From Ensifer sp. IC4062 (GTDB lineage Bacteria > Pseudomonadota > Alphaproteobacteria > Rhizobiales > Rhizobiaceae): a stretch of DNA of 64,000 nt. Positions 1 to 64,000 of the stretch are shown piece after piece. The stretch's first letter is position 1; each line of letters starts with the position of its first letter. The stretch is taken from NCBI RefSeq assembly GCF_020193575.1, contig NZ_JADYVD010000012.1:1-64000 (forward strand), given 5' to 3'. The notes below the pieces were generated by a model, which saw nothing but the letters and a program-made list of their open reading frames with translations, ran no database searches and was not told the origin of the DNA. Made by a program: the position numbers and the translations under genes.

Positions 1-385
1 GGTCGAAGATCACCACCTCGCCTGCGGCCGGCAGGTGCTGGATGTAGCGCTGCATGTAGATCTGCGTCTTTTCCCGGTCTGTCGGAGCGGGCAGGGCGAC
101 GACGCGGAAGACGCGCGGGCTGACGCGTTCCGTGAGCCGCTTGATCACGCCGCCCTTACCGGCCGCGTCACGGCCCTCGAACACGATAACGATCCGGGCT
201 CCGGTCTTCTTCACCCAGGCCTGGAGATGGGCGAGTTCGACCTGAAGCCGGGCGAGCTCCTTGGCATAGTCGCCGCTCGACTTCATCGCCGTCTCGTGCA
301 GCTCGGCGACTTTCCTGTTCCTTTCCTTGTCCTTGTTTTTATTCTTTTGCTTATCCTTTTTGCCGTTCTTGCCGTTCTTGACCAT
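1..385 (-). CDS. ppk2: Polyphosphate kinase 2 family protein, N-terminal part (cut by window start)
   Basis: About 128 codons are visible from the ATG at 385; the gene runs off the left edge. PPK2 enzymes move phosphate between polyphosphate and nucleoside diphosphates in the cytoplasm. The fragment has the Walker A motif GRDAAGKGG and the family signature RVVALPAPTDREKTQ, and it ends at the start of the Walker B region (VVIFD). The first 25 residues are an unusual Lys/Asn-rich stretch (MVKNGKNGKKDKQKNKNK), absent from the second ppk2 at 10291-11208. Over the shared part the two proteins align without gaps and are clearly paralogues. The family call is firm; the substrate preference cannot be read from this part. 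Confidence 0.9.
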   Translation of the reverse strand, partial: MVKNGKNGKKDKQKNKNKDKERNRKVAELHETAMKSSGDYAKELARLQVELAHLQAWVKKTGARIVIVFEGRDAAGKGGVIKRLTERVSPRVFRVVALPAPTDREKTQIYMQRYIQHLPAAGEVVIFD

Positions 386-454
386 GCTGCTCTCCCGTCT
401 GGTGTTGCCTGCTTGTTTTCAACAGTTGTGACGTCGGCGCGGCGGAGGGCGGCT

Positions 455-2155
455 CTACTGCGCGGCTGTTTCCGCACCGCTTTTCTCGAAGGCGTCCAGC
501 GCGTCATCGAGATCCTCGAAGATCATCCCGGGGCCGATCGTCGCGATCACGCCGGCTCGTTCGAGGATTTCGCGCGCTTCGAAATGCAGCTCGGCGATCG
601 CAAGCGCGATGCCGCGCCTGCCGAGATCGTCGTGAACCTCGTCGAGCATGGCGGCCGCCGAACTGTCGATTTGGGCGATGGCGCTCGCGTCCATGACAAA
701 CCAGCGAGTGTCAACGGGCAGCGCTTCGGTGACGGCGCGCAGGCGTTCGCGGACATAGTCGGTATTAAAGAAGAGAATGCTGCCCTGGACCATGAACACG
801 GCCAAGCCCGGCACCGGCCGTGCCGCCGGGTTGCGGTGGAGCTTGTAGAAGCCGTCATGGCCGGCGAGCCGGCCGAGCAGGGCGTCGCGCGGAAACATGG
901 TCTTGTGCAAGACGTAGACGAGCGTCGCGGCGATTGCCGTAACGACGCCTTCCAGAACGCCGAAGCTGATCGGCCCGGACATAGCGATCAGCGCGAAGAC
1001 GAATTCGATGCGGCTGATACGCCAGATCTCCTTGAGCGCGGAAACGTCGATCAGGCTGAGGGCGGTTGCGACCAGCACCGCGCCAAGCGTGGGGATCGGC
1101 AGGATGCGCAGGACATCGCCCAAAAACAGGAGAACCGCCATCAGCGTCGCAGCCGCCACGATGCTCGCGATCTGCGACCGGCCGCCGACGCTGAAGTTGA
1201 CTGCCGTACGCGAGTCCGAAGCGGTGACGGGAAATGTCCCGAAGAGCCCGGCAGCGATGTTCGCAGCGCCGAAGCCTTCGAGCTCGCGGTTGGGATCGAC
1301 CAGGTAACCGCCCTTGGCACCGAAGCTGCGGGCCGCGATGATGCCGGAACCGAAGCTCACGAGAAAGATGGCCCCGGCACCAAGCAAGAGCGCCTGAAAG
1401 GGGAGGCCCGAAACCGGCGGCAGCATCAACGATGGCAGGCCGCGCGGGATATCTCCGACCACCTTGATGCCGTGCCCTTCGAAATCGAACAGAGCTGACA
1501 GCAATACGGCGAGCGCGACGACCAGCACCGGCCCGGGGATACGTGTTTGCATGAGCCGCGCCGCCTGCAGGAGTGCGAAAGATACGGCGGCGAGCAGCAG
1601 CGACGGCCAATGCATCGATCCGATCTCGCTCATCAGCTCGAGGACAGGAGCGATCAGGCCGTCAGCCTCGATGTCGACGCCGGTAACCCGGTCGATCTGG
1701 CCGATCAGAATCGAAAGCGAAATGCCGGCGAAGAAGCCGATCAGGATCGGCCGCGACAGGAAAGTTGCGAGCACGCCGAGCCGTACGGCGCGCGCGATCA
1801 GGCACAGGGCGCCGACTGCGAGCGCCAGCAACGCGGCCACAGTCACCCGATCCGCGGTAACGCCCGGCACGGCATAGACCGTGGCGAGCACCGCGGCGAG
1901 CACCGTCATGGTTGCTGCGTCGGGCCCGACGATCAGGCGCCGCGAGGGGCCGAAAAGCGCATAGGCGATGAGCGGCGTGATGCTGGCGTACAGGCCTGTC
2001 TCGGGCGGCAGGCCGGCGATGGCCGGATAGGCGATGGCGCTCGGAAGGCCGACCGCGGCGATGGCGAGCCCGGCGGAAACATCGTTGCGCAGCCAGCTTG
2101 CCTGGTAGCCGGCAAGATTGGCAAGCAGTGGCAGGCGAGGGAGGGTGAGTTGCAT
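455..2155 (-). CDS. SulP family inorganic anion transporter with STAS domain
   Basis: 566 residues from the ATG at 2155, which has GGAGGTGA just upstream; a longer reading frame exists but would run into the neighbour. The N-terminal 400 or so residues form the multi-helix SulP core, beginning with the signature AAVGLPSAIAYPAIAGLPPETGLYAS. The C-terminal 110 or so residues are a STAS domain (FVMDASAIAQIDSSAA). SulP proteins carry sulfate, bicarbonate or dicarboxylates across the inner membrane; the substrate here is unknown. It is the last gene of a three-gene operon with the HlyD-type protein (16-nt gap) and the small membrane protein upstream. Confidence 0.9.
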   Translation of the reverse strand: MQLTLPRLPLLANLAGYQASWLRNDVSAGLAIAAVGLPSAIAYPAIAGLPPETGLYASITPLIAYALFGPSRRLIVGPDAATMTVLAAVLATVYAVPGVTADRVTVAALLALAVGALCLIARAVRLGVLATFLSRPILIGFFAGISLSILIGQIDRVTGVDIEADGLIAPVLELMSEIGSMHWPSLLLAAVSFALLQAARLMQTRIPGPVLVVALAVLLSALFDFEGHGIKVVGDIPRGLPSLMLPPVSGLPFQALLLGAGAIFLVSFGSGIIAARSFGAKGGYLVDPNRELEGFGAANIAAGLFGTFPVTASDSRTAVNFSVGGRSQIASIVAAATLMAVLLFLGDVLRILPIPTLGAVLVATALSLIDVSALKEIWRISRIEFVFALIAMSGPISFGVLEGVVTAIAATLVYVLHKTMFPRDALLGRLAGHDGFYKLHRNPAARPVPGLAVFMVQGSILFFNTDYVRERLRAVTEALPVDTRWFVMDASAIAQIDSSAAAMLDEVHDDLGRRGIALAIAELHFEAREILERAGVIATIGPGMIFEDLDDALDAFEKSGAETAAQ

Positions 2156-2171
2156 CCCCGTCACCTCCGGA

Positions 2172-3401
2172 TCAATGGCCGGTAAGCACCAGGGTTTGGA
2201 CGGGCAAGAGCAGCGCCTGCAACCGCAGGATCGCTGCATGCACCAGTCCGACCGCGTCGATGACATGCAGGTACAGCCAGCGCCACGTGCTGATTCCGGG
2301 CTCATGCAGCGCGTCGTGATTGCTGGTATAGGCGTTGGCTATGCAGCTGCTGCCCGGCGGGATCCCGGCGAGCTGGCCCTGAAAGAGCGGCTCCAGATAG
2401 GTCGTCAGCGTGCCCGGACGCGCCAGTTGCTGGGCGTCGACGAGCTGGTCCGTCGGCCGGAACTGGCCGGCGGCGATGACGTCCTGGACCTCGGTGACCA
2501 CCATCGGAATGATGGTGAATGGTTTCCCGATGCAGGTCGCCTCGGCGATCATCCCGGCCTTCATCACCTGCGACTCTATCTGGCCGAAGCCCGCGATCAG
2601 GCCGATGCGGCGATCGTCCGGCACGAGGATGCCGGCCGAGCGGATCATCGGATTGACGATGTCGCCGGCACGCAATGTGAATTGCTGCACCGTCCCGGCC
2701 ACACCGGCGCGCACGGTCGTCTTGTCCAGATCCACCTGCGCCTGGGCGAGTGCAGCCTCGGCGCTTGCCTTCTGCGCCGGAAGCAGCGAGGCGATCTTGG
2801 TCTCGAGCGTCTGCTTGTTGGAAACGGCGGCGGCAAGCGCTCCCTTGCGACCATCGGCGGCGACCTGCAGCCGCTCGATCTCGCGCCGTGCGACAATGTT
2901 GGGGTTGCGCGCGTTCAATTCCACCTGCGTCTGCAGTTCGTTCTGTGCCTGAAGATAGGCGCCCTCGGCCTGAGCGATCAGGCCGTCGGCGGAGGCGAGC
3001 TCGCTCTTTGCCACAGTTGTCTCGGCCTCGATTTCCGCGACGCGCCGGCGCGCGGTTTCAAGCGCCGCCTGCTGCTCGGAATTGTCGAGGCGGAAAAGCG
3101 GCGCTCCAGCGGCGACCTTTTCATTGGTGCCGACGAAGACTTCGGCGACGCGCCCGTTCGACTCGGGCAGGATGGTGACCGTGCGGAAGACGGCGGTGAC
3201 GTTGGTGGTCGACGGGTGGAAGTAGAAGATCATCGTGATCAGCGACACGGTGAGGATCACGCAGGCGGTGATGCCGTAGCGCAACTCGAACCACATCGAA
3301 TAGAGATTGATCTCGCGGCCGATGCGCTTGCCCTGAACGTAGCGGCGGAAGAGAAAGTCGGGAAAGATGGTGAGCAGCGAGCAGATCAGGAATTCCAGCA
3401 T
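2172..3401 (-). CDS. HlyD-family membrane fusion (adaptor) protein
   Basis: 409 residues. One or two transmembrane helices lie at about residues 1-15 and 45-62 (ITACVILTVSLITMIFYF). They are followed by a biotinyl-lipoyl-like half (ILPESNGRVAEVFVGTNEKV), a long Ala/Glu-rich coiled coil (about 110-230) and the returning beta half (TTVRAGVAGTVQQFTLRAGD). This is the order seen in periplasmic adaptors of the HlyD/EmrA type, including the YiaV/YibH group. No transporter partner or outer-membrane factor is adjacent; the partners are a SulP transporter downstream and a small membrane protein 3 nt upstream, an arrangement like E. coli yiaW-yiaV. Substrate unknown. Confidence 0.82.
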   Translation of the reverse strand: MLEFLICSLLTIFPDFLFRRYVQGKRIGREINLYSMWFELRYGITACVILTVSLITMIFYFHPSTTNVTAVFRTVTILPESNGRVAEVFVGTNEKVAAGAPLFRLDNSEQQAALETARRRVAEIEAETTVAKSELASADGLIAQAEGAYLQAQNELQTQVELNARNPNIVARREIERLQVAADGRKGALAAAVSNKQTLETKIASLLPAQKASAEAALAQAQVDLDKTTVRAGVAGTVQQFTLRAGDIVNPMIRSAGILVPDDRRIGLIAGFGQIESQVMKAGMIAEATCIGKPFTIIPMVVTEVQDVIAAGQFRPTDQLVDAQQLARPGTLTTYLEPLFQGQLAGIPPGSSCIANAYTSNHDALHEPGISTWRWLYLHVIDAVGLVHAAILRLQALLLPVQTLVLTGH

Positions 3402-3404
3402 GGC

Positions 3405-3926
3405 TCACCTCCTGCGCTCGATCTTGTCGTCGTCCTGCGCCTGCGCGACTTCGAGCGGCACCCATTGCTGGGCGCCCGCTCTTGGCAAGTCCGGCGGGGG
3501 CGAGTCCGGTGGGGGCACGTTCGGCGGAGGCTCCAATGTCGTTTCTCCGCTCGGCTGCGGCGCGAGCTCGCCCGCCCCGGCGTCGCGGTGGGCAATCCTG
3601 GCGAGCGAGCGGGCCATCGACCTGACCGGCGAGGCGAAGTCCGGAAACTCGATCATCGCAAGCAGCAACGCGGCGATCCAGAAGAGATGATTGTGGGTGA
3701 AGAGCGCGATCAGCGCCAGCACGCCGATGATCTGCAGCTGCGCCTTGCTGGCGCCGTGCGCCATGTGTTCGGGCAGCGCGTGCAGCCGCAGATAAAAGAT
3801 ACCGACCAGGAATACCATGAGCAGCACGAAGACGACCATGACGTTGAACAGGACGTCCGTCTGTCCCGGCGCGGTGATGAAAACAGGCAGATGATCCACT
3901 GCCGCCGGATGCAACGCTTCTGTCAT
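3405..3926 (-). CDS. Small inner-membrane protein, DUF3302/YiaW-like
   Basis: 173 residues from the ATG at 3926, preceded by a GGGGG ribosome site. Two or three hydrophobic helices lie in the first 90 residues (VMVVFVLLMVFLVGIFYL; LQIIGVLALIALFTHNHL). A Pro-rich tail (PPPNVPPPDSPPPDLP) and a charged end follow. Position upstream of an HlyD adaptor and the pattern of the hydrophobic core resemble E. coli YiaW (DUF3302), but the similarity is weak and I make the call mainly from context. Probably the first gene of the operon 3926-455. Confidence 0.6.
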   Translation of the reverse strand: MTEALHPAAVDHLPVFITAPGQTDVLFNVMVVFVLLMVFLVGIFYLRLHALPEHMAHGASKAQLQIIGVLALIALFTHNHLFWIAALLLAMIEFPDFASPVRSMARSLARIAHRDAGAGELAPQPSGETTLEPPPNVPPPDSPPPDLPRAGAQQWVPLEVAQAQDDDKIERRR

Positions 3927-4276
3927 CTCATTACCCCCCGAAACACAGAACACGCCAACGCATCATCATACGCATTGGACTTGGATTTCATAGCGTTATT
4001 ACGAACGAAGCGGTCGTCGCCGAGGAGGGGGGACGGAGGGTCGAGCGGCGTTTGGCGAGAGAACGGCCACGCCGCTCCTGCTCGTGCCGGTCCTTGCCGC
4101 TGGTACGCAAGGTGTTGCTAATGCTCTTTGAAATTGCGCGTGCAATTGACCATGCAACTGCTTCCGGCTATCGTCTCTCACATCCCGAAATCTGAAATAC
4201 CTTCCTTCAGCGAGTTGCGTTTAGTCCCTCGAAACTGAACAGCCGCGCCTTTGCGCCGTCCGCCCAGGAGTGTTTC
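3927..4276. other. Divergent intergenic region, promoters expected
   Basis: 350 bases between divergent genes. I see no credible gene. It must hold promoters for the membrane operon (minus) and the Ig-repeat gene (plus). The only clear structure is a short perfect inverted repeat, AATTGC-GCGT-GCAATT at 4132-4147. Confidence 0.5.
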
Positions 4277-6556
4277 ATGGTCCTCCCCCTTCCGCCCATC
4301 GTGCATGGGCCGATCACTCGCTTCTCGCCCTCCGTGCGGGTTACCGGCGTTCTCGCCGATGCGACGGTGGAGATCTTCGCCGATGGCGGCCAAATCGGAA
4401 AATCCGTCGCCGGGTCCAACGGCACGTTCTGGGTGACAGTTGTCGACACGCCTGATGTCGGACAGTCGATCACGGCCGTGCAGACGACGACAGACGGCAG
4501 CAGCGCGCCCTCGCCGCAGGGCGTGCCGGTCGTCGACCTGCCGAATCCCTTGCCGTCGCCGGTCTTCGTTTCGCCGTTGACGACAGCCATGTCCGCCGTG
4601 CGGCTCAGCGGCCTCGTGCCCGGTGCTTCGGTCACGATCAGCAACAACGGCACGGTCGTCGGGCTTGGCGGGGGCAGCGAAACCACCGCCTGGATCCCCA
4701 TCATTGCCGGCGCCAGCCTCGTTGCGGGAACGCCGCTCGTGGCGGAGCAGACGCTGGCCGGAATCTCCAGCCCTTCCGTGGCCAGTCTTCCGCTCGTGCA
4801 AATCGGCCGCGAGGTGGATCTCCCGACGCCGAACGTCGCCCAGCCGGTGACCGCCTGCGAGACCAGTATCAACGTTTCGGGCGTCACGCCGTCAGCCGAC
4901 CTCATCGCCGACAACGAGGGCGTCGTCACCACCTGGTTCAATCCGGCCGAGGCTTATGGTGCTTGGGGTGCGCCGCAGTTCCGCCAGGGCAAGATGCTCG
5001 TCAAGCAGGCGTTTTCGCGCCTCAACAGCGAAAGCGGTACGACCACGGTGCCCGTCGGTCCGCCGGTAACCCCGCCGACGCCTGCGATCCAGTCCGACAT
5101 CTGCCCGCAGATCCCACAGATCAAGCTTTCGAACCTCGCACCCGGATCGGTCGTCACGGTTTATACGCGTGCCCCCGATCCGGCCAATCCGTCAACGATG
5201 GTCGAAACCGCCATCGGGACCGCGGGTGTCAGCGCCTCGAGCGAGCCCTTCAACCTGCCGCCCGGCGTCAGTCCGGTTACATCGGCCGGGCAGCCGGTGC
5301 TGTTGACGGCGGCACAGACCCGTTGCGGGCTGACGAGCGGCAAGGCGGCGCCCGCGAAATTCGCTGTGCCGGGCGGACCTTATATGGTGCCGATACTCGC
5401 CGGCCCGCTCTACGACTGCGCCCGCGTCGTGGTGATGCAGAGCGCTCACCCCGGCTCGCAGGTGGAGGCGCGTTCGGCGGTCACCGGCCTGCCGCTCGGC
5501 AATCCCGTCTTCGTCGATCAACCGACGGTCTTCTTCAAGACGTGGTTCCCGCTCGTCGCGGATGACAAGGTCTTCATCCGGCAATATGGCTGCAACGCCA
5601 ACGGCGATTCCGCGGCGGACCGGGTGTATCCCTTGCCCGCGCCGATCCCGGTACCGGAAATCGCGGCGCCGGTCAGGCCGGCCGCGCCCTTCGTCTACGC
5701 CCAAGGCTTCCTGCGCGGCGCCCGCGCGCACCTGCTCGTCAACGGCGTTCTCCGGTCCAGCGTCGACACGCAATTTTCCGATGCGTGGATTCCGACAGGG
5801 TCGCCGCCGCTTACCGAGGAGGACGTGGTCTTTGTCGTGCAGACCCTTTGCGCGCATGCCAGTGCCAAGGAGGGGCGGGGGGTGCCGGTTACGCGCGGCC
5901 ACCTGAAGGTCAGCGTCGCGCCCGCGACCGTGCAGCGGGGCTCGACCGCATCGGTCACGGTGACGTCGGTCGATGCCGATACGGGCGGCGCTGTTACTGG
6001 TGCACAGGTCCTGCTTGACGGCAACGTCGTCGGCAGCACCGGAACCGCTTTTTCCTTCTCGCCGAAAGCCGCCCAGCCGAACCCGGCCGGTCTGGTCAAA
6101 TCGCCGGTCCAGTATTTCGACGCGCCGTTCTCGATCAGCTTGATCGACCCGCCGCCGCAGACGGGCAAGCTCCATCTCAATGTCGGCCCGGGAGCACCGA
6201 TCCCGCAGAAGGTGGTGCTGACAGGCGCGACCTGGACGATCACGCCGCAGTGGCTGACCGGCCAGTCCTTTACGGCTAACGGCTCGAGTGCCACGGTCGC
6301 GCTGCCGGTGCCGCCGGCAGGAAGCCAGGCCAAGGTCACGGTAAGCCTCGCCACCGCATGGGCCGTCGCCGGCGAAATCAACGGCGCGGTGTTCCCACCT
6401 CAAACCTTCGACGGATTGATGAGCCCAAGTCCGACTGTACTGAGCTGGACCGGCAGCGATCTCACCGCAGGCTGGTGGGCGCTGGTGTCCGTCAGCGAAG
6501 ACGAGGATGGCAATGCCCGCATCAATGTCGTTGCGACCTTCCAGGGTGTGCAGTAG
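4277..6556 (+). CDS. Large protein with tandem Ig-like repeats, function unknown
   Basis: 759 residues from an ATG with AGGAG seven bases upstream. There is no signal peptide or membrane helix. The chain is mostly beta-rich repeats of about 90 residues with recurring patterns such as LSGLVPGASVTISNNG, LSNLAPGSVVTVYTR and VQSAHPGSQVEARS, ending in a segment like bacterial Ig-like domains (VSVAPATVQRGSTASVTVTS). Such repeats usually sit in surface or adhesive proteins, so a cytosolic form would be odd. It is monocistronic, divergent from the SulP operon. Function not assigned. Confidence 0.75.
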   Translation: MVLPLPPIVHGPITRFSPSVRVTGVLADATVEIFADGGQIGKSVAGSNGTFWVTVVDTPDVGQSITAVQTTTDGSSAPSPQGVPVVDLPNPLPSPVFVSPLTTAMSAVRLSGLVPGASVTISNNGTVVGLGGGSETTAWIPIIAGASLVAGTPLVAEQTLAGISSPSVASLPLVQIGREVDLPTPNVAQPVTACETSINVSGVTPSADLIADNEGVVTTWFNPAEAYGAWGAPQFRQGKMLVKQAFSRLNSESGTTTVPVGPPVTPPTPAIQSDICPQIPQIKLSNLAPGSVVTVYTRAPDPANPSTMVETAIGTAGVSASSEPFNLPPGVSPVTSAGQPVLLTAAQTRCGLTSGKAAPAKFAVPGGPYMVPILAGPLYDCARVVVMQSAHPGSQVEARSAVTGLPLGNPVFVDQPTVFFKTWFPLVADDKVFIRQYGCNANGDSAADRVYPLPAPIPVPEIAAPVRPAAPFVYAQGFLRGARAHLLVNGVLRSSVDTQFSDAWIPTGSPPLTEEDVVFVVQTLCAHASAKEGRGVPVTRGHLKVSVAPATVQRGSTASVTVTSVDADTGGAVTGAQVLLDGNVVGSTGTAFSFSPKAAQPNPAGLVKSPVQYFDAPFSISLIDPPPQTGKLHLNVGPGAPIPQKVVLTGATWTITPQWLTGQSFTANGSSATVALPVPPAGSQAKVTVSLATAWAVAGEINGAVFPPQTFDGLMSPSPTVLSWTGSDLTAGWWALVSVSEDEDGNARINVVATFQGVQ

Positions 6557-6822
6557 CGGAGGGGCTTTTGGGCGTGCCTTCGCGAATGAGGGCGCGGCCT
6601 GATTCAGCAAAAAACATCTAAATTTCTTCCGGGAATGCATCTTTTTGCCGTCTTGCGCATGCAGAGCGGGTCTTCACGGGCTTTCACGCGATCTGATTGA
6701 GAGCGGGAATTGCTACGGGTCGGGCACGTTTCGGTTTTTCGATTGATTCAACCTGAAATCATCGTGATCTAGTGCTCCACGTGATTCCCTATCGTCATTC
6801 CGGGGCTTCGAAGGGTGTTGAA

Positions 6823-9432
6823 TTGCATTTCGTTGGAAAGTTGATCGCCGTTACGCTTGTCGTACTAACCGGAGCTGTCCCGCTTGCCGGCAGCGGACCT
6901 GCGAGCGCTCAGCAGGCCCCGCCGGCGGCGCAGCCGGCCCAGCCTGTACCCCAAGCTGCGCAGCCGGCCCCGGCGCCACCGCCGGCGCAACAAACCGAAC
7001 CCGCGCAAGAGAACGTGCCCGATGACGGTGCGGCCGACATCTCTCCGGTACTGCAGCAGGCGGAAGAGCAACTCGCCAATGCGGACCGCGAGCTGAAGCG
7101 GCTCAGCGAGCGCGTCGAAGGAGCCAAGGACGACGATACCTTGCTTGCCGAGCTCAAGGTGCAGGTCGATGCTCTTTCCGGACAGATCCTCGCTGCCACG
7201 GTCGCGACGCGGCCGCGGCTCGAAGAAATCAAGGGGAGGCTGACCGAGCTCGGTGAGCCGCCCGGCGAAGGGCAACCGCCAGAAGCGCCGATCGTGACCG
7301 AAGAAAGGAAGCGCCTGATCGCCGAGCGCGGCGCGATAAACGCGCTGACGGGTCGCGCGGAGAACCTCTCGGTCGAGGCGAAGAAGCTCGCCAACGGCAT
7401 CACCGCCACAAGGCGGGCGCTCTTCTCCAACACGCTGCTGAAGCACACGGAAATCTCGGCAGCGACGCTCGCGGAGGCGGTCACGACGACGATCGGCGAA
7501 ACCCAGGCTTTGTCGCGTAGCGTCGGCAGTTGGCTGACCTTTGCCTGGAACTACAAGCGCGTACCGCTTCTCATCGCGATTTTCCTCTCGCTTTGTGCTG
7601 CGCTAATCTTTCTGGCCGGCAGCCGTCGCCTCTTTTCGCCGTTCCTCCGGCACAATGGCGACGAGGAGGAGGAGCCGAATTATTTCAGGCAGCTTTCGGT
7701 CGCCTTCTGGTCCACGGTGATCCCGACAGTCTCGGCCACTGCGTTTGCGGCATCGAGCTACTTTTTCCTCAATAGCTTCAATGTGTTGCGGCCGGATATA
7801 GCGCCGATCCTGGCGATCACGCTGGCGGTCTCCGTCCTGCTGCTGTTCGTCACCAGCCTCGCCCAGGCGGTGCTGTCTCCCAAACAGTCGAATTGGCGTC
7901 TTGTGCGCGTCTCGGATCGCGGCGCCCGCATGCTGTTCATTTCGATCTGCGCCATGGCGGTGGTCAACGTCCTCGATTACCTCGCCGGAAGCATCAGCGA
8001 GTCCCTCGGTTCGCCGGTCATCCTGACCGTCGCCAAGAGCTTCGTGGCCTCGATCATCATCGGCCTTATCCTGATGTCGATGGCGTGGATCCGGCCGATG
8101 TTGCGGCCCGAGGAGCCCTTCGATGCGCCGGGGCGGCCCTGGCCGCGCCCCATCTGGATTTCGCTTCTCCTCATGGGGGCGTTGCTTGTCGCCATCGCGC
8201 TTGCCGGCTACGTCGGCCTTGCCCGCTTCATCGCCACGCAGATCATCGTCACCGGCGCAATCCTGGTAACCATGTATATCGGTATTCTCACCGGCAGGTC
8301 GGTCTCCAAGCAGGGCGCCTTCGCGGAAACGAGGGTAGGACGCTATCTCGAACGGCGCTTCCAACTCGAGCAGGTGGGACTCGACCAGATCGGGCTTGCG
8401 GCCGGCCTCGGCATCTATGCGCTGGTGCTGTTGTTTTTCATCCCGCTGATCCTCCTGCAATGGGGATTCCAGATCGCCGATATCGAGTCCTGGACCTATC
8501 GCGTGCTGACCGAGATCAGGATCGGTACGATCACCATCTCGCTCGTGGGCCTGTTTGCGGGCGTTCTCTTCTTCGCGCTCGGCTTTGTCGCCACGCGCTG
8601 GGTGCAGCGCTGGATCGACGGCAATGTGATGGCGCGCAGCCGCGTCGACGCGGGCGTGCGCAACTCGATCCGCACCGGCATCGGATATGTCGGCGTGGGC
8701 CTCGCCGGGCTCATCGGCCTCTCGGCGGCGGGCATCGACCTCTCGAGCCTCGCGCTCGTCGCCGGTGCTCTCTCCCTCGGCGTCGGTTTTGGCCTCCAGA
8801 ACATCGTTTCAAACTTCGTCTCGGGCCTGATCCTGCTCGTCGAGCGGCCCTTCAAGGTGGGCGACTGGATCGTCAGCGGCACGACCGAAGGCTTTGTCCG
8901 GCGCATCTCCGTGCGCGCGACCGAGATCGAGACGTTTCAGCACCAGTCGATCATGATGCCGAACTCACTGCTCATCAACGCCTCGGTCGGCAACTGGACG
9001 CACCGCAACAAGCTCGGCCGGTCGGAGATCACCGTTACGGTTACCTATGCCAGCGATCCGCGCCGGGTGATCGAGCTGCTGCAGGAGATCGCCGCCGCCC
9101 ATCCGATGGTCCTGAAGAATCCCGCGCCGTCAGTCGGCTTCACCGCCTTCGGGGACGAGCGGATGACTTTCGAACTGCGTATCTACGTTGCCGACGTGCT
9201 GACGGCCGGCAACGTGCGCAACGATATCCGCGTCACGATCTACGAGCGATTCCGCGACGAGGGGATCGGTGCGCCATTCCCGCTCAGGATCGAGGACACG
9301 ACCCCTGAGGAGGAGCCAGCGGCCCAGGCCGAGCCTTCGCTCGCAGCAGAGCCCGAGCCTCCCGCCGAAACGGAAGAGGAGCCCGAAGCCCCGCCGCGCA
9401 GCATCGCCAAGCGGGGGTCCCGCAGGGGATAA
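6823..9432 (+). CDS. DUF3772-containing mechanosensitive ion channel (MscS family)
   Basis: About 869 residues. I prefer the TTG at 6823: AAGGG lies seven bases upstream and the frame then opens with a good signal peptide (LIAVTLVVLTGAVPLAG, cleavage near ASAQQ). An in-frame GTG at 6772 is the longest alternative. A Pro/Ala/Gln-rich linker, a periplasmic coiled coil and DUF3772 come first, then many membrane helices. The MscS core follows (GVGFGLQNIVSNFVSGLIL and VERPFKVGDWI), and the protein ends in an acidic Glu/Pro tail. The family opens under membrane tension to release solutes on osmotic downshock. Appears to be a single-gene unit. Confidence 0.9.
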   Translation: MHFVGKLIAVTLVVLTGAVPLAGSGPASAQQAPPAAQPAQPVPQAAQPAPAPPPAQQTEPAQENVPDDGAADISPVLQQAEEQLANADRELKRLSERVEGAKDDDTLLAELKVQVDALSGQILAATVATRPRLEEIKGRLTELGEPPGEGQPPEAPIVTEERKRLIAERGAINALTGRAENLSVEAKKLANGITATRRALFSNTLLKHTEISAATLAEAVTTTIGETQALSRSVGSWLTFAWNYKRVPLLIAIFLSLCAALIFLAGSRRLFSPFLRHNGDEEEEPNYFRQLSVAFWSTVIPTVSATAFAASSYFFLNSFNVLRPDIAPILAITLAVSVLLLFVTSLAQAVLSPKQSNWRLVRVSDRGARMLFISICAMAVVNVLDYLAGSISESLGSPVILTVAKSFVASIIIGLILMSMAWIRPMLRPEEPFDAPGRPWPRPIWISLLLMGALLVAIALAGYVGLARFIATQIIVTGAILVTMYIGILTGRSVSKQGAFAETRVGRYLERRFQLEQVGLDQIGLAAGLGIYALVLLFFIPLILLQWGFQIADIESWTYRVLTEIRIGTITISLVGLFAGVLFFALGFVATRWVQRWIDGNVMARSRVDAGVRNSIRTGIGYVGVGLAGLIGLSAAGIDLSSLALVAGALSLGVGFGLQNIVSNFVSGLILLVERPFKVGDWIVSGTTEGFVRRISVRATEIETFQHQSIMMPNSLLINASVGNWTHRNKLGRSEITVTVTYASDPRRVIELLQEIAAAHPMVLKNPAPSVGFTAFGDERMTFELRIYVADVLTAGNVRNDIRVTIYERFRDEGIGAPFPLRIEDTTPEEEPAAQAEPSLAAEPEPPAETEEEPEAPPRSIAKRGSRRG

Positions 9433-9463
9433 CGAGGGGGCCTATTTCGAGGCATATGCTCCG

Positions 9464-9498
9464 CACCCCACTCCTGTGACGAGCACAGGAATGGGGTG
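9464..9498. repeat. Hairpin sharing the core of the RIME-like repeats
   Basis: Two 15-base arms (9464-9478 and 9484-9498, one mismatch) enclose a 5-base loop. The core CCTGTGAC-AGCACAGG is the same one that bounds the larger mosaic elements near 17.4, 19.0 and 22.4 kb. It follows the stop of the channel gene by 31 bases and could also limit transcription, although no T-run follows. Confidence 0.65.
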
Positions 9499-9650
9499 AG
9501 TGGGGTACGCGTCTCGCATCAGTGACCACAAAGCTGCCGTTCAATTGTCAGCAAATCGCCCCGGTACCGCCCCATCGTGCACTCTTAAGCGGTCCATCTT
9601 AACCAACTCGTCATCGCGTTGACGCGAGGCACGAGACGGCTGCGTGGATC

Positions 9651-9740
9651 CTCAAATCGTTTCCGGCTCGAGGACAACCATGCAGCAATTCAAAGTGCTG
9701 CAGCGACCTTTTATGCGTCTGGACCGACGCGCGGCGCTGT
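9651..9740 (+). repeat. Intergenic mosaic repeat, family B
   Basis: One copy of a family found at least eight times here. Conserved marks are CATGCAGCAATTCAAAGTGC, then CAGCG-CCTTTT, then the stem GCGTCT...GACGCGCGGCGCTGT. It lies between the channel gene and the DUF4168 gene. Confidence 0.75.
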
Positions 9741-9789
9741 CCGGTGGTTTTGCCGCCGATCAAGTCATGCACGTTACAGAGGAATGAAC

Positions 9790-10230
9790 ATGATCACTCG
9801 TTATAAAGCCGTTGCAACGTTGACCGCTGCGGTCTTCGGCATGATGACTTACAGCCCGGCGTTCGCGCTGGAAGTGGCCCAAGCGCAACAGACGCAGCCG
9901 ACGCAAGGACAGTCCAATAGCGGCGGTGCTGCCGTAAGCGATCAGAAAATCGAGGCCTTTGCCGTTGCTTATCTGCAAGTAGACAAGGTCAGGCAGGAAT
10001 ATTCGGCCAAGATCGAAGCTACACCGGATCAGGCCGCTAAGGAGAAGCTGAAAAATGAGGCCAGCCAGCAGATGGTCCAGGCCGTCGAAGCTTCGGAGGG
10101 CATCTCGGTCGAGGAATACACATCCATTCTGACGGCCGCGCAGAACGACCCGGCCCTTGCCCAGAAGGTCCAGGAAAAGATCCAGAGTTCCGCACCGGCG
10201 CAGCCAAATTCTGCACCGGCGCAACAATAG
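9790..10230 (+). CDS. Exported DUF4168 family protein
   Basis: 146 residues from the ATG at 9790, which has AGAGGA at a normal distance; the ATG at 9784 is too close to it but is possible. A signal peptide (ITRYKAVATLTAAVFGMM, cut near AFA-LEVAQ) leads into a Gln-rich linker. The DUF4168 core is helical (KIEAFAVAYLQVDKVRQEYS) and the tail is Ala/Pro/Gln-rich. DUF4168 proteins are small periplasmic proteins of unknown role. It converges on ppk2. Confidence 0.85.
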   Translation: MITRYKAVATLTAAVFGMMTYSPAFALEVAQAQQTQPTQGQSNSGGAAVSDQKIEAFAVAYLQVDKVRQEYSAKIEATPDQAAKEKLKNEASQQMVQAVEASEGISVEEYTSILTAAQNDPALAQKVQEKIQSSAPAQPNSAPAQQ

Positions 10231-10246
10231 GAAAGTCCCGATTTAA

Positions 10247-10283
10247 GCGGCGCCGCGCGTTTGGTACTGCGCGTGGCGCTGCG
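10247..10283. terminator. GC-rich hairpin between convergent genes
   Basis: GCGGCGCC-GCGCG at 10247 pairs with CGCG-TGGCGCTGC ending near 10283, between the stop of the DUF4168 gene and the stop of ppk2. It resembles the stem of the family B repeats. A bidirectional terminator is plausible; no long T-run. Confidence 0.5.
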
Positions 10284-10290
10284 GCCGGTT

Positions 10291-11208
10291 TCAGTATTTT
10301 GATGGAACGTAGAGTTCCGGCGGCAGGACGTTGCGCTCGTAGTCGGGGTTGAACACCCGCTCGGGCAGGGTGATATCCTCGTGCGGCACGTCCTCGTAGG
10401 GGATCAGGTGCAGCAGGTGATCGATGCAGTTTAGCCGGGCGCGCTTCTTGTCGTTGCCCTCGACGATGTACCACGGCGCTTCCGGGATGTTGGTGCGAGC
10501 GAAGGTCTCTTCCTTGGCCTTGGTATAGGCCTCCCAGCGCACCCGCGATTGCAGGTCCATGGGTGACAGCTTCCACTGCTTCAGCGGGTCGTGGATGCGC
10601 ACCAGAAACCGCATCTGCTGTTCCTCGTCGGTGATCGAGAACCAGTATTTGACCAGCCGGATGCCGGACCGCACGAGCATGCGTTCGAACTCCGGAACGT
10701 CGTTGAAGAACTGCTCCACCTGGTCTTCGGTGGCGAAACCCATGACGCGTTCGACGCCGGAGCGATTATACCAGGACCGGTCGAAGAGCACGATCTCGCC
10801 GCCGGCCGGCAGGTGGGGCACGTAACGCTGGAAATACCATTGCGTCTTTTCGCGGTCCGAAGGGGCTGGCAGCGCCACGACCCTCACCACGCGCGGGTTG
10901 AGCCGTTGGGTGATGCGCTTGATCACGCCGCCCTTTCCGGCAGAGTCGCGCCCTTCGAAGATCACGACGACCTTCTCCTTGTGATAGGCGACCCAGTCCT
11001 GCAGCTTGATCAGTTCCGCCTGCAGACTTAGCAGCGCGCGGAAATATTCGAGGCGTGGTATCGAAGCCGGGTGTGCCTTGCGGTAGATCTTGCGGATCTC
11101 TTCGGAAAGGGCCGGCTCGGAAAGCTCGAGCTCGTAGTCCTCGTCGATCGTATCGGCCAGCTCCGCTTCGAGCCAGTCCGGGGCCTCGGCGTCCTTCGAT
11201 TTGTTCAT
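10291..11208 (-). CDS. ppk2: Polyphosphate kinase 2 (PPK2 class I)
   Basis: 305 residues from the ATG at 11208, which has GGAGAG five bases upstream; the upstream extension of the frame is not needed. It catalyses reversible phosphate transfer between polyphosphate and ADP or GDP. Walker A is GRDSAGKGG (residues 87-95), the signature is RVVALPAPSDREKTQ, Walker B is LFDRSWYNR, and the lid region has the conserved IHDPLKQWKLSPMD. The length is that of single-domain PPK2 class I. The acidic N-terminus (ADTIDEDYELELSEP) differs from the Lys-rich one of the paralogue at 1-385. Nucleotide preference cannot be fixed from sequence by eye. Confidence 0.95.
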   Translation of the reverse strand: MNKSKDAEAPDWLEAELADTIDEDYELELSEPALSEEIRKIYRKAHPASIPRLEYFRALLSLQAELIKLQDWVAYHKEKVVVIFEGRDSAGKGGVIKRITQRLNPRVVRVVALPAPSDREKTQWYFQRYVPHLPAGGEIVLFDRSWYNRSGVERVMGFATEDQVEQFFNDVPEFERMLVRSGIRLVKYWFSITDEEQQMRFLVRIHDPLKQWKLSPMDLQSRVRWEAYTKAKEETFARTNIPEAPWYIVEGNDKKRARLNCIDHLLHLIPYEDVPHEDITLPERVFNPDYERNVLPPELYVPSKY

Positions 11209-11301
11209 CTCATCTCTCCGGTTCTCATCCTGAACCACAGTGTCTTGCGACTGTTCCACAACCGCATGAAAGAAATTTGAACTGCTGACGGCCACCCATG
11301 C

Positions 11302-11404
11302 CTACAACGCCGCGCGTCTTTTGAGACGCGCAAAGGTCGCCGTAGCACGTTGAATCGCTGCATGATTCCTCAAATCGATTCTGATTTGAAGAATCATGCA
11401 GTAG
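11302..11404 (-). repeat. Intergenic mosaic repeat, family B (reverse orientation)
   Basis: Reverse-oriented copy: CGCCGCGCGTCTTTTGAGAC, then CGTAGCACGTTGAAT, then a long hairpin CATGATTC-TCAAATC...GATTTGA-GAATCATG. The hairpin carries GATTC/GAATC sites of the type methylated by CcrM. It lies in the 325-base gap upstream of ppk2 and the lectin-like gene. Confidence 0.75.
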
Positions 11405-11533
11405 GCGGCGTGCTCGCCCCGTCATGGTCAGCACGCTTCTTCAGAACCTTATCACAAGGTTTTGATTTTACTCCTATCTTTGCCATCATAGGCTCTTTGT
11501 CGCGGGTTTGAAGCCTGCATCAGGGAGGAGATT

Positions 11534-12211
11534 ATGAAACGTGCAGTTGCACTTGTCGCGGCCGCCTTGGCCTGTTCGGTCGTGCCGGCTCATGGTCAGG
11601 ACACGAGCATGAGCTTCTTCGTCACCAGCGCCAATCCCGGCAAGGGCGGCGATCTTGGCGGGCTTGCGGGAGCGGACGCCTATTGCGCGCAGCTCGCGAC
11701 CGCCGGCGGTTCGACCGGAAAAACCTGGAAGGCCTATCTTTCCACTGACACGGAACACGCCAAGGATCGCATCGGAAACGGACCGTGGTATAACTCCAAG
11801 GGCGAGAAGATCGCCGACGACGTCGCGTCGCTCCATAGCGACAAGAACAACCTCACCAAGCAGACGGCACTCAACGAGAGGGGCGAGGTCATCAACGGCC
11901 GCGGCGATACGCCGAACCGTCACGACATCCTGACCGGCTCGAACCCGGATGGCACCGCTGCGGCGGACACCTGCGGCAACTGGACGATGGGCGGCGCGGA
12001 GGGTGCGGCAGTGGTCGGCCACAGCGACCGCATGGGCCTCGACGAATCCGACGCGGCCAAGTCCTGGAACTCTTCGCACAAGACGCGCGGCGGCTGCACC
12101 GTAGAGGCCTTCAAGACCACCGGCGGCGAGGGCCTTTTCTACTGCTTCTCATGCATGCTCCGCCGGCGCCATGAGCGGCGGGGCGGCACGGCAGCGGAAC
12201 TCTTGCGATGA
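11534..12211 (+). CDS. Exported lectin-like protein with an atypical C-terminus
   Basis: 225 residues; GGGAGGAG stands just before the ATG. A signal peptide (KRAVALVAAALACSVVPAHG, about 21 residues) is followed by a domain with Cys, Trp and Asp/Gly-rich loops (GLAGADAYCAQLA, GKTWKAYLS, RIGNGPWYN, GDTPNRHDILTGS). It resembles rhizobial exported proteins annotated as lectins. From memory that family usually ends a few residues after GLFYCF. Here 23 more residues, rich in Arg (SCMLRRRHERRGG), follow, which suggests a frameshift or rearranged 3' end. Function unknown; monocistronic. Confidence 0.75.
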   Translation: MKRAVALVAAALACSVVPAHGQDTSMSFFVTSANPGKGGDLGGLAGADAYCAQLATAGGSTGKTWKAYLSTDTEHAKDRIGNGPWYNSKGEKIADDVASLHSDKNNLTKQTALNERGEVINGRGDTPNRHDILTGSNPDGTAAADTCGNWTMGGAEGAAVVGHSDRMGLDESDAAKSWNSSHKTRGGCTVEAFKTTGGEGLFYCFSCMLRRRHERRGGTAAELLR

Positions 12212-12255
12212 GTGATCAGGCCGCGAAGCCGAAGGCGCGCTACCCGCTTCCGCTA

Positions 12256-13161
12256 TCACCGCCGGCATCGCCGCCATTCGCCGGGCCCTGTCTCAACCAT
12301 TTTGGCGAAGATCCGGGTGAAATGGCTCTGGTCGGCAAAACCGCAGCTACTGGCGATCTCGCTGATCGAGAGGTTCGAATTCAAGAGCAGGTCCTGGGCG
12401 CGTTCGATGCGGCGGGCGAGCAGCCATCGATGTGGCGGCGCTCCGGTCGTTTCCTTGAACGCGCGGGCAAAATGGCTGCGCGAGAGCCCGCATTCATGTG
12501 CGAGTTCCTCGAGCGCTATGTCGCCGCCGAGATGCTCCATCAAAATTTCCTTGGCGCGCCGCTCCTGCCATGGGGCGAGGCCGCCGCGCTTTGGGCGGTG
12601 TGCAGCCGGCATATCGCCATAGCGGGTCCCGAGATGAGCGAGCAGGGCCATGCCGATGTGATCGAGGAACAGCGGATTGGCTTGGTCGGGGTTCTGCAAT
12701 GCGGGCAGGAGGCTGCCGCCGAGGCTGCGGACGACTTCGTCGTCGTGAGGAACGCCCGGCGCTATCCCGATCGTACCCATGCGCGAGGCGCCCCGTTCGC
12801 CGGCGATCCTGTCGAGGGCGTGGCGCGATATGTAGATCGCCAGACAGTCGATGGGGTCGGCGAGGACGGAGGAATGCTCGCTGTTCAGGTCCAGAAGCGT
12901 GAACTGCCCGCCTCTGATCGGCGCAATCGCGACCGGCCGGTTCTCCACCCAGTAGGGATGGGGAGCGAGATCGAGCAACTGCAGACAGACGATATAGCCG
13001 TCGTCCCGTTCGATCCGGCCCAGGCGCCCTCTTTCCCTCTTGCCCCAACTGATCCGCGTGGCAGCGAAATCCGTTCTCTGAAGCCGCTGCACGGAAATAC
13101 TCGGCGGCGCTTCGACCCCGACAGCCTCGCCCAATCGCTTGCCGTATGCACCGCCGGCCAT
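12256..13161 (-). CDS. AraC-family transcriptional regulator
   Basis: 301 residues, ATG at 13161 with GGAG eight bases upstream. The C-terminal 100 residues hold the two helix-turn-helix units (ALEELAHECGLSRSHFARAF and SEIASSCGFADQSHFTRIF). The N-terminal 180 or so residues are a sensor domain with no close resemblance I can name. It is divergent from the paoABC-type operon, with 217 bases between them, and is the likely regulator of that operon. Confidence 0.9.
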   Translation of the reverse strand: MAGGAYGKRLGEAVGVEAPPSISVQRLQRTDFAATRISWGKRERGRLGRIERDDGYIVCLQLLDLAPHPYWVENRPVAIAPIRGGQFTLLDLNSEHSSVLADPIDCLAIYISRHALDRIAGERGASRMGTIGIAPGVPHDDEVVRSLGGSLLPALQNPDQANPLFLDHIGMALLAHLGTRYGDMPAAHRPKRGGLAPWQERRAKEILMEHLGGDIALEELAHECGLSRSHFARAFKETTGAPPHRWLLARRIERAQDLLLNSNLSISEIASSCGFADQSHFTRIFAKMVETGPGEWRRCRR

Positions 13162-13378
13162 TCGCTAACTCCGATCGAGAGGAATCTCTGGTCGAGGTCC
13201 GATGCTGTTCTTGTTCTGGGCGCCCCGCAAAAAACATAGCACTTTCGTACAAAACGCAGCAATACGGGCGCTGGCGCGCTCGGCACGCCTGCATAAGCTT
13301 GGCGCCGGCACTCCGATAAATCGATTAATCCTCTGAAAGAGCGAACACGCCGTTCCCCAGCAAGGAGTCTGCGTTACC

Positions 13379-14038
13379 ATGTCCGAACACGACCAACCCG
13401 AAAGCGCGGAAGCGCGATTGTCGGGCGGAATAGAGACCGCCCATTACGCATTTTCCCGACGCGACGTTCTACAAATGGCAGCAGGAGCCGCTACACTTGC
13501 GGCCATTCCGCCCGGCGCGGCGCAAGCCGCATCACCGGCCGCCACACCCACAAACCAGGAGGGCACGAGCGTGACGCCAGCGCACATCCGACTGACCGTC
13601 AACGGGAATTCGCGCGAGCTGGAGCTCGATCCGCGCCAGTCGCTGCTCGATGTCCTTCGCGAAACACTTGACCTGACCGGCACGAAGAAGGGCTGCAATC
13701 AGGGCGCCTGCGGTGCCTGCACCATTCTCGTCGATGGCAAGCGGATCAATTCCTGTCTGACGCTCGCAATCATGCATGACGGCGCCGAGATCACGACGAT
13801 CGAGGGGCTGGCGAAAGGCGACGAGCTTCATCCGCTCCAGGCGGCCTTTATCGAGCATGACGGATTGCAATGCGGCTTCTGCACCTCCGGGCAGATCATG
13901 TCCGGTGTTGGCTGCATCGCCGAGGGTCATGCCCATTCGCCGGAGGAGATCCGGTTCTGGATGAGCGGTAATATCTGTCGGTGCGGGGCCTATCCGGGCA
14001 TCGTCGCCGCTGTCGCCGATGCTGCCGGGAGGACCTGA
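13379..14038 (+). CDS. paoA: Aldehyde oxidoreductase iron-sulfur subunit, Tat-exported (PaoA type)
   Basis: 219 residues. A twin-arginine motif (SRRDVLQM, residues 26-33) and a hydrophobic stretch route the folded enzyme to the periplasm. Two [2Fe-2S] sites follow: the plant-ferredoxin type (GCNQGACGACTIL) and the helical type (CGFCTSG and NICRCGAYPG). It passes electrons between the molybdenum and FAD subunits of a xanthine-oxidase-family aldehyde dehydrogenase. It is the first gene of an operon with paoB (2 nt) and paoC (ATGA overlap). Symbol by family; the substrate in this organism is not known. Confidence 0.92.
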   Translation: MSEHDQPESAEARLSGGIETAHYAFSRRDVLQMAAGAATLAAIPPGAAQAASPAATPTNQEGTSVTPAHIRLTVNGNSRELELDPRQSLLDVLRETLDLTGTKKGCNQGACGACTILVDGKRINSCLTLAIMHDGAEITTIEGLAKGDELHPLQAAFIEHDGLQCGFCTSGQIMSGVGCIAEGHAHSPEEIRFWMSGNICRCGAYPGIVAAVADAAGRT

Positions 14039-14040
14039 TT

Positions 14041-15018
14041 ATGCTGCCATTCAGCTACGAAAAGGCCCGCAACGAGCAGGAGGCGATTACCGCCGCGGCT
14101 GCGGGCGCGCGCTATATCGCGGGCGGGACGACGCTCATCGATCTCATGCGCGAGGAGGTGGAGCGCCCCGAACGGCTCGTCGACATCAATGCCCTTCCGC
14201 TCGGAGGCATTCGCGTCGAAGGCTCGGATCTCGTCATCGGCGCGCTTGCGCGGATGACGGAGATTGCCGCGCATCCAGATACCCTGCGTCTGCAGCCGCT
14301 TGTCGCCGAATCCCTGATCGAAGGCGCATCGCCGCAATTGCGCAACGTCGCCTCGATCGGTGGGAACCTCTTGCAGCGCGTGCGCTGTCCCTATTTCCGC
14401 ATGCTCGATGCGCCATGCAACAAGCGCGAGCCCGGTTCGGGCTGCTCGGCGATCGATGGGCTCAACGGCGGCCACGCCATTCTCGGTGTTAGCGATCATT
14501 GCATCGCCACCCATCCGTCGGACGTTGCAGTCGCGCTGATCGCGCTCGATGCGACGATGCGCGTGCGGGGGCCGGAAGGCGAACGCACCTTTGCGGTCGA
14601 GGAGCTCTTCCGGCTGCCGGGCGATACGCCGCATCTCGAACACACGCTCAATCCGGGCGAACTGATCCTCGACGTCAGGGTGCCTGGCGGTCCCCACAGC
14701 CGTCGCGCACGCTACCTCAAGGTGCGTGACCGCGAGTCCTACGAGTTCGCCCTGGTCTCGGCGGCCGTTGCCATGGAAACGGAGGACGGCTTGATCCGCT
14801 CGGTCCGGATCGCCTGCGGGGGCGTCGGAACCCGCCCGTGGCGGATGCGGGCCTCTGAGGCCGCGCTGATCGGCAAGGAGCCGTCCCGCCCGGTCTTCGA
14901 GGCGGCCGCGCGGTTGGCTGCCGACGGCGCTCGGCCGGCTGCCGGCAATCACTACAAGGTGGAACTCCTGCAGCGGACGATCGTCCGCACGCTCGAAATG
15001 GTAGGAGAAATGGCATGA
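14041..15018 (+). CDS. paoB: Aldehyde oxidoreductase FAD-binding subunit (PaoB type)
   Basis: 325 residues from the ATG at 14041, right behind the paoA stop. The FAD-binding signature of the CO-dehydrogenase medium subunit is present (YIAGGTTLIDLM near residue 22, and NVASIGGNLLQRVRCPYFR). The family's extra cysteines (CPYFRMLDAPCNKREPGSGC) fit a [4Fe-4S] site as found in E. coli PaoB. It accepts electrons from the PaoA clusters. Its stop overlaps the paoC start by ATGA, so the two are translationally coupled. Confidence 0.92.
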   Translation: MLPFSYEKARNEQEAITAAAAGARYIAGGTTLIDLMREEVERPERLVDINALPLGGIRVEGSDLVIGALARMTEIAAHPDTLRLQPLVAESLIEGASPQLRNVASIGGNLLQRVRCPYFRMLDAPCNKREPGSGCSAIDGLNGGHAILGVSDHCIATHPSDVAVALIALDATMRVRGPEGERTFAVEELFRLPGDTPHLEHTLNPGELILDVRVPGGPHSRRARYLKVRDRESYEFALVSAAVAMETEDGLIRSVRIACGGVGTRPWRMRASEAALIGKEPSRPVFEAAARLAADGARPAAGNHYKVELLQRTIVRTLEMVGEMA

Positions 15019-17228
15019 CGAAGGTCATCGGACAACCGCTCCCCCGCATCGACGGCCGCGCAAAGGTAACAGGCGGCGCTCGCTACGCGGCCGATTTCAA
15101 TCAGAAGGGCCAGGCCTACGCGGTGATCGTCAGCGCTACGGCGGGTCTTGGCCGCATCACCGAAATCGGCGCTGACGCCATCTCTGCCATGCCGGGCGTG
15201 ATTGCGGTGATCAGCCACCTCAATGCGCCGCGCCTTGCCTATGGTGAGCACAAGGGGGTGATCGATCCTGCCATCGGCGAGCGCCTGCATGTGCTGCAGG
15301 ACGATCAGGTGCGCTTCTGGGGTCAGCCGGTGGCGATCGTCGTCGCCGATACGCTCGACCATGCCGAACGCGCCGCCGCGGCACTTAAGGTCGCTTACGC
15401 TGCCGAGCGGCCCGTCGTCGATCCGACGGGTCTGCTCGCCAGCGCGGTCATTCCGGAAGCCATGAGGCGGGGTGGCGACGCCGCCCGAGGCGACGCGGAC
15501 GGTGCGCTCGCGAGCGCGGAGACGATGGTCGACGAGAGCTACGATATCGCCCGCGAAAATCACAACCCCATGGAGCCGCACGCCACCATTGCGGCCTGGG
15601 ATGGCGACCGGCTGACGCTCTGGAGCAAGAGCCAGTATGTCGTCAACGAACAGGCCGAGATCGCGGCAATCTTCGGCCTGCCGATGGAGAACGTGCAGGT
15701 GATCTGTCCCTTCATCGGCGGCGCCTTCGGCACGAGCCTCAGGACATGGCCGCATGTCACGCTCGCGGCCATCGCGGCGCGGCAGGTGGGCCGGCCGGTC
15801 AAGCTGGTGCTGACCCGCAAGCAGATGTTCTATACCACCGGCCACCGCCCGCGCACGCTCCAGCGAATCGCGCTTGGGGCGACGAAGGACGGAAAGCTGA
15901 CGAGCCTCATCCACGAGGGCTACGGAGAGACGAGTCGCTACGAGGAGTTCATTGAGGCGCTCACCTCCGTCTCGGGTTTCCTCTACTCCTGTCCCAATGT
16001 GCAGACCCGGTATAGGCTCGTGAAGCTCGACACGGGCACGCCGACCTATATGCGCGGCCCGGGCGAGGCGAGTGGCGTCTTCGCGCTCGAATGCGCCGTG
16101 GACGAGCTTTCCTACAAGCTCGGCCTAGATCCGATCGAACTGCGTCGGCTGAACGAGCCTGAGATCGACGAGGCCGCGAACAAGCCGTTCTCGAGCCGCT
16201 CGCTGATGAAGTGCTACGATGCCGGTGCCGAGCGCTTCGGCTGGTCGAAACGGGATCCGAAACCCCGCTCCATGCGCGACGGGCGGCTTCTGATCGGCAT
16301 GGGTGTCGCGTCGGCTAGCTATCCGGCGTTTCACGCTCCCTCGAGCGCGCTCGCGCGCCTGCTTCCCGACGGCACTGCCGAAATCGAAGTGGCGGCGAGC
16401 GACATGGGGCCAGGGACCTATACATCGATGACGCAGGTCGCCGCCGAGACGCTCGGCCTGCCGATAGAGAGGGTTCGCTTCAGCCTCGGCCGCTCAGACT
16501 TTCCCCCGGCTCCCTCCCATGGCGGCTCCTGGACCATGGCATCCGTCGGCTCGGCGATCCGCGCCGCCTGCATCGCCGTGCAGGAGGAGGCGGCAAGGAG
16601 GGCCATTGCCGACCAGCGCTCGCCGGTCTTCGGCGCGTCGATCGATGGTGTCACGTGGGAGGAGGGGCGCCTGCGTCGTCGCGGCGACACCTCGCCCGGT
16701 CAGGCCTACGGCGACGTTGTCGCCAGCGCCGACGGACCGATCGAGGCGCATGCGTCCACCAGCCGTGACCCTGACATTGCGGACCGCTATTCCATGCATG
16801 CTTTCGGCGCAGTCTTTGCCGAGGTTGCGGTCGATCCCGATGTCGGCACGATCCGGGTGCGTCGCGCGCTGGGTACCTATGGGGCCGGTCGTATCGTCAA
16901 TCCGCGTCTTGCAGCGAGCCAGTGCACAGGCGGCATGGTCGGCGGCATCGGCATGGCGCTGATGGAGCGTACAGTGCTCGACGAGCGCGACGGCCGACCG
17001 GTCAATGCCCATATGGCGGATTATCTCGTGCCCGTGAACCTCGATATCGCTGACATCGAAGCGCATTTCATCGACGAGGTGGATCCGCACGTCAACGCCC
17101 TCGGCGTCAAGGGGCTTGGCGAAATCGCGCTCGTCGGCATGGCGCCCGCCATCGCCAACGCGGTCTTCCATGCGACCGGCAAGCGGGTGCGCACGCTGCC
17201 GATCCGGATTGAGGACATGCTCGCCTAA
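15015..17228 (+). CDS. paoC: Aldehyde oxidoreductase molybdenum cofactor subunit (PaoC type)
   Basis: 737 residues. Substrate oxidation by water-derived oxygen at the molybdenum centre happens here. Seen motifs are the cofactor loop PFIGGAFGTSLRTWP (about residue 236) and the C-terminal GVKGLGEIALVG, whose Glu is the catalytic base of the xanthine oxidase family. The length is that of PaoC/YagR. The protein has no export signal of its own and would travel with PaoA. It ends the operon, with a strong hairpin terminator 11 bases after the stop. Confidence 0.94.
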   Translation: MTKVIGQPLPRIDGRAKVTGGARYAADFNQKGQAYAVIVSATAGLGRITEIGADAISAMPGVIAVISHLNAPRLAYGEHKGVIDPAIGERLHVLQDDQVRFWGQPVAIVVADTLDHAERAAAALKVAYAAERPVVDPTGLLASAVIPEAMRRGGDAARGDADGALASAETMVDESYDIARENHNPMEPHATIAAWDGDRLTLWSKSQYVVNEQAEIAAIFGLPMENVQVICPFIGGAFGTSLRTWPHVTLAAIAARQVGRPVKLVLTRKQMFYTTGHRPRTLQRIALGATKDGKLTSLIHEGYGETSRYEEFIEALTSVSGFLYSCPNVQTRYRLVKLDTGTPTYMRGPGEASGVFALECAVDELSYKLGLDPIELRRLNEPEIDEAANKPFSSRSLMKCYDAGAERFGWSKRDPKPRSMRDGRLLIGMGVASASYPAFHAPSSALARLLPDGTAEIEVAASDMGPGTYTSMTQVAAETLGLPIERVRFSLGRSDFPPAPSHGGSWTMASVGSAIRAACIAVQEEAARRAIADQRSPVFGASIDGVTWEEGRLRRRGDTSPGQAYGDVVASADGPIEAHASTSRDPDIADRYSMHAFGAVFAEVAVDPDVGTIRVRRALGTYGAGRIVNPRLAASQCTGGMVGGIGMALMERTVLDERDGRPVNAHMADYLVPVNLDIADIEAHFIDEVDPHVNALGVKGLGEIALVGMAPAIANAVFHATGKRVRTLPIRIEDMLA

Positions 17229-17239
17229 TGACGGAGGAT

Positions 17240-17274
17240 GCGTTCGGCCGGTGCGAACGGCCGAACGCCATCTT
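17240..17274 (+). terminator. Rho-independent terminator of the paoABC operon
   Basis: A perfect 11-bp stem, GCGTTCGGCCG (17240-17250) with CGGCCGAACGC (17258-17268), encloses a 7-base loop and is followed by CATCTTTT. It begins 11 bases after the paoC stop. Confidence 0.88.
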
Positions 17275-17281
17275 TTGTGGT

Positions 17282-17556
17282 CCTTGCGCGTCTGACCACA
17301 ATACACGGCAGTCGGTATTGCGCCTTGTCGGTTTGGGGGTACGGCAAGGCATCTTCCCTCCCGTCCTCATTCCTGTGCTTGTCACAGGAATCCAGCCGGT
17401 CCAAGTCCTTGGGCCGAAAACACTCTTCGGCGCCGCAGACGCGGCGCCGCTGGATCCCTGTGACAAGTACAGGGATGAGGGCGAAGAAGAGCCTGCCAAA
17501 CCCAATTACGCTGCGTCGTGCACTGAGGCGTCTGACAAGACGCGCGGCGCGGTAGA
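17282..17556. repeat. Composite mosaic repeat: RIME-like core inside a family B stem
   Basis: Outer arms GCGCGTCTGA (17286-17295) and GACGCGCGGCGC-GTAG (end near 17556) are the stem of the family B repeats. Between them lies a RIME-like core, 17365-17480, bounded by CATTCCTGTGCTTGTCACAGG and its inverted form CCCTGTGACAAG-ACAGGGATG. A smaller palindrome (CGGCGCCGCAGACGCGGCGCCG) sits in the middle. It fills the gap between paoC and the cyclase gene. Confidence 0.8.
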
Positions 17557-17562
17557 GTAGAT

Positions 17563-18765
17563 CTATGGGCGCGCAAACAATTCCCGCGGTTCGCGGACGC
17601 CCTTCAGGTGGAACGAGCCGATCGTCTCGAAACGCGATCTTTCCGCCGGCGGCAGAAGCTCGACAAAGGCCGAGGAGACGAGCAGTGACCGGTCGGCGAG
17701 ACGGCATGTCGACGCGATCCGGCAGACCTCGTTGACGGCCGGACCTATGACGGTGAAATCCAGCCGTTCGTCGCTTCCGACGTTGCCATAAAACACCTCG
17801 CCAACGTGCAGGGCGAGATAGACCGAGGTGACTGCTGTCTCCTGTGCGAGACGCGTCGCATTCAGCGTGGCGATCCTCTCTTCGAGTTCGGTCTCGGCCT
17901 TAAGCGCGGCGAGGGCAGCTTCGCGACGGTCCGCACCGGTGAAGATCGCGAGCGTCCCGTCGCCGACGAGCTTCAGCACGTCGCCTCCCGCCGCATGAAC
18001 CGACGAGATCACCGCTTCCGCATAGTCGTTCAGCAGGGGGATCAGATCGCTGCTGTGAACCTGTTCGGAAAGAGCCGTGTAGTTCGCCATGTCCGAGTAC
18101 CACAGCACCGTATGGATACTTTCGACCTTGCCCCTGGCGATCCGGCCTTCGAGCACGCGGTGGCCGGCATCGCGCCCGAGATAGACCTCGACGAGCGACT
18201 GCGCGACCCACTTCAGCGAAGCGGCCTTGATGGCGAGCGCCAGCGCCGGCACCAGGCTGCGCAGCGCCTGGAGGTCCGGCCTTGAAAAGCCGCCCGGGGT
18301 CCTTGTCGACCAGCGCGAATAGAGGCTATCCATCTCGCCGATCGCATCCTTGCCGCTCAGGCGATGAATCAGCGCGAAATAATCCGTATGCCCTTCAAGA
18401 CGAAGATCGTCGAGGATCGTGAAGCGGGCCTCTCCGGTATAGTCGAGTGGCAGATGGATTTCTGAGAGCCTGTTTTCCAGCATGTGATTGAAGGGGCTGA
18501 CGCTCCACAGACGGGAATTGTGCTCCGACTGGTCGCGCAAAAATTCCCGCTGCCTGATCGCACCCGCTTCTTCGGCGTTCCAGACGAAGCCGCGCGATTC
18601 CAGAACGGGGTGAAGCGTGTCGAGAAAGATCGCCGCCTGGACGAGATCGAGCCCCTGCTCACGACAGCGCTCGCAAAAACCTTCGAGAAGTCCGGTCTCA
18701 TCGAGGCCGAGAAGGCCCTGTTCGACCAGCCAATCGCTGATTGTGCGGATTTTAAGATCGTCCAT
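17563..18765 (-). CDS. Class III adenylate/guanylate cyclase, soluble
   Basis: 400 residues from the ATG at 18765 with GGGAGAAAG upstream. The first 215 or so residues are a helical region of unknown type. The cyclase homology domain follows, with metal-binding aspartates in WYSDMANYTAL (D225) and VGDGTLAIF (D269) and the conserved IGPAVNEVCRI. It makes cAMP or cGMP from the triphosphate; I cannot fix the base from sequence alone. No membrane helix. The upstream region is a large composite repeat. Confidence 0.9.
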   Translation of the reverse strand: MDDLKIRTISDWLVEQGLLGLDETGLLEGFCERCREQGLDLVQAAIFLDTLHPVLESRGFVWNAEEAGAIRQREFLRDQSEHNSRLWSVSPFNHMLENRLSEIHLPLDYTGEARFTILDDLRLEGHTDYFALIHRLSGKDAIGEMDSLYSRWSTRTPGGFSRPDLQALRSLVPALALAIKAASLKWVAQSLVEVYLGRDAGHRVLEGRIARGKVESIHTVLWYSDMANYTALSEQVHSSDLIPLLNDYAEAVISSVHAAGGDVLKLVGDGTLAIFTGADRREAALAALKAETELEERIATLNATRLAQETAVTSVYLALHVGEVFYGNVGSDERLDFTVIGPAVNEVCRIASTCRLADRSLLVSSAFVELLPPAERSRFETIGSFHLKGVREPRELFARP

Positions 18766-18808
18766 CGCTTTCTCCCGGATCGGCGCACAATCCACCGCAT
18801 GTTTCGTT

Positions 18809-19125
18809 AAATCCTACTCAATTCAGGAATGAATCATGCAGTGTGCCAAAGTGCCATAGCGAGCTTTGCGCGTCTGATCACAGTACCAATAGTAGGCTGC
18901 TGGGCCTCGCCAGTTGCAGCGCGGCAAGGCTTTTCTCCGAGCCTAATTCCTGCTTGTCAAGGGAATCCAGTCAGCCCATGTCCTTGGGTTGAAAAGACTC
19001 TCCCGCGCCGCGGACTCGGGCGCTGCTGGATCCCTGTGACAAGCACAGGAACCGGGAAAAGCATCCACCAAACCCATACGTTCCTGTCGTGTGGCGTGGC
19101 GTCTGATAAGACGCGTGGCGCTGTA
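18809..19125. repeat. Composite mosaic repeat: RIME-like core interrupting a family B element
   Basis: The left part (18809-18877) has the family B marks GAATCATGCAG, AAAGTGC, ATAGCG and TTTGCGCGTCTGA. The right part (to 19125) has the closing stem GTCTGATAAGACGCG-GGCGCTGTA. A RIME-like core, 18942-19056, with CCTGCTTGTCAAGGGAAT and CCCTGTGACAAGCACAGGAA sits between. This is the clearest case in the window of one repeat lying inside another. The rest of this 506-base gap shows no gene. Confidence 0.82.
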
Positions 19126-19271
19126 TCCGAAAAAGCCTGCCGCGCCAAGCGACTGCATCGGCTATAACCACTACGCGTTGCACTTCTTCGCCTGCTGCGT
19201 GATGATGGCGGCGCCCGGATTTTAGCGAAGGTGGCACGTAAGATGGCAGTAGCGAAAAGGCAGGTCGGCTG

Positions 19272-19871
19272 ATGGCGCCGGTGACGGTCGATCCGGAAAA
19301 AATTCGCGAGTTCGAGGACGCCGAGAGCTTCTACCGCTGGCTGGGTGCACACCACCACGCGGCCGACGAGGTGTGGATCAAAATTCACAAGCTTGGCTCG
19401 GGGCTCAAGTCGATCACGCCCAAGGAAGCGATCGACGTCGTGCTGTGCTGGGGCTGGATCGACGGCTTGCGAAAGGGGCTCGACGACAAGAGCTTTCTGC
19501 AGCGCTACACCCCCCGCGGCCGGAAGAGCACCTGGAGCCAGATCAACGTCGACAATGTCGCCCGGTTGATCGAGGAAGGCCGGATGACGGAGCATGGGCT
19601 GAAGCAGGTCGAGGCGGCCAAGGCGGACGGGCGCTGGGAGCGCGCCTATGCGAGCGGCAAGGATATGAAGATCCCGGACGATCTGCAGGCCGCCATCGAC
19701 GCCGAGCCTAAGGCCAGGGAAATGCTGGCCAAGCTCAGCGAACAGAACCGCTTCGCGCTCGCCTTCCGCACCCACAACATGAAGACCGAAGCCGGGCGGA
19801 AAAAGAAGATCGAGACCTTCGTCGAAATGTTGAAGCGCGGCGAGACAATCTACCCGCAGGGGAGAAAGTGA
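19272..19871 (+). CDS. YdeI/OmpD-associated family protein
   Basis: 199 residues. Family signature: WLGAHHHAADEVWIKIHK, AIDVVLCWGWIDGLRKGLDD, and the Lys/Arg-rich C-terminus with KTEAGRKKKIETFVEMLKRG. YdeI-like proteins are small cytosolic proteins linked to stress and polymyxin resistance in enterics, but their biochemical role is not settled. Stands alone between two repeat-rich gaps. Confidence 0.85.
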   Translation: MAPVTVDPEKIREFEDAESFYRWLGAHHHAADEVWIKIHKLGSGLKSITPKEAIDVVLCWGWIDGLRKGLDDKSFLQRYTPRGRKSTWSQINVDNVARLIEEGRMTEHGLKQVEAAKADGRWERAYASGKDMKIPDDLQAAIDAEPKAREMLAKLSEQNRFALAFRTHNMKTEAGRKKKIETFVEMLKRGETIYPQGRK

Positions 19872-20037
19872 CCGCTGCCAATCATGTTCTGGCGGCATCC
19901 GCATAAAAGGGCAGGTGAGGGTCGGGTTTCCACCGGCTATGCGCATTCCGTCGCGGTGCACCCTAACGCCTTGAATTGGCCCGTAATCTCTCCGATTCCG
20001 CTTTGCGGGATTATGCAGTAAGCTTGCCCGTGCCACT

Positions 20038-20139
20038 GCATGCTTCCTTAAATTGTAGCCGATTTAAGGATAAAAACGTGCAGCAGTTCAAAGGGCTACA
20101 GCATCCTTTGCGCGTCTGATTGGACGCGCGGCGCTGTAG
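20038..20139 (+). repeat. Intergenic mosaic repeat, family B
   Basis: Complete copy: CATGCTTCCTTAAATTG-AGCCGATTTAAGG hairpin, CGTGCAGCAGTTCAAAGG, CTACAGCATCCTTTGCGCGTC and closing stem GGACGCGCGGCGCTGTAG. It ends 15 bases before the CHASE2 cyclase start, so it lies in that gene's leader. Confidence 0.78.
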
Positions 20140-20154
20140 GGGGGCGGATGCTGC

Positions 20155-22302
20155 ATGACACGCGCGCAGCAGGTAGGCGTCATTATCGGCTTGGCGATTG
20201 TAGCAGCGCTGACAATGCTGCGGGCAAGCGATCCGCCGTTGCTGCGGCTCGCCCGCAATCTGACATTCGACGAATATCAGCGCATCAAGCCGCGCACCTA
20301 CGCGGATATGCCGGTGCGGATCGTCGACATAGACGAGGCGTCGCTCCGGGAGCTTGGCCAGTGGCCGTGGCCGAGAAATCGCATCGCCGCATTGGTCGAC
20401 CGGCTATCGGAGATGGGCGCGTCGGCAATCGCCTTCGACATTCTCTTTGCAGAGCCGGATCGCCTGTCACCACGCAATGTTGTCCGCGACGTTGCCGGGA
20501 TCGACCCGTCGCTGCTTCGTCAACTGCCCGACAACGACGAGATCTTCGCGCAGGCGATCGCCGACAGCCCTGTCGTGCTGGGTTTCGGCATCTCCAATGA
20601 GGGCAACTATCGCCCGCAAGTGAAGGCCGGCTTTGCCTTTACCGGCGAAAGCCCCTTCGGCGCGCCGCCACGTCTCGATGCGGCGACGCCGCTCAGGCCG
20701 CAACTCGAGGCCAATGCCGCCGGCCTCGGCCACATCAGCCTCAATCCCGGGGCGACGTCGACGGTGGTTCGCGCCGTTCCGCTTTTCTTAAGCGACGGCG
20801 AACAGTTTTTTCCGAACCTCGCGGCCGAAGCGCTCCGGGTAGCGCAAGGCGCCTCCACCTATGTGCTCGCCGCTGCCCCGGATGTGGCCGATACACTGAC
20901 GGACGCCAAGATCGGGGATTTTGTGGTTCCGGTGACCGCGGCCGGCGAACTCTGGCTTTATGTCAGCCCGGATCGGGCCGAACGCTATGTCTCGGTCAGG
21001 CACGTGCTTTCGCCCGGCGGGGCGTCGCCGGAGGTGAGGGCCGCAATCGAGGGCAGCATCGTGTTCGTAGGCACGTCGGCGGCAGGCTTGCAGGACATTC
21101 GCACGACCGCGCTCGGGCAGAACGTCCCGGGCGTTTCGCTGCACGCGCAAACCGTCGAGCAGATCCTGTCCGGCCATTTTCTTTCCCGTCCGGACTGGGC
21201 AGACGGCCTGGAAATCCTGTCCATCGCTGTCGCGGGCACGCTGCTCGTGGTGCTCACCACCTTCGTCAGCCCCGCGGTCGCGCTCGTTTGCGGGCTGCTC
21301 ATCACCGCGCTCGCGCTCGTCGCGTCCTGGCTCGCCTTTCTGTATGGCGGGCTTCTTTTCGATCCACTTGCCCCGATCGTCAGTGCATCGATCACGCATT
21401 TCGCCGCCACCGCGTTCCGCTTCCTTGTCACCGACCGCGAGCGCCGCGCGGTCCGGCGAGCCTTCGGCCAGTATCTTTCACCGTCGCTGCTCTATCGCAT
21501 CGAGCATACGCGCGATGCGCTGCGCCTCGGCGGTGACGACCGCGAACTGACGGTGATGTTCGTCGACGTCCGGAATTTTACCGAGATCAGCGAGCGCCTG
21601 GCGCCCACCGCCGTCGTCGGCTTTCTGAACACGCTGCTCGATGCGCTGAGCGGTCATGTCATTGCCAACGAAGGCACGCTCGACAAGTTCATCGGGGATT
21701 CGATCATGGCCTTCTGGAACGCCCCGGTCGACGTCGCTGACCATCCCGGCAAAGCCGTTCGCGCCGCGCTTGGCATGCGCGAGACGATGGCGCGCCTTAA
21801 TGCTGACGACGCCTTCGGCTTCGGAGAGGAACAGGACGTCGCGATCGGGGTCGGCATACACACCGGCATCGCCTGCGTCGGCAACATGGGCGCCGAGGCC
21901 CATTTCAACTACTCGGCCGTCGGCGACACGGTCAATGTCGCGGCGCGGATAGAATCCTCGTGCAAGGATGTCCACTTCGACATTCTGGTGTCCGAGGAGA
22001 CCGCCAAGGTTCTGCCGGGCCATGCCCTGCTCGAAGCGGGGATGCTGGCGCTCAAGGGAAAGAGCTCGCGGACAAGGCTCTTCGCCGTCGTCGGCGACGA
22101 AAAACTCGGAGCTTCGGCCGAATTCGCCGAACTGCGGTGCCTGCACTTGAAACTTGTCGACGCATTGCGGTCGCGTATGCCGAACCGCAAGATCCTCAAC
22201 GCGGCGAAGCTCAAAGCGGCGACGCTCCCGGGGCTGACGGAGTTCTACCGCCGGATATCGCGGCGGGCCGATCATTTCGCCGATCACGGCAAATCAGGAT
22301 GA
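20155..22302 (+). CDS. CHASE2-domain class III adenylate/guanylate cyclase (membrane)
   Basis: 715 residues. A first membrane helix at about residues 7-22 is followed by an extracytoplasmic CHASE2 sensor (about 40-335: VRIVDIDEASLRELGQWPWPR, GASAIAFDILFAEPD). Two or three helices follow at about 345-415, then a cytoplasmic cyclase domain (about 460-640) with metal aspartates in VMFVDVRNFTEIS and FIGDSIMAFW. CHASE2 proteins sense an unknown envelope signal. The gene converges on a FecR-domain exported protein at 22632-23558, a known pairing that suggests an extracytoplasmic partner. Confidence 0.93.
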   Translation: MTRAQQVGVIIGLAIVAALTMLRASDPPLLRLARNLTFDEYQRIKPRTYADMPVRIVDIDEASLRELGQWPWPRNRIAALVDRLSEMGASAIAFDILFAEPDRLSPRNVVRDVAGIDPSLLRQLPDNDEIFAQAIADSPVVLGFGISNEGNYRPQVKAGFAFTGESPFGAPPRLDAATPLRPQLEANAAGLGHISLNPGATSTVVRAVPLFLSDGEQFFPNLAAEALRVAQGASTYVLAAAPDVADTLTDAKIGDFVVPVTAAGELWLYVSPDRAERYVSVRHVLSPGGASPEVRAAIEGSIVFVGTSAAGLQDIRTTALGQNVPGVSLHAQTVEQILSGHFLSRPDWADGLEILSIAVAGTLLVVLTTFVSPAVALVCGLLITALALVASWLAFLYGGLLFDPLAPIVSASITHFAATAFRFLVTDRERRAVRRAFGQYLSPSLLYRIEHTRDALRLGGDDRELTVMFVDVRNFTEISERLAPTAVVGFLNTLLDALSGHVIANEGTLDKFIGDSIMAFWNAPVDVADHPGKAVRAALGMRETMARLNADDAFGFGEEQDVAIGVGIHTGIACVGNMGAEAHFNYSAVGDTVNVAARIESSCKDVHFDILVSEETAKVLPGHALLEAGMLALKGKSSRTRLFAVVGDEKLGASAEFAELRCLHLKLVDALRSRMPNRKILNAAKLKAATLPGLTEFYRRISRRADHFADHGKSG

Positions 22303-22335
22303 GCTGAATGAGAGGCTGGATCATCTCATCCATTG

Positions 22336-22560
22336 ACCACAGAACGACAGCCCAACGCTGCCTTGTCAATTTGGGATTGAGTAAGACTTCTCGTCCTCAT
22401 TCCTGTACTTGTCACAGGAATCCCGCCAGCCCAAGTCCTTGGGCTGAAAAGACTCTTTCGCGCCCAGACGCGGCGCTCCTGGATCCCTGTGACAAGCCCA
22501 GAGATGAGGCGAACAACGCACCCGCAAAGCCAATTACGCTACTGTCGCGTACTGTGCATT
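22336..22560. repeat. RIME-like mosaic repeat
   Basis: The core at 22394-22511 is bounded by CATTCCTGTACTTGTCACAGG and CCCTGTGACAAGCCCAGAGATG, with CCAAGTCCTTGGGCTGAAAA inside as in the other two copies. Flanks (CTTGTCAATTTGGG on the left, AAAGCCAATTACGCTACTG on the right) match those of the 17.4-kb copy. It lies between the convergent cyclase and FecR genes and fills most of that 329-base gap. Confidence 0.78.
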
Positions 22561-22631
22561 AAACAGCGAACTGATCTCGCCCTTTGGGCAAATCCGGGCG
22601 GAAACCATTGCGCGCCCTTCCTGGCATTGCT

Positions 22632-23558
22632 CTAGTCGTTGTTGCGGCTGCCCTCTCGCGGCCGGTCCCGCTCTTGACGAGGCCTCTCCGGCTCCCGAGG
22701 CTCCTCCGGCTTCTCTGGCCGCGGCGGCTTCTCGGGTTCCTCCGGCCGCGGCGGCTTCTCCGGTTTATCCGGGCGCGGCGGTGGCTTTTCCGGCTTTTCC
22801 GGCTTAGGTGGCGGCTTCTGCGGCGGTGCCTGCTTTTTCTCGGGCGGCGTGAAACGCTCCTGCTGCGTTTGCGGGATTGGGAGCGCTGCACGAATGCTGC
22901 AGCCACCGCCGATCCAGCCGAGCCCGCCGGAAAGCTGCTGGTTGCCGGAAAGGAACGGTAACGCCCCCTCGTTTCCGAGCGTTTCCAGGACTCGTCGGTT
23001 GACGCGGCGCGCGTCTGTGACGTTGCCGTTGCGGTTGGCGATCACGCAGTCGCAGCGCCGCGTCAATTGCTTGCAGCCGCCCGGGCCGCAGAAGCTGGCC
23101 TCGCCGTTGAGCAGGACGACCGCGGTTGTCCCGTCGCCGCCGACATAGAAGTCGAACGCGGTGCCGCGGACGCCGATCGTTCCGGCCGGCGTCAGGATCT
23201 CGTAGGCAGTGCTTTTCGATTTTCCGCTGACCCAGCGGAACGTGCCCTTCGTCGCCCTCAGGCTGAGCTTTTGCAAGTTGTTGGAGTCGTCGAAGACGAA
23301 TTTATCGATGACGACGGATGAGCCCCAGCCGACAGCCAGTTTGGTGCCGTCGCGGAATACGAATTGTCCCAGCCCGGATTTCGAGGTCAGAATCCGTTCG
23401 TCTCGGTAGACCGGGTCTTTCACCGCCAGCGGACCGCTCGCACCTCTGACTTCAGTCCTGATCCGAACCGCCTCACCAATTGCTTCAGCGGCCAGTGACA
23501 CCGGACTGTAGAAAATGAAGCCAAGTGCAACGATTGCAGCGCCACGCAAATGCGACAT
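22632..23558 (-). CDS. Exported FecR-domain protein with Pro/Glu/Lys-rich tail
   Basis: 308 residues, ATG at 23558 behind AGGAGGGG. A signal peptide (GAAIVALGFIFYSPVSLAA) leads into a FecR domain (about 30-140: DERILTSKSGLGQFVFRDGT, TPAGTIGVRGTAFDFYV). Unlike classical FecR it has no membrane helix and no sigma factor nearby. A Cys-rich patch (SFCGPGGCKQLTRRCDC) follows. The last 65 residues are repeats of the PEKPPRP type, likely extended and wall- or membrane-spanning. It faces the CHASE2 cyclase; a role as its periplasmic partner is inference. Confidence 0.88.
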   Translation of the reverse strand: MSHLRGAAIVALGFIFYSPVSLAAEAIGEAVRIRTEVRGASGPLAVKDPVYRDERILTSKSGLGQFVFRDGTKLAVGWGSSVVIDKFVFDDSNNLQKLSLRATKGTFRWVSGKSKSTAYEILTPAGTIGVRGTAFDFYVGGDGTTAVVLLNGEASFCGPGGCKQLTRRCDCVIANRNGNVTDARRVNRRVLETLGNEGALPFLSGNQQLSGGLGWIGGGCSIRAALPIPQTQQERFTPPEKKQAPPQKPPPKPEKPEKPPPRPDKPEKPPRPEEPEKPPRPEKPEEPREPERPRQERDRPREGSRNND

Positions 23559-23996
23559 GGCACCCCTCCTGGATCACGGCGACTTAGGATTGAAACAGTC
23601 CGCAGTCCTTTCGCGTGATCACTCGCCAGAGCGGGGATTTGCTGAAATATTTAGAGGCACCGCTTTGCCCGCTCGCAGTTGTTTAGCTTGTACCACGCGA
23701 CAGGGCGGGGTGTCTCCTAATCCGTTCGGGTTACGTGAAAAGTGTTTTTTAAAAGCAATATATTACGGAACGTTGGCGGACACCATTGAGGCGACGCGGC
23801 GCCAGAGGGCGGCTTGCGGGCGTGAACCCGCCCCTCATGCCGCCGTTCAGCAGGCATTCAGCCGTCCGGAGATAAAACGCATGCAATTCATCCCGCTCCG
23901 GTTTAGGCTGGCGCGGGCTGAAGAGGGGGCCGGAGCTTGCGGCACGACGCGGCGACCGGCAGGAAAGGGGCGGCGCTCAGGCAGCGCCGGTGGTCG
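23559..23996. other. Intergenic region, no gene seen
   Basis: 438 bases between divergent genes. The part around 23730-23770 (AAAGTGTTTTTTAAAAGC, ATATATTAC) is AT-rich against the local average and is the likely promoter region. I find no convincing coding sequence or structured RNA. Confidence 0.4.
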
Positions 23997-24260
23997 ATGA
24001 AGACAATTCTGATTGCTGTGCTTTCCGGCATTCTTGTGGCGGAAGCGGCTTTTGCTGCGTCCGTGACGAACAAGGATGGCGACACCGCCGTGCTGGTCGT
24101 TGTCGAGGGCGAGAGCCGGATGGAAGTCGCGATCGCTTCGGGTGCGACGGAAATGATCTGCCCGAGCGGCTGCTTCGTTACCGCGCCGAGCGGCGACCGC
24201 ATCGGCCTCCAGGGCGACGAAACGATCGAAATCCTCAACGGTTCCATGTTGGTCAAATAG
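23997..24260 (+). CDS. Small exported protein, function unknown
   Basis: 87 residues from the ATG at 23997. A signal peptide (KTILIAVLSGILVAEAAFAA) is followed by a short beta-rich domain (VTNKDGDTAVLVVVEGESRM) with two cysteines (CPSGC) and the end EILNGSMLVK. The ribosome site is weak (GGTGG). I do not recognise the family. Likely periplasmic. Confidence 0.65.
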   Translation: MKTILIAVLSGILVAEAAFAASVTNKDGDTAVLVVVEGESRMEVAIASGATEMICPSGCFVTAPSGDRIGLQGDETIEILNGSMLVK

Positions 24261-24483
24261 GCAATCGGCGTCTTGCAAGATCTGGCGGCCTTGCCGCGCC
24301 GGCAATGCGCCGTATGCGATCAGGCTTGCAAGCGGCGGCAGGGGCGCCACAACTTGACTGGCCTGCGCAGCCGTCAGGCGTCGTTCATCGTGCGTCGCGG
24401 GGAACTCTTGCTATTCGACGGCGCATGGCATGTCGAGGGAGGCGGCACCGCCGTCTCCTCGTCATCGACACGTCGCGCGCCGA

Positions 24484-24903
24484 TCAGGCGTGATGGCCGC
24501 TGACGGCCCTGAGCAGTTCGCCCGTCAATTCCCGGCTGGTGCTATGGGAAATGTCGCCGAGCGACAGCATGCCGACCATCCGCTTGTCATCGTTGATCAC
24601 CGGCAACCGCCGAACTTTCTTCTCCTCCATCAGGCGGACTGCGTCCTCGAGAGATTCGCTCGTGCGGCAGAAGACGATCTGGTTCGTCATCACGTCACGC
24701 ACCGTGAGCGAAGCAATGTCGTGGCCGTTGGCGAAGGCGCGCAAGGCCATGTCGCGATCGGTGACCATTCCGATGAGGCGGTCGTTTTCGCCGACCGGCA
24801 GCGCGCCGATATCCTCGTCCTTCATGATGCGCGCCACCGTGCGCAGGTCGGTATCCGGCGAGATCCAACGTACTCCAGAATGCATGGCTTCCGAAATTTT
24901 CAT
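24484..24903 (-). CDS. CBS-domain protein
   Basis: 139 residues, GGGAGG before the ATG. Two CBS motifs fill the protein: residues 1-60 (ALPVGENDRLIGMVTDRDMA) and 70-125 (RRLPVINDDKRMVGMLSLGD). CBS pairs bind adenosyl ligands and often act as free-standing energy or stress sensors. No fused effector and no clear operon partner. Confidence 0.9.
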   Translation of the reverse strand: MKISEAMHSGVRWISPDTDLRTVARIMKDEDIGALPVGENDRLIGMVTDRDMALRAFANGHDIASLTVRDVMTNQIVFCRTSESLEDAVRLMEEKKVRRLPVINDDKRMVGMLSLGDISHSTSRELTGELLRAVSGHHA

Positions 24904-25050
24904 CGTAACCTCCCTTGTTCGGCAAACGGAAAGTATAGGCGGAAATCATGGCCAATCATTGATGTCCGGCGGACTCTCGCCCGGGCGGGACCGCTTGCGC
25001 CATCGACCAAGCGGGCCCGAAAGGGAGGGCGCGGCTGACACTCCCTCCAG

Positions 25051-25710
25051 TCAGGTCAGGTTCTTGCGCCGCTCTAGCTCGGCTTCGGTCGGCTGCTCGA
25101 ATTCGAACGAGCCAGTGACGATCTCGCCGGCGCGGACGTATTTGTTCACGGTCACGCCGAAGCCGGAAACCTTCGAACTGGCGAGCTTCAACGCCATCGG
25201 CGAGGCGCCGTCGCTGAACAGTTTCTTGCCCCTTCCGAGCACGACCGGAAAGATGGATACATACATCTCGTCCACCAGATCATTGCGGAAGAGCGTCTGC
25301 AGCAAATCGGTCGAACCTTGCGTCAGGAGGTCCGGTCCGTCTTCGCCCTTCAGCTTTCGGAGCGAAGCGACTACGTCGCTGCCGAGATTCTGGCTGTTCT
25401 GCCAGCCGAGTTTGAAATTTGGATTGCGCGTCGCGACAAATTTCGTGATGCGATCGAACAACGTCCCGATCGGATCCTCGGGGCCGGCGTATGGCCAATG
25501 TGCCGCGAAAATATCATAGGTCTTCCGGCCCAGCAGAAGGTCGAACGGCTTGGCAAACATCTCGTCCACCGCCGCACCCATCGTCTCGTCGAAATAGGGG
25601 GCTACCCAGCCGCCAAATTTGAATCCGCCGGTCGGATCCTCCTCCGGCCCGCCTGGCGCCTGCATGATGCCGTCGAGACTTACAAATGCACCAACAACGA
25701 TCTTTCTCAT
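25051..25710 (-). CDS. Dihydrofolate reductase-like protein (RibD C-terminal domain family)
   Basis: 219 residues from the ATG at 25710; the longer frame runs into a repeat and is rejected. The fold is recognised from the start (MRKIVVGAFVSLDGIMQAP), the NADPH-side motif LLGRKTYDIFAAHWP, and the end (TQGSTDLLQTLFRNDLVDEM and FPVVLGRGKKLF). Members are NADPH-binding reductases of mostly unknown substrate. Monocistronic, with a family B repeat in its upstream region. Confidence 0.88.
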   Translation of the reverse strand: MRKIVVGAFVSLDGIMQAPGGPEEDPTGGFKFGGWVAPYFDETMGAAVDEMFAKPFDLLLGRKTYDIFAAHWPYAGPEDPIGTLFDRITKFVATRNPNFKLGWQNSQNLGSDVVASLRKLKGEDGPDLLTQGSTDLLQTLFRNDLVDEMYVSIFPVVLGRGKKLFSDGASPMALKLASSKVSGFGVTVNKYVRAGEIVTGSFEFEQPTEAELERRKNLT

Positions 25711-25742
25711 TACGCTCTCCTTCGTGAGCCTTCTGTCTGTAT

Positions 25743-25845
25743 CTACAGCGCCGCGCGTCTTTTCAGACGCGCAAAAGGACGCTGTAGCACCTTGAATTGC
25801 CGCATGTTTCCTCAAATCGGCTGCGATTTAAGGAAACATGCACTA
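25743..25845 (-). repeat. Intergenic mosaic repeat, family B (reverse orientation)
   Basis: Reverse copy: CTACAGCGCCGCGCGTCTTT, AGACGCGCAAAAGGACGCTG, TAGCACCTTGAATTGC, then the hairpin GCATGTTTCCT-AAATCG...CGATTTAAGGAAACATGC. It lies just upstream of the RibD-like gene's start region. Confidence 0.78.
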
Positions 25846-25916
25846 GGACGCCCGAAAGCGCAGGAAACCGACACGCAAAAATTTGCAGACGCATTGTCAG
25901 CGGCGGACTTCCGCAC

Positions 25917-26966
25917 CTATTCCTTCCGCGGCGGGCGGGCGTAGTCGGGAATCATGAAGCGTCGGCGATAGCTTCCCGGCGTCAGTCCGGTGACGCGCTT
26001 GAACAGGCGGCGGAAGAAGGCGGGATCCTCGTAGCCGACCCGCCAGCTGATCTCGTCGACAGGGGATTCCGTCCGTTCCAGCCGGCGCTTGGCATCCTCG
26101 ATCCTCAGGCGCTGGACATAGGCGATCGGGCTTAAGCCGGTTGCGCCGGTGAAACGGCGTTTGAACGTGCGTTCGGTAAGCCCGGCGCGTCGGACCATCT
26201 CCTCCAGTGGATTGGCAACCGAGAAATGCGTGGCGATCCACTCTTGCGCCGCCTGGATCGCGACGTCGCCGTGGTCGTTGCGCCCCTCGAAAACGATGTA
26301 GGGCGCGAGCCCATCCTGGTGCCATTGCAGCGCGAAGTAGCGGGCGACCGCCTGCGCCGCGGTTGCTCCGGCGTGGCGGGCGATCAGGTAGAGCACCAGA
26401 TCGTGCCAGGTCATGGAGGCGCCCGAGGTGATCAGTTCCTCGCGCTCTCCGGAGACGACCAGAACGCGCTCGGGATGGAGCGTTACCTTGGGGAAGACGC
26501 TGTGAAAAGCCTGGGCATAGCCGAAATGCACCGTCGCATCGACGCCGTCGAAGAGCCCCGTCTCGGCAAGCAGGAAGATGCCCGAGCAGGCCGAGCACAA
26601 GAGAGCGCCGCGGCGATGCATGGCGCTGAGCCAATCGACCAGTTCCGGATGCCGTCCCTTCTGCCAGCCGTTCGGTCCGAGCAGCACCGAGGGGACGATG
26701 AGGATGTCGGTCGTCTCGATGGCGGCGATACCGCGCTGCACCATCACGGGCACGCCACTGGCAAGCTCCAGCGGGCCGGCCCACAGCCCCACGATCTCGA
26801 CCTGGAAAGGGGGCGGGGCCGGTGGTGCATGGCCGGGTGGAGGAAGCAGGGCAAAGGCGTTCATGACGTCGAAAATGCCGCTCAGCGTCGACACCACCGC
26901 CTCGGGGATGGCGACGAGGCTCACGTGAAGTGGGTGCGTTCCAGTCTCGGCAATGTTGCGCGGCAT
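25917..26966 (-). CDS. GlxA-family AraC-type transcriptional regulator
   Basis: 349 residues. The N-terminal 200 or so residues are a DJ-1/PfpI-like domain (HVSLVAIPEAVVSTLSGIFD; LLCSACSGIFLLAETGLFDG, with Cys at the elbow). The C-terminal AraC domain has LEEMVRRAGLTERTFKRRF and EISWRVGYEDPAFFRRLFKR. Such regulators respond to small amine or amino-acid metabolites, but no ligand can be assigned. Divergent from the methyltransferase gene at 27135, which it may control. Confidence 0.92.
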   Translation of the reverse strand: MPRNIAETGTHPLHVSLVAIPEAVVSTLSGIFDVMNAFALLPPPGHAPPAPPPFQVEIVGLWAGPLELASGVPVMVQRGIAAIETTDILIVPSVLLGPNGWQKGRHPELVDWLSAMHRRGALLCSACSGIFLLAETGLFDGVDATVHFGYAQAFHSVFPKVTLHPERVLVVSGEREELITSGASMTWHDLVLYLIARHAGATAAQAVARYFALQWHQDGLAPYIVFEGRNDHGDVAIQAAQEWIATHFSVANPLEEMVRRAGLTERTFKRRFTGATGLSPIAYVQRLRIEDAKRRLERTESPVDEISWRVGYEDPAFFRRLFKRVTGLTPGSYRRRFMIPDYARPPRKE

Positions 26967-27134
26967 CTCAAATACATCGGACAGGTAGCGCTACGTCGGC
27001 AAATGATTTCTACCGCGGGACGGGGCGTGGCGCAAACGGCCCCATTTCGGACAATCCCGCTCTGCCGTTTAGTCGCAGCCGATGCGATCCTCTGCACATC
27101 CTTGGACCTTCAGGTGGAAGAGAGGAGAGCGAAG

Positions 27135-28211
27135 ATGGAAAAGGTGGAAAACAGGATCAATCAGGCGAAGCTCGATGCTCTCGTCTCGCGGGCGATCGGC
27201 GATCTCTCGGCGGGTTACGGCGGCGTGATGGTGAGCCTCGGCAACCGCCTCGGTCTCTATAAAGCGATGGCCGGCGCCGGTCCGCTCACTTCGAGCGAAC
27301 TGGCGGCGCGGGCCGGGTGCGCGGAACGCTATGTGCGCGAATGGCTCGGCTCTCAGGTGGCCGGTGGCTATGTGACCTATCATGCGAGCAGCGGTACCTA
27401 CGAGCTCTCGCCAGAGCAGGCGCTTGTGCTGGCCGAGGAAGACAGCCCTGTCTTCATCCCCCATGCCTGGGCTGTTCCTGCGTCCATGTGGGCGGACGAG
27501 AACAAGGCAGTCGAGGCCTTCCGCAGCGGCAGTGGCATTCCTTGGGGTGACCACGATGGGAGGCTATATTGCGGCGTCGCCGCCTTCTACAGGAACGCCT
27601 ACAAGGCAAATCTGGTGGCCGAGTGGCTGCCGGCGCTCGGCGGAGGCATTGAGAAGAAGCTCAGGACCGGCGGGCGTGTGGCCGACATCGGCTGCGGGCA
27701 CGGGCATTCGACGGTGCTGATGGCGAAGGCCTTTCCGGCCTCGCGCTTCCATGGCTTCGACATCCATCCGGAATCGGTCGTCGAGGCGCGCAAGGTCGCG
27801 GCAGAGGCGGGCGTTTCCGATCGGGTCACCTTTGCAACCGCGCGGGCGGACAGCTACCCCGGCTCGGATTACGACCTGATCTGCTTCTTCGATTGCCTGC
27901 ATGACATGGGCAATCCGGTCGGCGCCGCGACGCATGCGGCAAAGGCGATTGCAGGCGAGGGGACGGTGATGCTGGTAGAGCCGTTCGCCAACGATCGGGT
28001 CGAAGACAATGTCTCGCCGGTTGCGCGGATCTACTACGCCGCCTCCACGACGATCTGCTGCGCCCATGCGATCTCCGACGGCGGTCATCTGGTGCTCGGC
28101 GCCCAGGCCGGGGAGACGAGGCTCGCGGACGTTTTCCGCAAGGCCGGCTTCAGCCGCTTCCGCCGGGCGCTGGAGACGCCGTTCAATATGATCCTCGAGG
28201 CGCGGCTCTAA
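27135..28211 (+). CDS. Class I SAM-dependent methyltransferase with N-terminal winged helix
   Basis: 358 residues from the ATG at 27135 (AGAGGAGAG upstream); the frame is open far 5' but only as a shadow of the regulator. Residues 1-100 form a winged-helix substrate domain (TSSELAARAGCAERYVREWL). The SAM site is VADIGCGHGHSTVLMAKAFP, with the acidic loop GFDIHPESVVEARK. It looks like the Rv2258c type of small-molecule methyltransferase. Substrate unknown; the divergent GlxA regulator is the likely control. Confidence 0.88.
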   Translation: MEKVENRINQAKLDALVSRAIGDLSAGYGGVMVSLGNRLGLYKAMAGAGPLTSSELAARAGCAERYVREWLGSQVAGGYVTYHASSGTYELSPEQALVLAEEDSPVFIPHAWAVPASMWADENKAVEAFRSGSGIPWGDHDGRLYCGVAAFYRNAYKANLVAEWLPALGGGIEKKLRTGGRVADIGCGHGHSTVLMAKAFPASRFHGFDIHPESVVEARKVAAEAGVSDRVTFATARADSYPGSDYDLICFFDCLHDMGNPVGAATHAAKAIAGEGTVMLVEPFANDRVEDNVSPVARIYYAASTTICCAHAISDGGHLVLGAQAGETRLADVFRKAGFSRFRRALETPFNMILEARL

Positions 28212-28251
28212 GCCGAGTGGGCGTTCGGAAAATGCGTTGTCATAAGGATTT

Positions 28252-28287
28252 GAGCGTTTCACCGTTTGGACAAGGGGTGAAACGCTC
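28252..28287. terminator. Perfect 12-bp hairpin after the methyltransferase gene
   Basis: GAGCGTTTCACC (28252-28263) and GGTGAAACGCTC (28276-28287) pair perfectly around a 12-base loop, 41 bases after the stop. No T-run follows, so termination strength is uncertain. Confidence 0.55.
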
Positions 28288-28360
28288 CAGTCATGCCGAT
28301 TTCGAATGCCGCTGGGTAACCGGAATTCGCGGCTGGACGCGCCGTGACAAACATCTCACT

Positions 28361-28933
28361 ATGCGCGCAATGACCCTTCCGCTGGATCTAATATGCCGGC
28401 CCTATCGCCAGCTTGCGCGCAACGCCCGCCTTGCCAATGCGCGGCTGGATCGCGCCTGCATCGCGCTCAGTCCCGGTGAATGGGAGGCGCCCCGAACGTC
28501 ATTCTTCCCATCGCTCAAAGAGACGATGGTCCACCTTCTTAATGCCGATCGCTACTATATCGACACGCTGCGCGGCGAACGGCCCGGCCTCGCGAGATTG
28601 CCGCGGAGCCGCGCAACGGCGGCCGAATTTGCGGTCGAGCGGGCAGAAGTCGACGAATGGCTGGTCGATTTCAGCGAGAACCTGACGGCAGAGGAGCTTT
28701 CACGCAAGATCAGCATTCCCTGGCCGGAGAGGACACTCACCGAGACTGTCGCCGATACATTGCTTCACGTTTTCATGCACGGCCAGCACCACCGCGGCCA
28801 GATCCACTCGATGCTTTCGGGAACAAGCGTGCCGCCGCCGCAGATTGACGAGTTCATTCTCAGCGACAACGGCGAGGCGCGGGTCGAAGACCTCAGGGCC
28901 TTGGGCTGGACCGAAGCGCGGCTGACGCGATAG
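28361..28933 (+). CDS. DinB-family protein
   Basis: 190 residues from the ATG at 28361 (another ATG at 28370). A four-helix DinB fold is suggested by LARNARLANARLDRACIALS and by the conserved metal histidines in MVHLLNADRYY and LHVFMHGQHHRGQIHSML. Members are metal-binding and some are thiol S-transferases; the activity here is unknown. Confidence 0.9.
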   Translation: MRAMTLPLDLICRPYRQLARNARLANARLDRACIALSPGEWEAPRTSFFPSLKETMVHLLNADRYYIDTLRGERPGLARLPRSRATAAEFAVERAEVDEWLVDFSENLTAEELSRKISIPWPERTLTETVADTLLHVFMHGQHHRGQIHSMLSGTSVPPPQIDEFILSDNGEARVEDLRALGWTEARLTR

Positions 28934-28966
28934 CTGCGGCCGACGGCGAGGCCGGACTACTGCCGT

Positions 28967-29027
28967 TTCGATAAATCGCCGCCGATTTAAGGATGAACAT
29001 GCAGTAACTCAACGTGCTGCAGCATAC
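28967..29027 (+). repeat. Partial family B mosaic repeat
   Basis: Only the left half: GATAAATCGCCGCCGATTTA, AGGATGAACATGCAGTAACT, AACGTGCTGCAGCAT. The GCGCGTCT stem is missing. Confidence 0.6.
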
Positions 29028-29176
29028 TCCTGCTCGTCGGTTGCGGTGCGGTAAGGCATCAATCCGCCGATCGGCGCGACACCAACGGGCTGTTAGAACA
29101 GATTTCGGCGCTGTGCGTTCTCACGACACGTGCTACGGTCACTTTTCGCGTGAGGGAAACTATAGGGGACGATCCG

Positions 29177-29857
29177 ATGGGAGACCCGAGAGGCCCGCTG
29201 CAGCCCGGCGATCCGGCGCCCATCTTCGCGCTTCCCGCGGCCAATGCCGAGGGAATGGTCTCCCTCGACAGTCTGCGCGGTCGCCCGTTCCTGATAGGCT
29301 TCTTTCGCGGGCTGCACTGCCCGTTCTGCCGGCGTCAGGTAAAGCAGCTTGCCCGCGTCCAGCCTGTGCTCCACGCCAGCGGGTTGGAGACGCTCGCCGT
29401 AATCAATACGCCGGTCGAGCGCGCGCGCCTCTATCACCAGTACCAACCGACGCCGGTGACCCTTCTTTGCGATCCGGATTGCCGCACGCACCGAGCCTTC
29501 GGCCTGCCACGTGTCGAGTTCCTGGCCGACGGCAGCGATGACGCGGCAAAATGGCCCTCTCGCGCCAAGCTCGAGCAGTTCCAGGAGGCGCGCATCAATC
29601 CGACCGGCGAACTGCCGCAACCCATGCAGCCGATGGAAGCGAATGATGTTCTCAACGCCAAGGATAGGTTTGAGCCCGACGAAACCGACAATTCGATTTT
29701 TGCCAAGCACGGCACGCAGCTCGTCGGACACTTCCTGGTCGACAGCGCTGGCATCGTCCGCTGGGCCCAGCTCGAGGCGCGCGAAGGACCCGACGGCCTT
29801 TGCACTTTCCCGACGGCGGCCGAGATCATCGCCGCCGCCGACAATCTCGGGCACTGA
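29177..29857 (+). CDS. Peroxiredoxin-like (AhpC/TSA, redoxin) protein
   Basis: 226 residues from the ATG at 29177 with AGGGGA upstream; a GTG at 29150 is possible. The thioredoxin fold has a CxxC (GLHCPFCRRQVKQLARVQ, near residue 45), and LQPGDPAPIFALPAANAEG is the typical start. The mid-part (residues 120-170) is longer than in AhpC. It probably reduces peroxides or disulfides in the cytoplasm. Partner reductase not visible. Confidence 0.82.
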   Translation: MGDPRGPLQPGDPAPIFALPAANAEGMVSLDSLRGRPFLIGFFRGLHCPFCRRQVKQLARVQPVLHASGLETLAVINTPVERARLYHQYQPTPVTLLCDPDCRTHRAFGLPRVEFLADGSDDAAKWPSRAKLEQFQEARINPTGELPQPMQPMEANDVLNAKDRFEPDETDNSIFAKHGTQLVGHFLVDSAGIVRWAQLEAREGPDGLCTFPTAAEIIAAADNLGH

Positions 29858-29874
29858 CCCTTGCGGCAAATGAT

Positions 29875-30282
29875 CTAAGTCGGATCCTTGTCGTAGGTCC
29901 TTACCCCTGGCGGCAGCCGTACCCAGGAATGGCGGCGGCAGTCATAGACAGAATCTTCGGGCGGCGGAAAGCTCGGGTCTGCGAAGGCGCCAACGGCGAC
30001 CGCCACCGAGGATGCCTCATAACCCTCTTCGGTGTGGAAGAGGCTCGTCCCGCAGACGGGGCAGAAGCGGAACCTGAACCGCGCACCCTGATCGCCAGTG
30101 CGGACGTATTCGGTTGCCGTGCCGGTCACCTCATAGGGGGCAGCGAAGGCGGCGAGCGCTGCAAAGACGCTGCCCGTCCGGCGCTGGCAGGCGAAGCAGT
30201 GGCAGACGCCGACGCCGAGCGGGTCGCCCCGGACTTCGATCCGCAACTGGCCGCAGGAGCATGAGGCCGTTCGGGAACGCAT
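29875..30282 (-). CDS. GFA-family zinc protein (formaldehyde-activating-enzyme-like)
   Basis: 135 residues from the ATG at 30282 with GGAGGTG upstream. Zinc cysteines are in place: SCSCGQLRIEV, CHCFACQRRTG and CPVCGTSLF. The family includes glutathione-dependent formaldehyde-activating enzyme, but most members, including this short one, have no proven substrate. It converges with the peroxiredoxin-like gene, 17 bases apart. Confidence 0.9.
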   Translation of the reverse strand: MRSRTASCSCGQLRIEVRGDPLGVGVCHCFACQRRTGSVFAALAAFAAPYEVTGTATEYVRTGDQGARFRFRFCPVCGTSLFHTEEGYEASSVAVAVGAFADPSFPPPEDSVYDCRRHSWVRLPPGVRTYDKDPT

Positions 30283-30300
30283 GGTGCACCTCCTGCATTT

Positions 30301-30390
30301 TTCCTTACGTCGATCCAAGGATAAAAACATGCAGTGATCTAAAGTGCTACGGCGTCCTTTGCGCGTCTGATGCGGCGCGCGGCGCTGTAG
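30301..30390 (+). repeat. Intergenic mosaic repeat, family B
   Basis: CCAAGGATAAAAACATGCAG, TGATCTAAAGTGCTACGGCG, CCTTTGCGCGTCTGA and closing stem GCGCGCGGCGCTGTAG. It lies in the gap upstream of the GFA gene. Confidence 0.76.
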
Positions 30391-30447
30391 GTGGTGTCGT
30401 TGCCAGCCTGCTTGGGGCCAACAAGATGCCCGGATCAGACCGTGACC

Positions 30448-30687
30448 TCAACCATCGTCATCGTCGTAGCGTTCGGGAGAGCGTCGCTTGCCTTCGTCGT
30501 CGCGATATAGCCGGCGCAGAAGGTAGCGCTGACAATGGCCATCCTCGCAGTAGGTTTCAAAGACCCGCTCTCTGACGACGCCGTTGTTGGACGAACTGTT
30601 CGAACTCGAATTCGACGATTGGCTCCCGGCCATCGCCGTGCCGGCCGTTATCGCCACGGCAGCAAGCAGGACAAGCTCCATGCGCAT
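30448..30687 (-). CDS. Small exported Ser/Asn-rich protein, unknown
   Basis: 79 residues; GGAAGGAGAG before the ATG. A signal peptide (MELVLLAAVAITAGTAMA) is followed by a Ser/Asn repeat (SSNSSSNSSSNN), then FETYCEDGHCQRYLLRRLYR with two cysteines and an acidic end. I do not recognise a family. Probably periplasmic. Confidence 0.7.
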   Translation of the reverse strand: MRMELVLLAAVAITAGTAMAGSQSSNSSSNSSSNNGVVRERVFETYCEDGHCQRYLLRRLYRDDEGKRRSPERYDDDDG

Positions 30688-30767
30688 ATCACTCTCCTTC
30701 CGTCGCCGTAATACTCAGCTACAGCGCCTGAATTGGCGATGAACGGCGTGCCGTGCCCCGTTGCCAT

Positions 30768-32177
30768 TCAAGGGATCGCGAAAATGCTGATCTCGTTGGC
30801 GATACCGCGAAGCGTGACATTGTGCGACATGGGATTGAGGCCGCGATCGCTGAGGAGGCTGGAGGCGCGTGGGTCCTCGACCACCGAACCGGTGGCGAAG
30901 ATCTCGCGCGACGTGGCGAGGTGCTGGACGCGCGAGGCGATGTTGACAGTCTGGCCGAAATAGTCCTGGCGCTCGTTGAGGTTGACGGCGATGCATGGTC
31001 CTTCGTGGATGCCGATCTTGAGGAGCAGGTCCTCACTGCCGCGTTCTTCGTTGAGTTCGCGCATCGCATCGCGCATGCGCATCGCCGCGGCGACGGCCCG
31101 GTCCGGTGTCGGGAAGGTCGCCATCACCGCGTCACCAATCGTCTTGACGACCGCGCCGGCCTCTGCCGCGACGATATCGTTCAGGACGCTGAAATGGGTG
31201 CGCACCAGATCGAAGGCCGCAAGGTCGCCCACGCGCTCGTAAAGCGCGGTCGAGCCGCGCAGGTCCGTGAAGAGGAAGGTGAGGCTGGTGATCTTCAGCC
31301 GCTGGTCGACGTCGATCGTATCGGTGCGGTAGAGGTCGCGGAACGTCTGGTTGGAAAGCAGGCGCTTGGCGGTCAGGAACGGGCGGCGGCGGCCGAGCAT
31401 GCCATGGAGCGCGTCGTTCGCGATGCAGACCGAGGGCAGGGTGCGGACTTCCGCGTGATTTTCCACCTGGATCCTCAGCGGTCCCGGCTGGAGGCGCAAG
31501 GTCTCATTGTGGCGATGGCCGCGATCGAAGACGAGGGCGAGATTTCTTCGTTCCTTGGTGGGTTCTCCGGCCACCTCCAGGAATTGCGCCGCATGCGTCA
31601 CCGGCTCGAAGATGATGACGAACTCCGCCGGAAGCTGCAGGGCGATGACCGCCTTCTCGCCGGGCGGCAATTCCAGCGCCTCGATCACGAACTCGTCGAC
31701 CTTCTCCTCGAAACCCTCTTCGGGAAGGTCGACGCCCGAGCCCCAATAGATCTGGCGGAAGTATTCAGCCGGCGGCAGCTCGTGCGGATTGTGCGCCTCG
31801 ATGTGGCGCACCCGCGGGCTTACCGTGAAAGTCACCTCGACCATTTCATCGAGCGTCGGCTCGTAGCCGGCGGCACAGAGCGCGCAGGTATATTCCTCCT
31901 GCTGCAGGGATTTGAGCGAGGTGTTCGCGTCCAGCACGCCGCCGCAGCCTGGGCAAAGCACGTTCCATGACAATTCGAAGATGCCGTGGTGAGACGCATG
32001 CAGGAAGCCTGCGATCGTCTGCTCTTCGTCGAGCCCTTCGGCCTTTGCGAAGGCAAGCGCGTTGATGCGGCAAAGCTTGCGGCCCGGAGCATCCCGTACG
32101 AACCGCTCGAAGGCATCGACAATCTCCGGCTTCACCGACTGGCGCAGCGCATCGAATAGAGCTTGGGCTTCGTTCAT
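30768..32177 (-). CDS. Class III adenylate/guanylate cyclase with N-terminal DUF5939-type region
   Basis: 469 residues. The first 270 or so residues hold a zinc-ribbon-like cysteine set (CPGCGGVLDAN and CALCAAGYEP, about residues 75-110) and a beta-rich domain. The cyclase domain (about 285-460) has metal aspartates in TFLFTDLRGSTALYERV and IGDAVMATFPTPD, and FGQTVNIASRVQHLA. Soluble. Third class III cyclase within 15 kb. Base specificity not assigned. Confidence 0.92.
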   Translation of the reverse strand: MNEAQALFDALRQSVKPEIVDAFERFVRDAPGRKLCRINALAFAKAEGLDEEQTIAGFLHASHHGIFELSWNVLCPGCGGVLDANTSLKSLQQEEYTCALCAAGYEPTLDEMVEVTFTVSPRVRHIEAHNPHELPPAEYFRQIYWGSGVDLPEEGFEEKVDEFVIEALELPPGEKAVIALQLPAEFVIIFEPVTHAAQFLEVAGEPTKERRNLALVFDRGHRHNETLRLQPGPLRIQVENHAEVRTLPSVCIANDALHGMLGRRRPFLTAKRLLSNQTFRDLYRTDTIDVDQRLKITSLTFLFTDLRGSTALYERVGDLAAFDLVRTHFSVLNDIVAAEAGAVVKTIGDAVMATFPTPDRAVAAAMRMRDAMRELNEERGSEDLLLKIGIHEGPCIAVNLNERQDYFGQTVNIASRVQHLATSREIFATGSVVEDPRASSLLSDRGLNPMSHNVTLRGIANEISIFAIP

Positions 32178-32320
32178 CGCACTATTCTATACGGAAACCG
32201 CCACGTGGTCAGGGAATTTGATCTGTTCGCCCTGCAGACTTCGGCGAAGCGCTATCTCAGAAATTTTGCTCTCCACGGTGCTCCCTGCATGGGCAGCGCA
32301 ACGATACCGGCGCCTCGGTA

Positions 32321-32340
32321 AGTATACTTTCGGTTATACT
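32321..32340. promoter_or_regulatory. Inverted repeat in an AT-rich promoter region
   Basis: AGTATA at 32321-32326 and TATACT at 32335-32340 form a short inverted repeat in a stretch (about 32320-32460) much richer in A/T than its surroundings. This stretch is the likely promoter and regulator site of the RTX gene at 32471. Confidence 0.45.
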
Positions 32341-32470
32341 AATTGTAATTTTGAAGTAAAGTAATTATTGTGCTGTTTTTTAATTGTATTTCTCAATTTT
32401 GTATGGCGTTGCAACTAAAAGTACAGTAATGAGTTTGCGCGGTTATATTTTTGGGCTGGGAGAGCGCAGC

Positions 32471-34087
32471 ATGGCCACTATTGTGGGCACTGTCGGAAAT
32501 GACGCGTTACTAGGAACTGACGAGAAAGATCGCATATGGGGCCTCATCGGCGCCGACGAGATCGATGCGGGTGAGGGTGACGATCTCGTCGATGGCGGCG
32601 CGGGAGACGATCGCCTGACGAGCAGGGACGGTTACGACCGTCTCGACGGTGGCGAGGGCGACGACCAGATCCTCCTGATCGGCACGGGCGGCGCCGTCAC
32701 CGGCGGTGTCGGCTTCGATACGCTCGCGATCGACCTTTCCAACGTCAATACTGCCGTCAGGTTCAGCGGCGAACACGGTCATGGCATCATCGGCTACGAC
32801 ACGTCGAATTGGGAACATATCTTCTTCAACCGGATCGAGAGGCTCGTGCTGACCACCGGAAGCGGCGACGACCGCATCTTCGGAGCCGCCTCCGACGACG
32901 TTATCTCGACCGGTGCCGGAAACGACATTATCGGTCCTTATGGCGCCGACCTCGACGACGGCACCAGCATGCTCGGCGACGACACGATCGAGACGGGCAG
33001 CGGCGGCGACATCATCGTCGACACGAGTGGCGCGAACCGCATCTTCGCCGGCGACGACAACGATAAAATCGTCACCACTCTTTCCTCAGCGGTGATCGAC
33101 GGCGGAAACGGGCGGGATACGCTGACGTTGTCCGATGAAGGAAGGACCGAGGACGTGACCGTCGATTTCGCGCAGGGTTTTGCCTCGACCGGCACGCTGA
33201 TCAGCGGCGTCGAGGTCGCCAGCGTGGATCTCGGCAGTGGCAACGATACGCTCATCGGCGGAAATCTATCCTCCCTGAGCGCCCACATGGGTGAGGGCGA
33301 CAACTACGTGTTCGGCAGCGGCGGCCGGGACTACATATCCTCCGGAGGTGGTGATGACGCCCTTTATGGCGGCGGCGGCGACGATATCCTGATCAGTGTC
33401 GGCGGCAACGATGTGCTGATGGGCGGCGCCGGTAACGATGAGATCTACGATGCGGGAACGAGTTTCGGCGACGGCGAGACGATTATAGAAGGCGGCGCCG
33501 GCGACGATCTGATCCTGGTGAACGCTCCCTCCGGCATCATCAATGGCGGAGACGGAAGCGATACGCTCAACGTCACCGCGCCACTTCCAGGCGTGACCAA
33601 TTTCGATGCCGCGACGGGTATGCTCGGCACGACGCTGATTTTCAGCGGCATCGAGACGTTCAAAGTGGCAGGCGGCGCGGCCGACGATACACTTCGCACG
33701 CTCGCCGGCAACGACACCCTCACGGGCAATGGCGGTAACGACCGCCTCGATGGCGGCGCGGGCAACGACCTGCTTTGGGGCGGTGTCGGTAATGACGTGA
33801 TGACGGGCGGCGCCGGTGCCGATACCTTCCTGTGGTCGTCCGACACGTCTTCCCGCACCGGCGTCGATCATATCACCGACTTCGACGCCGACGGCGGCGA
33901 CGTGCTGCGGTTCATCGGCCACGCACCCACGGCCACGGGGATCGACAGCTTCGCCGACCTCGTTGCCGCGGCGACCGAGACAGTCGACGGGCTCTACATT
34001 GCTTTCAACGGGTCCAACACCTTTGGGCTCGTCCTCGACAACGTTTCGCTGTCCGACCTCTCGGCTGATGACATCATATTCGCCTAA
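32471..34087 (+). CDS. RTX calcium-binding repeat protein
   Basis: 538 residues from the ATG at 32471 with GGGAGAG upstream. It has many glycine-rich nonapeptides that bind calcium outside the cell (DGGAGDDRL, GGGGDDILI, GGAGNDEIY, DGGAGNDLL, GGAGADTFLW). No enzyme domain or N-terminal signal is seen, so type I secretion through an unlinked transporter is expected, guided by the C-terminal 60 residues. It faces the Hint protein gene, 194 bases away. Surface or matrix role is inference. Confidence 0.92.
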   Translation: MATIVGTVGNDALLGTDEKDRIWGLIGADEIDAGEGDDLVDGGAGDDRLTSRDGYDRLDGGEGDDQILLIGTGGAVTGGVGFDTLAIDLSNVNTAVRFSGEHGHGIIGYDTSNWEHIFFNRIERLVLTTGSGDDRIFGAASDDVISTGAGNDIIGPYGADLDDGTSMLGDDTIETGSGGDIIVDTSGANRIFAGDDNDKIVTTLSSAVIDGGNGRDTLTLSDEGRTEDVTVDFAQGFASTGTLISGVEVASVDLGSGNDTLIGGNLSSLSAHMGEGDNYVFGSGGRDYISSGGGDDALYGGGGDDILISVGGNDVLMGGAGNDEIYDAGTSFGDGETIIEGGAGDDLILVNAPSGIINGGDGSDTLNVTAPLPGVTNFDAATGMLGTTLIFSGIETFKVAGGAADDTLRTLAGNDTLTGNGGNDRLDGGAGNDLLWGGVGNDVMTGGAGADTFLWSSDTSSRTGVDHITDFDADGGDVLRFIGHAPTATGIDSFADLVAAATETVDGLYIAFNGSNTFGLVLDNVSLSDLSADDIIFA

Positions 34088-34192
34088 AGCGCGTCGCGTT
34101 CAATCGAACTCATGCACCGCGCTTTACGTCCTTGTTTTTATGCATGTCGTTGTCCCAAACCGCTGCACTTTTTTGGGCGACATGCATTAGCT
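34086..34192. repeat. Palindromic intergenic element after the RTX gene
   Basis: Two hairpins in a row. AAAGCGCG (34086-34093) pairs with CGCGCTTT (34118-34125); ATGCATGTCG with TCCCAAA (34140-34159) pairs with TTTGGG and CGACATGCAT (to 34188). From memory this pair of hairpins is a frequent rhizobial intergenic element. It may also end transcription of the convergent genes. Confidence 0.65.
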
Positions 34193-34281
34193 GGCGATGA
34201 TCTTGGGTCGACCTGATCCAAGATCAAGATCATGATCATTGTAAACTTGGAGCGAAGGGCGTGCGGAAATCGCGCGTCCCG

Positions 34282-35130
34282 TCAGCCGGCGACCTGCTCG
34301 CCGCGTGCGGCAATTCTTTCATAGGCCTCTTCTATCGGTACATGCACCCGAGCGAAGCGGCCTGCTGCAAGCCGCAGCAGCGCCTTCAGATGCGCTCGGC
34401 CGCCATAGCCGACGATCGGCGCAAAGGTGGTCATCTGAGGCCGCGGGCCGGGATAGAGTCGCGCGAATTCCGCGAAATTGGTGAAATCTTCGTGGGTGTC
34501 TGCCTCGATAAGGAGCGTTTCGACCGGAGTGCCCTCCGCCAGGATCGCTTCATGGGTATCGAGCGCGATATGGAAATACTCGATCTCGCGCTCGTCCGCC
34601 GGAGGGGCGGGTGCAATCGACGTCCCATTGATGAGATCCTGCACTCTGATGAGGACGCCATCGATGAAGAGGGCATGACCGGCGGAGAGATAGAGATCCC
34701 GATGCGGCGTATGCTCATCGAGGGCATGCCGGCAGATGCGGATCGGCACGACACTGTCGCTCCAACTGGACCCGCTCAGCCGGTAGAGATGGCGGCCGAT
34801 CCATTTGATCGCGTGAACTTCGCCCCGCACCGTTTCGATGAGGTCGCCGATCCGCAGATCTTCGATGCGGGCCTCGCCGCTCGGGGTTGTGATCGAAGTG
34901 CCGCGGAGAAGACATTTGGGCCCTTTACCGGGGTTGTTCCCCGGTCCTTTGCCGGGTTTCGGTCCGTTTCCTGGTTTTGCCGCCTGGGCCTGGGCTGTTG
35001 AAGACGGAAAGACAGTCGTGACGGCAAGCGTGCCCATTGCCGCAATTCTGGCGCCCGTCGCGGCGGCCAGACCAAGAAAGTGACGTCTGGCCCGGTTGAG
35101 TTGCAGGCGCTGCTCTCTGGCTGACGACAT
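34282..35130 (-). CDS. Tat-exported Hint-domain protein
   Basis: 282 residues; GGGAGAG before the ATG. A twin-arginine motif (RRHFLGL, residues 15-21) with a hydrophobic stretch gives Tat export. A Gly/Pro/Lys linker (NGPKPGKGPGNNPGKG) runs to Cys73, where a Hint (hedgehog/intein) domain starts (CLLRGTSITTPSGEARIEDL) and continues with YLSAGHALFIDGVLI. Hint domains self-cleave through the first Cys. Here little lies N-terminal to it except the linker, so what is cleaved or transferred is unclear. It converges on an RTX gene; in related bacteria Hint_2 domains are often fused to RTX repeats. Confidence 0.88.
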   Translation of the reverse strand: MSSAREQRLQLNRARRHFLGLAAATGARIAAMGTLAVTTVFPSSTAQAQAAKPGNGPKPGKGPGNNPGKGPKCLLRGTSITTPSGEARIEDLRIGDLIETVRGEVHAIKWIGRHLYRLSGSSWSDSVVPIRICRHALDEHTPHRDLYLSAGHALFIDGVLIRVQDLINGTSIAPAPPADEREIEYFHIALDTHEAILAEGTPVETLLIEADTHEDFTNFAEFARLYPGPRPQMTTFAPIVGYGGRAHLKALLRLAAGRFARVHVPIEEAYERIAARGEQVAG

Positions 35131-35385
35131 GGTTCTCTCCCGACTTTGCAGTACACGGTTTCCGAGAACGACCGCAGCTTATTTTGGCGCAGAATTGCAG
35201 ATGAGAATATTCGTATATTCGTCCTTATGCATACGGCTACGGTCGTACCCACTGCCACGAAGGTATAGGCGAGTTATGCTTTTGGAGAGGGGAACGGCCA
35301 AACGAGAAGGCGATCGGCATTAACACGCGATAAGTCTTTTCCCTCTAGCATGCCTTCCGGAGACACTCTTTCTCATAGGCGATCA

Positions 35386-36219
35386 ATGTCATTTTTCGGC
35401 GTTTCCGGAATGTACTATTCCGGCGAATCCCTTGGCGAACACCGCATCGTGCTTGCCGAGGACTCAAACCTGTTTGCCTCGATGGTTTCGAAGCGGCTGA
35501 AGGAGTTGTTCGACATCGACGTGATCGTCTGCCGCGACTACGAGGATCTGCAGTTCGCCGTCGAGAACGCCTCCTTTCCGGCTTCGCTCGCGATTTCGAA
35601 CATCAATCTGCCCGGCGCCGAAAATGGCGAGGCACTGAACTATCTCATCGACATGAGCGTGCCGACGATCGTCTTCACCGGCTCCTTCCAGGAGACGACG
35701 CGCGAGGCGATCCTTGCCAAGGACCTTGTCGATTACGTCATCAAGGACAGCGTCTTCGCCGTCGACATGCTGGCGGAGTCTGTCTGCCGCTTCTTGACCA
35801 ACCAGAAACATCATGTGCTGATCGTCGACGACAGTCCGACGGCGCGGGCGCTTTTGACGACGCAGCTCAAACGCTACAATTTCCGGACCAGCTCGGCCGA
35901 GAGCGGTGCCGCAGCGCTCGAAATCCTGAAAAACAATCCTGACATCGCGCTCGTCATTACCGACTACAACATGCCCGACATCGACGGCTTCGAGCTGACA
36001 CGCCGGATCCGCGCGGCTCACGGCCCGCATCAGTTGCGCGTTATCGGCGTCTCGTCCTCGACGAACCGGCTGCTTTCCGCGCGCTTCCTTAAGGCCGGCG
36101 GCAACGATTTCGTCGTACGCCCCTTCGTCAACGAGGAATTCTACTGCCGCGTCAATCAGAACCTCGACACGCTGACGAAGATCCGCACCCTCAGCGGAAA
36201 GATGAAAATCCCGGCCTAA
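35386..36219 (+). CDS. Tandem-receiver response regulator with a degenerate first receiver
   Basis: 277 residues from the ATG at 35386; ATGs at 35350 and 35410 are also possible. The first receiver (about 18-135) keeps the acidic pair (LAEDSNLF), but the phosphorylation site reads AISNINLPG, with Asn72 instead of Asp. The second receiver (about 143-265) has the full site (ITDYNMPDIDG, Asp193), but the conserved Lys is Arg245 (DFVVRPF). No output domain. It lies 368 bases upstream of a homologous protein with a GGDEF output, so it may act on that one or by protein contact. Confidence 0.88.
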   Translation: MSFFGVSGMYYSGESLGEHRIVLAEDSNLFASMVSKRLKELFDIDVIVCRDYEDLQFAVENASFPASLAISNINLPGAENGEALNYLIDMSVPTIVFTGSFQETTREAILAKDLVDYVIKDSVFAVDMLAESVCRFLTNQKHHVLIVDDSPTARALLTTQLKRYNFRTSSAESGAAALEILKNNPDIALVITDYNMPDIDGFELTRRIRAAHGPHQLRVIGVSSSTNRLLSARFLKAGGNDFVVRPFVNEEFYCRVNQNLDTLTKIRTLSGKMKIPA

Positions 36220-36587
36220 CGCCGTACTCCTTTCACGTCGCCTCAGGCTTGCCGCCTGTGGATTTCGCACTGGCGGTTGCTGCGTTAACGGAATCGCAAC
36301 CGGCAGGGCCGTTCAATCTATGCAAATAAAGAAATGGGGAAGCCCAGTGACGGACCCTGTCGAATGGCAACTCGGCAGATGAGCTTGTGTACCGGGCAAT
36401 TGTTTTTGGCCAGCGTCATTCTCGGGAAGCACGCCTGCGGCCAGTGCATGAAACACTGAATGATTGCGAGCCGGAGACGATCCAAGTGCCGGAAATCAGG
36501 AATCGTGCATAAATTCATTTGGTGGCAGTTATCCGGCATCTTGGGGGCGAGATACCGGTTCTGTAGGGATGGGGGGTTGCTGGGACC
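36220..36587 (+). other. Intergenic region, no gene seen
   Basis: 368 bases between the two response regulator genes. I see no convincing ORF, strong hairpin or repeat. The length suggests that the downstream gene has its own promoter. Confidence 0.4.
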
Positions 36588-37916
36588 GTGAGACTACGTC
36601 GCACGTCAGGGCAGGCGAACAGCGCGCAGAAGCATCGCGACAAGCGATTGCTGCTCGTCGAAGATTCGCGCATGTTCGCGACGGCGTTGAAATACGGGCT
36701 GGAAAGCATCCTTGGCGCACGGGTAACACATTGCGGAACGCTCGAAACGGTGAAGGCCGAGCTAGCCGCCGGACCTGAGGAATTCTCGCTGGCAGTGGTA
36801 GACCTAAACCTGCCCGACGCGCCGAACTGCGAGGCGCTCGATTTCGTTCTCGCCAGCAACATACCAGCGATCGTCTTTACCGCCGCCTTCAATGACGGGA
36901 CGCGCGAGCAAATCCTGGGCAAGGACGTACTGGGCTGCATCGTCAAGCACGAACCGCAATCGATCGAGCGCCTGATCGCCGCTGCCGACCGGGCGCTGAC
37001 CGAGGGGCGCACGACAATACTGCTCGTCGATCCCAACAAGGCGTCGCGCTACGATCTCGCCGGTCTTTTGCGCCAGCAGCGCTTCTCGGTCGTTGAGGCG
37101 TCCGCAGGTAGCGATGCGTTGCGACTGCTCGATGCGGGCGAGGCGATAGATCTGATCGTCACGGACACCGAACTCAACGACATGACCGGCGCTGGGCTGA
37201 TCGCCGAGATCCGCAATCGCCGGGGCGAAGAGGCCGCCCCGGTCATCGGCCTCTCCGATCATGGCGATGCCCGTCTGGCGGCGCATTTCCTGGACGCGGG
37301 CGGGGTGGACTTCATCCGCAAACCATTCCTCGAGGCGGAATTCAGCGCACGGGTAGGGCAGGCCGTCGCCACGCAGAAGCGCTTGCAGGCGCTGCGCCGC
37401 CTCGCCGCGAGCGACTATCTGACGAACATCTACAATCGCCGCCACTTCTTCCTGACCGGCCCACGGCTCGTCGAACAGTGCCTGAGGCGCGGCGAGAGCA
37501 CCGCGATCGCCGTTCTCGACATCGACCATTTCAAGCGCCTCAACGACACCTATGGCCACGAGATCGGCGACATCGTGTTGAAACACGTGGCGCGGCGTCT
37601 GAAGGCAATTGTCGGAGAGGAGCATCTGCTGGCGCGCCTCGGCGGTGAGGAATTCGGCATTCTCTTCAACGGGCTGGACGCGCGGCGCGCCTATGACTTC
37701 TGTGAGCGGTTGCGGCTCGAACTGGAAAGGTCGAAAATCGTCGCAGACGACGAGGAGTTGACGATCACGATCTCGATCGGTCTTGCGACCATCGAGGCCC
37801 AGGAAGCCTTCGACAATTACCTGCACGCGGCCGACCAGTTCCTCTACATGGCAAAACATGCCGGGCGGAACCGGGTGATGTCGGAGCTGACGCTGCTCGA
37901 CGCGCTGGCGTCGTAG
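36588..37916 (+). CDS. PleD-like diguanylate cyclase with two receiver domains
   Basis: 442 residues from a GTG with GGGA upstream. Receiver 1 (about 20-135) has the phospho-Asp72 in VVDLNLPDAPN; receiver 2 (about 143-260) has Asp193 in VTDTELNDMTG and Lys in DFIRKPF. The GGDEF domain (about 275-435) has the active site GGEEF at 352-356 and the metal site VLDIDHFKRLND. It should make cyclic-di-GMP when phosphorylated. The RxxD inhibitory site five residues before GGEEF is absent (HLLAR), so product inhibition there is not expected. Its receivers align with those of the protein upstream. Confidence 0.92.
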   Translation: MRLRRTSGQANSAQKHRDKRLLLVEDSRMFATALKYGLESILGARVTHCGTLETVKAELAAGPEEFSLAVVDLNLPDAPNCEALDFVLASNIPAIVFTAAFNDGTREQILGKDVLGCIVKHEPQSIERLIAAADRALTEGRTTILLVDPNKASRYDLAGLLRQQRFSVVEASAGSDALRLLDAGEAIDLIVTDTELNDMTGAGLIAEIRNRRGEEAAPVIGLSDHGDARLAAHFLDAGGVDFIRKPFLEAEFSARVGQAVATQKRLQALRRLAASDYLTNIYNRRHFFLTGPRLVEQCLRRGESTAIAVLDIDHFKRLNDTYGHEIGDIVLKHVARRLKAIVGEEHLLARLGGEEFGILFNGLDARRAYDFCERLRLELERSKIVADDEELTITISIGLATIEAQEAFDNYLHAADQFLYMAKHAGRNRVMSELTLLDALAS

Positions 37917-38007
37917 GGCTTGTCGCGTGCGGCTTCGACGACGCCTCTTGCGCAAAGGACACGCCGTGCGCCAGTGGCTTTCATCTGTCGTTCAAACGCC
38001 GCCGAGT

Positions 38008-38229
38008 CTAATTGTTCCACTCAATCAACCAACCAGCCTCCCGAAAATAACGTTGCAATGCAGCCGCATCTTCGACCCAATTGTCAAAGCCCTTTTGAAA
38101 TTCCGCATCGTCAGCTGTTAATATGAGAAAGCCTCCGGTGCTCTCCGCATCATCAACAACCTTCACATATCGTCCCAGCTCAACACCTGCTACGATTTTG
38201 CCGATAACGCCGATTGGTACGCTGCTCAT
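38008..38229 (-). CDS. Small conserved-looking protein, unknown
   Basis: 73 residues from the ATG at 38229, with AGGTTCGG upstream. Sequence features: VPIGVIGKIVAGVELGRYVK and FDNWVEDAAALQRYFREAGW. No signal or membrane helix. The region has a lower GC content than its neighbours. I do not recognise it; possibly an immunity-type or effector-binding small protein, but this is a guess. Confidence 0.6.
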   Translation of the reverse strand: MSSVPIGVIGKIVAGVELGRYVKVVDDAESTGGFLILTADDAEFQKGFDNWVEDAAALQRYFREAGWLIEWNN

Positions 38230-38360
38230 AACCGAACCTCTAGTCGATGAACGGGATGTGATTGTTGCGCTGTCGAATAATGGGATGCAACGCTTTAATA
38301 CGCTATGGCGACCTCTCCATTTTTGAAGAGATCGCCAAGGATGCGAACTGTGCGGCAAAC

Positions 38361-39365
38361 TTACCGCGCCATCTGCAGCGTCAGCTTGCGCTCGGCGCGC
38401 TCCTGCTGGGGCGAGCGATTGTAGAGTTCGCGATAGCACTTGGAGAAGTGCGAGGCCGAGACGAAGCCGCAGGCGACGGCCACTTCCACCACCGGCATCG
38501 ACGACTGGATCAGCAAGTGACGGGCGCGGTCGAGTCGGATCTCGAGATAGTAGCGCGCCGGCGAACGGCCCATTTCCTGGCGGAAAAGGCGCTCGATCTG
38601 GCGGCGCGAAAGGTCGGCATTCTCGGCGATCTCGAGCAGCGACAGCGGCTCGGCGAGATTGCTCTCCATGAGTTCGATGATCGACAGGACCTTCGAATTC
38701 TGCACGCCAAGCCGGGCGCGGAGCGGCAGGCGCTGGCGGTCATGCGGCCCGCGCACCCGGTCGGTCAGTGCCTGTTCGCAGACCCGGTTGACGAGGTTCT
38801 CGCCGAAATCCTGGTCGATAAGGTTTAGCATCATGTCGAGCGAGGCGGTACCGCCGGCGCAGGTATAGATGTTGCTGTCGATTTCATAGAGGTCGGCATA
38901 GACCTCGGCCTGCGGGAAGCTTTCGGAGAAACCGGGCAGGTTTTCCCAATGGATGGCGCAGCGCTTTCCGGTCAGGAGCCCGGCGGACGCCAGCACATGG
39001 GCGCCGGTGCAGAGGCTGCCGACGGCGACGCCGCGGTTATAAACTTCGCGCAGCCAGGCATTGACCGACTTGTTCTGGAAGTCCTCCACATAGACGCCGG
39101 AACAGACGAGCACCATCGAGGGCCGGTTCTCGCCGGCGAGGAACTTGCGCTCATCGGCAAGCGAGGTGTTGACCTCGAGCGCTATGCCGGCGGACGAAAA
39201 GACCTTCTGGCCATCGGTCGAGGCGAGACGCCACGTATAGGCATCGTAGCCGAGCATCCGGTTGGCGATGCGAAGCGTTTCGATCGCCGCCGAGAAGGGC
39301 AGCATGGAAAAGTTCGGCACCAGAAAGAAAACGAGTGAACGTTTTTTGGTCAACGGTTTGTTCAT
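38361..39365 (-). CDS. GlxA-family AraC-type regulator (GbdR/CdhR-like)
   Basis: 334 residues, GGGAGGA before the ATG. A DJ-1/PfpI-like N-terminal domain (SLVFFLVPNFSMLPFSAAIE; GSLCTGAHVLASAGLLTG) is followed by an AraC domain (LLEIAENADLSRRQIERLF and EVAVACGFVSASHFSKCYR). The overall form resembles regulators of choline, betaine or carnitine catabolism. That is notable because a corrinoid demethylation locus lies 13 kb away, but no direct link can be shown. Confidence 0.92.
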   Translation of the reverse strand: MNKPLTKKRSLVFFLVPNFSMLPFSAAIETLRIANRMLGYDAYTWRLASTDGQKVFSSAGIALEVNTSLADERKFLAGENRPSMVLVCSGVYVEDFQNKSVNAWLREVYNRGVAVGSLCTGAHVLASAGLLTGKRCAIHWENLPGFSESFPQAEVYADLYEIDSNIYTCAGGTASLDMMLNLIDQDFGENLVNRVCEQALTDRVRGPHDRQRLPLRARLGVQNSKVLSIIELMESNLAEPLSLLEIAENADLSRRQIERLFRQEMGRSPARYYLEIRLDRARHLLIQSSMPVVEVAVACGFVSASHFSKCYRELYNRSPQQERAERKLTLQMAR

Positions 39366-39786
39366 GAGTCCTCCCAGGCTCTACGCTGTACATATTCGTC
39401 GCGTGGATTGGATGCCTCAGCTTGTCAATTTGCGACACTGACATGGAAAGCCGCGACTGGGAATATATTTCTCATTGCGACATGATAGTAATCCGCCCGT
39501 TTTGGGCGGCTTTCCGGCAAGCTTGTGAAAAAGCGACAGAATGTCCGGAGCGCGTGGCGCAATCTGGCAAAAACCGCTCTGGATGAGTGGCGCTTGCGCC
39601 CGCTTCTCCTGGTTGTAGCATTGTTGATTGCGACCTCCTCGGAGGAGGTTTCAGCGGTGTCGGTATCTGACAAGGCCCCATGTTGTGGGCAACGTTCGGT
39701 GGCGGCCTTCGGGCTGTCGGATATATGCTGGGCCGCCCTTGTACGGCTGCACCGCCGCTTCCGGCACGCTTGCTTGCCACGCCGAT
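39366..39786. other. Divergent intergenic region, no gene seen
   Basis: 421 bases between the GlxA regulator and the dmeRF operator. Open frames here lack ribosome sites and look random. It should hold the promoters of both units. Confidence 0.4.
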
Positions 39787-39803
39787 ATAGGGTACTCCCC
39801 TAT
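39787..39803 (+). promoter_or_regulatory. Probable DmeR operator
   Basis: ATAGGG-TACTC-CCCTAT is a perfect inverted repeat with 6-base arms, ending three bases before the dmeR start codon. G/C tracts flanked by A/T ends are the operator form of RcnR/FrmR-type repressors, so autoregulation by metal-free DmeR is likely. Confidence 0.7.
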
Positions 39804-39806
39804 GCT

Positions 39807-40097
39807 ATGCATACGATCCGAAACCAAGCCAAGCTGCTTGCCCGAGTCCGGCGCCTCAAGGGGCAGATGGAGGCGATCGAACGTGCGCTCGAGGCAGAGC
39901 GGCCCTGTGGCGAAATTCTCAATCTGGTTGCCTCAGTGCGCGGCGCCGTCCAGGGCCTCACTGTCGAGCTGATAGAGGACCATATTCGCGAGCATGTTGC
40001 CGCCCCGGGGACGGGCGGCGACCTGGAGCAGGAACAGCGCGCCCGCGAGCAGGGCGCCGACGAACTGATCGAAGTCGTCAGGAGGTACCTGAAATGA
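39807..40097 (+). CDS. dmeR: DmeR, RcnR/CsoR-family metal-responsive repressor
   Basis: 96 residues from the ATG at 39807; no ribosome site is visible, so the mRNA may be leaderless. It has the all-helical RcnR fold (QAKLLARVRRLKGQMEAIER) and the metal ligands of RcnR at equivalent places: His2, Cys34 (ERPCGEIL), His59 and His63 (EDHIREHV). It represses its operon until Co or Ni binds. The stop overlaps the dmeF start by ATGA. The pairing with a His-rich CDF transporter makes DmeR more likely than FrmR. Confidence 0.9.
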   Translation: MHTIRNQAKLLARVRRLKGQMEAIERALEAERPCGEILNLVASVRGAVQGLTVELIEDHIREHVAAPGTGGDLEQEQRAREQGADELIEVVRRYLK

Positions 40098-41053
40098 GCA
40101 AGGCCTACGCTTCAGCCTCGACTGGGCACGATCATGTCTTTCTCGGCGACAATCACCGACGCAACGAGCGTCGCACCTGGTTCGTCATCGCGCTGACAGC
40201 GGCGATGATGGTTGGGGAAATCGCGGCGGGTACGTATTACGGCTCCATGGCTCTCGTCGCCGATGGATGGCATATGTCCACGCATGCCGCCGCCATGCTG
40301 ATTTCGGCGCTCGCCTATCTTTACGCCCGACGCAACGCCCGCAATCGGCGCTTCACGTTCGGTACCGGCAAACTCGGCGATCTCGCCGGCTTTGCGAGCG
40401 CGATCGTGTTGGCGCTGATAGCGCTGTTGATCGGCTGGGAAAGCCTTCTCCGTCTGCTGAATCCGGTTGCAATCAGCTTCCCGCAGGCGATTTCCGTCGC
40501 CGTGCTCGGCCTCGCGGTCAACCTCGCCAGCGCCTGGCTGCTCTCTGACGATCACGCGCATCACCATCACGGTCACGATCATCACCACCATCACGGCGAA
40601 CATCACCCTGGACACGCTGGCCATGGCCGTGACAACAATCTGCGCGCCGCCTATCTGCATGTTCTCGCGGATGCGCTGACCTCGGTTCTGGCGATTATCG
40701 CGCTGACGGCGGGAAGCCTCTATGGTTGGACCTGGCTCGATCCGTTGATGGGTGTGGTCGGTGCCCTGGTGATTGCCCGCTGGTCGACCGGCCTGATCCG
40801 CGATGCCGGCGGCGTCCTTCTGGATTACCTTCCGGCCGGCGAGGGCTTGTCTGAGGAAATCCGCGCCGCGATCGAGAAGGACGGCGACCGCATCACCGAT
40901 CTCCACGTCTGGCAGCTCGGCCCCGGCCATCACGGCGCCATCGTCTCGCTGGTGACGAACAACCCGCAAAACCCGTCGCTCTACCGCGACAAGCTCGCGC
41001 ATCTGCACGAACTTTCGCATGTGACGGTCGAAGTCGAGCGCCTGGCGGCGTGA
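40094..41053 (+). CDS. dmeF: DmeF, cobalt/nickel cation-diffusion-facilitator exporter
   Basis: 319 residues. Six membrane helices of the CDF family carry the transport site (LVADGWHMSTHA and YLHVLADALTS: Asp57, His60, His189, Asp193). The cytoplasmic loop between helices IV and V is extremely His-rich (HAHHHHGHDHHHHHGEHH, about 154-171), as in DmeF, and probably binds Co or Ni. A C-terminal domain (ITDLHVWQLGPGHHGAIVSL) completes it. It exports divalent metal in exchange for protons and is co-translated with dmeR. Confidence 0.94.
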   Translation: MSKAYASASTGHDHVFLGDNHRRNERRTWFVIALTAAMMVGEIAAGTYYGSMALVADGWHMSTHAAAMLISALAYLYARRNARNRRFTFGTGKLGDLAGFASAIVLALIALLIGWESLLRLLNPVAISFPQAISVAVLGLAVNLASAWLLSDDHAHHHHGHDHHHHHGEHHPGHAGHGRDNNLRAAYLHVLADALTSVLAIIALTAGSLYGWTWLDPLMGVVGALVIARWSTGLIRDAGGVLLDYLPAGEGLSEEIRAAIEKDGDRITDLHVWQLGPGHHGAIVSLVTNNPQNPSLYRDKLAHLHELSHVTVEVERLAA

Positions 41054-41073
41054 CTTCGGCGCTCCGTCGGCCC

Positions 41074-41165
41074 TGTTTCCTTAAATCGTAACCGATTTAA
41101 GGCCAGAAACATTCGGCGCTCAAAGGTGCGAAAGCCTCTCTGTAAAAAGACGCACGACGCGGTAG
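41074..41165 (+). repeat. Diverged family B mosaic repeat
   Basis: CCTTAAATCG-AACCGATTTAAGG hairpin, then GAAACATTCGGCGCTCAAAG, GTGCGAAAGCCTCTCTG and AGACGCACGACGCGGTAGA. The order is that of family B, but several bases have changed. It follows dmeF by about 20 bases. Confidence 0.65.
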
Positions 41166-41302
41166 ACGGCGAAAGGGCCGCCGCATATCCGACGCGACCG
41201 CGGGTTGCGTCGGATACGGCGCGAGGTAGCAGGAAGTTGCATCTGGAACACAAGCATCCGTTGGGCTATCCAGCGTACCTTGACGCCGTAAGGAAGACGC
41301 GT

Positions 41303-42376
41303 GTGAACGGTACTATGCATTTTTTCAACAGTCTCGGTCTGATGGCGCTGCTGGCCATCTTCTATGGCTCGTTGCTGCGCCGCCGCGTGTCAGAGGTTTT
41401 CCGCAAGGCAATTATGGGCGTGCTGTTCGGTGGCGCGGCGGCGATCGCGGTTCTCCAGCCGATCTATATCGGCTCTGGCGTGCTGGTCGATGCGCGCAAC
41501 CTAATCGTCGGCTGTGCTTCTGCTTTCTTTGGTCCCCTCTGGGCCGCGGCGACCCTGGTCATTACGGCGATCGCCCGCGTCCATGCCGGCGGCGTCGGGA
41601 TGCCGGCGGGCCTGGCATCGATGGTGATTGCCTACCTGATGGGAGCCGCGTGGGAGCGATCGGTGCGGTCACGCGTGAATAGCACGTTTCTGAGCTTCCT
41701 TGCACTCGGCGCGATGATTTCCGCGAGCCTGCTCGGCACAGCGTTGCTGCCTGCGGATTTGCGAATGAAGCTGCTCACGGAGGTTGGGCTCTTCAGCACC
41801 GGCTTCAATCTCCTGGGCGCGGTCGTTCTCGGCAGTTTCATCGAGAGGGAACGGCGGCACGCGGCGCGCGAGTCGAGGCTCAGCAATGAAGCAAAGACCG
41901 ATCCGCTCACAGGGCTCCTGAACCGACGCAGCTTCCAGGAGCGATACGAACGGCAGGCGCAGGATCGCAACCGCACCGGTTCGGCCCTGCTGGTGGTCGA
42001 TCTCGACCATTTCAAGGACGTCAATGACGTCAACGGCCACGACGTCGGCGACATCGTGCTGCAATCGGTGGGGCGCCTTTTGAGCGAGACGGTGCGGCAG
42101 AGCGATGTCGTTGCCAGAATAGGCGGCGAGGAGTTCGTCGTTTTCCTGCCCAATACAGAACTCGGTAACGCAAGGCTGTTGGCGGAGCGCATACGACAGA
42201 ATGTCCAGCGAGCGAGTGTCGCGATCGACGGCCGGCAAATTAGTATCACAACCAGCGTCGGCGGGCATTGGCATCATGGCATCGTCGACCTCGCCGTGGC
42301 GCTGAAGCAGGCTGACGTTGCCCTCTATCGGGCGAAGGAAGGCGGCCGTAATCGGGTGGAGTTCTGCCCGGTCTGA
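41303..42376 (+). CDS. Membrane diguanylate cyclase (5TM-type sensor plus GGDEF)
   Basis: 357 residues from the GTG at 41303, which has AAGGAAG at a good distance; the ATG at 41315 is possible. Five or six helices (residues 5-190) resemble the 5TM receptor domain of the LYT type, with the motif VDARNLIVGCASAFFGPLWA. The GGDEF domain has LVVDLDHFKDVND and the site IGGEEF. RQSD before it is a normal inhibitory RxxD site, so product feedback is expected. It should make cyclic-di-GMP in response to a membrane signal. Confidence 0.9.
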   Translation: MNGTMHFFNSLGLMALLAIFYGSLLRRRVSEVFRKAIMGVLFGGAAAIAVLQPIYIGSGVLVDARNLIVGCASAFFGPLWAAATLVITAIARVHAGGVGMPAGLASMVIAYLMGAAWERSVRSRVNSTFLSFLALGAMISASLLGTALLPADLRMKLLTEVGLFSTGFNLLGAVVLGSFIERERRHAARESRLSNEAKTDPLTGLLNRRSFQERYERQAQDRNRTGSALLVVDLDHFKDVNDVNGHDVGDIVLQSVGRLLSETVRQSDVVARIGGEEFVVFLPNTELGNARLLAERIRQNVQRASVAIDGRQISITTSVGGHWHHGIVDLAVALKQADVALYRAKEGGRNRVEFCPV

Positions 42377-42751
42377 GGTCTGTCGCGGCCGGTATCGTCC
42401 GGACCAGGCAGGCCGGCTGCCTCCAGCCGCAACCAGAGTTTCTGCCGGAAGGCAATTGCACGCTTGCAGCAGCCTTTCGATGTAATGGCCGCACAGCCGC
42501 GGGGCGACACGCGACACCTCCTGTCAGGCGGTCGCCCCCTCGCCAAGTGCCTCGTGCGCCGCCGCCGTGAGGAGGCGGGCCCAATGATACAGAGCCATGT
42601 GTGAAACTCGGCGTCGTTTGGATTGATGCCTTCGTGATGGATGTGAGGAAGGATGCCGATTTTGCGGCGGTCATTCCGGAGAAGACTGATCAGGGAATCG
42701 TCGCCGCAGATCGTTGCCAGTCTGCATGATTGAAGATGGTTTGCTGCGTAC
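42377..42751. other. Intergenic region, no gene seen
   Basis: 375 bases between the diguanylate cyclase stop and the terminator of the facing DUF1127 gene. Open frames here are without ribosome sites. No repeat of the families above. Confidence 0.4.
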
Positions 42752-42791
42752 GCAAAGAAAAAGGGCATTCCGTATGGGGAATGCCCTTTAG
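42752..42791 (-). terminator. Rho-independent terminator of the DUF1127 gene
   Basis: A 12-bp stem, AAAGGGCATTCC (42760-42771) with GGAATGCCCTTT (42778-42789), has a 6-base loop. Read on the minus strand it ends in a T-rich run (TTTTTCTTTG). It lies 50 bases past the DUF1127 stop. Confidence 0.9.
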
Positions 42792-42840
42792 AGGTCAAGT
42801 CTTGCCCGAGATCGGGCGGGGGGACATTTGGCGTCGGCGC

Positions 42841-43044
42841 TCATTGTTCGCTCTTATGAGCCTCGTGGACCTCGTCGTCCGCGGCCGGGAAGCCGATATC
42901 CTTCAGCGTGTCGTAGGACAGGCTTTCCAGGACGACTTCATTGCGGTGCCGCTTCCAGGCGGCCCAGGCGCGGGCGCGCAGGTTGAAGAGACCCGGCAGG
43001 GCGGACAGCCCGTGGCTCGACGATGAAAACTGGTTCGTAGACAT
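42841..43044 (-). CDS. Small DUF1127 protein
   Basis: 67 residues with AGAAGGA upstream. The Arg-rich DUF1127 core is ARAWAAWKRHRNEVVLESLS followed by DTLKDIGFP. Small DUF1127 proteins in Agrobacterium and Brucella are linked to RNA turnover, phosphate and carbon metabolism and are controlled by LysR regulators. Here a LysR gene lies 600 bases away, and its upstream region shares a sequence motif with this gene. Confidence 0.92.
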   Translation of the reverse strand: MSTNQFSSSSHGLSALPGLFNLRARAWAAWKRHRNEVVLESLSYDTLKDIGFPAADDEVHEAHKSEQ

Positions 43045-43107
43045 TTCTGGTTCCTTCTGAGCTTCTCAAAAGGTCGCGACCATGACGGTAGATATGGCGC
43101 AACCTTA

Positions 43108-43150
43108 TTGATCATTCAAACGAATATGTTTGATGCTTTTCATCAAACAT
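43108..43150. promoter_or_regulatory. Palindromic site upstream of the DUF1127 gene
   Basis: TTGATCATTCAAACGAATAT (43108-43127) runs into a perfect inverted repeat ATGTTTGATG-CTTTT-CATCAAACAT (43126-43150). It could be a LysR operator for the DUF1127 gene or the 3' hairpin of the gene at 43168-43506. The part CAAACGAA recurs upstream of the LysR gene. Confidence 0.6.
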
Positions 43151-43167
43151 GGTGATCGGTTGCCGCC

Positions 43168-43506
43168 TCACACAACAACATTATCCGAAAGTGTCACCGG
43201 TTGTTGTTCCGTGAGTAACAGGTCGTTCCTGACCCTCGCCGGAAGTTTCGCCAATTCACGACGGGTTTCCACCCGATTCCTGGCGATGTTGTTGGCGCGC
43301 CGCCTCGTGGCGATCCGGTCGATGAAGGACCGGGCGTGCGACAGGATAGCGAGAACCATGTCGTCATCGCTCGAGGAAAGCGCCACGGTTTCCGGTTGAA
43401 GCCGGGCGACCGTGTCCGGTTTGACTATGGCGGCGGCCATCTGCCCGTCGGTTTTCATGTATGAGGCGTTGCCGTGCGGCGTAATCACCAGTGTCAACGC
43501 GGACAT
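43168..43506 (-). CDS. Small protein of unknown function divergent from a LysR gene
   Basis: 112 residues from the ATG at 43506 with AGGAGG upstream; a longer frame exists but has no ribosome site. The first half is beta-like (SALTLVITPHGNASYMKTDG); the second is helical and Arg-rich (ARSFIDRIATRRRANNIARN, RRELAKLPARVRNDLLL). No signal peptide. The Arg-rich end is faintly like DUF1127, but I do not assign it. Probably under control of the divergent LysR regulator. Confidence 0.7.
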   Translation of the reverse strand: MSALTLVITPHGNASYMKTDGQMAAAIVKPDTVARLQPETVALSSSDDDMVLAILSHARSFIDRIATRRRANNIARNRVETRRELAKLPARVRNDLLLTEQQPVTLSDNVVV

Positions 43507-43584
43507 GAGCTTCCTCCTTTTCGAGATCGCGCTGCCAATACGGTCCTGCCTGGACCTTCCTTGCAGCTTGACTATCGCGCACGC

Positions 43585-43614
43585 TTGATGTTCAATCAAA
43601 CGAAATGAAATCAT
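43585..43614. promoter_or_regulatory. Probable LysR operator in the divergent promoter
   Basis: TTGATGTTCAATCAAACGAA followed by ATGAAATCAT. It shares TTGAT-N-TTCAA and CAAACGAA with the site at 43108-43135. It lies between the divergent genes at 43506 and 43650. Confidence 0.55.
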
Positions 43615-43649
43615 GTTATCTTTCAGATTTTCTGAATGAGGATGCCGCC

Positions 43650-44540
43650 ATGAACATGATGTTGCGCCACGCACTTCCACTGCTCGAGATGGATGTGCTG
43701 AAGACCTTTGTCGCCATCGCCGAAACCGGCAACTTCACCACCGCGGCGGAGACGGTGTACCGCACGCCGTCGGCCGTCTCGATGCAGATCAAGAAGCTGG
43801 AGGAACTGCTCGGCTGTACGCTGTTTCTGCGTGACGCGCGTTCGGTGTCGCTGACGCCGAAGGGCGAGCTCTTGCTCGGCTTTGCCCGCCGGCTCCTGTC
43901 GCTCAACAATGAAACGGTGTCGCGCTTCCTTCTGCCCGACATGAACGGCGTAGTCCGGGTCGGCGCGCCGGAGGATGTCGGCGAACGCATCCTGCCGGAC
44001 GTTTTGAAGCGCTTTGCCGAATCCTACCCGAATGTCACCGTCGATGTATCGATCGGCATGAGCAACGCCATGCGCAAGCGGGTCGACGAGCACCGGCTGG
44101 ACATCGCCATTTTCAATAGCCTGACCGACGATGTGCCGAAGGACACGGAAATCCTGATGCAGGAAAAGCTCGTCTGGGCCGGCGCGAAATGCGGCAATGC
44201 GCATCTGCGCGATCCTCTGCCGGTTTCGATGTGGGAAGACGGTTGCGTCTGGCGCGCCGATGCGGTTGAGAAGCTGTCCCGGGCCGGCCGCAAGTTCCGC
44301 GTTGCGTTCCTGAGCGCCTATACCACGGGGCAGCGGGCCGCGGTGCTCGCCGGCCTCGCCATTGCGCCGCTGCCGCGATACCTCGTGCGGGGCGACATGG
44401 TTCAGCTCGGCGAACACGACGGGCTGCCGGATCTCGGTCATTACGACATCGGGCTCAAGGTCATCGAAGATGCGCCGGCGCCGGTGCTTGCGGTCGCTGA
44501 TCATGTGCGTGCCGCGTTTGCCGAACTCCAGATGCAATAG
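43650..44540 (+). CDS. LysR-family regulator (LrhA/PecT-like)
   Basis: 296 residues from the ATG at 43650 with GAGGAT upstream. The N-terminal winged helix is typical (LEMDVLKTFVAIAETGNFTT, AAETVYRTPSAVSMQIKKLE). The effector domain has GVVRVGAPEDVGERILPDVL, a pattern seen in the LrhA/HexA/PecT group. Its ligand is unknown. It is divergent from a small gene, and its promoter shares a motif with the nearby DUF1127 gene. Confidence 0.92.
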   Translation: MNMMLRHALPLLEMDVLKTFVAIAETGNFTTAAETVYRTPSAVSMQIKKLEELLGCTLFLRDARSVSLTPKGELLLGFARRLLSLNNETVSRFLLPDMNGVVRVGAPEDVGERILPDVLKRFAESYPNVTVDVSIGMSNAMRKRVDEHRLDIAIFNSLTDDVPKDTEILMQEKLVWAGAKCGNAHLRDPLPVSMWEDGCVWRADAVEKLSRAGRKFRVAFLSAYTTGQRAAVLAGLAIAPLPRYLVRGDMVQLGEHDGLPDLGHYDIGLKVIEDAPAPVLAVADHVRAAFAELQMQ

Positions 44541-44573
44541 GTCCATCATTTCATTGAAGCGTCACCTTCGGCG

Positions 44574-44603
44574 GCGCCGCGTGTTCGATCGAATGCGCGG
44601 CGC
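44574..44603. terminator. GC-rich hairpin after the LysR gene
   Basis: GCGCCGCG (44574-44581) pairs with CGCGGCGC (44596-44603); the inner part TTCGATCGAA is itself a palindrome. TTCGCTTTCC follows. It lies 33 bases after the LysR stop. Confidence 0.6.
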
Positions 44604-44647
44604 TTCGCTTTCCAGGATCGTCGTTCCACGCCTTTCAATTGACAGAA

Positions 44648-44680
44648 ATAAGTCTCGGCTTATAATAAGTCATGACTTAT
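44648..44680 (+). promoter_or_regulatory. Probable ArsR operator overlapping the start codon
   Basis: Two inverted repeats in a row: ATAAG-TCTCGG-CTTAT (44648-44663) and the perfect 16-base palindrome ATAAGTCATGACTTAT (44665-44680). The second covers the start codon of the ArsR gene at 44672. Dyads of this type are bound by ArsR repressors. Confidence 0.7.
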
Positions 44681-44983
44681 GAGGATAGATTGTTCGCGGC
44701 CCTTTCTGATCCGACCCGGCGCGCGATTTTCGAGCGTGTCGCGGGGCAGCGGCAGTCGGTCGCGGAGCTGGCTCGAGTCATGCCGGTATCGCAGCCGGCG
44801 ATTTCGCAGCACTTGAAGGTTCTGAAGGAAGCGCGGCTCGTGAGGGACGAGCGCTCCGGCGCGCGCCGGATCTATTCGATCGATCCGGAGGGGCTAGGGC
44901 CACTGCGGGCGTGGCTCGACCGCTTCTGGACGGAACAGCTCGCCGCCTTCAAGACCGTGGTCGAGACGGCGGACGATACCTGA
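44672..44983 (+). CDS. ArsR-family repressor
   Basis: 103 residues. The winged helix starts LFAALSDPTRRAIFERVAG, and the recognition helix is VSQPAISQHLKVLKEARLVR. No cysteine pair for metal is seen, and the type (SdpR/PF12840-like) goes with SRPBCC proteins. It is followed after 38 bases by an SRPBCC gene, a common two-gene unit. No ribosome site precedes the ATG; a palindrome covers it instead. Confidence 0.9.
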   Translation: MTYEDRLFAALSDPTRRAIFERVAGQRQSVAELARVMPVSQPAISQHLKVLKEARLVRDERSGARRIYSIDPEGLGPLRAWLDRFWTEQLAAFKTVVETADDT

Positions 44984-45021
44984 CAGCGACGAAATCATCG
45001 ATGCAACGGGAGGAAAGCATC

Positions 45022-45489
45022 ATGCACACGATCGATCCGGCTCCGGTCCGCAAGTCCGTGACCGTCCGCGCATCACCGGAAAAGGCCTTCGACACCTTCG
45101 TGAGCGCTATGGGAAGCTGGTGGATAAAGGACCACAGTCTTACCGAATCCGGCCAGAAGACCGTGATCGTCGAGGCCGTTGCCGGCGGCCGGTGGTATGA
45201 GATCGGCAACGCCGGCGAAGAGCGGGACTGGGGCCATGTCATTGCCTGCGACCGCCCGAACCGCATCCTCTTCGCCTGGCAGCTCAACGCCGAATTCGAC
45301 TTCGATCCTGCGTTCCATACCGAAGTGGAAGTTCTCTTCGAAGCACAGGGCGAGAACGAGACAATGGTCGTCCTCGAACATCGCCAGCTCGAGAGCTATG
45401 GTGCCAGAACCCAGGAACTGCGCGGCGTGCTCGATTCGGAGAGCGGCTGGGGCGGCTTGCTTGCGTCCTATGTCGCCAAGATGGCGTAG
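45022..45489 (+). CDS. SRPBCC (AHSA1-like) protein
   Basis: 155 residues from the ATG at 45022 with GGGAGGAAAG upstream. The fold is seen from VRKSVTVRASPEKAFDTFVS, GSWWIKDHSL, GGRWYEIGNAGEERDWGHVI and RILFAWQLN. Such proteins bind hydrophobic ligands or help Hsp90; the exact role is unknown. In an operon behind the ArsR repressor. Confidence 0.9.
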   Translation: MHTIDPAPVRKSVTVRASPEKAFDTFVSAMGSWWIKDHSLTESGQKTVIVEAVAGGRWYEIGNAGEERDWGHVIACDRPNRILFAWQLNAEFDFDPAFHTEVEVLFEAQGENETMVVLEHRQLESYGARTQELRGVLDSESGWGGLLASYVAKMA

Positions 45490-45513
45490 GACACAGGAGG
45501 CCCGCGCCCAAGG

Positions 45514-45765
45514 TCACCGCATCGACATCAATGTGGTCATTAGGCCAGCCTTGATCTCGATGACGGGTTTCGGCTCCAGCGCGTTGGCCGGATAGCCGAT
45601 GTCCTTCAGCTGATCGTGGCCGAGGCTTTCGAGCGCTCTCTGGGTCCGCGCGTGCCGGCGCTGCTTTGCAACGGTAGTTGCAGCGCCGCCGAGACGTTCT
45701 TTCAGCGCGCGGACGATATTGCCGGTGTGGGTTGCGTATCCGGAATGATAGTCTGCGGTAGCCAT
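45514..45765 (-). CDS. Small DUF1127 protein
   Basis: 83 residues from the ATG at 45765 (GGAGG upstream). It has an N-terminal extension (TADYHSGYATHTGNIVRAL), then the Arg-rich helix (QRRHARTQRALESLGHDQLK) and DIGYPAN typical of DUF1127, then a 23-residue tail. It lies downstream of and convergent with the SRPBCC gene, 24 bases away. Second DUF1127 protein in 3 kb. Confidence 0.88.
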   Translation of the reverse strand: MATADYHSGYATHTGNIVRALKERLGGAATTVAKQRRHARTQRALESLGHDQLKDIGYPANALEPKPVIEIKAGLMTTLMSMR

Positions 45766-45936
45766 CTCGGCCTCCATCTTCGAACTGATGGAGAGAGGTT
45801 GCCATGGCCGCGTTTTACTGCTGTTCAGGCTGGAGTGAAATGCGGATGAGCGCGAAGGGGATAAGCGCTAAATCTGCGTTAAATCGAACGCAAGCAATGC
45901 TAACGTGGCTCGCATTTCGTGAAATGGAGCCAGCGC

Positions 45937-47922
45937 ATGCGCATTCGGTTGCTTGGGGAGCTCACCGTAGTATCGCCGTCGGATCAACCGGTTCGGTTCA
46001 CGACGCGCAAGACCGCGCTCGTCTTTGCCGCTCTGGTGCTGGCGGGGCGTCGCGGTGTGCGGCGGGGCCCGCTCGCTGATGGCTTCTGGCCTGGGCGTGG
46101 CGAGGCCCAGGCGCGCAACAGCCTGCGCCAGGCGCTCGTCGATATCCGGCGCGCTTTCCCGGCCGGGAACTGCGCCGGGATCGAGATCGAGTCCGATCTT
46201 GAGATGGTCAGCCTTACGGCCGGCTCCGGTGAAGCCGATCTCTGGTTCTTCGATCACCTGATCGAGCAGGGCGGGATCAGTAATCTTGCGGCTGCGGCCG
46301 AGCTTTACCGCGGCGATCTCCTCTCTGAGATCTCGATTCCCGACGAGCTGGAACAATGGTTCCAACCGCACCGCAGCAACTACCGGCAGAAGGCGTTGCA
46401 ACTCGTTGAGCGCTTGAGCCGCGATCTGAAGGTTGGCGGCGACTCGGCAGGCGAGCAGGCCTGCCAGCGCCTGGCGAATCGGCTGCTGGCCGCCGAACCC
46501 GCCGCCGAGGAAGCGCACCGCGCTATGATCCGGATCTATCAGCATCGCGGGCAGGCGAACGCCGCCATGCGACAATATCTCCTCTGCCGCGAAGCGCTGC
46601 AGCGCGAGCTCGGTGTCGAGCCGGAAGCGGCGACGCGGGCGCTGATCGAGGCGCCCCCGGAGGCGCCGCCACAGCCATCCGCCCCGGCCGTGAAAAAGGA
46701 CGCCCATGCCGCGGTGCCACGCGAAAGGGAACAGCCCTCCGTCGTCGTCATGCCTTTCGATAATTTGAGCAGCGAAGAGGACGACTATTTCGTCGATGGC
46801 GTCGTCGAGGAGATCACCGCGGCGCTGTCGCGCGTTCGCGATTTCTTCGTGATCGCCCGCCAGTCGGCCTTCACCTATAAGGGCCGTTTCATCGATGTGC
46901 GCGAAGTCGGGGCCGAACTCGGCGTTTCCTATGTGGTGGAGGGCACGGTTCGGCGCGGTGGTGATCGTCTGCGCATCTCGGTGCAACTGGTCGATGCGGA
47001 GTCGCGCAAGCAATTATGGTCGGATCGCTACGAGGGGGCGAGCGCGGATCTGTTCGAGTTCCAGGACCGGATCGCGGCCCAGGTCGCCGGCGCTATCCAT
47101 CCGGCCGTCCGGCACGCGGAGATCGAATCCGCCACGCGCAAGCCACCCGCAAATCTCAGAGCTTACGACCTGGTGATGCGCGCCTTCCCAAAACTGTGGG
47201 GCCAGAATGCCGCGGCAATCGCGGAGGCGATGAAGACGCTCGAGGAAGCGCTGCAGCTCGATCCGAAATATGGACGCGCGCATGCGCTGCTTGCCTGGTG
47301 CCACGCGCTGAACATCACCTATCTCTGGTCGCCCGACCAGACAGCAGAGTTGCAGGCGACGCTCGATGCCGTCGATCGGGCATCAGGACTCGTCGAGGAC
47401 GACCCGACTGCGCTGACCGCGTGTGGGGCAGCGGCCAGCCTTTCTGGGGATCAGCAAAGGGCGGCTGCGTTCATCGAGAGCGCCCTGGCGCTCGATCCGA
47501 ACAATGCCTGGGCCTGGACGCGTTACGGCTGGGTCGGGATCTACCAGGACGAGGCTGCCGAGGCGCAGGAGCGGTTCGAGCGGGCGATACGGCTGAGCCC
47601 GCTCGATCCGTTCCTGTTCAACATGCGCATGGGGCTCGGGGCTGCCTATGCGCTCGCCGGCCGGTTTTCCGAGGCGGTCGCGATCGCCCGGGACGTGGTC
47701 ACGCGCCATACGAATGTCACCTGGGCCTATCGCCAGTTGGCGGCCTGGGCCGCCATGAACGACGATATGAAGACCGCCCGTTGGGCGGCCCAGCGGTTTC
47801 TCGCCATTCAGCCCGACTATACGATCGCCAAATATGTCGCGCTTCCTTCACTGCGCGACGTCAGTCGTTTCCGCGAGACGATGGCGGCCGGCATGAAGAA
47901 GGCGGGCCTGCCGGAGAAATAG
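45937..47922 (+). CDS. BTAD-TolB-TPR transcriptional regulator-like protein
   Basis: 661 residues from the ATG at 45937 with GGAG upstream. The N-terminus (MRIRLLGELTV...RKTALVFAALVLAG) is a winged-helix DNA-binding part of the SARP type. A BTAD helical domain follows to about 240 (EEAHRAMIRIYQHRGQANAA). A Pro/Ala linker leads to a TolB/FlgO-like region (VVVMPFDNLSSEEDDYFVDG). The C-terminal 280 residues are TPR-like (ALALDPNNAWAWTRYGW). In related proteins this architecture is often fused to a cyclase domain, which is absent here. Signal unknown. Confidence 0.85.
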   Translation: MRIRLLGELTVVSPSDQPVRFTTRKTALVFAALVLAGRRGVRRGPLADGFWPGRGEAQARNSLRQALVDIRRAFPAGNCAGIEIESDLEMVSLTAGSGEADLWFFDHLIEQGGISNLAAAAELYRGDLLSEISIPDELEQWFQPHRSNYRQKALQLVERLSRDLKVGGDSAGEQACQRLANRLLAAEPAAEEAHRAMIRIYQHRGQANAAMRQYLLCREALQRELGVEPEAATRALIEAPPEAPPQPSAPAVKKDAHAAVPREREQPSVVVMPFDNLSSEEDDYFVDGVVEEITAALSRVRDFFVIARQSAFTYKGRFIDVREVGAELGVSYVVEGTVRRGGDRLRISVQLVDAESRKQLWSDRYEGASADLFEFQDRIAAQVAGAIHPAVRHAEIESATRKPPANLRAYDLVMRAFPKLWGQNAAAIAEAMKTLEEALQLDPKYGRAHALLAWCHALNITYLWSPDQTAELQATLDAVDRASGLVEDDPTALTACGAAASLSGDQQRAAAFIESALALDPNNAWAWTRYGWVGIYQDEAAEAQERFERAIRLSPLDPFLFNMRMGLGAAYALAGRFSEAVAIARDVVTRHTNVTWAYRQLAAWAAMNDDMKTARWAAQRFLAIQPDYTIAKYVALPSLRDVSRFRETMAAGMKKAGLPEK

Positions 47923-48010
47923 GACGCTGGCGTTCCTATCGGTCGCGGGTCGTCCGGCTCGCGGTCGCAGCGGTCACGGTGCTGCCGAGGTGCCCCACGC
48001 CGGGCCAGTT

Positions 48011-49165
48011 CTATTTCGTCGGCAGACGCCTCTTGACGATCGCGGCATGGAAACGGGCTCCATGGATGAGCCCCGCGTCGTTGAAATCGTAGGTCGGATT
48101 GTGCAGCGGTGCGGAATCGCGGCCGTTTCCGAGGAAGACGAAGCAACCGGGAACGTGTTCGAGGAAGCGGGCGAAATCCTCCGAGCCGGTCATCGGTTCG
48201 CGGGCCGTGGCGATATGATCCGATTCGAACACGGTTCGGGCGGCGGCGAACGCTTCCTCGACCAGGGCCGCGTCGTTGACGAGGGGCACGAATTCGCGCG
48301 TATAGTTCACCTCGGCGGATACGTTGTAGGTCAGCGCCGTGCCTTCCGCGATCACGCGCATCTGTCTCTCGATCCCGGCACTCACCTCCGGCCGGAAGCT
48401 GCGCGCATCGCCAAGGATGCGGGCAAGGCCGGGCAGGGCGTTGCGGGTGCCGTCGGTGACGAGCTCAGTGACCGAGACGACGCCGATATCGGCGGGACTC
48501 AAGCGGCGCGAGACGATCGTCTGCAGGTTTGTGATGAGGGCGCAGGCGGCGACCAGCACTTCGTTGCCGGCGTGCGGACGCGCGGCATGGCCGCCGACGC
48601 CTTTGAGGACGATTTCGAAGTTGTCTTCCGCCGACATCATGGCGCCGGCACGGGTCTCGAAATGGCCAACCGGAAGCCCCGGCATGTTGTGCAGGCCATA
48701 AATTTCCTCGAACGGAAATCGCTCCATCAGTCCATCGTCGAGCATGGCGAGCGCGCCCTTGCCCCATTCCTCCGCCGGCTGGAAGATGAAGCGCACGGTG
48801 CCGTCGAAGCCGCCGTCTTCGGCGAGCAGCTTTGCGGCGCCGAGCAGCATAGTCGTGTGGCCGTCGTGACCGCAGGCATGCATCACGCCTGGGTTTTGCG
48901 AGCGATATTCGGCCACACTCTGTTCCGGAATACGCAACGCGTCCATGTCGGCGCGAAGCGCAATGGCTCGGTTGCCGCTGCCGCGACGGAGTGTGCCGAC
49001 GACGCCGGTGCCGCCAACCCCTTCGGCGATCTCAAGCCCAAACTCCCTGAGCTTCGCCGCGACGAAGGCGGAGGTCCGCTTCTCCTCGAAACCGAACTCC
49101 GGATGGGCGTGAAGATCGCGCCGCCATCCCGTCATTTCCCTTGCGAGCGTCGTAAGATCGGTCAT
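48011..49165 (-). CDS. M20-family amidohydrolase (hippurate hydrolase type)
   Basis: 384 residues. Zinc site motif HACGHDGHTTMLLGAAKLL, general acid region FQPAEEWGKGALAML, and the later metal/dimer motifs (TREPMTGSEDFARFLE). The family removes acyl groups from amino-acid nitrogens. It is the last gene of an operon behind a carbamoylase-type enzyme (12-nt gap) and a diaminopropionate ammonia-lyase, so an N-acyl or N-carbamoyl 2,3-diaminopropionate is a likely substrate. This combination resembles E. coli ygeX-ygeY-hyuA. Confidence 0.9.
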   Translation of the reverse strand: MTDLTTLAREMTGWRRDLHAHPEFGFEEKRTSAFVAAKLREFGLEIAEGVGGTGVVGTLRRGSGNRAIALRADMDALRIPEQSVAEYRSQNPGVMHACGHDGHTTMLLGAAKLLAEDGGFDGTVRFIFQPAEEWGKGALAMLDDGLMERFPFEEIYGLHNMPGLPVGHFETRAGAMMSAEDNFEIVLKGVGGHAARPHAGNEVLVAACALITNLQTIVSRRLSPADIGVVSVTELVTDGTRNALPGLARILGDARSFRPEVSAGIERQMRVIAEGTALTYNVSAEVNYTREFVPLVNDAALVEEAFAAARTVFESDHIATAREPMTGSEDFARFLEHVPGCFVFLGNGRDSAPLHNPTYDFNDAGLIHGARFHAAIVKRRLPTK

Positions 49166-49177
49166 TGAATCTTTCCT

Positions 49178-50413
49178 TCAGTTTGCGGCGAGGCGTTGGA
49201 TCAGATCGAGTAGGACATTGGCGCCGGCGACAAGATCGGCGTCGGCCGTATGTTCGCGCGGGTTGTGGCTGATACCGCCGACGCTCGGCACGAAGATCAT
49301 TGCCGCTGGCGCGATCCGCGCGATCATCTGGGCGTCATGGCCGGCGCCGGAGGTCATGCGTTTTGAAGCGAGGCCGCGCCGGCGGGCTGCCTCCTCGATG
49401 AGTCCGACAATCCTTGCGTCGAAGGTCACCGGCTCGAACCGCGCCAGGCGCTCGGTCGAAGTCGTCATGTTCTCGGCTGCCGCCAGGTCTTGCAGATAGC
49501 CGGCGAGCGCGGCTTCCTCCTCTTTCAGCCGTTCCGCGTCGGGATCGCGCAGATCGACGGTGAAAGTGGCGCGCGACGGGATCACGTTGATGGCGTTCGG
49601 CTCTAAGGCGATACAGCCGACGGTGGCGACGGTGGGGGTATTGGAGTTCGTTGCGCGGTCGTGGAGGAAGCCGATCACGCTGGCGGCCGCGTAGCCGGCA
49701 TCGCGCCGCATCGCCATCGGCGTCGTTCCGGCATGATTGGCGACGCCCTCGATCGTGACCCGTTGCCAGGAAATGCCCTGCAGGTTTTCGACGGCTCCGA
49801 TCGGCACGCCTTCGCGCTCCAGGACCGGACCTTGCTCGACATGGAGTTCGACATAGGCATGTGGCTTGCCAAGATCCGTCCCAGCCGCGCCGGCATAGCC
49901 GATGCGGCGCAATTCCTCGCCAAGCACGCTGCCGTCCGTGCCGACCGTCGCAAGCGCCTCGTCGACGGAAAGCCCGCCGGCATAGACCAGCGACCCCATC
50001 ATGTCCGGGGCATAGCGCACGCCTTCCTCATTGGTGAAGGCAGCGATGGCGATCGGGTGGGCGAGGGCGGTCCCGGCCTCCATCAACGTCTGGATCACCT
50101 CCAGGCCGGAAAGCACTCCATAACAGCCATCGTAAATGCCGGCGTCGATGACGGTGTCGATATGCGAACCGATCAGCATGGGTGCCTTGTCGGCGTTGCC
50201 GGCGTCGCGCCACACGCCGAAAATATTGCCAATCTGGTCGACGGCGATCTCCAGGTCCGCATCGCGGAGCCACTGGACCAGCCGATCGCGCCCGGACTTG
50301 TCCGCCTCCGAGGCTGCGAGCCGGGTCAGTCTGCCATTGCCGTCGCGGCCGACTTCGCCGAGGTCGCGGATGCGGCTGAGCAGCCGCTCCGCATCGATGG
50401 AAAGGACGCTCAT
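49178..50413 (-). CDS. Zn-dependent amidase, hydantoinase/carbamoylase family
   Basis: 411 residues. Metal motifs LIGSHIDTVIDAG, FTNEEGVRYAPDMMGSLVYA and SGAGHDAQMIARI, as in N-carbamoyl-L-amino acid hydrolase and allantoate amidohydrolase. It would release ammonia and CO2 from an N-carbamoyl amino acid. Start overlaps the stop of the ammonia-lyase gene by ATGA, so the two enzymes are made together. Confidence 0.9.
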   Translation of the reverse strand: MSVLSIDAERLLSRIRDLGEVGRDGNGRLTRLAASEADKSGRDRLVQWLRDADLEIAVDQIGNIFGVWRDAGNADKAPMLIGSHIDTVIDAGIYDGCYGVLSGLEVIQTLMEAGTALAHPIAIAAFTNEEGVRYAPDMMGSLVYAGGLSVDEALATVGTDGSVLGEELRRIGYAGAAGTDLGKPHAYVELHVEQGPVLEREGVPIGAVENLQGISWQRVTIEGVANHAGTTPMAMRRDAGYAAASVIGFLHDRATNSNTPTVATVGCIALEPNAINVIPSRATFTVDLRDPDAERLKEEEAALAGYLQDLAAAENMTTSTERLARFEPVTFDARIVGLIEEAARRRGLASKRMTSGAGHDAQMIARIAPAAMIFVPSVGGISHNPREHTADADLVAGANVLLDLIQRLAAN

Positions 50414-51624
50414 GCCGTCACTCCTTGCACCTGCCGGCGACCGATGACCTCCGCCGGGGTCATGCCGACAAGGTCGGCATAGCGCTCCGGGTCCGTCGCG
50501 CCCTCGGTATTGAAAAGCAGGATGCGCGAGGTTTCATCGAGACCGACCGCTGCCCGAATGGCGGGGGTGGTCGCCGCCCGCATAAGCCCCGCCAGTCCGG
50601 CGCCACCGCTTTCCCCGGCCACAATCGCCGGATCGTTGCCGGATGGGCGCGCCAACCGGTTCATCGCGGCGATGGCGTCGTGCTCGTCGACGGTCATGAA
50701 GACGTCGGCGACGTTCTTGAGCACCCGCCAGGCGACAAGCGAGGGATCATAGCATTCGAGCATCGCCATCACCGTCGGCTCGCCATGGGCGATCTTCACG
50801 GGATGTCCAGCGCGCGCAGTCTCGAAGATGCAGGCGGCCCGCACCGGGTCGACGACCGCGAAGGTCGGCCGGCCGTCGCCGAATGTAAGCGCGAGATGAC
50901 CGCTGACGGCTGCAGCAACACCGCCAACGCCCGCCTGCACGAACACGTGCGTCGGCGGTTCCGGCAGCCGGCGCAGCGCCTCCCGGACCATTGCCGTGTA
51001 GCCCTGCATCACCAAACCAGGAATGCGCTCGTATCCCGCCCAGGACGTATCGGAGACAATCGTCCAACGGTTCTCGGTCGCAACCCGCGCCGCTTCCGCA
51101 ACGGTGTCGTCGTAGGTGCCGTCGACCCGGACCATCTCGGCTCCGAAGCGGGAGATCGCCGCCACGCGCGCGTCGCTGACGCCGCCGTGAACGAAGATCA
51201 CCGCCTTCGCGCCGACGAGTTCGGCCCCTTGCGCCACCGAGCGGCCGTGATTGCCGTCGGTCGCGCAGGCGAAGGTCATCGTCGCCGCCACTGCCTTCAC
51301 CTTGGGCGAATGCAGTTCGGCGATATCGACCGCGCGGCCGAGGCGTCTCTCCGCCTCTTCCAGCACCAGCCGGATCACTGCATAGGCGCCACCGAGCGCC
51401 TTGAAGCTGCCGAGACCGAGCCGATGGCCCTCGTCCTTGACATGGATCGCGCCGACGCCGAGTTCTCGAGCAAGAGCCGGCAGCGCATGCAGCGGCGTCT
51501 CGGCATGGTTGGCGCGATGCGCGAGGAAGCGCTCGACCGTATCCGCGCCGCCTTCTCCGAGTGTTTCCGCGTCGACCGGGTCGAGCGGGCTGTTATGGTC
51601 GGGATGGGTATTCAGAAGAAACAT
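50410..51624 (-). CDS. dpaL: 2,3-Diaminopropionate ammonia-lyase (PLP enzyme)
   Basis: 404 residues. PLP-lysine in GLGSFKALGGAYA (Lys75), the glycine loop QAGVGGVAAAVSGHLAL for phosphate, and GNDPAIVAGESGGAGLAG match the DpaL/YgeX group of fold-type II enzymes. The reaction is 2,3-diaminopropionate to pyruvate plus two ammonia. First gene of the operon 51624-48011, divergent from an Lrp regulator. A related ammonia-lyase on another amino acid cannot be excluded by eye. Confidence 0.9.
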   Translation of the reverse strand: MFLLNTHPDHNSPLDPVDAETLGEGGADTVERFLAHRANHAETPLHALPALARELGVGAIHVKDEGHRLGLGSFKALGGAYAVIRLVLEEAERRLGRAVDIAELHSPKVKAVAATMTFACATDGNHGRSVAQGAELVGAKAVIFVHGGVSDARVAAISRFGAEMVRVDGTYDDTVAEAARVATENRWTIVSDTSWAGYERIPGLVMQGYTAMVREALRRLPEPPTHVFVQAGVGGVAAAVSGHLALTFGDGRPTFAVVDPVRAACIFETARAGHPVKIAHGEPTVMAMLECYDPSLVAWRVLKNVADVFMTVDEHDAIAAMNRLARPSGNDPAIVAGESGGAGLAGLMRAATTPAIRAAVGLDETSRILLFNTEGATDPERYADLVGMTPAEVIGRRQVQGVTA

Positions 51625-51774
51625 TGCCGGCCTCGTTCATTATCGCGGGGTGCGGAATGTGTGCGGGGTTTTCCGCCCGCGTCCGGGTCTCAAACGTCTC
51701 GAGTCGGCGAATGTATATTGCACAAGGAACGAAAATTGCGCTGTATTTTGGGACTCGAAATGCAAGTTTGTTTC

Positions 51775-52269
51775 ATGAGGCTTCCTCCGTTGGCAAGAAC
51801 CAATCCCGAAATCACCCTCGATCCCTTTGACATGGCAATCCTGAAGATCCTCCAGAAGGACAATGCCACGCCGCAGCGAACGATCGGCGAGGCGGTCAAT
51901 CTCTCGGCACCGGCGGTGCAGCGGCGGATCAAGCGCATGGAGGAGGCGGGCGTGATTGCGGCCAATTGCGCCATCGTCGATCCGGCCAAGGTCGGCCGGC
52001 CGATCACGATCTTCGTCGAGGTAGAGGTGATCAGCGAGACGGCCGAACTGATCGATGCGGCAAAGGCGGAGTTTTCGGCCGCGCCGGAGGTGCAGCAATG
52101 CTACTACGTCACCGGCGAGGCGGATTTCATCCTGGTCATCGTCGTGGCGACCATGGCCGATTACGAGGCGCTGACGCGACGCCTCTTCTTCGGTAACAAC
52201 AACGTCAAGAAATTCCGCACCTTCGTCGCCATGGACCGCGTCAAGGTCGGGCTGACAGTGCCGCTTTGA
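51775..52269 (+). CDS. Lrp/AsnC-family regulator
   Basis: 164 residues from the ATG at 51775; the ATG at 51760 is the alternative and has GGGA upstream. The DNA-binding part is LDPFDMAILKILQKDNATPQ and LSAPAVQRRIKRMEEAGVI; the ligand (RAM) domain has CYYVTGEADFILVIVVATM. Divergent from the dpaL operon with a 150-base gap; very probably its amino-acid-responsive regulator. Confidence 0.92.
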   Translation: MRLPPLARTNPEITLDPFDMAILKILQKDNATPQRTIGEAVNLSAPAVQRRIKRMEEAGVIAANCAIVDPAKVGRPITIFVEVEVISETAELIDAAKAEFSAAPEVQQCYYVTGEADFILVIVVATMADYEALTRRLFFGNNNVKKFRTFVAMDRVKVGLTVPL

Positions 52270-52285
52270 GGTTCAAAGCGGGCAC
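52256..52285 (+). terminator. Hairpin at the 3' end of the Lrp gene
   Basis: CAGTGCC-GCTTTGA and TCAAAGC-GGGCACTG pair around the loop GGT, with one bulged base; the stop codon is in the stem. No T-run, but the facing gene ends 45 bases on. Confidence 0.5.
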
Positions 52286-52329
52286 TGTGATCTCGGATCG
52301 AAGTGGTTACCAGTAAAAGGCGATGGCAC

Positions 52330-54378
52330 CTACTCCCGGTTCCTTCGCCTTCTACGCCCGCCGCCTTCGCCGTCATCGGCCAGCACCTTGCGCGCGGGAA
52401 GCGTGACCACCTCGGCGAGCTTCGGGAACGCGTCCACCTTGTTCGGCATCGCCATGGCGTTGACGAAGTGCTCCTGAAATTTCGATTCAAGAGCCGTCTC
52501 TATCTTCTCGATTTTCCTCACGGTTTCCTCTATCTCGCGGCGATGGCCACGATTGAGGAGCGCCATCAGCGCGCCGGTGCCGGCGGCGTTACCCACCGCC
52601 TTCACCTCGGTAAGGTCGCAATCCGGGATGAGGCCCAGCACCATGGCGTATTTCGGATCGATGAAGGAGCCGAAGGCGCCGGCGAAGCGGATCGCGTCGA
52701 CATGCTCGACACCCTGTTTCTCCATGAGCAGCTTGATGCCGGCATAGAGCGCTGCCTTGGCGAGCTGGATAGCGCGGATATCGTTCTGCGTCACGGTGAT
52801 GCGTTGGTCGCCCTCGTGAAGAAGATAGGAGAAGGTGCGGCCGTTCGGCACGATGCGCGGGCTTCTCGCTGCCATGGCGCCATCGACCACGCCATCCTGC
52901 GAAATGATCCCGGTCAGATACATCTCCGCGACCACTTCGATAATCGCAGAACCGCAGATGCCGGTGACACCGACCGCGGCGGCGGCTTCGGCAAAACCTT
53001 CCTCGTCCGACCACTTGTCGACGCCGATCACTCGGAAGCGCGGCTCCAGCGTTTCGGGGTCGATACGTACGCGCTCGATCGCGCCGGGCGCGGCGCGCTG
53101 GCCGGAGGAGATTTCCGCGCCTTCGAAGGCCGGACCAGTCGGCGAGGATGCGGCGACGACGCGTTGCCGGTTGCCGAGCACGATCTCGGCATTGGTGCCG
53201 ACATCGACAAGCAGCATCATCGTGTCCTGCCGGTGCGGGCCTTCCGAAAGCGTGGCACCGGCGGCGTCGGCCCCGACATGGCCGGCAATGCAGGGCAGCA
53301 TATATAGCCTTGCGCCGCGATTGACCTCGATGTCGATCTCGTGCGCCCAATATTGCAGCGCGCCGGAAACGGCGAGCGCAAAGGGCGCCTGGCCCAGTTC
53401 GGTCGGGTCGATGCCGAGGAACAGGTGGTGCATGATCGGGTTGCCGACGACCACCATATCCAGGATGTCGTGGCGGTCGACCTTGCTCTCGGTGCAGACC
53501 TTGCCAATCAAGCCGTTCACCGCCTCGCGCACCGCCTTGGTCATCGCCTCGCGGCCGTCCGGGTTCATCATCACGTAGGAGACGCGGCTCATCAGATCCT
53601 CCCCGAAGCGGATCTGCGGGTTCGACGCGCCCGAGGAGGCGACGATGCGGCCGGAGAGGAGCGACACCAGATGCATGGCGATCGTCGTCGAGCCGATGTC
53701 GCAGGCGACGCCATAGGCTTCGTTCTTGAGGCCCGGCCAGAGGCCGACGATGAAGGGCCGCGAGGAATCCATGTCGCGGTGGATCGCGGCGGTGACGGCC
53801 CAGTTGCCCTTGCGCAGGATGCCTTGCACCTGCGGGATCAGATGCGGTGCGATCAGGAGGTCCTTCCAGCCCCAGTCCTTCTCCAGCATGGCTTTCAGCC
53901 GGTCGAGATCGCCGAGCGGCTTATGCATGTCCGGTTCGTCGACTTCGACATAGCAAAGCTGGACGGCGGCATTGCGCTCGATCACCCGGTCGGTCGCGGC
54001 CTTGCGCACCACTTGCGCATTGATGACGGTGTCCTGCGGCACGTCGATAACGAGATCGCCGAGGATCTGGGAGGAGCAAGAAAGACGGCGGCCATCCGGC
54101 AGTTCGCGTACGCTGGCGTAGCGCTGCTCTTTCGGGCCGATCGGCGAGATGTGGTCGTTCGACGAGATGATCTTGTGCTTGGCGAAGTTGCCTTCCTGCA
54201 CGGAAACCTGGCAGCGTCCGCAGGTCGCGCGCCCGCCGCACACGCTTTCCACGTAGACCCCGAGGGACCGAGCAGCATCAAGGATCGGTGTGCCGACCGG
54301 GAAGCGCCCGCGCTTGCCCGAAGGCATGAACAGCACCAGCGGATCGTCCTTGTTTTCCTTCGAGGACACGTTCAGCAT
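52330..54378 (-). CDS. Reductive activator of corrinoid enzymes (RACE), 2Fe-2S/ASKHA protein
   Basis: 682 residues from the ATG at 54378 (GAGGC upstream); the longer frame is a shadow of the genes upstream. An N-terminal [2Fe-2S] ferredoxin-type domain has Cys47, Cys53 and Cys56 (SVCGGRATCGRCQVSV) and Cys101. A linker and an ASKHA ATPase-like domain follow (ACDIGSTTIAMHLVSLLSGR, LLVDVGTNAEIVLG, FAGAFGSFIDPK). RamA-type activators reduce cob(II)alamin to cob(I)alamin with ATP. This keeps the corrinoid protein at 62230-62928 active. A Lys/Arg-rich tail ends the chain. Confidence 0.92.
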   Translation of the reverse strand: MLNVSSKENKDDPLVLFMPSGKRGRFPVGTPILDAARSLGVYVESVCGGRATCGRCQVSVQEGNFAKHKIISSNDHISPIGPKEQRYASVRELPDGRRLSCSSQILGDLVIDVPQDTVINAQVVRKAATDRVIERNAAVQLCYVEVDEPDMHKPLGDLDRLKAMLEKDWGWKDLLIAPHLIPQVQGILRKGNWAVTAAIHRDMDSSRPFIVGLWPGLKNEAYGVACDIGSTTIAMHLVSLLSGRIVASSGASNPQIRFGEDLMSRVSYVMMNPDGREAMTKAVREAVNGLIGKVCTESKVDRHDILDMVVVGNPIMHHLFLGIDPTELGQAPFALAVSGALQYWAHEIDIEVNRGARLYMLPCIAGHVGADAAGATLSEGPHRQDTMMLLVDVGTNAEIVLGNRQRVVAASSPTGPAFEGAEISSGQRAAPGAIERVRIDPETLEPRFRVIGVDKWSDEEGFAEAAAAVGVTGICGSAIIEVVAEMYLTGIISQDGVVDGAMAARSPRIVPNGRTFSYLLHEGDQRITVTQNDIRAIQLAKAALYAGIKLLMEKQGVEHVDAIRFAGAFGSFIDPKYAMVLGLIPDCDLTEVKAVGNAAGTGALMALLNRGHRREIEETVRKIEKIETALESKFQEHFVNAMAMPNKVDAFPKLAEVVTLPARKVLADDGEGGGRRRRRNRE

Positions 54379-54398
54379 CTTTCTGCCTCGCCAGCGGA

Positions 54399-54734
54399 TT
54401 ACTTCGAAAGCCGGCGGGCATTGGCCCGCACGCGCTTGGCATAAGGGCGCAGCACAGCCGCCGTCACCCGCTTGTGGCCGGTCGCCGGCAGCTTGCCGAC
54501 GGCAAGAGCTGCGACCGCGCCCATACCTTCCTTTATCAGTGCCACGTTGACGGCGACGACGCTTTCGGCTGCCGCCGCCATCTTCTCCGTCACCATGCGG
54601 CTCGCCTCCACGTAGTCGGTCGCGGCGCCAGTCATGGCGGCAATCGTCATCGCCTGCATGCGCGCGGCGATGACCATCGGCGCCTGGAACCAGAGTGCCG
54701 TCAGATCTCTGACGATGGAGCCGCCTTTTGCCAT
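54399..54734 (-). CDS. Small helical protein of the corrinoid locus, unknown
   Basis: 111 residues, nearly all helix and rich in Ala and Val (AARMQAMTIAAMTGAATDYV, AESVVAVNVALIKEG), with a basic end (YAKRVRANARRLSK). It has the look of a phasin-like or scaffold protein, but I do not recognise it. It lies 2 nt after the methyltransferase gene and 20 nt before the activator gene, so it is surely co-transcribed with the C1 genes. Confidence 0.75.
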   Translation of the reverse strand: MAKGGSIVRDLTALWFQAPMVIAARMQAMTIAAMTGAATDYVEASRMVTEKMAAAAESVVAVNVALIKEGMGAVAALAVGKLPATGHKRVTAAVLRPYAKRVRANARRLSK

Positions 54735-54736
54735 GA

Positions 54737-55702
54737 TTATTCCGCCCTTGCGCCTGCACCGGCGCGAGCCGCGCGGCCGCCACGACGTCCACCGCCGCCG
54801 CCAGCCGGTTGAGCAGCAGCCACGGCATGGCCGCCTTCGGCCGGCTTGTGGTCGCGATAGGTCATGATCCAGTTGGTGCAGTTCGGGTCGGTGCCGTTCA
54901 AGACGTTTGCCGCACGCACGGCTTCCATTTCCTGCGGACGGCAGGGGTTCATGATCGCCGAGGTCATGCCGGCGCCGATCACCATCGGGATGAAGCCGGC
55001 GTTGATGCCGTGACGGTGCGGCAGGCCGAAGGAGATGTTGGAGAGGCCGCAGGTGGTGTTGACCTTCAGTTCCTCACGCAGGCGCCGCAGCAACGCGAAG
55101 ACCTGCTGGCCCGCCGTGCCCATGGCGCCGATTGGCATGACGAGCGGATCGACGACGATGTCGTGCGACTTGATGCCGTAGTCGGCGGCGCGCTCGACGA
55201 TCTTCTTGGCGACGGCGAAACGGACATCCGGATCCTCGGAAATGCCCGTCTCGTCGTTGGAGATCGCGACGACGGGAACGTCGTATTTCTTGATGAGCGG
55301 CAGGATCGCTTCGAGCTTCTCTTCTTCGCCCGTGACCGAATTCACCAGCGGACGGCCCTTGGCAACCCGCAGGCCCGCTTCAATCGCGGCGGTGACGGAG
55401 CTATCGATCGACAGCGGCACGTCAACCAGGCCCTGGACGATCTCCAGCGTCTTGACGAGCAGCGGCGGTTCGGTCTCGTTCGGGTTGACGGCGGTGACGC
55501 CGGCATTGACGTCGAGCATCGTCGCGCCGGCCGCGACCTGTTCCAGCGCATCCTTGATCACGGTCTCGAAGTTGCCTTCGATCATCTCGGCAGCAAGCTT
55601 CTTGCGGCCGGTCGGGTTGATGCGCTCGCCGATGACGCAGAAGGGCTGGTCGAAGCCGATGACGATTTCGCGGGTGGCGGAAGCGACGATGGTGCGGGTC
55701 AT
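54737..55702 (-). CDS. Methyltetrahydrofolate:corrinoid methyltransferase (pterin-binding)
   Basis: 321 residues. Pterin-binding barrel motifs: VIGERINPTGRKKLAAEMIE, GATMLDVNAGV, PLSIDSSVTAAIEAGL and TTCGLSNISFGLPHRHGINA. It would take the methyl group from the methylated corrinoid protein to tetrahydrofolate, as MtgA-type or AcsE-type enzymes do. The C-terminal 35 residues are a low-complexity Gly/Ala/Arg tail (AAQPAGGGGGRRGGRAARAG), unusual for the family. In the operon 57783-52330. Confidence 0.92.
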   Translation of the reverse strand: MTRTIVASATREIVIGFDQPFCVIGERINPTGRKKLAAEMIEGNFETVIKDALEQVAAGATMLDVNAGVTAVNPNETEPPLLVKTLEIVQGLVDVPLSIDSSVTAAIEAGLRVAKGRPLVNSVTGEEEKLEAILPLIKKYDVPVVAISNDETGISEDPDVRFAVAKKIVERAADYGIKSHDIVVDPLVMPIGAMGTAGQQVFALLRRLREELKVNTTCGLSNISFGLPHRHGINAGFIPMVIGAGMTSAIMNPCRPQEMEAVRAANVLNGTDPNCTNWIMTYRDHKPAEGGHAVAAAQPAGGGGGRRGGRAARAGAGARAE

Positions 55703-55812
55703 GTAAGATCCTTTGATCCTGAGCGTGGGGCTATGTAATAGGCCCCGTCTTTGTTTGTAAGCGCTCGACGGGCCGAAGCGCTGGTTTTCCTCTGATATCG
55801 AACGGCTGCGTC

Positions 55813-56904
55813 CTAGTGCGGGTGGTGTGCCGCGGCCTCCGCCATCTTTTCCTGATTTTCCTCGATGCCCTCGCGGAGATGTTCGAGCCGCTCGGCCACC
55901 AGTGCATCGCTCGGCATGCTTTCGCGCTTCCAGGGCTTGCGGCCCTTCAGGACGCCAGACTCATGCACGATCTCGGCGACATATTCCTCTTGGCGATAGG
56001 CCATGACGTGGACGCCCGAGACGCCCTCGATCTCCTTCACCTCGTTGATGATGTCGATGCAGAGCTGCTTGCCTTCCTTCTTCTGGTCCTGCGCGCCCTC
56101 GAGCCGCGTAATGACGCTGTCGGGAATGTGGATGCCCGGCACATTGGAGCGGATCCAGCGAGCGGTCTTGGCCGAGGCCATCGGCCCGACGCCGACGAGG
56201 ATGAAGCACTTCTCGTGGAGGCCCAGGTCGCGCACCTTCTTCATGTATTCGCGGAACATCGGCACGTCGAAGCAGTACTGGCTCTGGACGAACTGCGCGC
56301 CGGCCTCGATCTTCTTGGCGAGCCGGTACGGGCGGAAATCGTAAGGCGGTGCGAAGGGGTTGATCGCGGCGCCCAAGAACACGTGCGGCGGCGTCGTCAG
56401 CTTGCGGCCGGACAGGAACTTCGCATTGTCGCGCATGATGCGCACGGTCTCGAGCAGCGACATGCAGTCAAGATCAAAGACGGGCTTGGCGCCGGGCTGG
56501 TCGCCGGCCTGCACGCCGTCGCCGGTCAGGCACATGATGTTCTGCACGCCCATTGCGGAGGCGCCGAGCACGTCGCCCTGGATGGCGATGCGGTTCTTGT
56601 CGCGGCAGGCGATCTGCATGATCGGCGCATAGCCCATGCGCGTCAGCAGCGCACAGATTCCGACCGACGACATGTGGCAATTGGCGCCTGACGCGTCGAC
56701 CGCGTTGATGCCGTCCACCCAGCCGTCGAAGATCGCCGCGCGTTCGTAGACGTCCTCGGGATTGGCGCTGTCCGGCGGGTTGAGTTCGGCGGTCACGGCG
56801 AATTCGCCGCGGCGCAGCACGCGCTCCAGTCGCCCGCGCGAGGAATGGCCAGGCAGGGGATCGAGCGGTGCGCCGGGATCGTGAGGATTGATATCCGGGC
56901 TCAT
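55813..56904 (-). CDS. Methylenetetrahydrofolate reductase, MetF-type
   Basis: 363 residues from the ATG at 56904. TIM-barrel features: FAVTAELNPPDSANPEDVYE, GINAVDASGANCHMSS, NIMCLTGDGVQAGDQPGAK and AQFVQSQYCFD. In this locus it would run in the oxidative direction, methyl-THF to methylene-THF, after methyl transfer. Its start overlaps by ATGA the stop of a separate MetV-like iron-sulfur protein, which suggests a two-subunit enzyme. It is longer than E. coli MetF by about 65 residues, mainly at the ends. Confidence 0.9.
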   Translation of the reverse strand: MSPDINPHDPGAPLDPLPGHSSRGRLERVLRRGEFAVTAELNPPDSANPEDVYERAAIFDGWVDGINAVDASGANCHMSSVGICALLTRMGYAPIMQIACRDKNRIAIQGDVLGASAMGVQNIMCLTGDGVQAGDQPGAKPVFDLDCMSLLETVRIMRDNAKFLSGRKLTTPPHVFLGAAINPFAPPYDFRPYRLAKKIEAGAQFVQSQYCFDVPMFREYMKKVRDLGLHEKCFILVGVGPMASAKTARWIRSNVPGIHIPDSVITRLEGAQDQKKEGKQLCIDIINEVKEIEGVSGVHVMAYRQEEYVAEIVHESGVLKGRKPWKRESMPSDALVAERLEHLREGIEENQEKMAEAAAHHPH

Positions 56905-57488
56905 TGCTGCTGGCCTTCCTTCTTCGCCGCTTCGCGGGCGGCTGCGGCTTCCGCCGTCACCCGCAACCACGACGATGTTTCGCGCAGCGACTGGTTGACC
57001 GGCTTCTGCACATTCATGATTGCGTTACCCTTCACCATATTCTGCGAGCCCTTCCACGCCTGGACCCAGACGCAGGGCATGTCCGGCTCCACCTCGCAAT
57101 TGCCGTTGGCGCGCACGCCGCCGCAAGGACCGTTCCTGAGTTGCTTAGGACAGTTCATCGGGCAGGACATGCCGGTCGAGGACAGCGCGCACTGGCCGCA
57201 CATGCGACAATCGAAGAGGAATCCCTTGACGTGGCGCTCGACGAAAGTCACCGGCCTTTCAACCCGGCTGTAGCCGATCGCGTTCCAGAGCGGGTGCAGC
57301 GTTAGGAACATGTCGGCGAAGCGGTTGTAGAACCACTCGAGGAAGCGCGAGTTGCGCACTGCCCAGAGACGCACGGTGTATTTGTGGCGCGAGCGGCGGC
57401 TCGGCGAGACGTTCGCCGGGATATAGGCGCCGGTTGCCGCCTTCTTGGCGGGCTGGGCGTTGCCGGTGACGACTTTCGGGTCAGGCAT
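56901..57488 (-). CDS. MetV-like iron-sulfur partner of MetF (MTHFR C-terminal domain)
   Basis: 195 residues from the ATG at 57488. A Cys-rich core has Cys94, 97, 100, 109, 113, 122, 131 and 139 (FDCRMCGQCALSSTGMSCP, MNCPKQLRNGPCGG). This matches the C-terminal domain that in acetogens is the separate protein MetV, a partner of MetF. It probably brings iron-sulfur centres and an electron acceptor to the reductase. It overlaps the preceding gene by 8 bases and metF by 4, so all three are coupled. Confidence 0.9.
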   Translation of the reverse strand: MPDPKVVTGNAQPAKKAATGAYIPANVSPSRRSRHKYTVRLWAVRNSRFLEWFYNRFADMFLTLHPLWNAIGYSRVERPVTFVERHVKGFLFDCRMCGQCALSSTGMSCPMNCPKQLRNGPCGGVRANGNCEVEPDMPCVWVQAWKGSQNMVKGNAIMNVQKPVNQSLRETSSWLRVTAEAAAAREAAKKEGQQQ

Positions 57489-57783
57489 TGTCTCGGCCTC
57501 CGGCCTTGACGAGCGCGACCAGCCGCTCCCGGTCGTAGGCAGCCTCGAGTTCCGCCGCCGCCTTGTCGGCTTCCGCTTCCAGATCGTCGGAGACCGGAAC
57601 CGGATCGGCCTTGCGCCATTCGGCAAGGTAGTCGTCGGTCTCCGCGGCGCCGGTGCGCATCGCGCACATGTCGATCGCCTCGGTAAAGCGCAGCGACAGT
57701 TCACGTTTGGCGCTTTTGCGACCCTGTTTGATGATGACCTGGGCGGGGATGTCGCGCCAGTAGACTATGATGCGATCTGCCAT
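57481..57783 (-). CDS. Small virulence-factor-domain protein of the corrinoid locus
   Basis: 100 residues. The start MADRIIVYWRDIPAQVIIKQ and KRELSLRFTEAIDMCAMRTG match the small family named virulence factor (no proven function). An acidic helix follows (DDLEAEADKAAAELEAAYD). First gene of the operon that runs to the activator at 52330, with translational overlap to the MetV-like gene. A role in C1 transfer is suggested only by position. Confidence 0.82.
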   Translation of the reverse strand: MADRIIVYWRDIPAQVIIKQGRKSAKRELSLRFTEAIDMCAMRTGAAETDDYLAEWRKADPVPVSDDLEAEADKAAAELEAAYDRERLVALVKAGGRDNA

Positions 57784-58060
57784 AGGGATTCCTGTTCTCC
57801 TCTAGACCCGACAATGCGCATGTCCATCCGCCGTCGCTCACCTTGCCACGACGTCGGATATGTCCAAAAACGACGCTCCCCAATCGTGTATCCGAGTGGG
57901 TTTGCATTCGTCGCGATTGGCCCTCCGCGCGTGCTCTCAGTGGACATGGAAAAACTATCGGCGACCGTGTGCGTCGCGCGGAAGACCACCGGCGCGCACG
58001 GGACAGGGCGCCGCGGAACAGCGGGCTGCCTCACTCGTTTAGAGCTTGAGGGCTCTGAGC

Positions 58061-58147
58061 ATGCGTGACGGGAATTTGCTATCAATCGTGGTGCTGGCGA
58101 TCATCGTCGCAATCCTCGTGTTCGCCGTCGTGGCGCTCATGGAGTGA
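58061..58147 (+). CDS. Tiny single-helix membrane protein
   Basis: 28 codons from the ATG at 58061, with GAGGG eight bases upstream. The sequence is a short polar start (MRDGNLLS) and one hydrophobic helix (IVVLAIIVAILVFAVVALM) ending in ME. The helix and the ribosome site make it credible, but length alone leaves doubt. Confidence 0.45.
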   Translation: MRDGNLLSIVVLAIIVAILVFAVVALME

Positions 58148-58161
58148 TGCCGGCTCCCGCG

Positions 58162-58259
58162 GCGGCGCTGCATCTTATCCGACACGAGAACGGCGCTGTA
58201 GCGGTTTGAATTAATGCATGTTTTTAATCCTCAATCGGGGTGATTGAGGAAACATACAG
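58162..58259 (-). repeat. Diverged family B mosaic repeat (reverse orientation)
   Basis: Diverged copy with GGCGCTGTAGCGGTTTGAAT, TAATGCATGTTT and a CCTCAATC-GGGGT-GATTGAGG hairpin closing at AACATACAG. It lies between the tiny gene and the lipoprotein. Confidence 0.6.
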
Positions 58260-58274
58260 CCCCACCGGGCGTCG

Positions 58275-58454
58275 TTAATAGCCCGAGCTTCCGCCTCCTT
58301 GGCCGCCGCCCATGCCGCCAGTTCCCGAGGAACCGGCGCTGCCGGACTGACTGGGTGGAGGAGGGGCTGTGTTCTGGCTTGTTTGGCTGGTCGTGCATCC
58401 CGCAACCGCCAGGAGCGCTGTCGCAATCGCGACGACGAGAAATCTGCGGTCCAT
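58275..58454 (-). CDS. Small Gly/Ser-rich lipoprotein
   Basis: 59 residues from the ATG at 58454; an ATG four codons upstream is possible. Lipoprotein signal RRFLVVAIATALLAVAGC with the lipobox AVAGC, then a Gln/Thr and Pro stretch and a Gly/Ser-rich end (GTGGMGGGQGGGSSGY). No fixed fold expected. Function unknown. Confidence 0.75.
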   Translation of the reverse strand: MDRRFLVVAIATALLAVAGCTTSQTSQNTAPPPPSQSGSAGSSGTGGMGGGQGGGSSGY

Positions 58455-58645
58455 GGTCTTCTCCAATCATGGAGGCTGTGGCGAAGCCCGTAATATTCCG
58501 CCAATTGCTGGTCAAAAGCATGGCGCGGTAATGCGCCCGACGTTCGCCGGGTCGGCGCACTACAGCGCAGGTGCCCGGCAGGAAGGGCAGGTTGGTCCCG
58601 AGAATGTCGGCGGTCGGGGCCGGCCGAAAGGCGCCTCGTTTACGG

Positions 58646-58843
58646 CTACGCGGCATCCACGACGGCTGTCGTCGCGCGATTTCGGTCAAGTTCGACCAGC
58701 ACCCTTAGGGCAGCCTCTGCCTCTTCTTCGGTCAGACCTCCAAGGATCTGATCGGCAAATACCACCGGCACGCCGGTCACGTTGTCCCACACTGTCCAAT
58801 GGTCGGTCGGATCGAGAACGAGTTCATAGCGCTCTTGTGACAT
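58646..58843 (-). CDS. Small protein, unknown
   Basis: 65 residues from the ATG at 58843 with GGGGGA upstream. Sequence MSQERYELVLDPTDHWTVWD, then a helix (GGLTEEEAEAALRVLVELDR). No signal or cysteine. Probably a small soluble protein; family not recognised. Confidence 0.7.
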   Translation of the reverse strand: MSQERYELVLDPTDHWTVWDNVTGVPVVFADQILGGLTEEEAEAALRVLVELDRNRATTAVVDAA

Positions 58844-59086
58844 TGTGTTCCCCCAGCTTCTCACCCTGTTTATCCGATTCGGCGTTGCAAGCCATGACAG
58901 GCGGAGAGCGGCCGATGGTAGCATTGCCGCGCGGAAACCGCGATACTGATCCACCTGCCTCCGCCGTCACATGGGTCTCTCGGCGCACTCTCCATGAAGC
59001 CGAACGGTAGCGCATGAAACTTAAGCGTCAGTGTATCCAGGGGGGGGAGAGGCTCGCTGGGAGCTGCCACCGCATCCGTCCGCTGT

Positions 59087-59980
59087 TCAGAGGTCGCGAA
59101 GATCGAGATCCGCCGCCAGCATGTCGAGAAAGGTCCGAACCTTGGCGGGCATCGATCGCCCGTCCTTCCAGAGAGCATGGATCGGCACCGGTACCGACTC
59201 GAATGAGTCGAGCACGATTTCGACTCGTCCGTCATCGACCAGCCGCCTGATCTGCCACAGGGGAGAGTAACCAAGCCCAAGACCCTGGGATACAGCCGCA
59301 TAGATCGAAATCATCGAATCGACACGCAAGGGGCCGGTTACCCTCACTGCGCGCGGTTTTCCGTCGATTTCGAACATCCACTCACCGAAGCGTTGGCCGA
59401 CATTACGCAGGATGCAATGGTGATTGACGAGGTCCGAAGGGTGACGCGGGCGGCCATGCCGATCGAGGTAGGAGGGCGCACCGAAGACCACGCGTCGCAG
59501 TTTCCCAAGTCGCCTCGCCCGTAGATTCGAATCCGGCAATTCGCCGATGCGGACCACCAGATCAATGTTTTCCGCCGCCAAGTCTACAAATGCATCCGAT
59601 AGCAGCAGGTCCACCTCGACTTCGGGATAGCGGCGCATGTAGCGGGCAACAATTGGCATCAGGAATTCCGGCCCGAACAGCACCGGCGCGCCGAGCCGGA
59701 GAATGCCGGACGGTTGTATCCGGCCGCTTGCGGCTTCAAGCTTTGCTTGCTCAAGTTCTTCGATTGCCGGTTTGATGCGTTGATAGAAGGTCATGCCCGC
59801 TTCGCTCGGCGTCGAGCGGCGGGTCGTTCGATGTACGAGCTCGACGCCGACCGACGCCTCGAGGGCAGCTAGCGACCGGCTTACCGACTGAAGCGACCGG
59901 TTAAGGCGTCGCGCGGCAGTCGTGAGGCTTCCGCGTTCAACGATCGCCAGAAAGGCCTCGTAGTCTTCCAACCTGTCCAT
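59087..59980 (-). CDS. LysR-family regulator
   Basis: 297 residues from the ATG at 59980; the longer frame is a shadow. Winged helix YEAFLAIVERGSLTTAARRL with RSLQSVSRSLAALEASVGVE. The effector domain is of the CrgA type (LRLGAPVLFGPEFLMPIVAR). Divergent from an NmrA-like oxidoreductase gene, the usual target of such regulators. Unrelated to the C1 genes by content. Confidence 0.92.
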   Translation of the reverse strand: MDRLEDYEAFLAIVERGSLTTAARRLNRSLQSVSRSLAALEASVGVELVHRTTRRSTPSEAGMTFYQRIKPAIEELEQAKLEAASGRIQPSGILRLGAPVLFGPEFLMPIVARYMRRYPEVEVDLLLSDAFVDLAAENIDLVVRIGELPDSNLRARRLGKLRRVVFGAPSYLDRHGRPRHPSDLVNHHCILRNVGQRFGEWMFEIDGKPRAVRVTGPLRVDSMISIYAAVSQGLGLGYSPLWQIRRLVDDGRVEIVLDSFESVPVPIHALWKDGRSMPAKVRTFLDMLAADLDLRDL

Positions 59981-60110
59981 GGTTCTACCGATTTGCGAGA
60001 TAGTGTGTCTCGCATTGTCGATATTGTCTCGCAGAATGGCAAGGTCATATCTTTCCGGTACAGAGCACTCGTACCAGGAGCATAGAAAGTGACCGCTACC
60101 ATATCCGACC

Positions 60111-60965
60111 GTGCTCGTGATCGGAGCGACCGGCAGGTTCGCCGGTCTAGTCGTACCGGAACTCGTCCGTCGCGGAGCAAGAGTCCGCGCTCTCATCCGC
60201 GATCCAGCCAAGGTCGCCGCCGCGAGAGGCTCCGGCCTTTCAGAGACGGTGATCGGTGACCTGCGAAACCGGGAGAGCCTCAACGAAGCCGTACGTGGCG
60301 CCGATGGTGTCTTTCACATCGGACCTGCGTTCGCGCCGGACGAGGCTGCGTTGGGCATCACGCTGGTCGAGGCGGCGAAGAGGGCAGGCGTCCAGAAGTT
60401 TGTCTTCTCCTCGGTCGCCCAGCCGACGAACGCTCGTCTTAAGAACCATGCAAGCAAGGTACCGGTCGAGGATGCGCTCTATTCCTCCACTTTGGACTAC
60501 ACGATCCTGCACCCGGTCAACTTCATGCAGAACATCGCATCGGTCCGGCCGTCGATCGTCGAAACCGGCGTCTTTTCCGAACCCTTTCCAAAGACGGCGA
60601 AGGTCGCGCGCGTTGATTATCGCGATGTTGCGGAGGTTGCCGCCATTGCGCTCACGAGTGATCGCTTGTCCTTTGCAACGCTGGAGCTCGCTGCCGAAGG
60701 CCGACCGAGCCGAGAAGAGATTGCGGCGCACATGTCCGATGCGCTTGGGCGTCAGATCGCCGCCGGCGAGCCAAGCTTTGAGACATGGGCGAGATCCATC
60801 CGCCACGGCTACACCAATCGGGAATTGGCCCTCCTGTCCAAGGTGCATGAGCATTATGCGCTCTATGGCCTCGGCGGGAACAGTCTGACGCTCCGAGCAG
60901 CACTCGATCGCGAGCCGCGGTCGCTGCGCGGATATGTAGAGGAACTGGCGCGGCAGGCCGCATGA
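60111..60965 (+). CDS. NmrA-like NAD(P)-binding oxidoreductase
   Basis: 284 residues from the GTG at 60111. Rossmann start LVIGATGRFAGLVVPELVRR; NmrA-like marks ADGVFHIGPAFAPDE and DYTILHPVNFMQNIA. There is no Ser-Tyr-Lys triad, so it may sense or reduce a quinone-like compound. The start is odd: a TGA lies seven codons upstream in frame, no ribosome site fits, and the bases before (GTGACCGCTACCATATCC) would give the usual N-terminus in another frame. Confidence 0.85.
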   Translation: MLVIGATGRFAGLVVPELVRRGARVRALIRDPAKVAAARGSGLSETVIGDLRNRESLNEAVRGADGVFHIGPAFAPDEAALGITLVEAAKRAGVQKFVFSSVAQPTNARLKNHASKVPVEDALYSSTLDYTILHPVNFMQNIASVRPSIVETGVFSEPFPKTAKVARVDYRDVAEVAAIALTSDRLSFATLELAAEGRPSREEIAAHMSDALGRQIAAGEPSFETWARSIRHGYTNRELALLSKVHEHYALYGLGGNSLTLRAALDREPRSLRGYVEELARQAA

Positions 60966-60990
60966 CCAGATTCACCCACCAACGTGCCCC

Positions 60991-61272
60991 ATGAAAAAGG
61001 ACTTTCGAATGCTTACGCTCGGACGCAAGTCGTTGACGATCAAGAAACTTCCCTCGCGCTACGCGGTCGTCGTCATGCCACTGATACTCTCGGTGCTCAT
61101 GTCCGGAATCGTGTCAGCGGTATCGACGCTGATGAATGCCGGGTGGGATCAATTTGCCGCGACCTGGCCCCATGCCTGGGGTGCGTCCTGGCTGATTGCT
61201 TACCCCAGTTTGATGCTGCTTCTTCCGGTCGTTCGCCGGATCGTTGGAGTGCTCGTCGAGCAGCGGGCCTGA
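60991..61272 (+). CDS. DUF2798 membrane protein
   Basis: 93 residues. Two hydrophobic helices (YAVVVMPLILSVLMSGIVSA and AWGASWLIAYPSLMLLLPVV) separated by STLMNAGWDQFAATWPHAWG are typical of DUF2798. It follows the NmrA-like gene by 25 bases and belongs to that unit. Function unknown. Confidence 0.88.
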   Translation: MKKDFRMLTLGRKSLTIKKLPSRYAVVVMPLILSVLMSGIVSAVSTLMNAGWDQFAATWPHAWGASWLIAYPSLMLLLPVVRRIVGVLVEQRA

Positions 61273-61285
61273 ATTCGATCAAAAC

Positions 61286-61906
61286 TCAAGCGTCGATCAG
61301 CGACCGCGTCAGGTCGCCATAGCCGGTGAAGCGATATTCGTATTCGAGACCGAGCCTTTCGGCGGCGCGGCGGGCCTTTTCCTGCAGCGCCTTGTCTTCC
61401 ACCTGCGAGAGGTAGACGAGCTTGCGGTAGTGGCCGAAATACATGTCGCGCAGTTCCGGATGCCGGTCGAGGCCGAGCGGTTCGATGACGAAGGCCTCGA
61501 ATTGGCGGGCGAGGAAGTCGGTGAGAAAGAAGGCACTGAGGTCGTCGTCCCAGCGCTTTGCGAAATCGGCGTTCCCGGCGAAGAAAGAATAACAGTGCGG
61601 CCCGGGAATGCGTGTCACGCGTTCCTCTTCGCAGAGCCGGTCGAGTTCACCGCCGGTGCCGCAATCGGCATAGGCGATGAAGATGCGCTCGAAGCCCTGT
61701 TCACGCGCCCGGGCGATCGCCTCGCGCAGGCCCGGCGTGATTTTTTCCGGGGTGTTGTGCCAGATGGCGGGCAGGCAATGGAGGTCGATGTGATCGAGCC
61801 GGTTGGCCTCGCAGATAGCAAGAATTTCGCGCGCGATCGCTCCACAACCAATGACGTGAACTTTCTTCGGTTGTGCACGTTCTCTTGCCGACGGTCTATT
61901 TTCCAT
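61286..61906 (-). CDS. DUF1638 protein of the corrinoid locus
   Basis: 206 residues from the ATG at 61906 (GGCGGA upstream). Core motifs KVHVIGCGAIAREILAICEA, HCLPAIWHNTPEKITPGLRE, IAYADCGTGGELDRLCEE and CYSFFAGNADF. DUF1638 genes are regularly found with MttB-family methyltransferases and corrinoid proteins, and the cysteines suggest a metal or corrinoid role, but none is proven. It is separated from the other C1 genes by the LysR/NmrA block on one side. Confidence 0.88.
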   Translation of the reverse strand: MENRPSARERAQPKKVHVIGCGAIAREILAICEANRLDHIDLHCLPAIWHNTPEKITPGLREAIARAREQGFERIFIAYADCGTGGELDRLCEEERVTRIPGPHCYSFFAGNADFAKRWDDDLSAFFLTDFLARQFEAFVIEPLGLDRHPELRDMYFGHYRKLVYLSQVEDKALQEKARRAAERLGLEYEYRFTGYGDLTRSLIDA

Positions 61907-61945
61907 CTTTATTCCGCCTTGCAACAACATGAAGGAATCATGGTC

Positions 61946-62104
61946 ATGACGACAAAAGCTCTCGCGATGATCGGCGCCGTTCTGGTGGCCCTGACAACCC
62001 TGAGTTCCTGCGCCAACACAATCCGCGGCATGGGGCAGGATACTGCAAACACCGTGAACGCGACACAAGGGGCCGGTCAAAGGGTTGCCAAGGCAGCCAA
62101 CTGA
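61946..62104 (+). CDS. Entericidin-like small lipoprotein
   Basis: 52 residues from the ATG at 61946, with GAAGGA nine bases upstream; an ATG at 61940 is possible. Signal ALAMIGAVLVALTTLSSC with lipobox LSSC, then ANTIRGMGQDTANTVNATQG, typical of the entericidin family. Membrane-anchored, stress-linked. It lies between two C1 genes but reads the other way. A terminator follows. Confidence 0.85.
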   Translation: MTTKALAMIGAVLVALTTLSSCANTIRGMGQDTANTVNATQGAGQRVAKAAN

Positions 62105-62170
62105 GGATTCCAACGGCCAGGATGGGCGCCCCTGAGAGTGGCGTCGTTCCTCGCTGCCCCTGAATATAGG

Positions 62171-62213
62171 AAAGCCGGCTGCGGTGTTCATCCACGCAGC
62201 CGGTTTCTTTTTT
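62171..62213 (+). terminator. Rho-independent terminator
   Basis: CCGGCTGCG (62175-62183) pairs with CGCAGCCGG (62195-62203); the run TTTCTTTTTT follows. It ends the entericidin-like gene and may also work for the facing corrinoid protein gene, whose stop is 17 bases away. Confidence 0.85.
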
Positions 62214-62229
62214 GAAGAGACTTCTGGTC

Positions 62230-62928
62230 TTAGCCAGCTGCGAGTCGGTTGTGCTTGCGCTTCATGAAGTCCTTGGCGGTCTCCACGGCGACGGCGGCAT
62301 CGCGACAATAGGCGTCTGCACCGACGGCCTTGCCGAATTCCTCGTTGAGTGGCGCGCCACCGACGAGAACGACGTAGTCGTCGCGCAGGCCTTTTTCCTT
62401 CATCGTGTCGATAACGACCTTCATGTAGGGCATCGTGGTCGTCAGCAGGGCCGACATGCCGAGGATGTCCGGCTGTTCGCGTTCGATCGCTTCCAGATAG
62501 TTCTCGACCGGGTTGTTGATGCCGAGGTCGACAACGTCGAAGCCGGCACCTTCCATCATCATGCCGACGAGGTTCTTGCCGATGTCATGGATATCGCCCT
62601 TGACGGTGCCGATGACCATCTTGCCGAGCTTCGGCGCGCCGGTTTCGGCAAGCAGAGGACGCAGGATCGACATGCCGGCCTTCATCGCATTGGCCGAAAG
62701 TAGAACTTCCGGCACGAAGAGAATGCCGTCGCGGAAGTCGATGCCGACAATGCGCATGCCCTCGACGAGCGCCTGGGTGAGGATGTCGTAGGGCGTCCAG
62801 CCCCGTTCGAGAAGGATACGCGTCCCTTCCTCGATTTCCTCCTTGAGACCGTCGTAAAGGTCGTCATGCATCTGCTGCACGAGTTCCTCGTCGGAAAGGT
62901 CCGCGAGAATGATTTCATCGTCTGCCAT
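62230..62928 (-). CDS. Corrinoid protein (MtbC/MtgC-like methyl carrier)
   Basis: 232 residues from the ATG at 62928. An N-terminal helical cap (about 10-95: LKEEIEEGTRILLERGWTPY) is followed by the B12-binding domain with GTVKGDIHDIGKNLVGMMME; His114 is the lower cobalt ligand. VENYLEAIEREQPDILGMSA and VLVGGAPLNEEF complete the fold. It carries the methyl group from the MttB-type enzyme to the pterin methyltransferase at 54737-55702. Divergent from MttB with a 531-base gap. Confidence 0.94.
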   Translation of the reverse strand: MADDEIILADLSDEELVQQMHDDLYDGLKEEIEEGTRILLERGWTPYDILTQALVEGMRIVGIDFRDGILFVPEVLLSANAMKAGMSILRPLLAETGAPKLGKMVIGTVKGDIHDIGKNLVGMMMEGAGFDVVDLGINNPVENYLEAIEREQPDILGMSALLTTTMPYMKVVIDTMKEKGLRDDYVVLVGGAPLNEEFGKAVGADAYCRDAAVAVETAKDFMKRKHNRLAAG

Positions 62929-63459
62929 ATTAGGGTTCCTCGGTTCCTGGCACGGTAGTCTTCGCGGTGATCTGGCTCGGTCGGGCACGATCCGGACGCG
63001 TTGCCCATCCTTAGCGGTCCAAACCTAAAAATCTCTTTTCGAAAGCGACGTCGCATATGATGAAAAGCGACGGCACTGGTGGTTCGTCCGCGGTTCCATA
63101 GTCCTATCGCACTTCAGCCGCGCACGGAATCGCTTGTCCAGTAAAATCCTGCAACAGTTCAAGATGTTACATTTGGCTACATCGTTTTTCGCACAAGGAC
63201 TTTGGTGGGCGTGGCGTAGATTCTTGGAGCCCTGTCGACCCTTGACTGATCTCACGGTTGAGTGTCTGAGATGCGCCACGCGTTGGCGCATTGAGACCCG
63301 TACCGGTTCGGCGGCTTGGTAGCATTAGCCCAAAATCGATCCCGGCGCATGGTTTCGACCGTTGGTCTCGAACTTCGGGAGGAATATGCGCCACTTAATC
63401 AAAGCGTTGCCGCGTCCCATGGAGAGCCCAGAAAGGCGCGGCGGGAGAGGAATGAGCGA
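62929..63459. promoter_or_regulatory. Long divergent promoter region of the methyltransferase pair
   Basis: 531 bases between the corrinoid protein and MttB genes. The open frames here have no ribosome sites. It contains the palindrome at 63265-63297 and AT-richer stretches near 63120-63190. I searched by eye for a cobalamin riboswitch B12 box and did not find one. Confidence 0.55.
63265..63297. promoter_or_regulatory. Palindrome, candidate operator upstream of mttB-like gene
   Basis: Perfect 8-base arms ATGCGCCA (63271-63278) and TGGCGCAT (63284-63291) around CGCGT. The outer bases GTCTGAG and TGAGAC extend the dyad imperfectly. The position, about 170 bases before the mttB-like start, fits a regulator site. 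Confidence 0.55.
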
Positions 63460-64000
63460 ATGAGCGACGTAACAGAACAAGGTGCGGTCGAAGGCGGCGG
63501 ACGCCGCGCGCGTGGCGAGGGACGTGGGGCGGCGGCGCGCCGGGCATCGCGCACCGGCGGCGGTCCGGGACCGTCTCTCCCCTACATTCAGCGTAAGATT
63601 CGCGAATACGAAGTGCTGGACGAGGAAGGCCTGCAACTCATCGAGCGCAACGCCGACACCGTGCTCGAGGAGATCGGCATCGAGTTCCGCGACGACGCCG
63701 AAGCGCTCGATCTGTGGAAGGCAGCCGGCGCCGACGTGCGCGGCCAGCGCGTTCACTTCCCGAAGGGGCTCTGCCGCGAACTTCTGAAGACCGCGCCGTC
63801 GAACTTCACCTGGCATGCACGCAATCCCGAGCGCAGTGCGCATGTCGGCGGCAAGGCAACGATCTTTGCACCGGTCTACGGGCCGCCCTTCGTGCGCGAT
63901 CTCGAAGGCAATCGCCGTTACGCGACGATCGAGGATTTCCGCAATTTCGTGAAGCTCGCCTACCTCGCGCCGTCGATGCATTCGTCCGGCGGTACCGTCT
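63460..64000 (+). CDS. Trimethylamine methyltransferase (MttB) family protein, N-terminal part
   Basis: 180 codons from the ATG at 63460 (GGGAGAGGA upstream) before the window ends. A 40-residue Gly/Arg/Ala-rich leader (GRRARGEGRGAAARRASRTG) comes first. Then the MttB family start is clear: LPYIQRKIREYEVLDEEGLQ, VLEEIGIEFRDDAEALDLWK, TWHARNPERSAHVGGKATIF and APVYGPPFVRDLEG. MttB relatives without pyrrolysine demethylate glycine betaine or similar quaternary amines; the substrate here is unknown. The residue that is pyrrolysine in archaeal MttB lies beyond the window. Confidence 0.92.
   Translation, partial: MSDVTEQGAVEGGGRRARGEGRGAAARRASRTGGGPGPSLPYIQRKIREYEVLDEEGLQLIERNADTVLEEIGIEFRDDAEALDLWKAAGADVRGQRVHFPKGLCRELLKTAPSNFTWHARNPERSAHVGGKATIFAPVYGPPFVRDLEGNRRYATIEDFRNFVKLAYLAPSMHSSGGTV

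Follow-up and report, generated by a model that had tools for sequence, protein, structure and literature searches.

The closest described counterparts of the locus considered here are the aerobic MtgBCD(E) systems. In Ruegeria pomeroyi, such a system was demonstrated by genetics and proteomics, with Sinorhizobium meliloti being named as having the genes together, and in 2025 mtg-type loci, among them that of S. meliloti, were reported as an aerobic glycine betaine demethylase whose core is common to a split methionine synthase (main text of PMC12478193). According to the same text, genetics place Ruegeria MtgC and MtgD in both betaine use and methionine synthesis, aerobic MtgC forms a separate lineage, and MttB paralogues of Eubacterium differ in substrate. 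MetH is there reported to be absent from 108 of 156 MtgBCD genomes, those holding both typically belonging to the Hyphomicrobiales, SAR324 and some other alphaproteobacteria. In Phaeobacter inhibens, mutant fitness showed RamA and DUF1638 to be needed for methionine synthesis, and both were proposed to act in B12 reactivation; their presence in S. meliloti despite a full MetH is left unexplained in the main text of that study (PMC5764234). In the anaerobe Desulfitobacterium hafniense, the protein of PDB entry 2qne is, according to a passage in PMC9842639, the glycine betaine methyltransferase MtgB.

The DNA considered here is a 64,000-nt stretch of contig NZ_JADYVD010000012.1 of Ensifer sp. 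IC4062, referred to as the window, the end of which (positions 52330-64000) corresponds to the Sinorhizobium mtg locus. The pathway is already known, and the locus is mostly explained by the existing descriptions. An earlier sequence-only reading of the window had taken such gene sets to be known only in anaerobes, a view rendered outdated by the aerobic MtgBCD(E) of R. pomeroyi (PMC12478193).

Results

The window holds genes for a RamA/RACo activase, MtgD, MetF2, MetV, a PF13769 protein, a DUF1638 protein, MtgC and the start of MtgB, and the same gene order is annotated in the S. meliloti record. All six genes named in the sequence-only reading, namely those for an MttB-family enzyme, a corrinoid protein, a methyltransferase, a MetF-type reductase, a MetV-like protein and an activator, were confirmed by Pfam matches far above chance. 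The description of these as one 11.7-kb set holds for the presence of the genes but not for an unbroken pathway, since the region of about 57784-61285 is occupied by other ORFs, including LysR-type and NmrA-like ORFs (~59087-60965) named by eye. For comparison, 80 related loci were picked by MtgB similarity and cut at 10-kb flanks, with the 75 longer than 21 kb being used and the five shorter ones dropped. As the LysR-type and NmrA-like ORFs are not kept in these relatives (NmrA in 0 of 80 loci; LysR only as 30-34% matches in 9 of 75), they were excluded from the system.

All but one of the pathway genes in the window lie on the minus strand. The product of ramA (52330-54390) is an ATP-dependent corrinoid reductive activase of the RACo/RamA type with an N-terminal [2Fe-2S] domain (Pfam RACo_C_ter, 4.6e-90, together with Raco_middle, linker and Fer2), scoring 389 bits against NCBIfam AcsV, below the cut-off of 800. 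Between mtgD and ramA, at distances of 2 and 8 nt, respectively, lies a 111-aa ORF (54399-54734, minus strand) that is without a Pfam match, is present in 26 of the 75 related loci and is 76% identical to a 'hypothetical protein' at the same place in S. meliloti. MtgD (54737-55702) is a methyl-THF/corrinoid methyltransferase (Pterin_bind, 1.5e-28; NCBIfam NF005719, 406 bits, cut-off 259), and metF2 (55813-56904) encodes a methylene-THF reductase paralogue (MTHFR, 1.1e-33). By its coordinates, metV (56901-57488), encoding a DUF5981 partner of MetF (PF12225, 2e-27), overlaps metF2 by 4 nt and the next gene by 8 nt, the latter encoding a PF13769 'virulence factor' protein of 100 aa (57481-57783; PF13769, 4.3e-27). 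Beyond the interruption are found the DUF1638 gene (61286-61909; PF07796, 6e-28) and mtgC (62230-62928), encoding a stand-alone corrinoid-binding methyl carrier (B12-binding, 1.1e-25; cap, 1e-16) in which the DxHxxG cobalamin motif occurs as DIHDIG. The Pfam scans of MetF2, MetV and MtgC used longer ORFs than those listed, whose shorter starts are our own reading.

On the plus strand, the window ends within mtgB, the gene for a betaine methyltransferase of the non-pyrrolysine MttB family; its first part (63460-64000) alone matches MTTB at 1.8e-56, and its start was set from alignment with PDB entry 4yyc and from the S. meliloti gene. The gene extends to contig position 65034 and scores 772.6 bits in full. 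On the same contig but outside the window are found mtgE, encoding the homocysteine module (71274-72107, about 7 kb away; NF005718, 577 bits, cut-off 338), and a gene encoding the substrate-binding component of a betaine ABC transporter (OpuAC, 2.2e-58). No cobalamin riboswitch or other RNA element was matched in Rfam at the gathering score in window positions 52000-64000 or contig positions 61000-80000. The sequence-only reading had missed the DUF1638 gene, the PF13769 gene and the 111-aa ORF, as well as the methionine-synthesis branch (mtgE/bmt).

Among characterised PDB entries, MtgB is nearest to glycine betaine methyltransferase, scoring 412 bits against the solved enzyme (9yce) and 415 bits against 2qne, as compared with 137 bits against pyrrolysine MttB. 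Together with the OpuAC gene, this likeness points to the predicted corrinoid-dependent demethylation of a betaine-type amine; the betaine assignment is further supported in that this type of locus, S. meliloti included, has been described as an aerobic glycine betaine demethylase (main text of PMC12478193). Support was likewise obtained for the proposed methyl transfer to THF. The sequence of MtgB does not, in itself, fix the substrate. Pyrrolysine use, for which the sequence-only reading had seen no genes in the window, was rejected, given that neither the full mtgB, read to its end for an amber codon, nor any other of the four MttB genes of the genome contains an internal stop, and that the best PylS profile match in the genome reaches 23.9 bits, with a cut-off of 178. 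MtgB scores 286 bits against TIGR02369, where 525 are needed, and presents Leu at the aligned pyrrolysine position (alignment read by eye).

When the four MttB proteins were compared to 9yce, scores of 412.4 (window MtgB), 407.5 (C22 copy), 323.7 (C102 copy) and 190.8 bits (C131 copy) were obtained. The C22 gene adjoins a gene encoding a flavoprotein of the old-yellow-enzyme type, while the C131 gene adjoins two dimethylglycine-dehydrogenase-like genes. By contrast to the four MttB genes, the genome holds a single copy each of the RACo, DUF1638, PF13769 and MetV genes, which fits one common core serving several methyltransferases.

Across the 75 related loci, DUF1638 and MtgC are each kept in 75, PF13769 in 73, MtgD in 72, RamA in 71, MtgE in 65, and MetF2 and MetV each in 59; the presence of MtgB in all 75 is by construction, since the loci were picked by MtgB similarity. 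In Azoarcus, an operon of the order MtgC-DUF1638-PF13769-MetV-MetF-MtgD-RamA adjoins betaine transport genes. Co-occurrence was considered in 172 alphaproteobacterial genomes, 36 with MttB and 136 without, with Fisher p-values that ignore kinship. PF13769 was found in 32 of the former and none of the latter; among the 36, it is absent from four genomes, DUF1638 from six and RACo from two. In the one methanogen genome serving as control, MttB, RamA and DUF1638 are present and PF13769 is absent, and PF13769 was not found in a 25-kb stretch of an otherwise similar Paracoccus aminovorans plasmid cluster.

In eight proteins, PF13769 is fused to RamA, at the [2Fe-2S] end of the latter, and RamA is the only partner in those fusions that read cleanly. 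Two further sequences were left out of this count, P0249 joining PF13769 to MetV/MetF and P0250 joining it to MtgC, as by eye they look like neighboring genes joined by frame errors. A Terrarubrum stretch encoding a PF13769-RamA fusion showed no MtgD or MtgB match within its 18 kb. Sequence searches of the PDB with PF13769 and DUF1638 yielded no significant match. The main text of PMC5764234 contains neither 'PF13769' nor 'virulence', and that of PMC12478193 neither 'MetV' nor 'virulence'.

Adjoining mtgB, just outside the window, is the gene for a 232-aa ferredoxin-like, QueG-like iron-sulphur protein, here termed FerX. For the QueG comparison, eight stretches were fetched, of which the one with a QueG match over 200 residues was used beside E. 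coli QueG and the other seven were dropped. Counted at E < 1e-20 (33 genomes; 11 weaker matches of 44, with E values of 4.7e-14 to 3.7e-4, were dropped), FerX is absent from 11 of the 36 MttB genomes and present in eight of the 136 without MttB, which does not support it as an obligatory part of the system. In most of the distant genomes with FerX, no other mtg gene was found nearby. A likeness to CblC is weak, with none of the matches being significant (two of the three copies that were scanned matched MMACHC in Pfam at E 0.11 and 0.26; E 0.4-0.67 against six MMACHC chains). FerX would be a second, weaker accessory candidate after PF13769. The sequence-only reading had asked how cob(I)alamin is kept in air, a question on which this gene and those for DUF1638 and PF13769, all missed there, bear.

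Discussion

The mtg pathway is assigned to this genome on the basis of homology, conservation, gene order and gene fusions. It is highly probable, judging from these sequence comparisons, that the locus represents a corrinoid methyltransferase hub in an aerobe, demethylating betaine, passing the methyl group to THF and relying on RamA-based reactivation. MtgB would demethylate glycine betaine or a closely related betaine and load the methyl group onto the cob(I)alamin of MtgC, from which MtgD would pass it to THF; MetF2 and MetV would then oxidise methyl-THF into the C1 pool. In the reverse flow, MtgD and MtgC would supply MtgE, giving methionine, a branch that may be redundant given the complete MetH, with its reactivation domain, encoded on contig C137. 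RamA, DUF1638 and, putatively, PF13769 would spend ATP to regenerate cob(I)alamin from oxidised cob(II)alamin. Within this scheme, we infer what MtgB acts on, that MetF2 runs oxidatively and that PF13769 serves RamA as an accessory.

The alternatives to this scheme concern different points and are not mutually exclusive. MtgE on the same contig, together with RamA and DUF1638 phenotypes in Phaeobacter that are methionine phenotypes (main text of PMC5764234), would fit a MtgC/MtgD/RamA/DUF1638 core acting mainly as a split MetH with MtgE, betaine catabolism being minor here; this is very unlikely, however, in a genome with a full MetH, and when all 75 loci, themselves selected through MtgB, have mtgC and the DUF1638 gene next to mtgB, and 59 of them have MetF2 together with MetV. 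That MtgB acts on another substrate, such as proline betaine, carnitine, gamma-butyrobetaine or choline, is a tentative possibility deserving more weight. Glycine betaine would then be handled by a paralogue or by GbcA-like Rieske oxygenases, two of which are encoded elsewhere in the genome (492 and 521 bits; a third gene scores 119, all below the NF058607 cut-off of 670) and could remove betaine by another route. The presence of four MttB genes, the neighbors of the C131 and C22 copies and the differing substrates of the Eubacterium paralogues (main text of PMC12478193) speak for such a division of labor, whereas the window MtgB and the C22 copy are the nearest of the four to 9yce.

As to PF13769, its predicted role as an accessory of RamA, the corrinoid reductive activase, has to be weighed against the alternative that it is no RamA partner but a passenger of the operon in general, for instance a MetF2/MetV factor. 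The 8-nt overlap with metV and the occurrence, in several other loci, of a MetF-like ORF separating PF13769 from mtgD would agree with a passenger, yet PF13769 is kept in 14 of the 16 loci (among 75) lacking both MetF2 and MetV, comes immediately after DUF1638 in 21 of 29 genomes and is cleanly fused to RamA only, rendering this alternative unlikely. The more specific proposal that PF13769 is a dedicated RamA subunit in oxygen-breathing bacteria, docked at the [2Fe-2S] end and, with DUF1638 and the QueG-like cobalamin/iron-sulphur protein, maintaining the cob(I) form of MtgC under air, is given an even chance. PF13769 looks like a hitherto overlooked candidate partner of the enzyme by which the B12 cofactor is maintained in working form, and its label of 'virulence factor' in databases would seem to be misleading for these bacteria. 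With its clear RamA fusion, the protein offers a candidate for how super-reduced cobalamin keeps working in air.

With this locus, a soil symbiont genus is shown to possess every gene of a pathway that was elucidated in marine bacteria, and the MtgB pathway would explain the presence of RamA and DUF1638 beside a full MetH in S. meliloti, the oddity recorded in the main text of PMC5764234. Compared with known systems, the locus shares PF06253 with the pyrrolysine MttB of methanogens, from which it differs in the Leu at the pyrrolysine position of MtgB and the lack of an internal stop. With MtgB/MtgC/MtgA of the anaerobe D. hafniense, it shares the MtgB family, while the window MtgC falls below the cut-offs of the D. 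hafniense-type NCBIfam MtgC models NF047995 and NF047996 (177 of 310 and 211 of 370 bits, respectively). Homologues of MtgC, MtgD, MtgE, RamA and DUF1638 of the split methionine synthase of P. inhibens are all present, although that study, in its main text, addresses methionine (PMC5764234). In keeping a full MetH, the genome departs from the frequent, but not required, absence of MetH described for MtgBCDE systems in the main text of PMC12478193. It is nonetheless the MtgBCDE systems of R. pomeroyi DSS-3 and S. meliloti that the locus matches in the families of MtgB (PF06253), MtgC, MtgD, MetF2, RamA, DUF1638 and MtgE, presenting, as in the aerobic systems, a non-pyrrolysine MtgB, a stand-alone MtgC, MtgD with MetF2 nearby, RamA with DUF1638, and MtgE.

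Gene Layout and Conservation of the mtg Locus

The genome considered here (7.1 Mb, 99.96% complete) carries, on contig C33 and at the end of the window, a minus-strand run comprising, in transcription order, the gene encoding the PF13769 protein (57481-57783; 100 aa; family labelled 'virulence factor'), metV (56901-57488), metF2 (55813-56904), mtgD (54737-55702), a 111-aa ORF (54399-54734) and ramA (52330-54390). Because these sequences are similarly oriented, with overlaps of 8 nt (PF13769 gene and metV) and 4 nt (metV and metF2), and gaps of 110 nt before mtgD and of 2 and 8 nt on either side of the 111-aa ORF, the run reads as a single operon. Further upstream on this strand lie the DUF1638 gene (61286-61909) and, next to it, mtgC (62230-62928), from which mtgB (plus strand, from 63460) diverges before exiting the window. 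Beyond the window, the contig continues with a ferredoxin-like gene termed FerX (C33:65142-65840) and with mtgE/bmt (C33:71274-72107), which encodes a betaine-homocysteine-type S-methyltransferase. A betaine ABC transporter is also encoded there, as is a protein that by eye resembles CobQ. All Pfam matches of the locus genes were strong; a Pfam scan of the 111-aa ORF returned no match, its composition resembling, by eye, that of phasin-like helical proteins.

Conservation was addressed in 75 loci longer than 21 kb, out of 80 that were the best of at least 581 by MtgB similarity. The DUF1638 gene and mtgC were kept in all 75, the PF13769 gene in 73, mtgD in 72, ramA in 71, mtgE in 65 and the 111-aa ORF in 26, with some of the misses falling at the 10-kb flank limit. 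MetF2 and MetV, the presumed oxidative branch, were variable, being both present in 59 loci and both absent in 16. In two of seven checked loci lacking the pair (L076 and L086), a divergent 302-aa MetF-like gene stands in their place (Pfam MTHFR, 4e-8 and 1.2e-8), that of L086 (5299-6207) lying between the PF13769 gene and mtgD. Pfam scans gave no match for ORFs of 311 and 324 aa at this place in two other genomes; such an ORF in L157 (7908-8843), with no Pfam match, replaces MetF2 and MetV between the PF13769 gene and mtgD. Gene order in the Sinorhizobium meliloti Ak57 record, with products annotated, is identical to that of the window, and the named relatives of the window MtgB, from Sinorhizobium sp. 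6-70 and S. psoraleae, share 99% identity with it, which makes a Sinorhizobium the most likely source organism. The clustering of the mtg genes is beyond chance, and the sequence-only reading, which had placed a corrinoid demethylation gene set here, was right, as reflected in the strong Pfam matches and the conserved loci.

Probable Betaine Demethylation Without Pyrrolysine

That reading had also proposed pyrrolysine-independent demethylation of a betaine-type substrate. This was supported: MtgB aligned with a solved glycine betaine methyltransferase (9yce) at 412 bits, as compared to 137 bits with pyrrolysine MttB, the printed alignment places Leu at the pyrrolysine position, and no PylS match above the cut-off was obtained in the genome. 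The suggested check for an in-frame amber codon revealed no internal stop in any of the four MttB genes. Judged from these sequence comparisons, the betaine reading is right, yet already published for such organisms (PMC12478193).

The genome presents one hub, several METHYLTRANSFERASES, namely four MttB genes as opposed to single matches each for RACo, DUF1638, PF13769 and MetV. It has already been suggested that, where MtgB is present in several copies, these could act on a variety of methylated compounds (PMC12478193). A second MttB gene, on C22 (L010:9230-12851), overlaps that of a large FMN/FAD old-yellow-enzyme-type flavoprotein, with which it could form a demethylation pair for another betaine, and a divergent MttB on C131 (L012:9448-16073; 365 bits to PF06253) adjoins two dimethylglycine-dehydrogenase-like genes. 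Two GbcA-like Rieske oxygenases (L099 and L100), below the NCBIfam GbcA cut-off and each beside a reductase-like ORF recognised by eye, may provide a second, oxygen-dependent betaine route.

PF13769 and Its Proposed Role in Corrinoid Reactivation

In 172 evenly drawn alphaproteobacterial genomes (sample 1), MttB and RACo were each found in 36, PF13769 in 32, DUF1638 in 31 and MetV in 16. All 32 genomes with PF13769 carried MttB (Fisher p = 9.8e-31, ignoring relatedness) and all 32 carried RACo. Of the four MttB genomes lacking PF13769 (G064, G071, G077 and G127), three are 68-82% complete; among good-quality MttB genomes, PF13769 was present in 29 of 30. A same-strand DUF1638 gene lay directly upstream of PF13769 in 21 of the 29 genomes having both. 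Each of the 11 PF13769 neighbourhoods fetched from this sample (L143-L153) contained one or more further members of the set (DUF1638 only in L151); several of the 11 had been chosen for an already known nearby DUF1638 or RACo. A second sample of 398 Pseudomonadota genomes (sample 2) was searched for PF13769. PF13769 was found in 41, of which 40 were Alphaproteobacteria, and a mtgD match lay no more than 1.7 kb away in each of 15 neighbourhoods fetched from 15 of these 41 genomes; G022 and G154 belonged to both samples. The sole non-alphaproteobacterial genome (G247) encodes MtgB, together with MtgC-DUF1638-PF13769-MetV-MetF2-MtgD-RamA. The same operon, with betaine transport genes, is seen on a plasmid of the betaproteobacterium Azoarcus sp. 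KH32C, with MttB some 25 kb off.

When the PF13769 part was sought in long proteins, ten were returned, of which eight, one from Terrarubrum flagellatum and seven from metagenomes (P0242-P0248), are PF13769-RamA fusions. These present the order PF13769, [2Fe-2S], linker, middle and C-terminal domain, with P0247 giving no Pfam [2Fe-2S] match. The remaining two, in which neighbouring genes seem to have been merged by frame errors, were not counted. In T. flagellatum, PF13769 forms the N-terminus of RamA (L155:9001-11283) in the order MtgC, DUF1638, PF13769-RamA; MtgD and MtgB matches were not found in the surrounding 18-kb stretch.

Given the RamA fusion, the operon position and the near-perfect co-occurrence, PF13769 is best read as a putative accessory of corrinoid reactivation. 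Against a strict need for it counts the Paracoccus aminovorans plasmid cluster, in which no PF13769 match was obtained. A universal role for the family is likewise countered by two controls: Bacillus subtilis carries PF13769 but none of MttB, RACo and DUF1638, and in Methanosarcina acetivorans these three are present and PF13769 is absent. Among the literature matches listed for PF13769/CvfC, none mentioned 'PF13769' and none concerned the present system by title, nor was 'virulence factor' found in those for RACo, reductive activator or corrinoid.

FerX, a QueG-Like Candidate

FerX (232 aa; L009:4143-4841), encoded immediately after mtgB, is present in 72/75 related loci. Eight cysteines are common to 78 aligned copies, each in at least 77, and their spacing suggests two sets of four. 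When the FerX profile was compared with Escherichia coli QueG, the alignment spanned the iron-sulphur part (probability 65, E 5.9e-5). Against a profile built from two QueG sequences, it covered 133 columns and took in some of the domain that precedes this part (probability 83, E 8.8e-6). Matches to MMACHC were weak. QueG is a cobalamin-binding protein that carries two [4Fe-4S] clusters. In sample 1, FerX occurred in 25/36 genomes with MttB, as compared to 8/136 without. It adjoins MtgD-RamA in G088 and MtgC in G117, and in G037 and G165 the distance between it and a MttB is 1.6-2.3 kb; in most other fetched genomes, no mtg genes were found near it. FerX is probably a cobalamin/iron-sulphur protein of the same economy and a candidate part of the system. 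Separately, stretch L133 (G125:C32), from a genome with no MttB match, brings together FerX, the corrinoid protein MtgC, a URO-D-type protein and DUF1638, perhaps representing a different corrinoid methyltransferase system that shares accessories.

Comparison With Known Systems

In the published model for aerobic Ruegeria, MtgB, MtgC and MtgD convert glycine betaine to methyl-THF by demethylation, with methionine synthesis also requiring MtgC and MtgD, and MtgE serving as homocysteine module; in S. meliloti, the MtgBCDE genes are grouped with those of the two reactivation modules and of cobalamin synthesis (PMC12478193). The window locus is an orthologous copy of this system. What remains of interest beyond the published pathway is the proposed PF13769-RamA link. 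The S. meliloti DUF1638 protein SMc04333 is listed among changed proteins (-3.60; PMC12542648), a value from which no conclusion is drawn here. Unlike Ruegeria, Ensifer sp. IC4062 additionally carries a full MetH with reactivation domain, and genomes with both MetH and the Mtg system are typically those of Hyphomicrobiales, SAR324 and certain other Alphaproteobacteria (PMC12478193). RamA and DUF1638 are required for methionine synthesis in Phaeobacter, their presence beside MetH in S. meliloti being left unexplained in that report (PMC5764234); betaine demethylation offers a natural answer.
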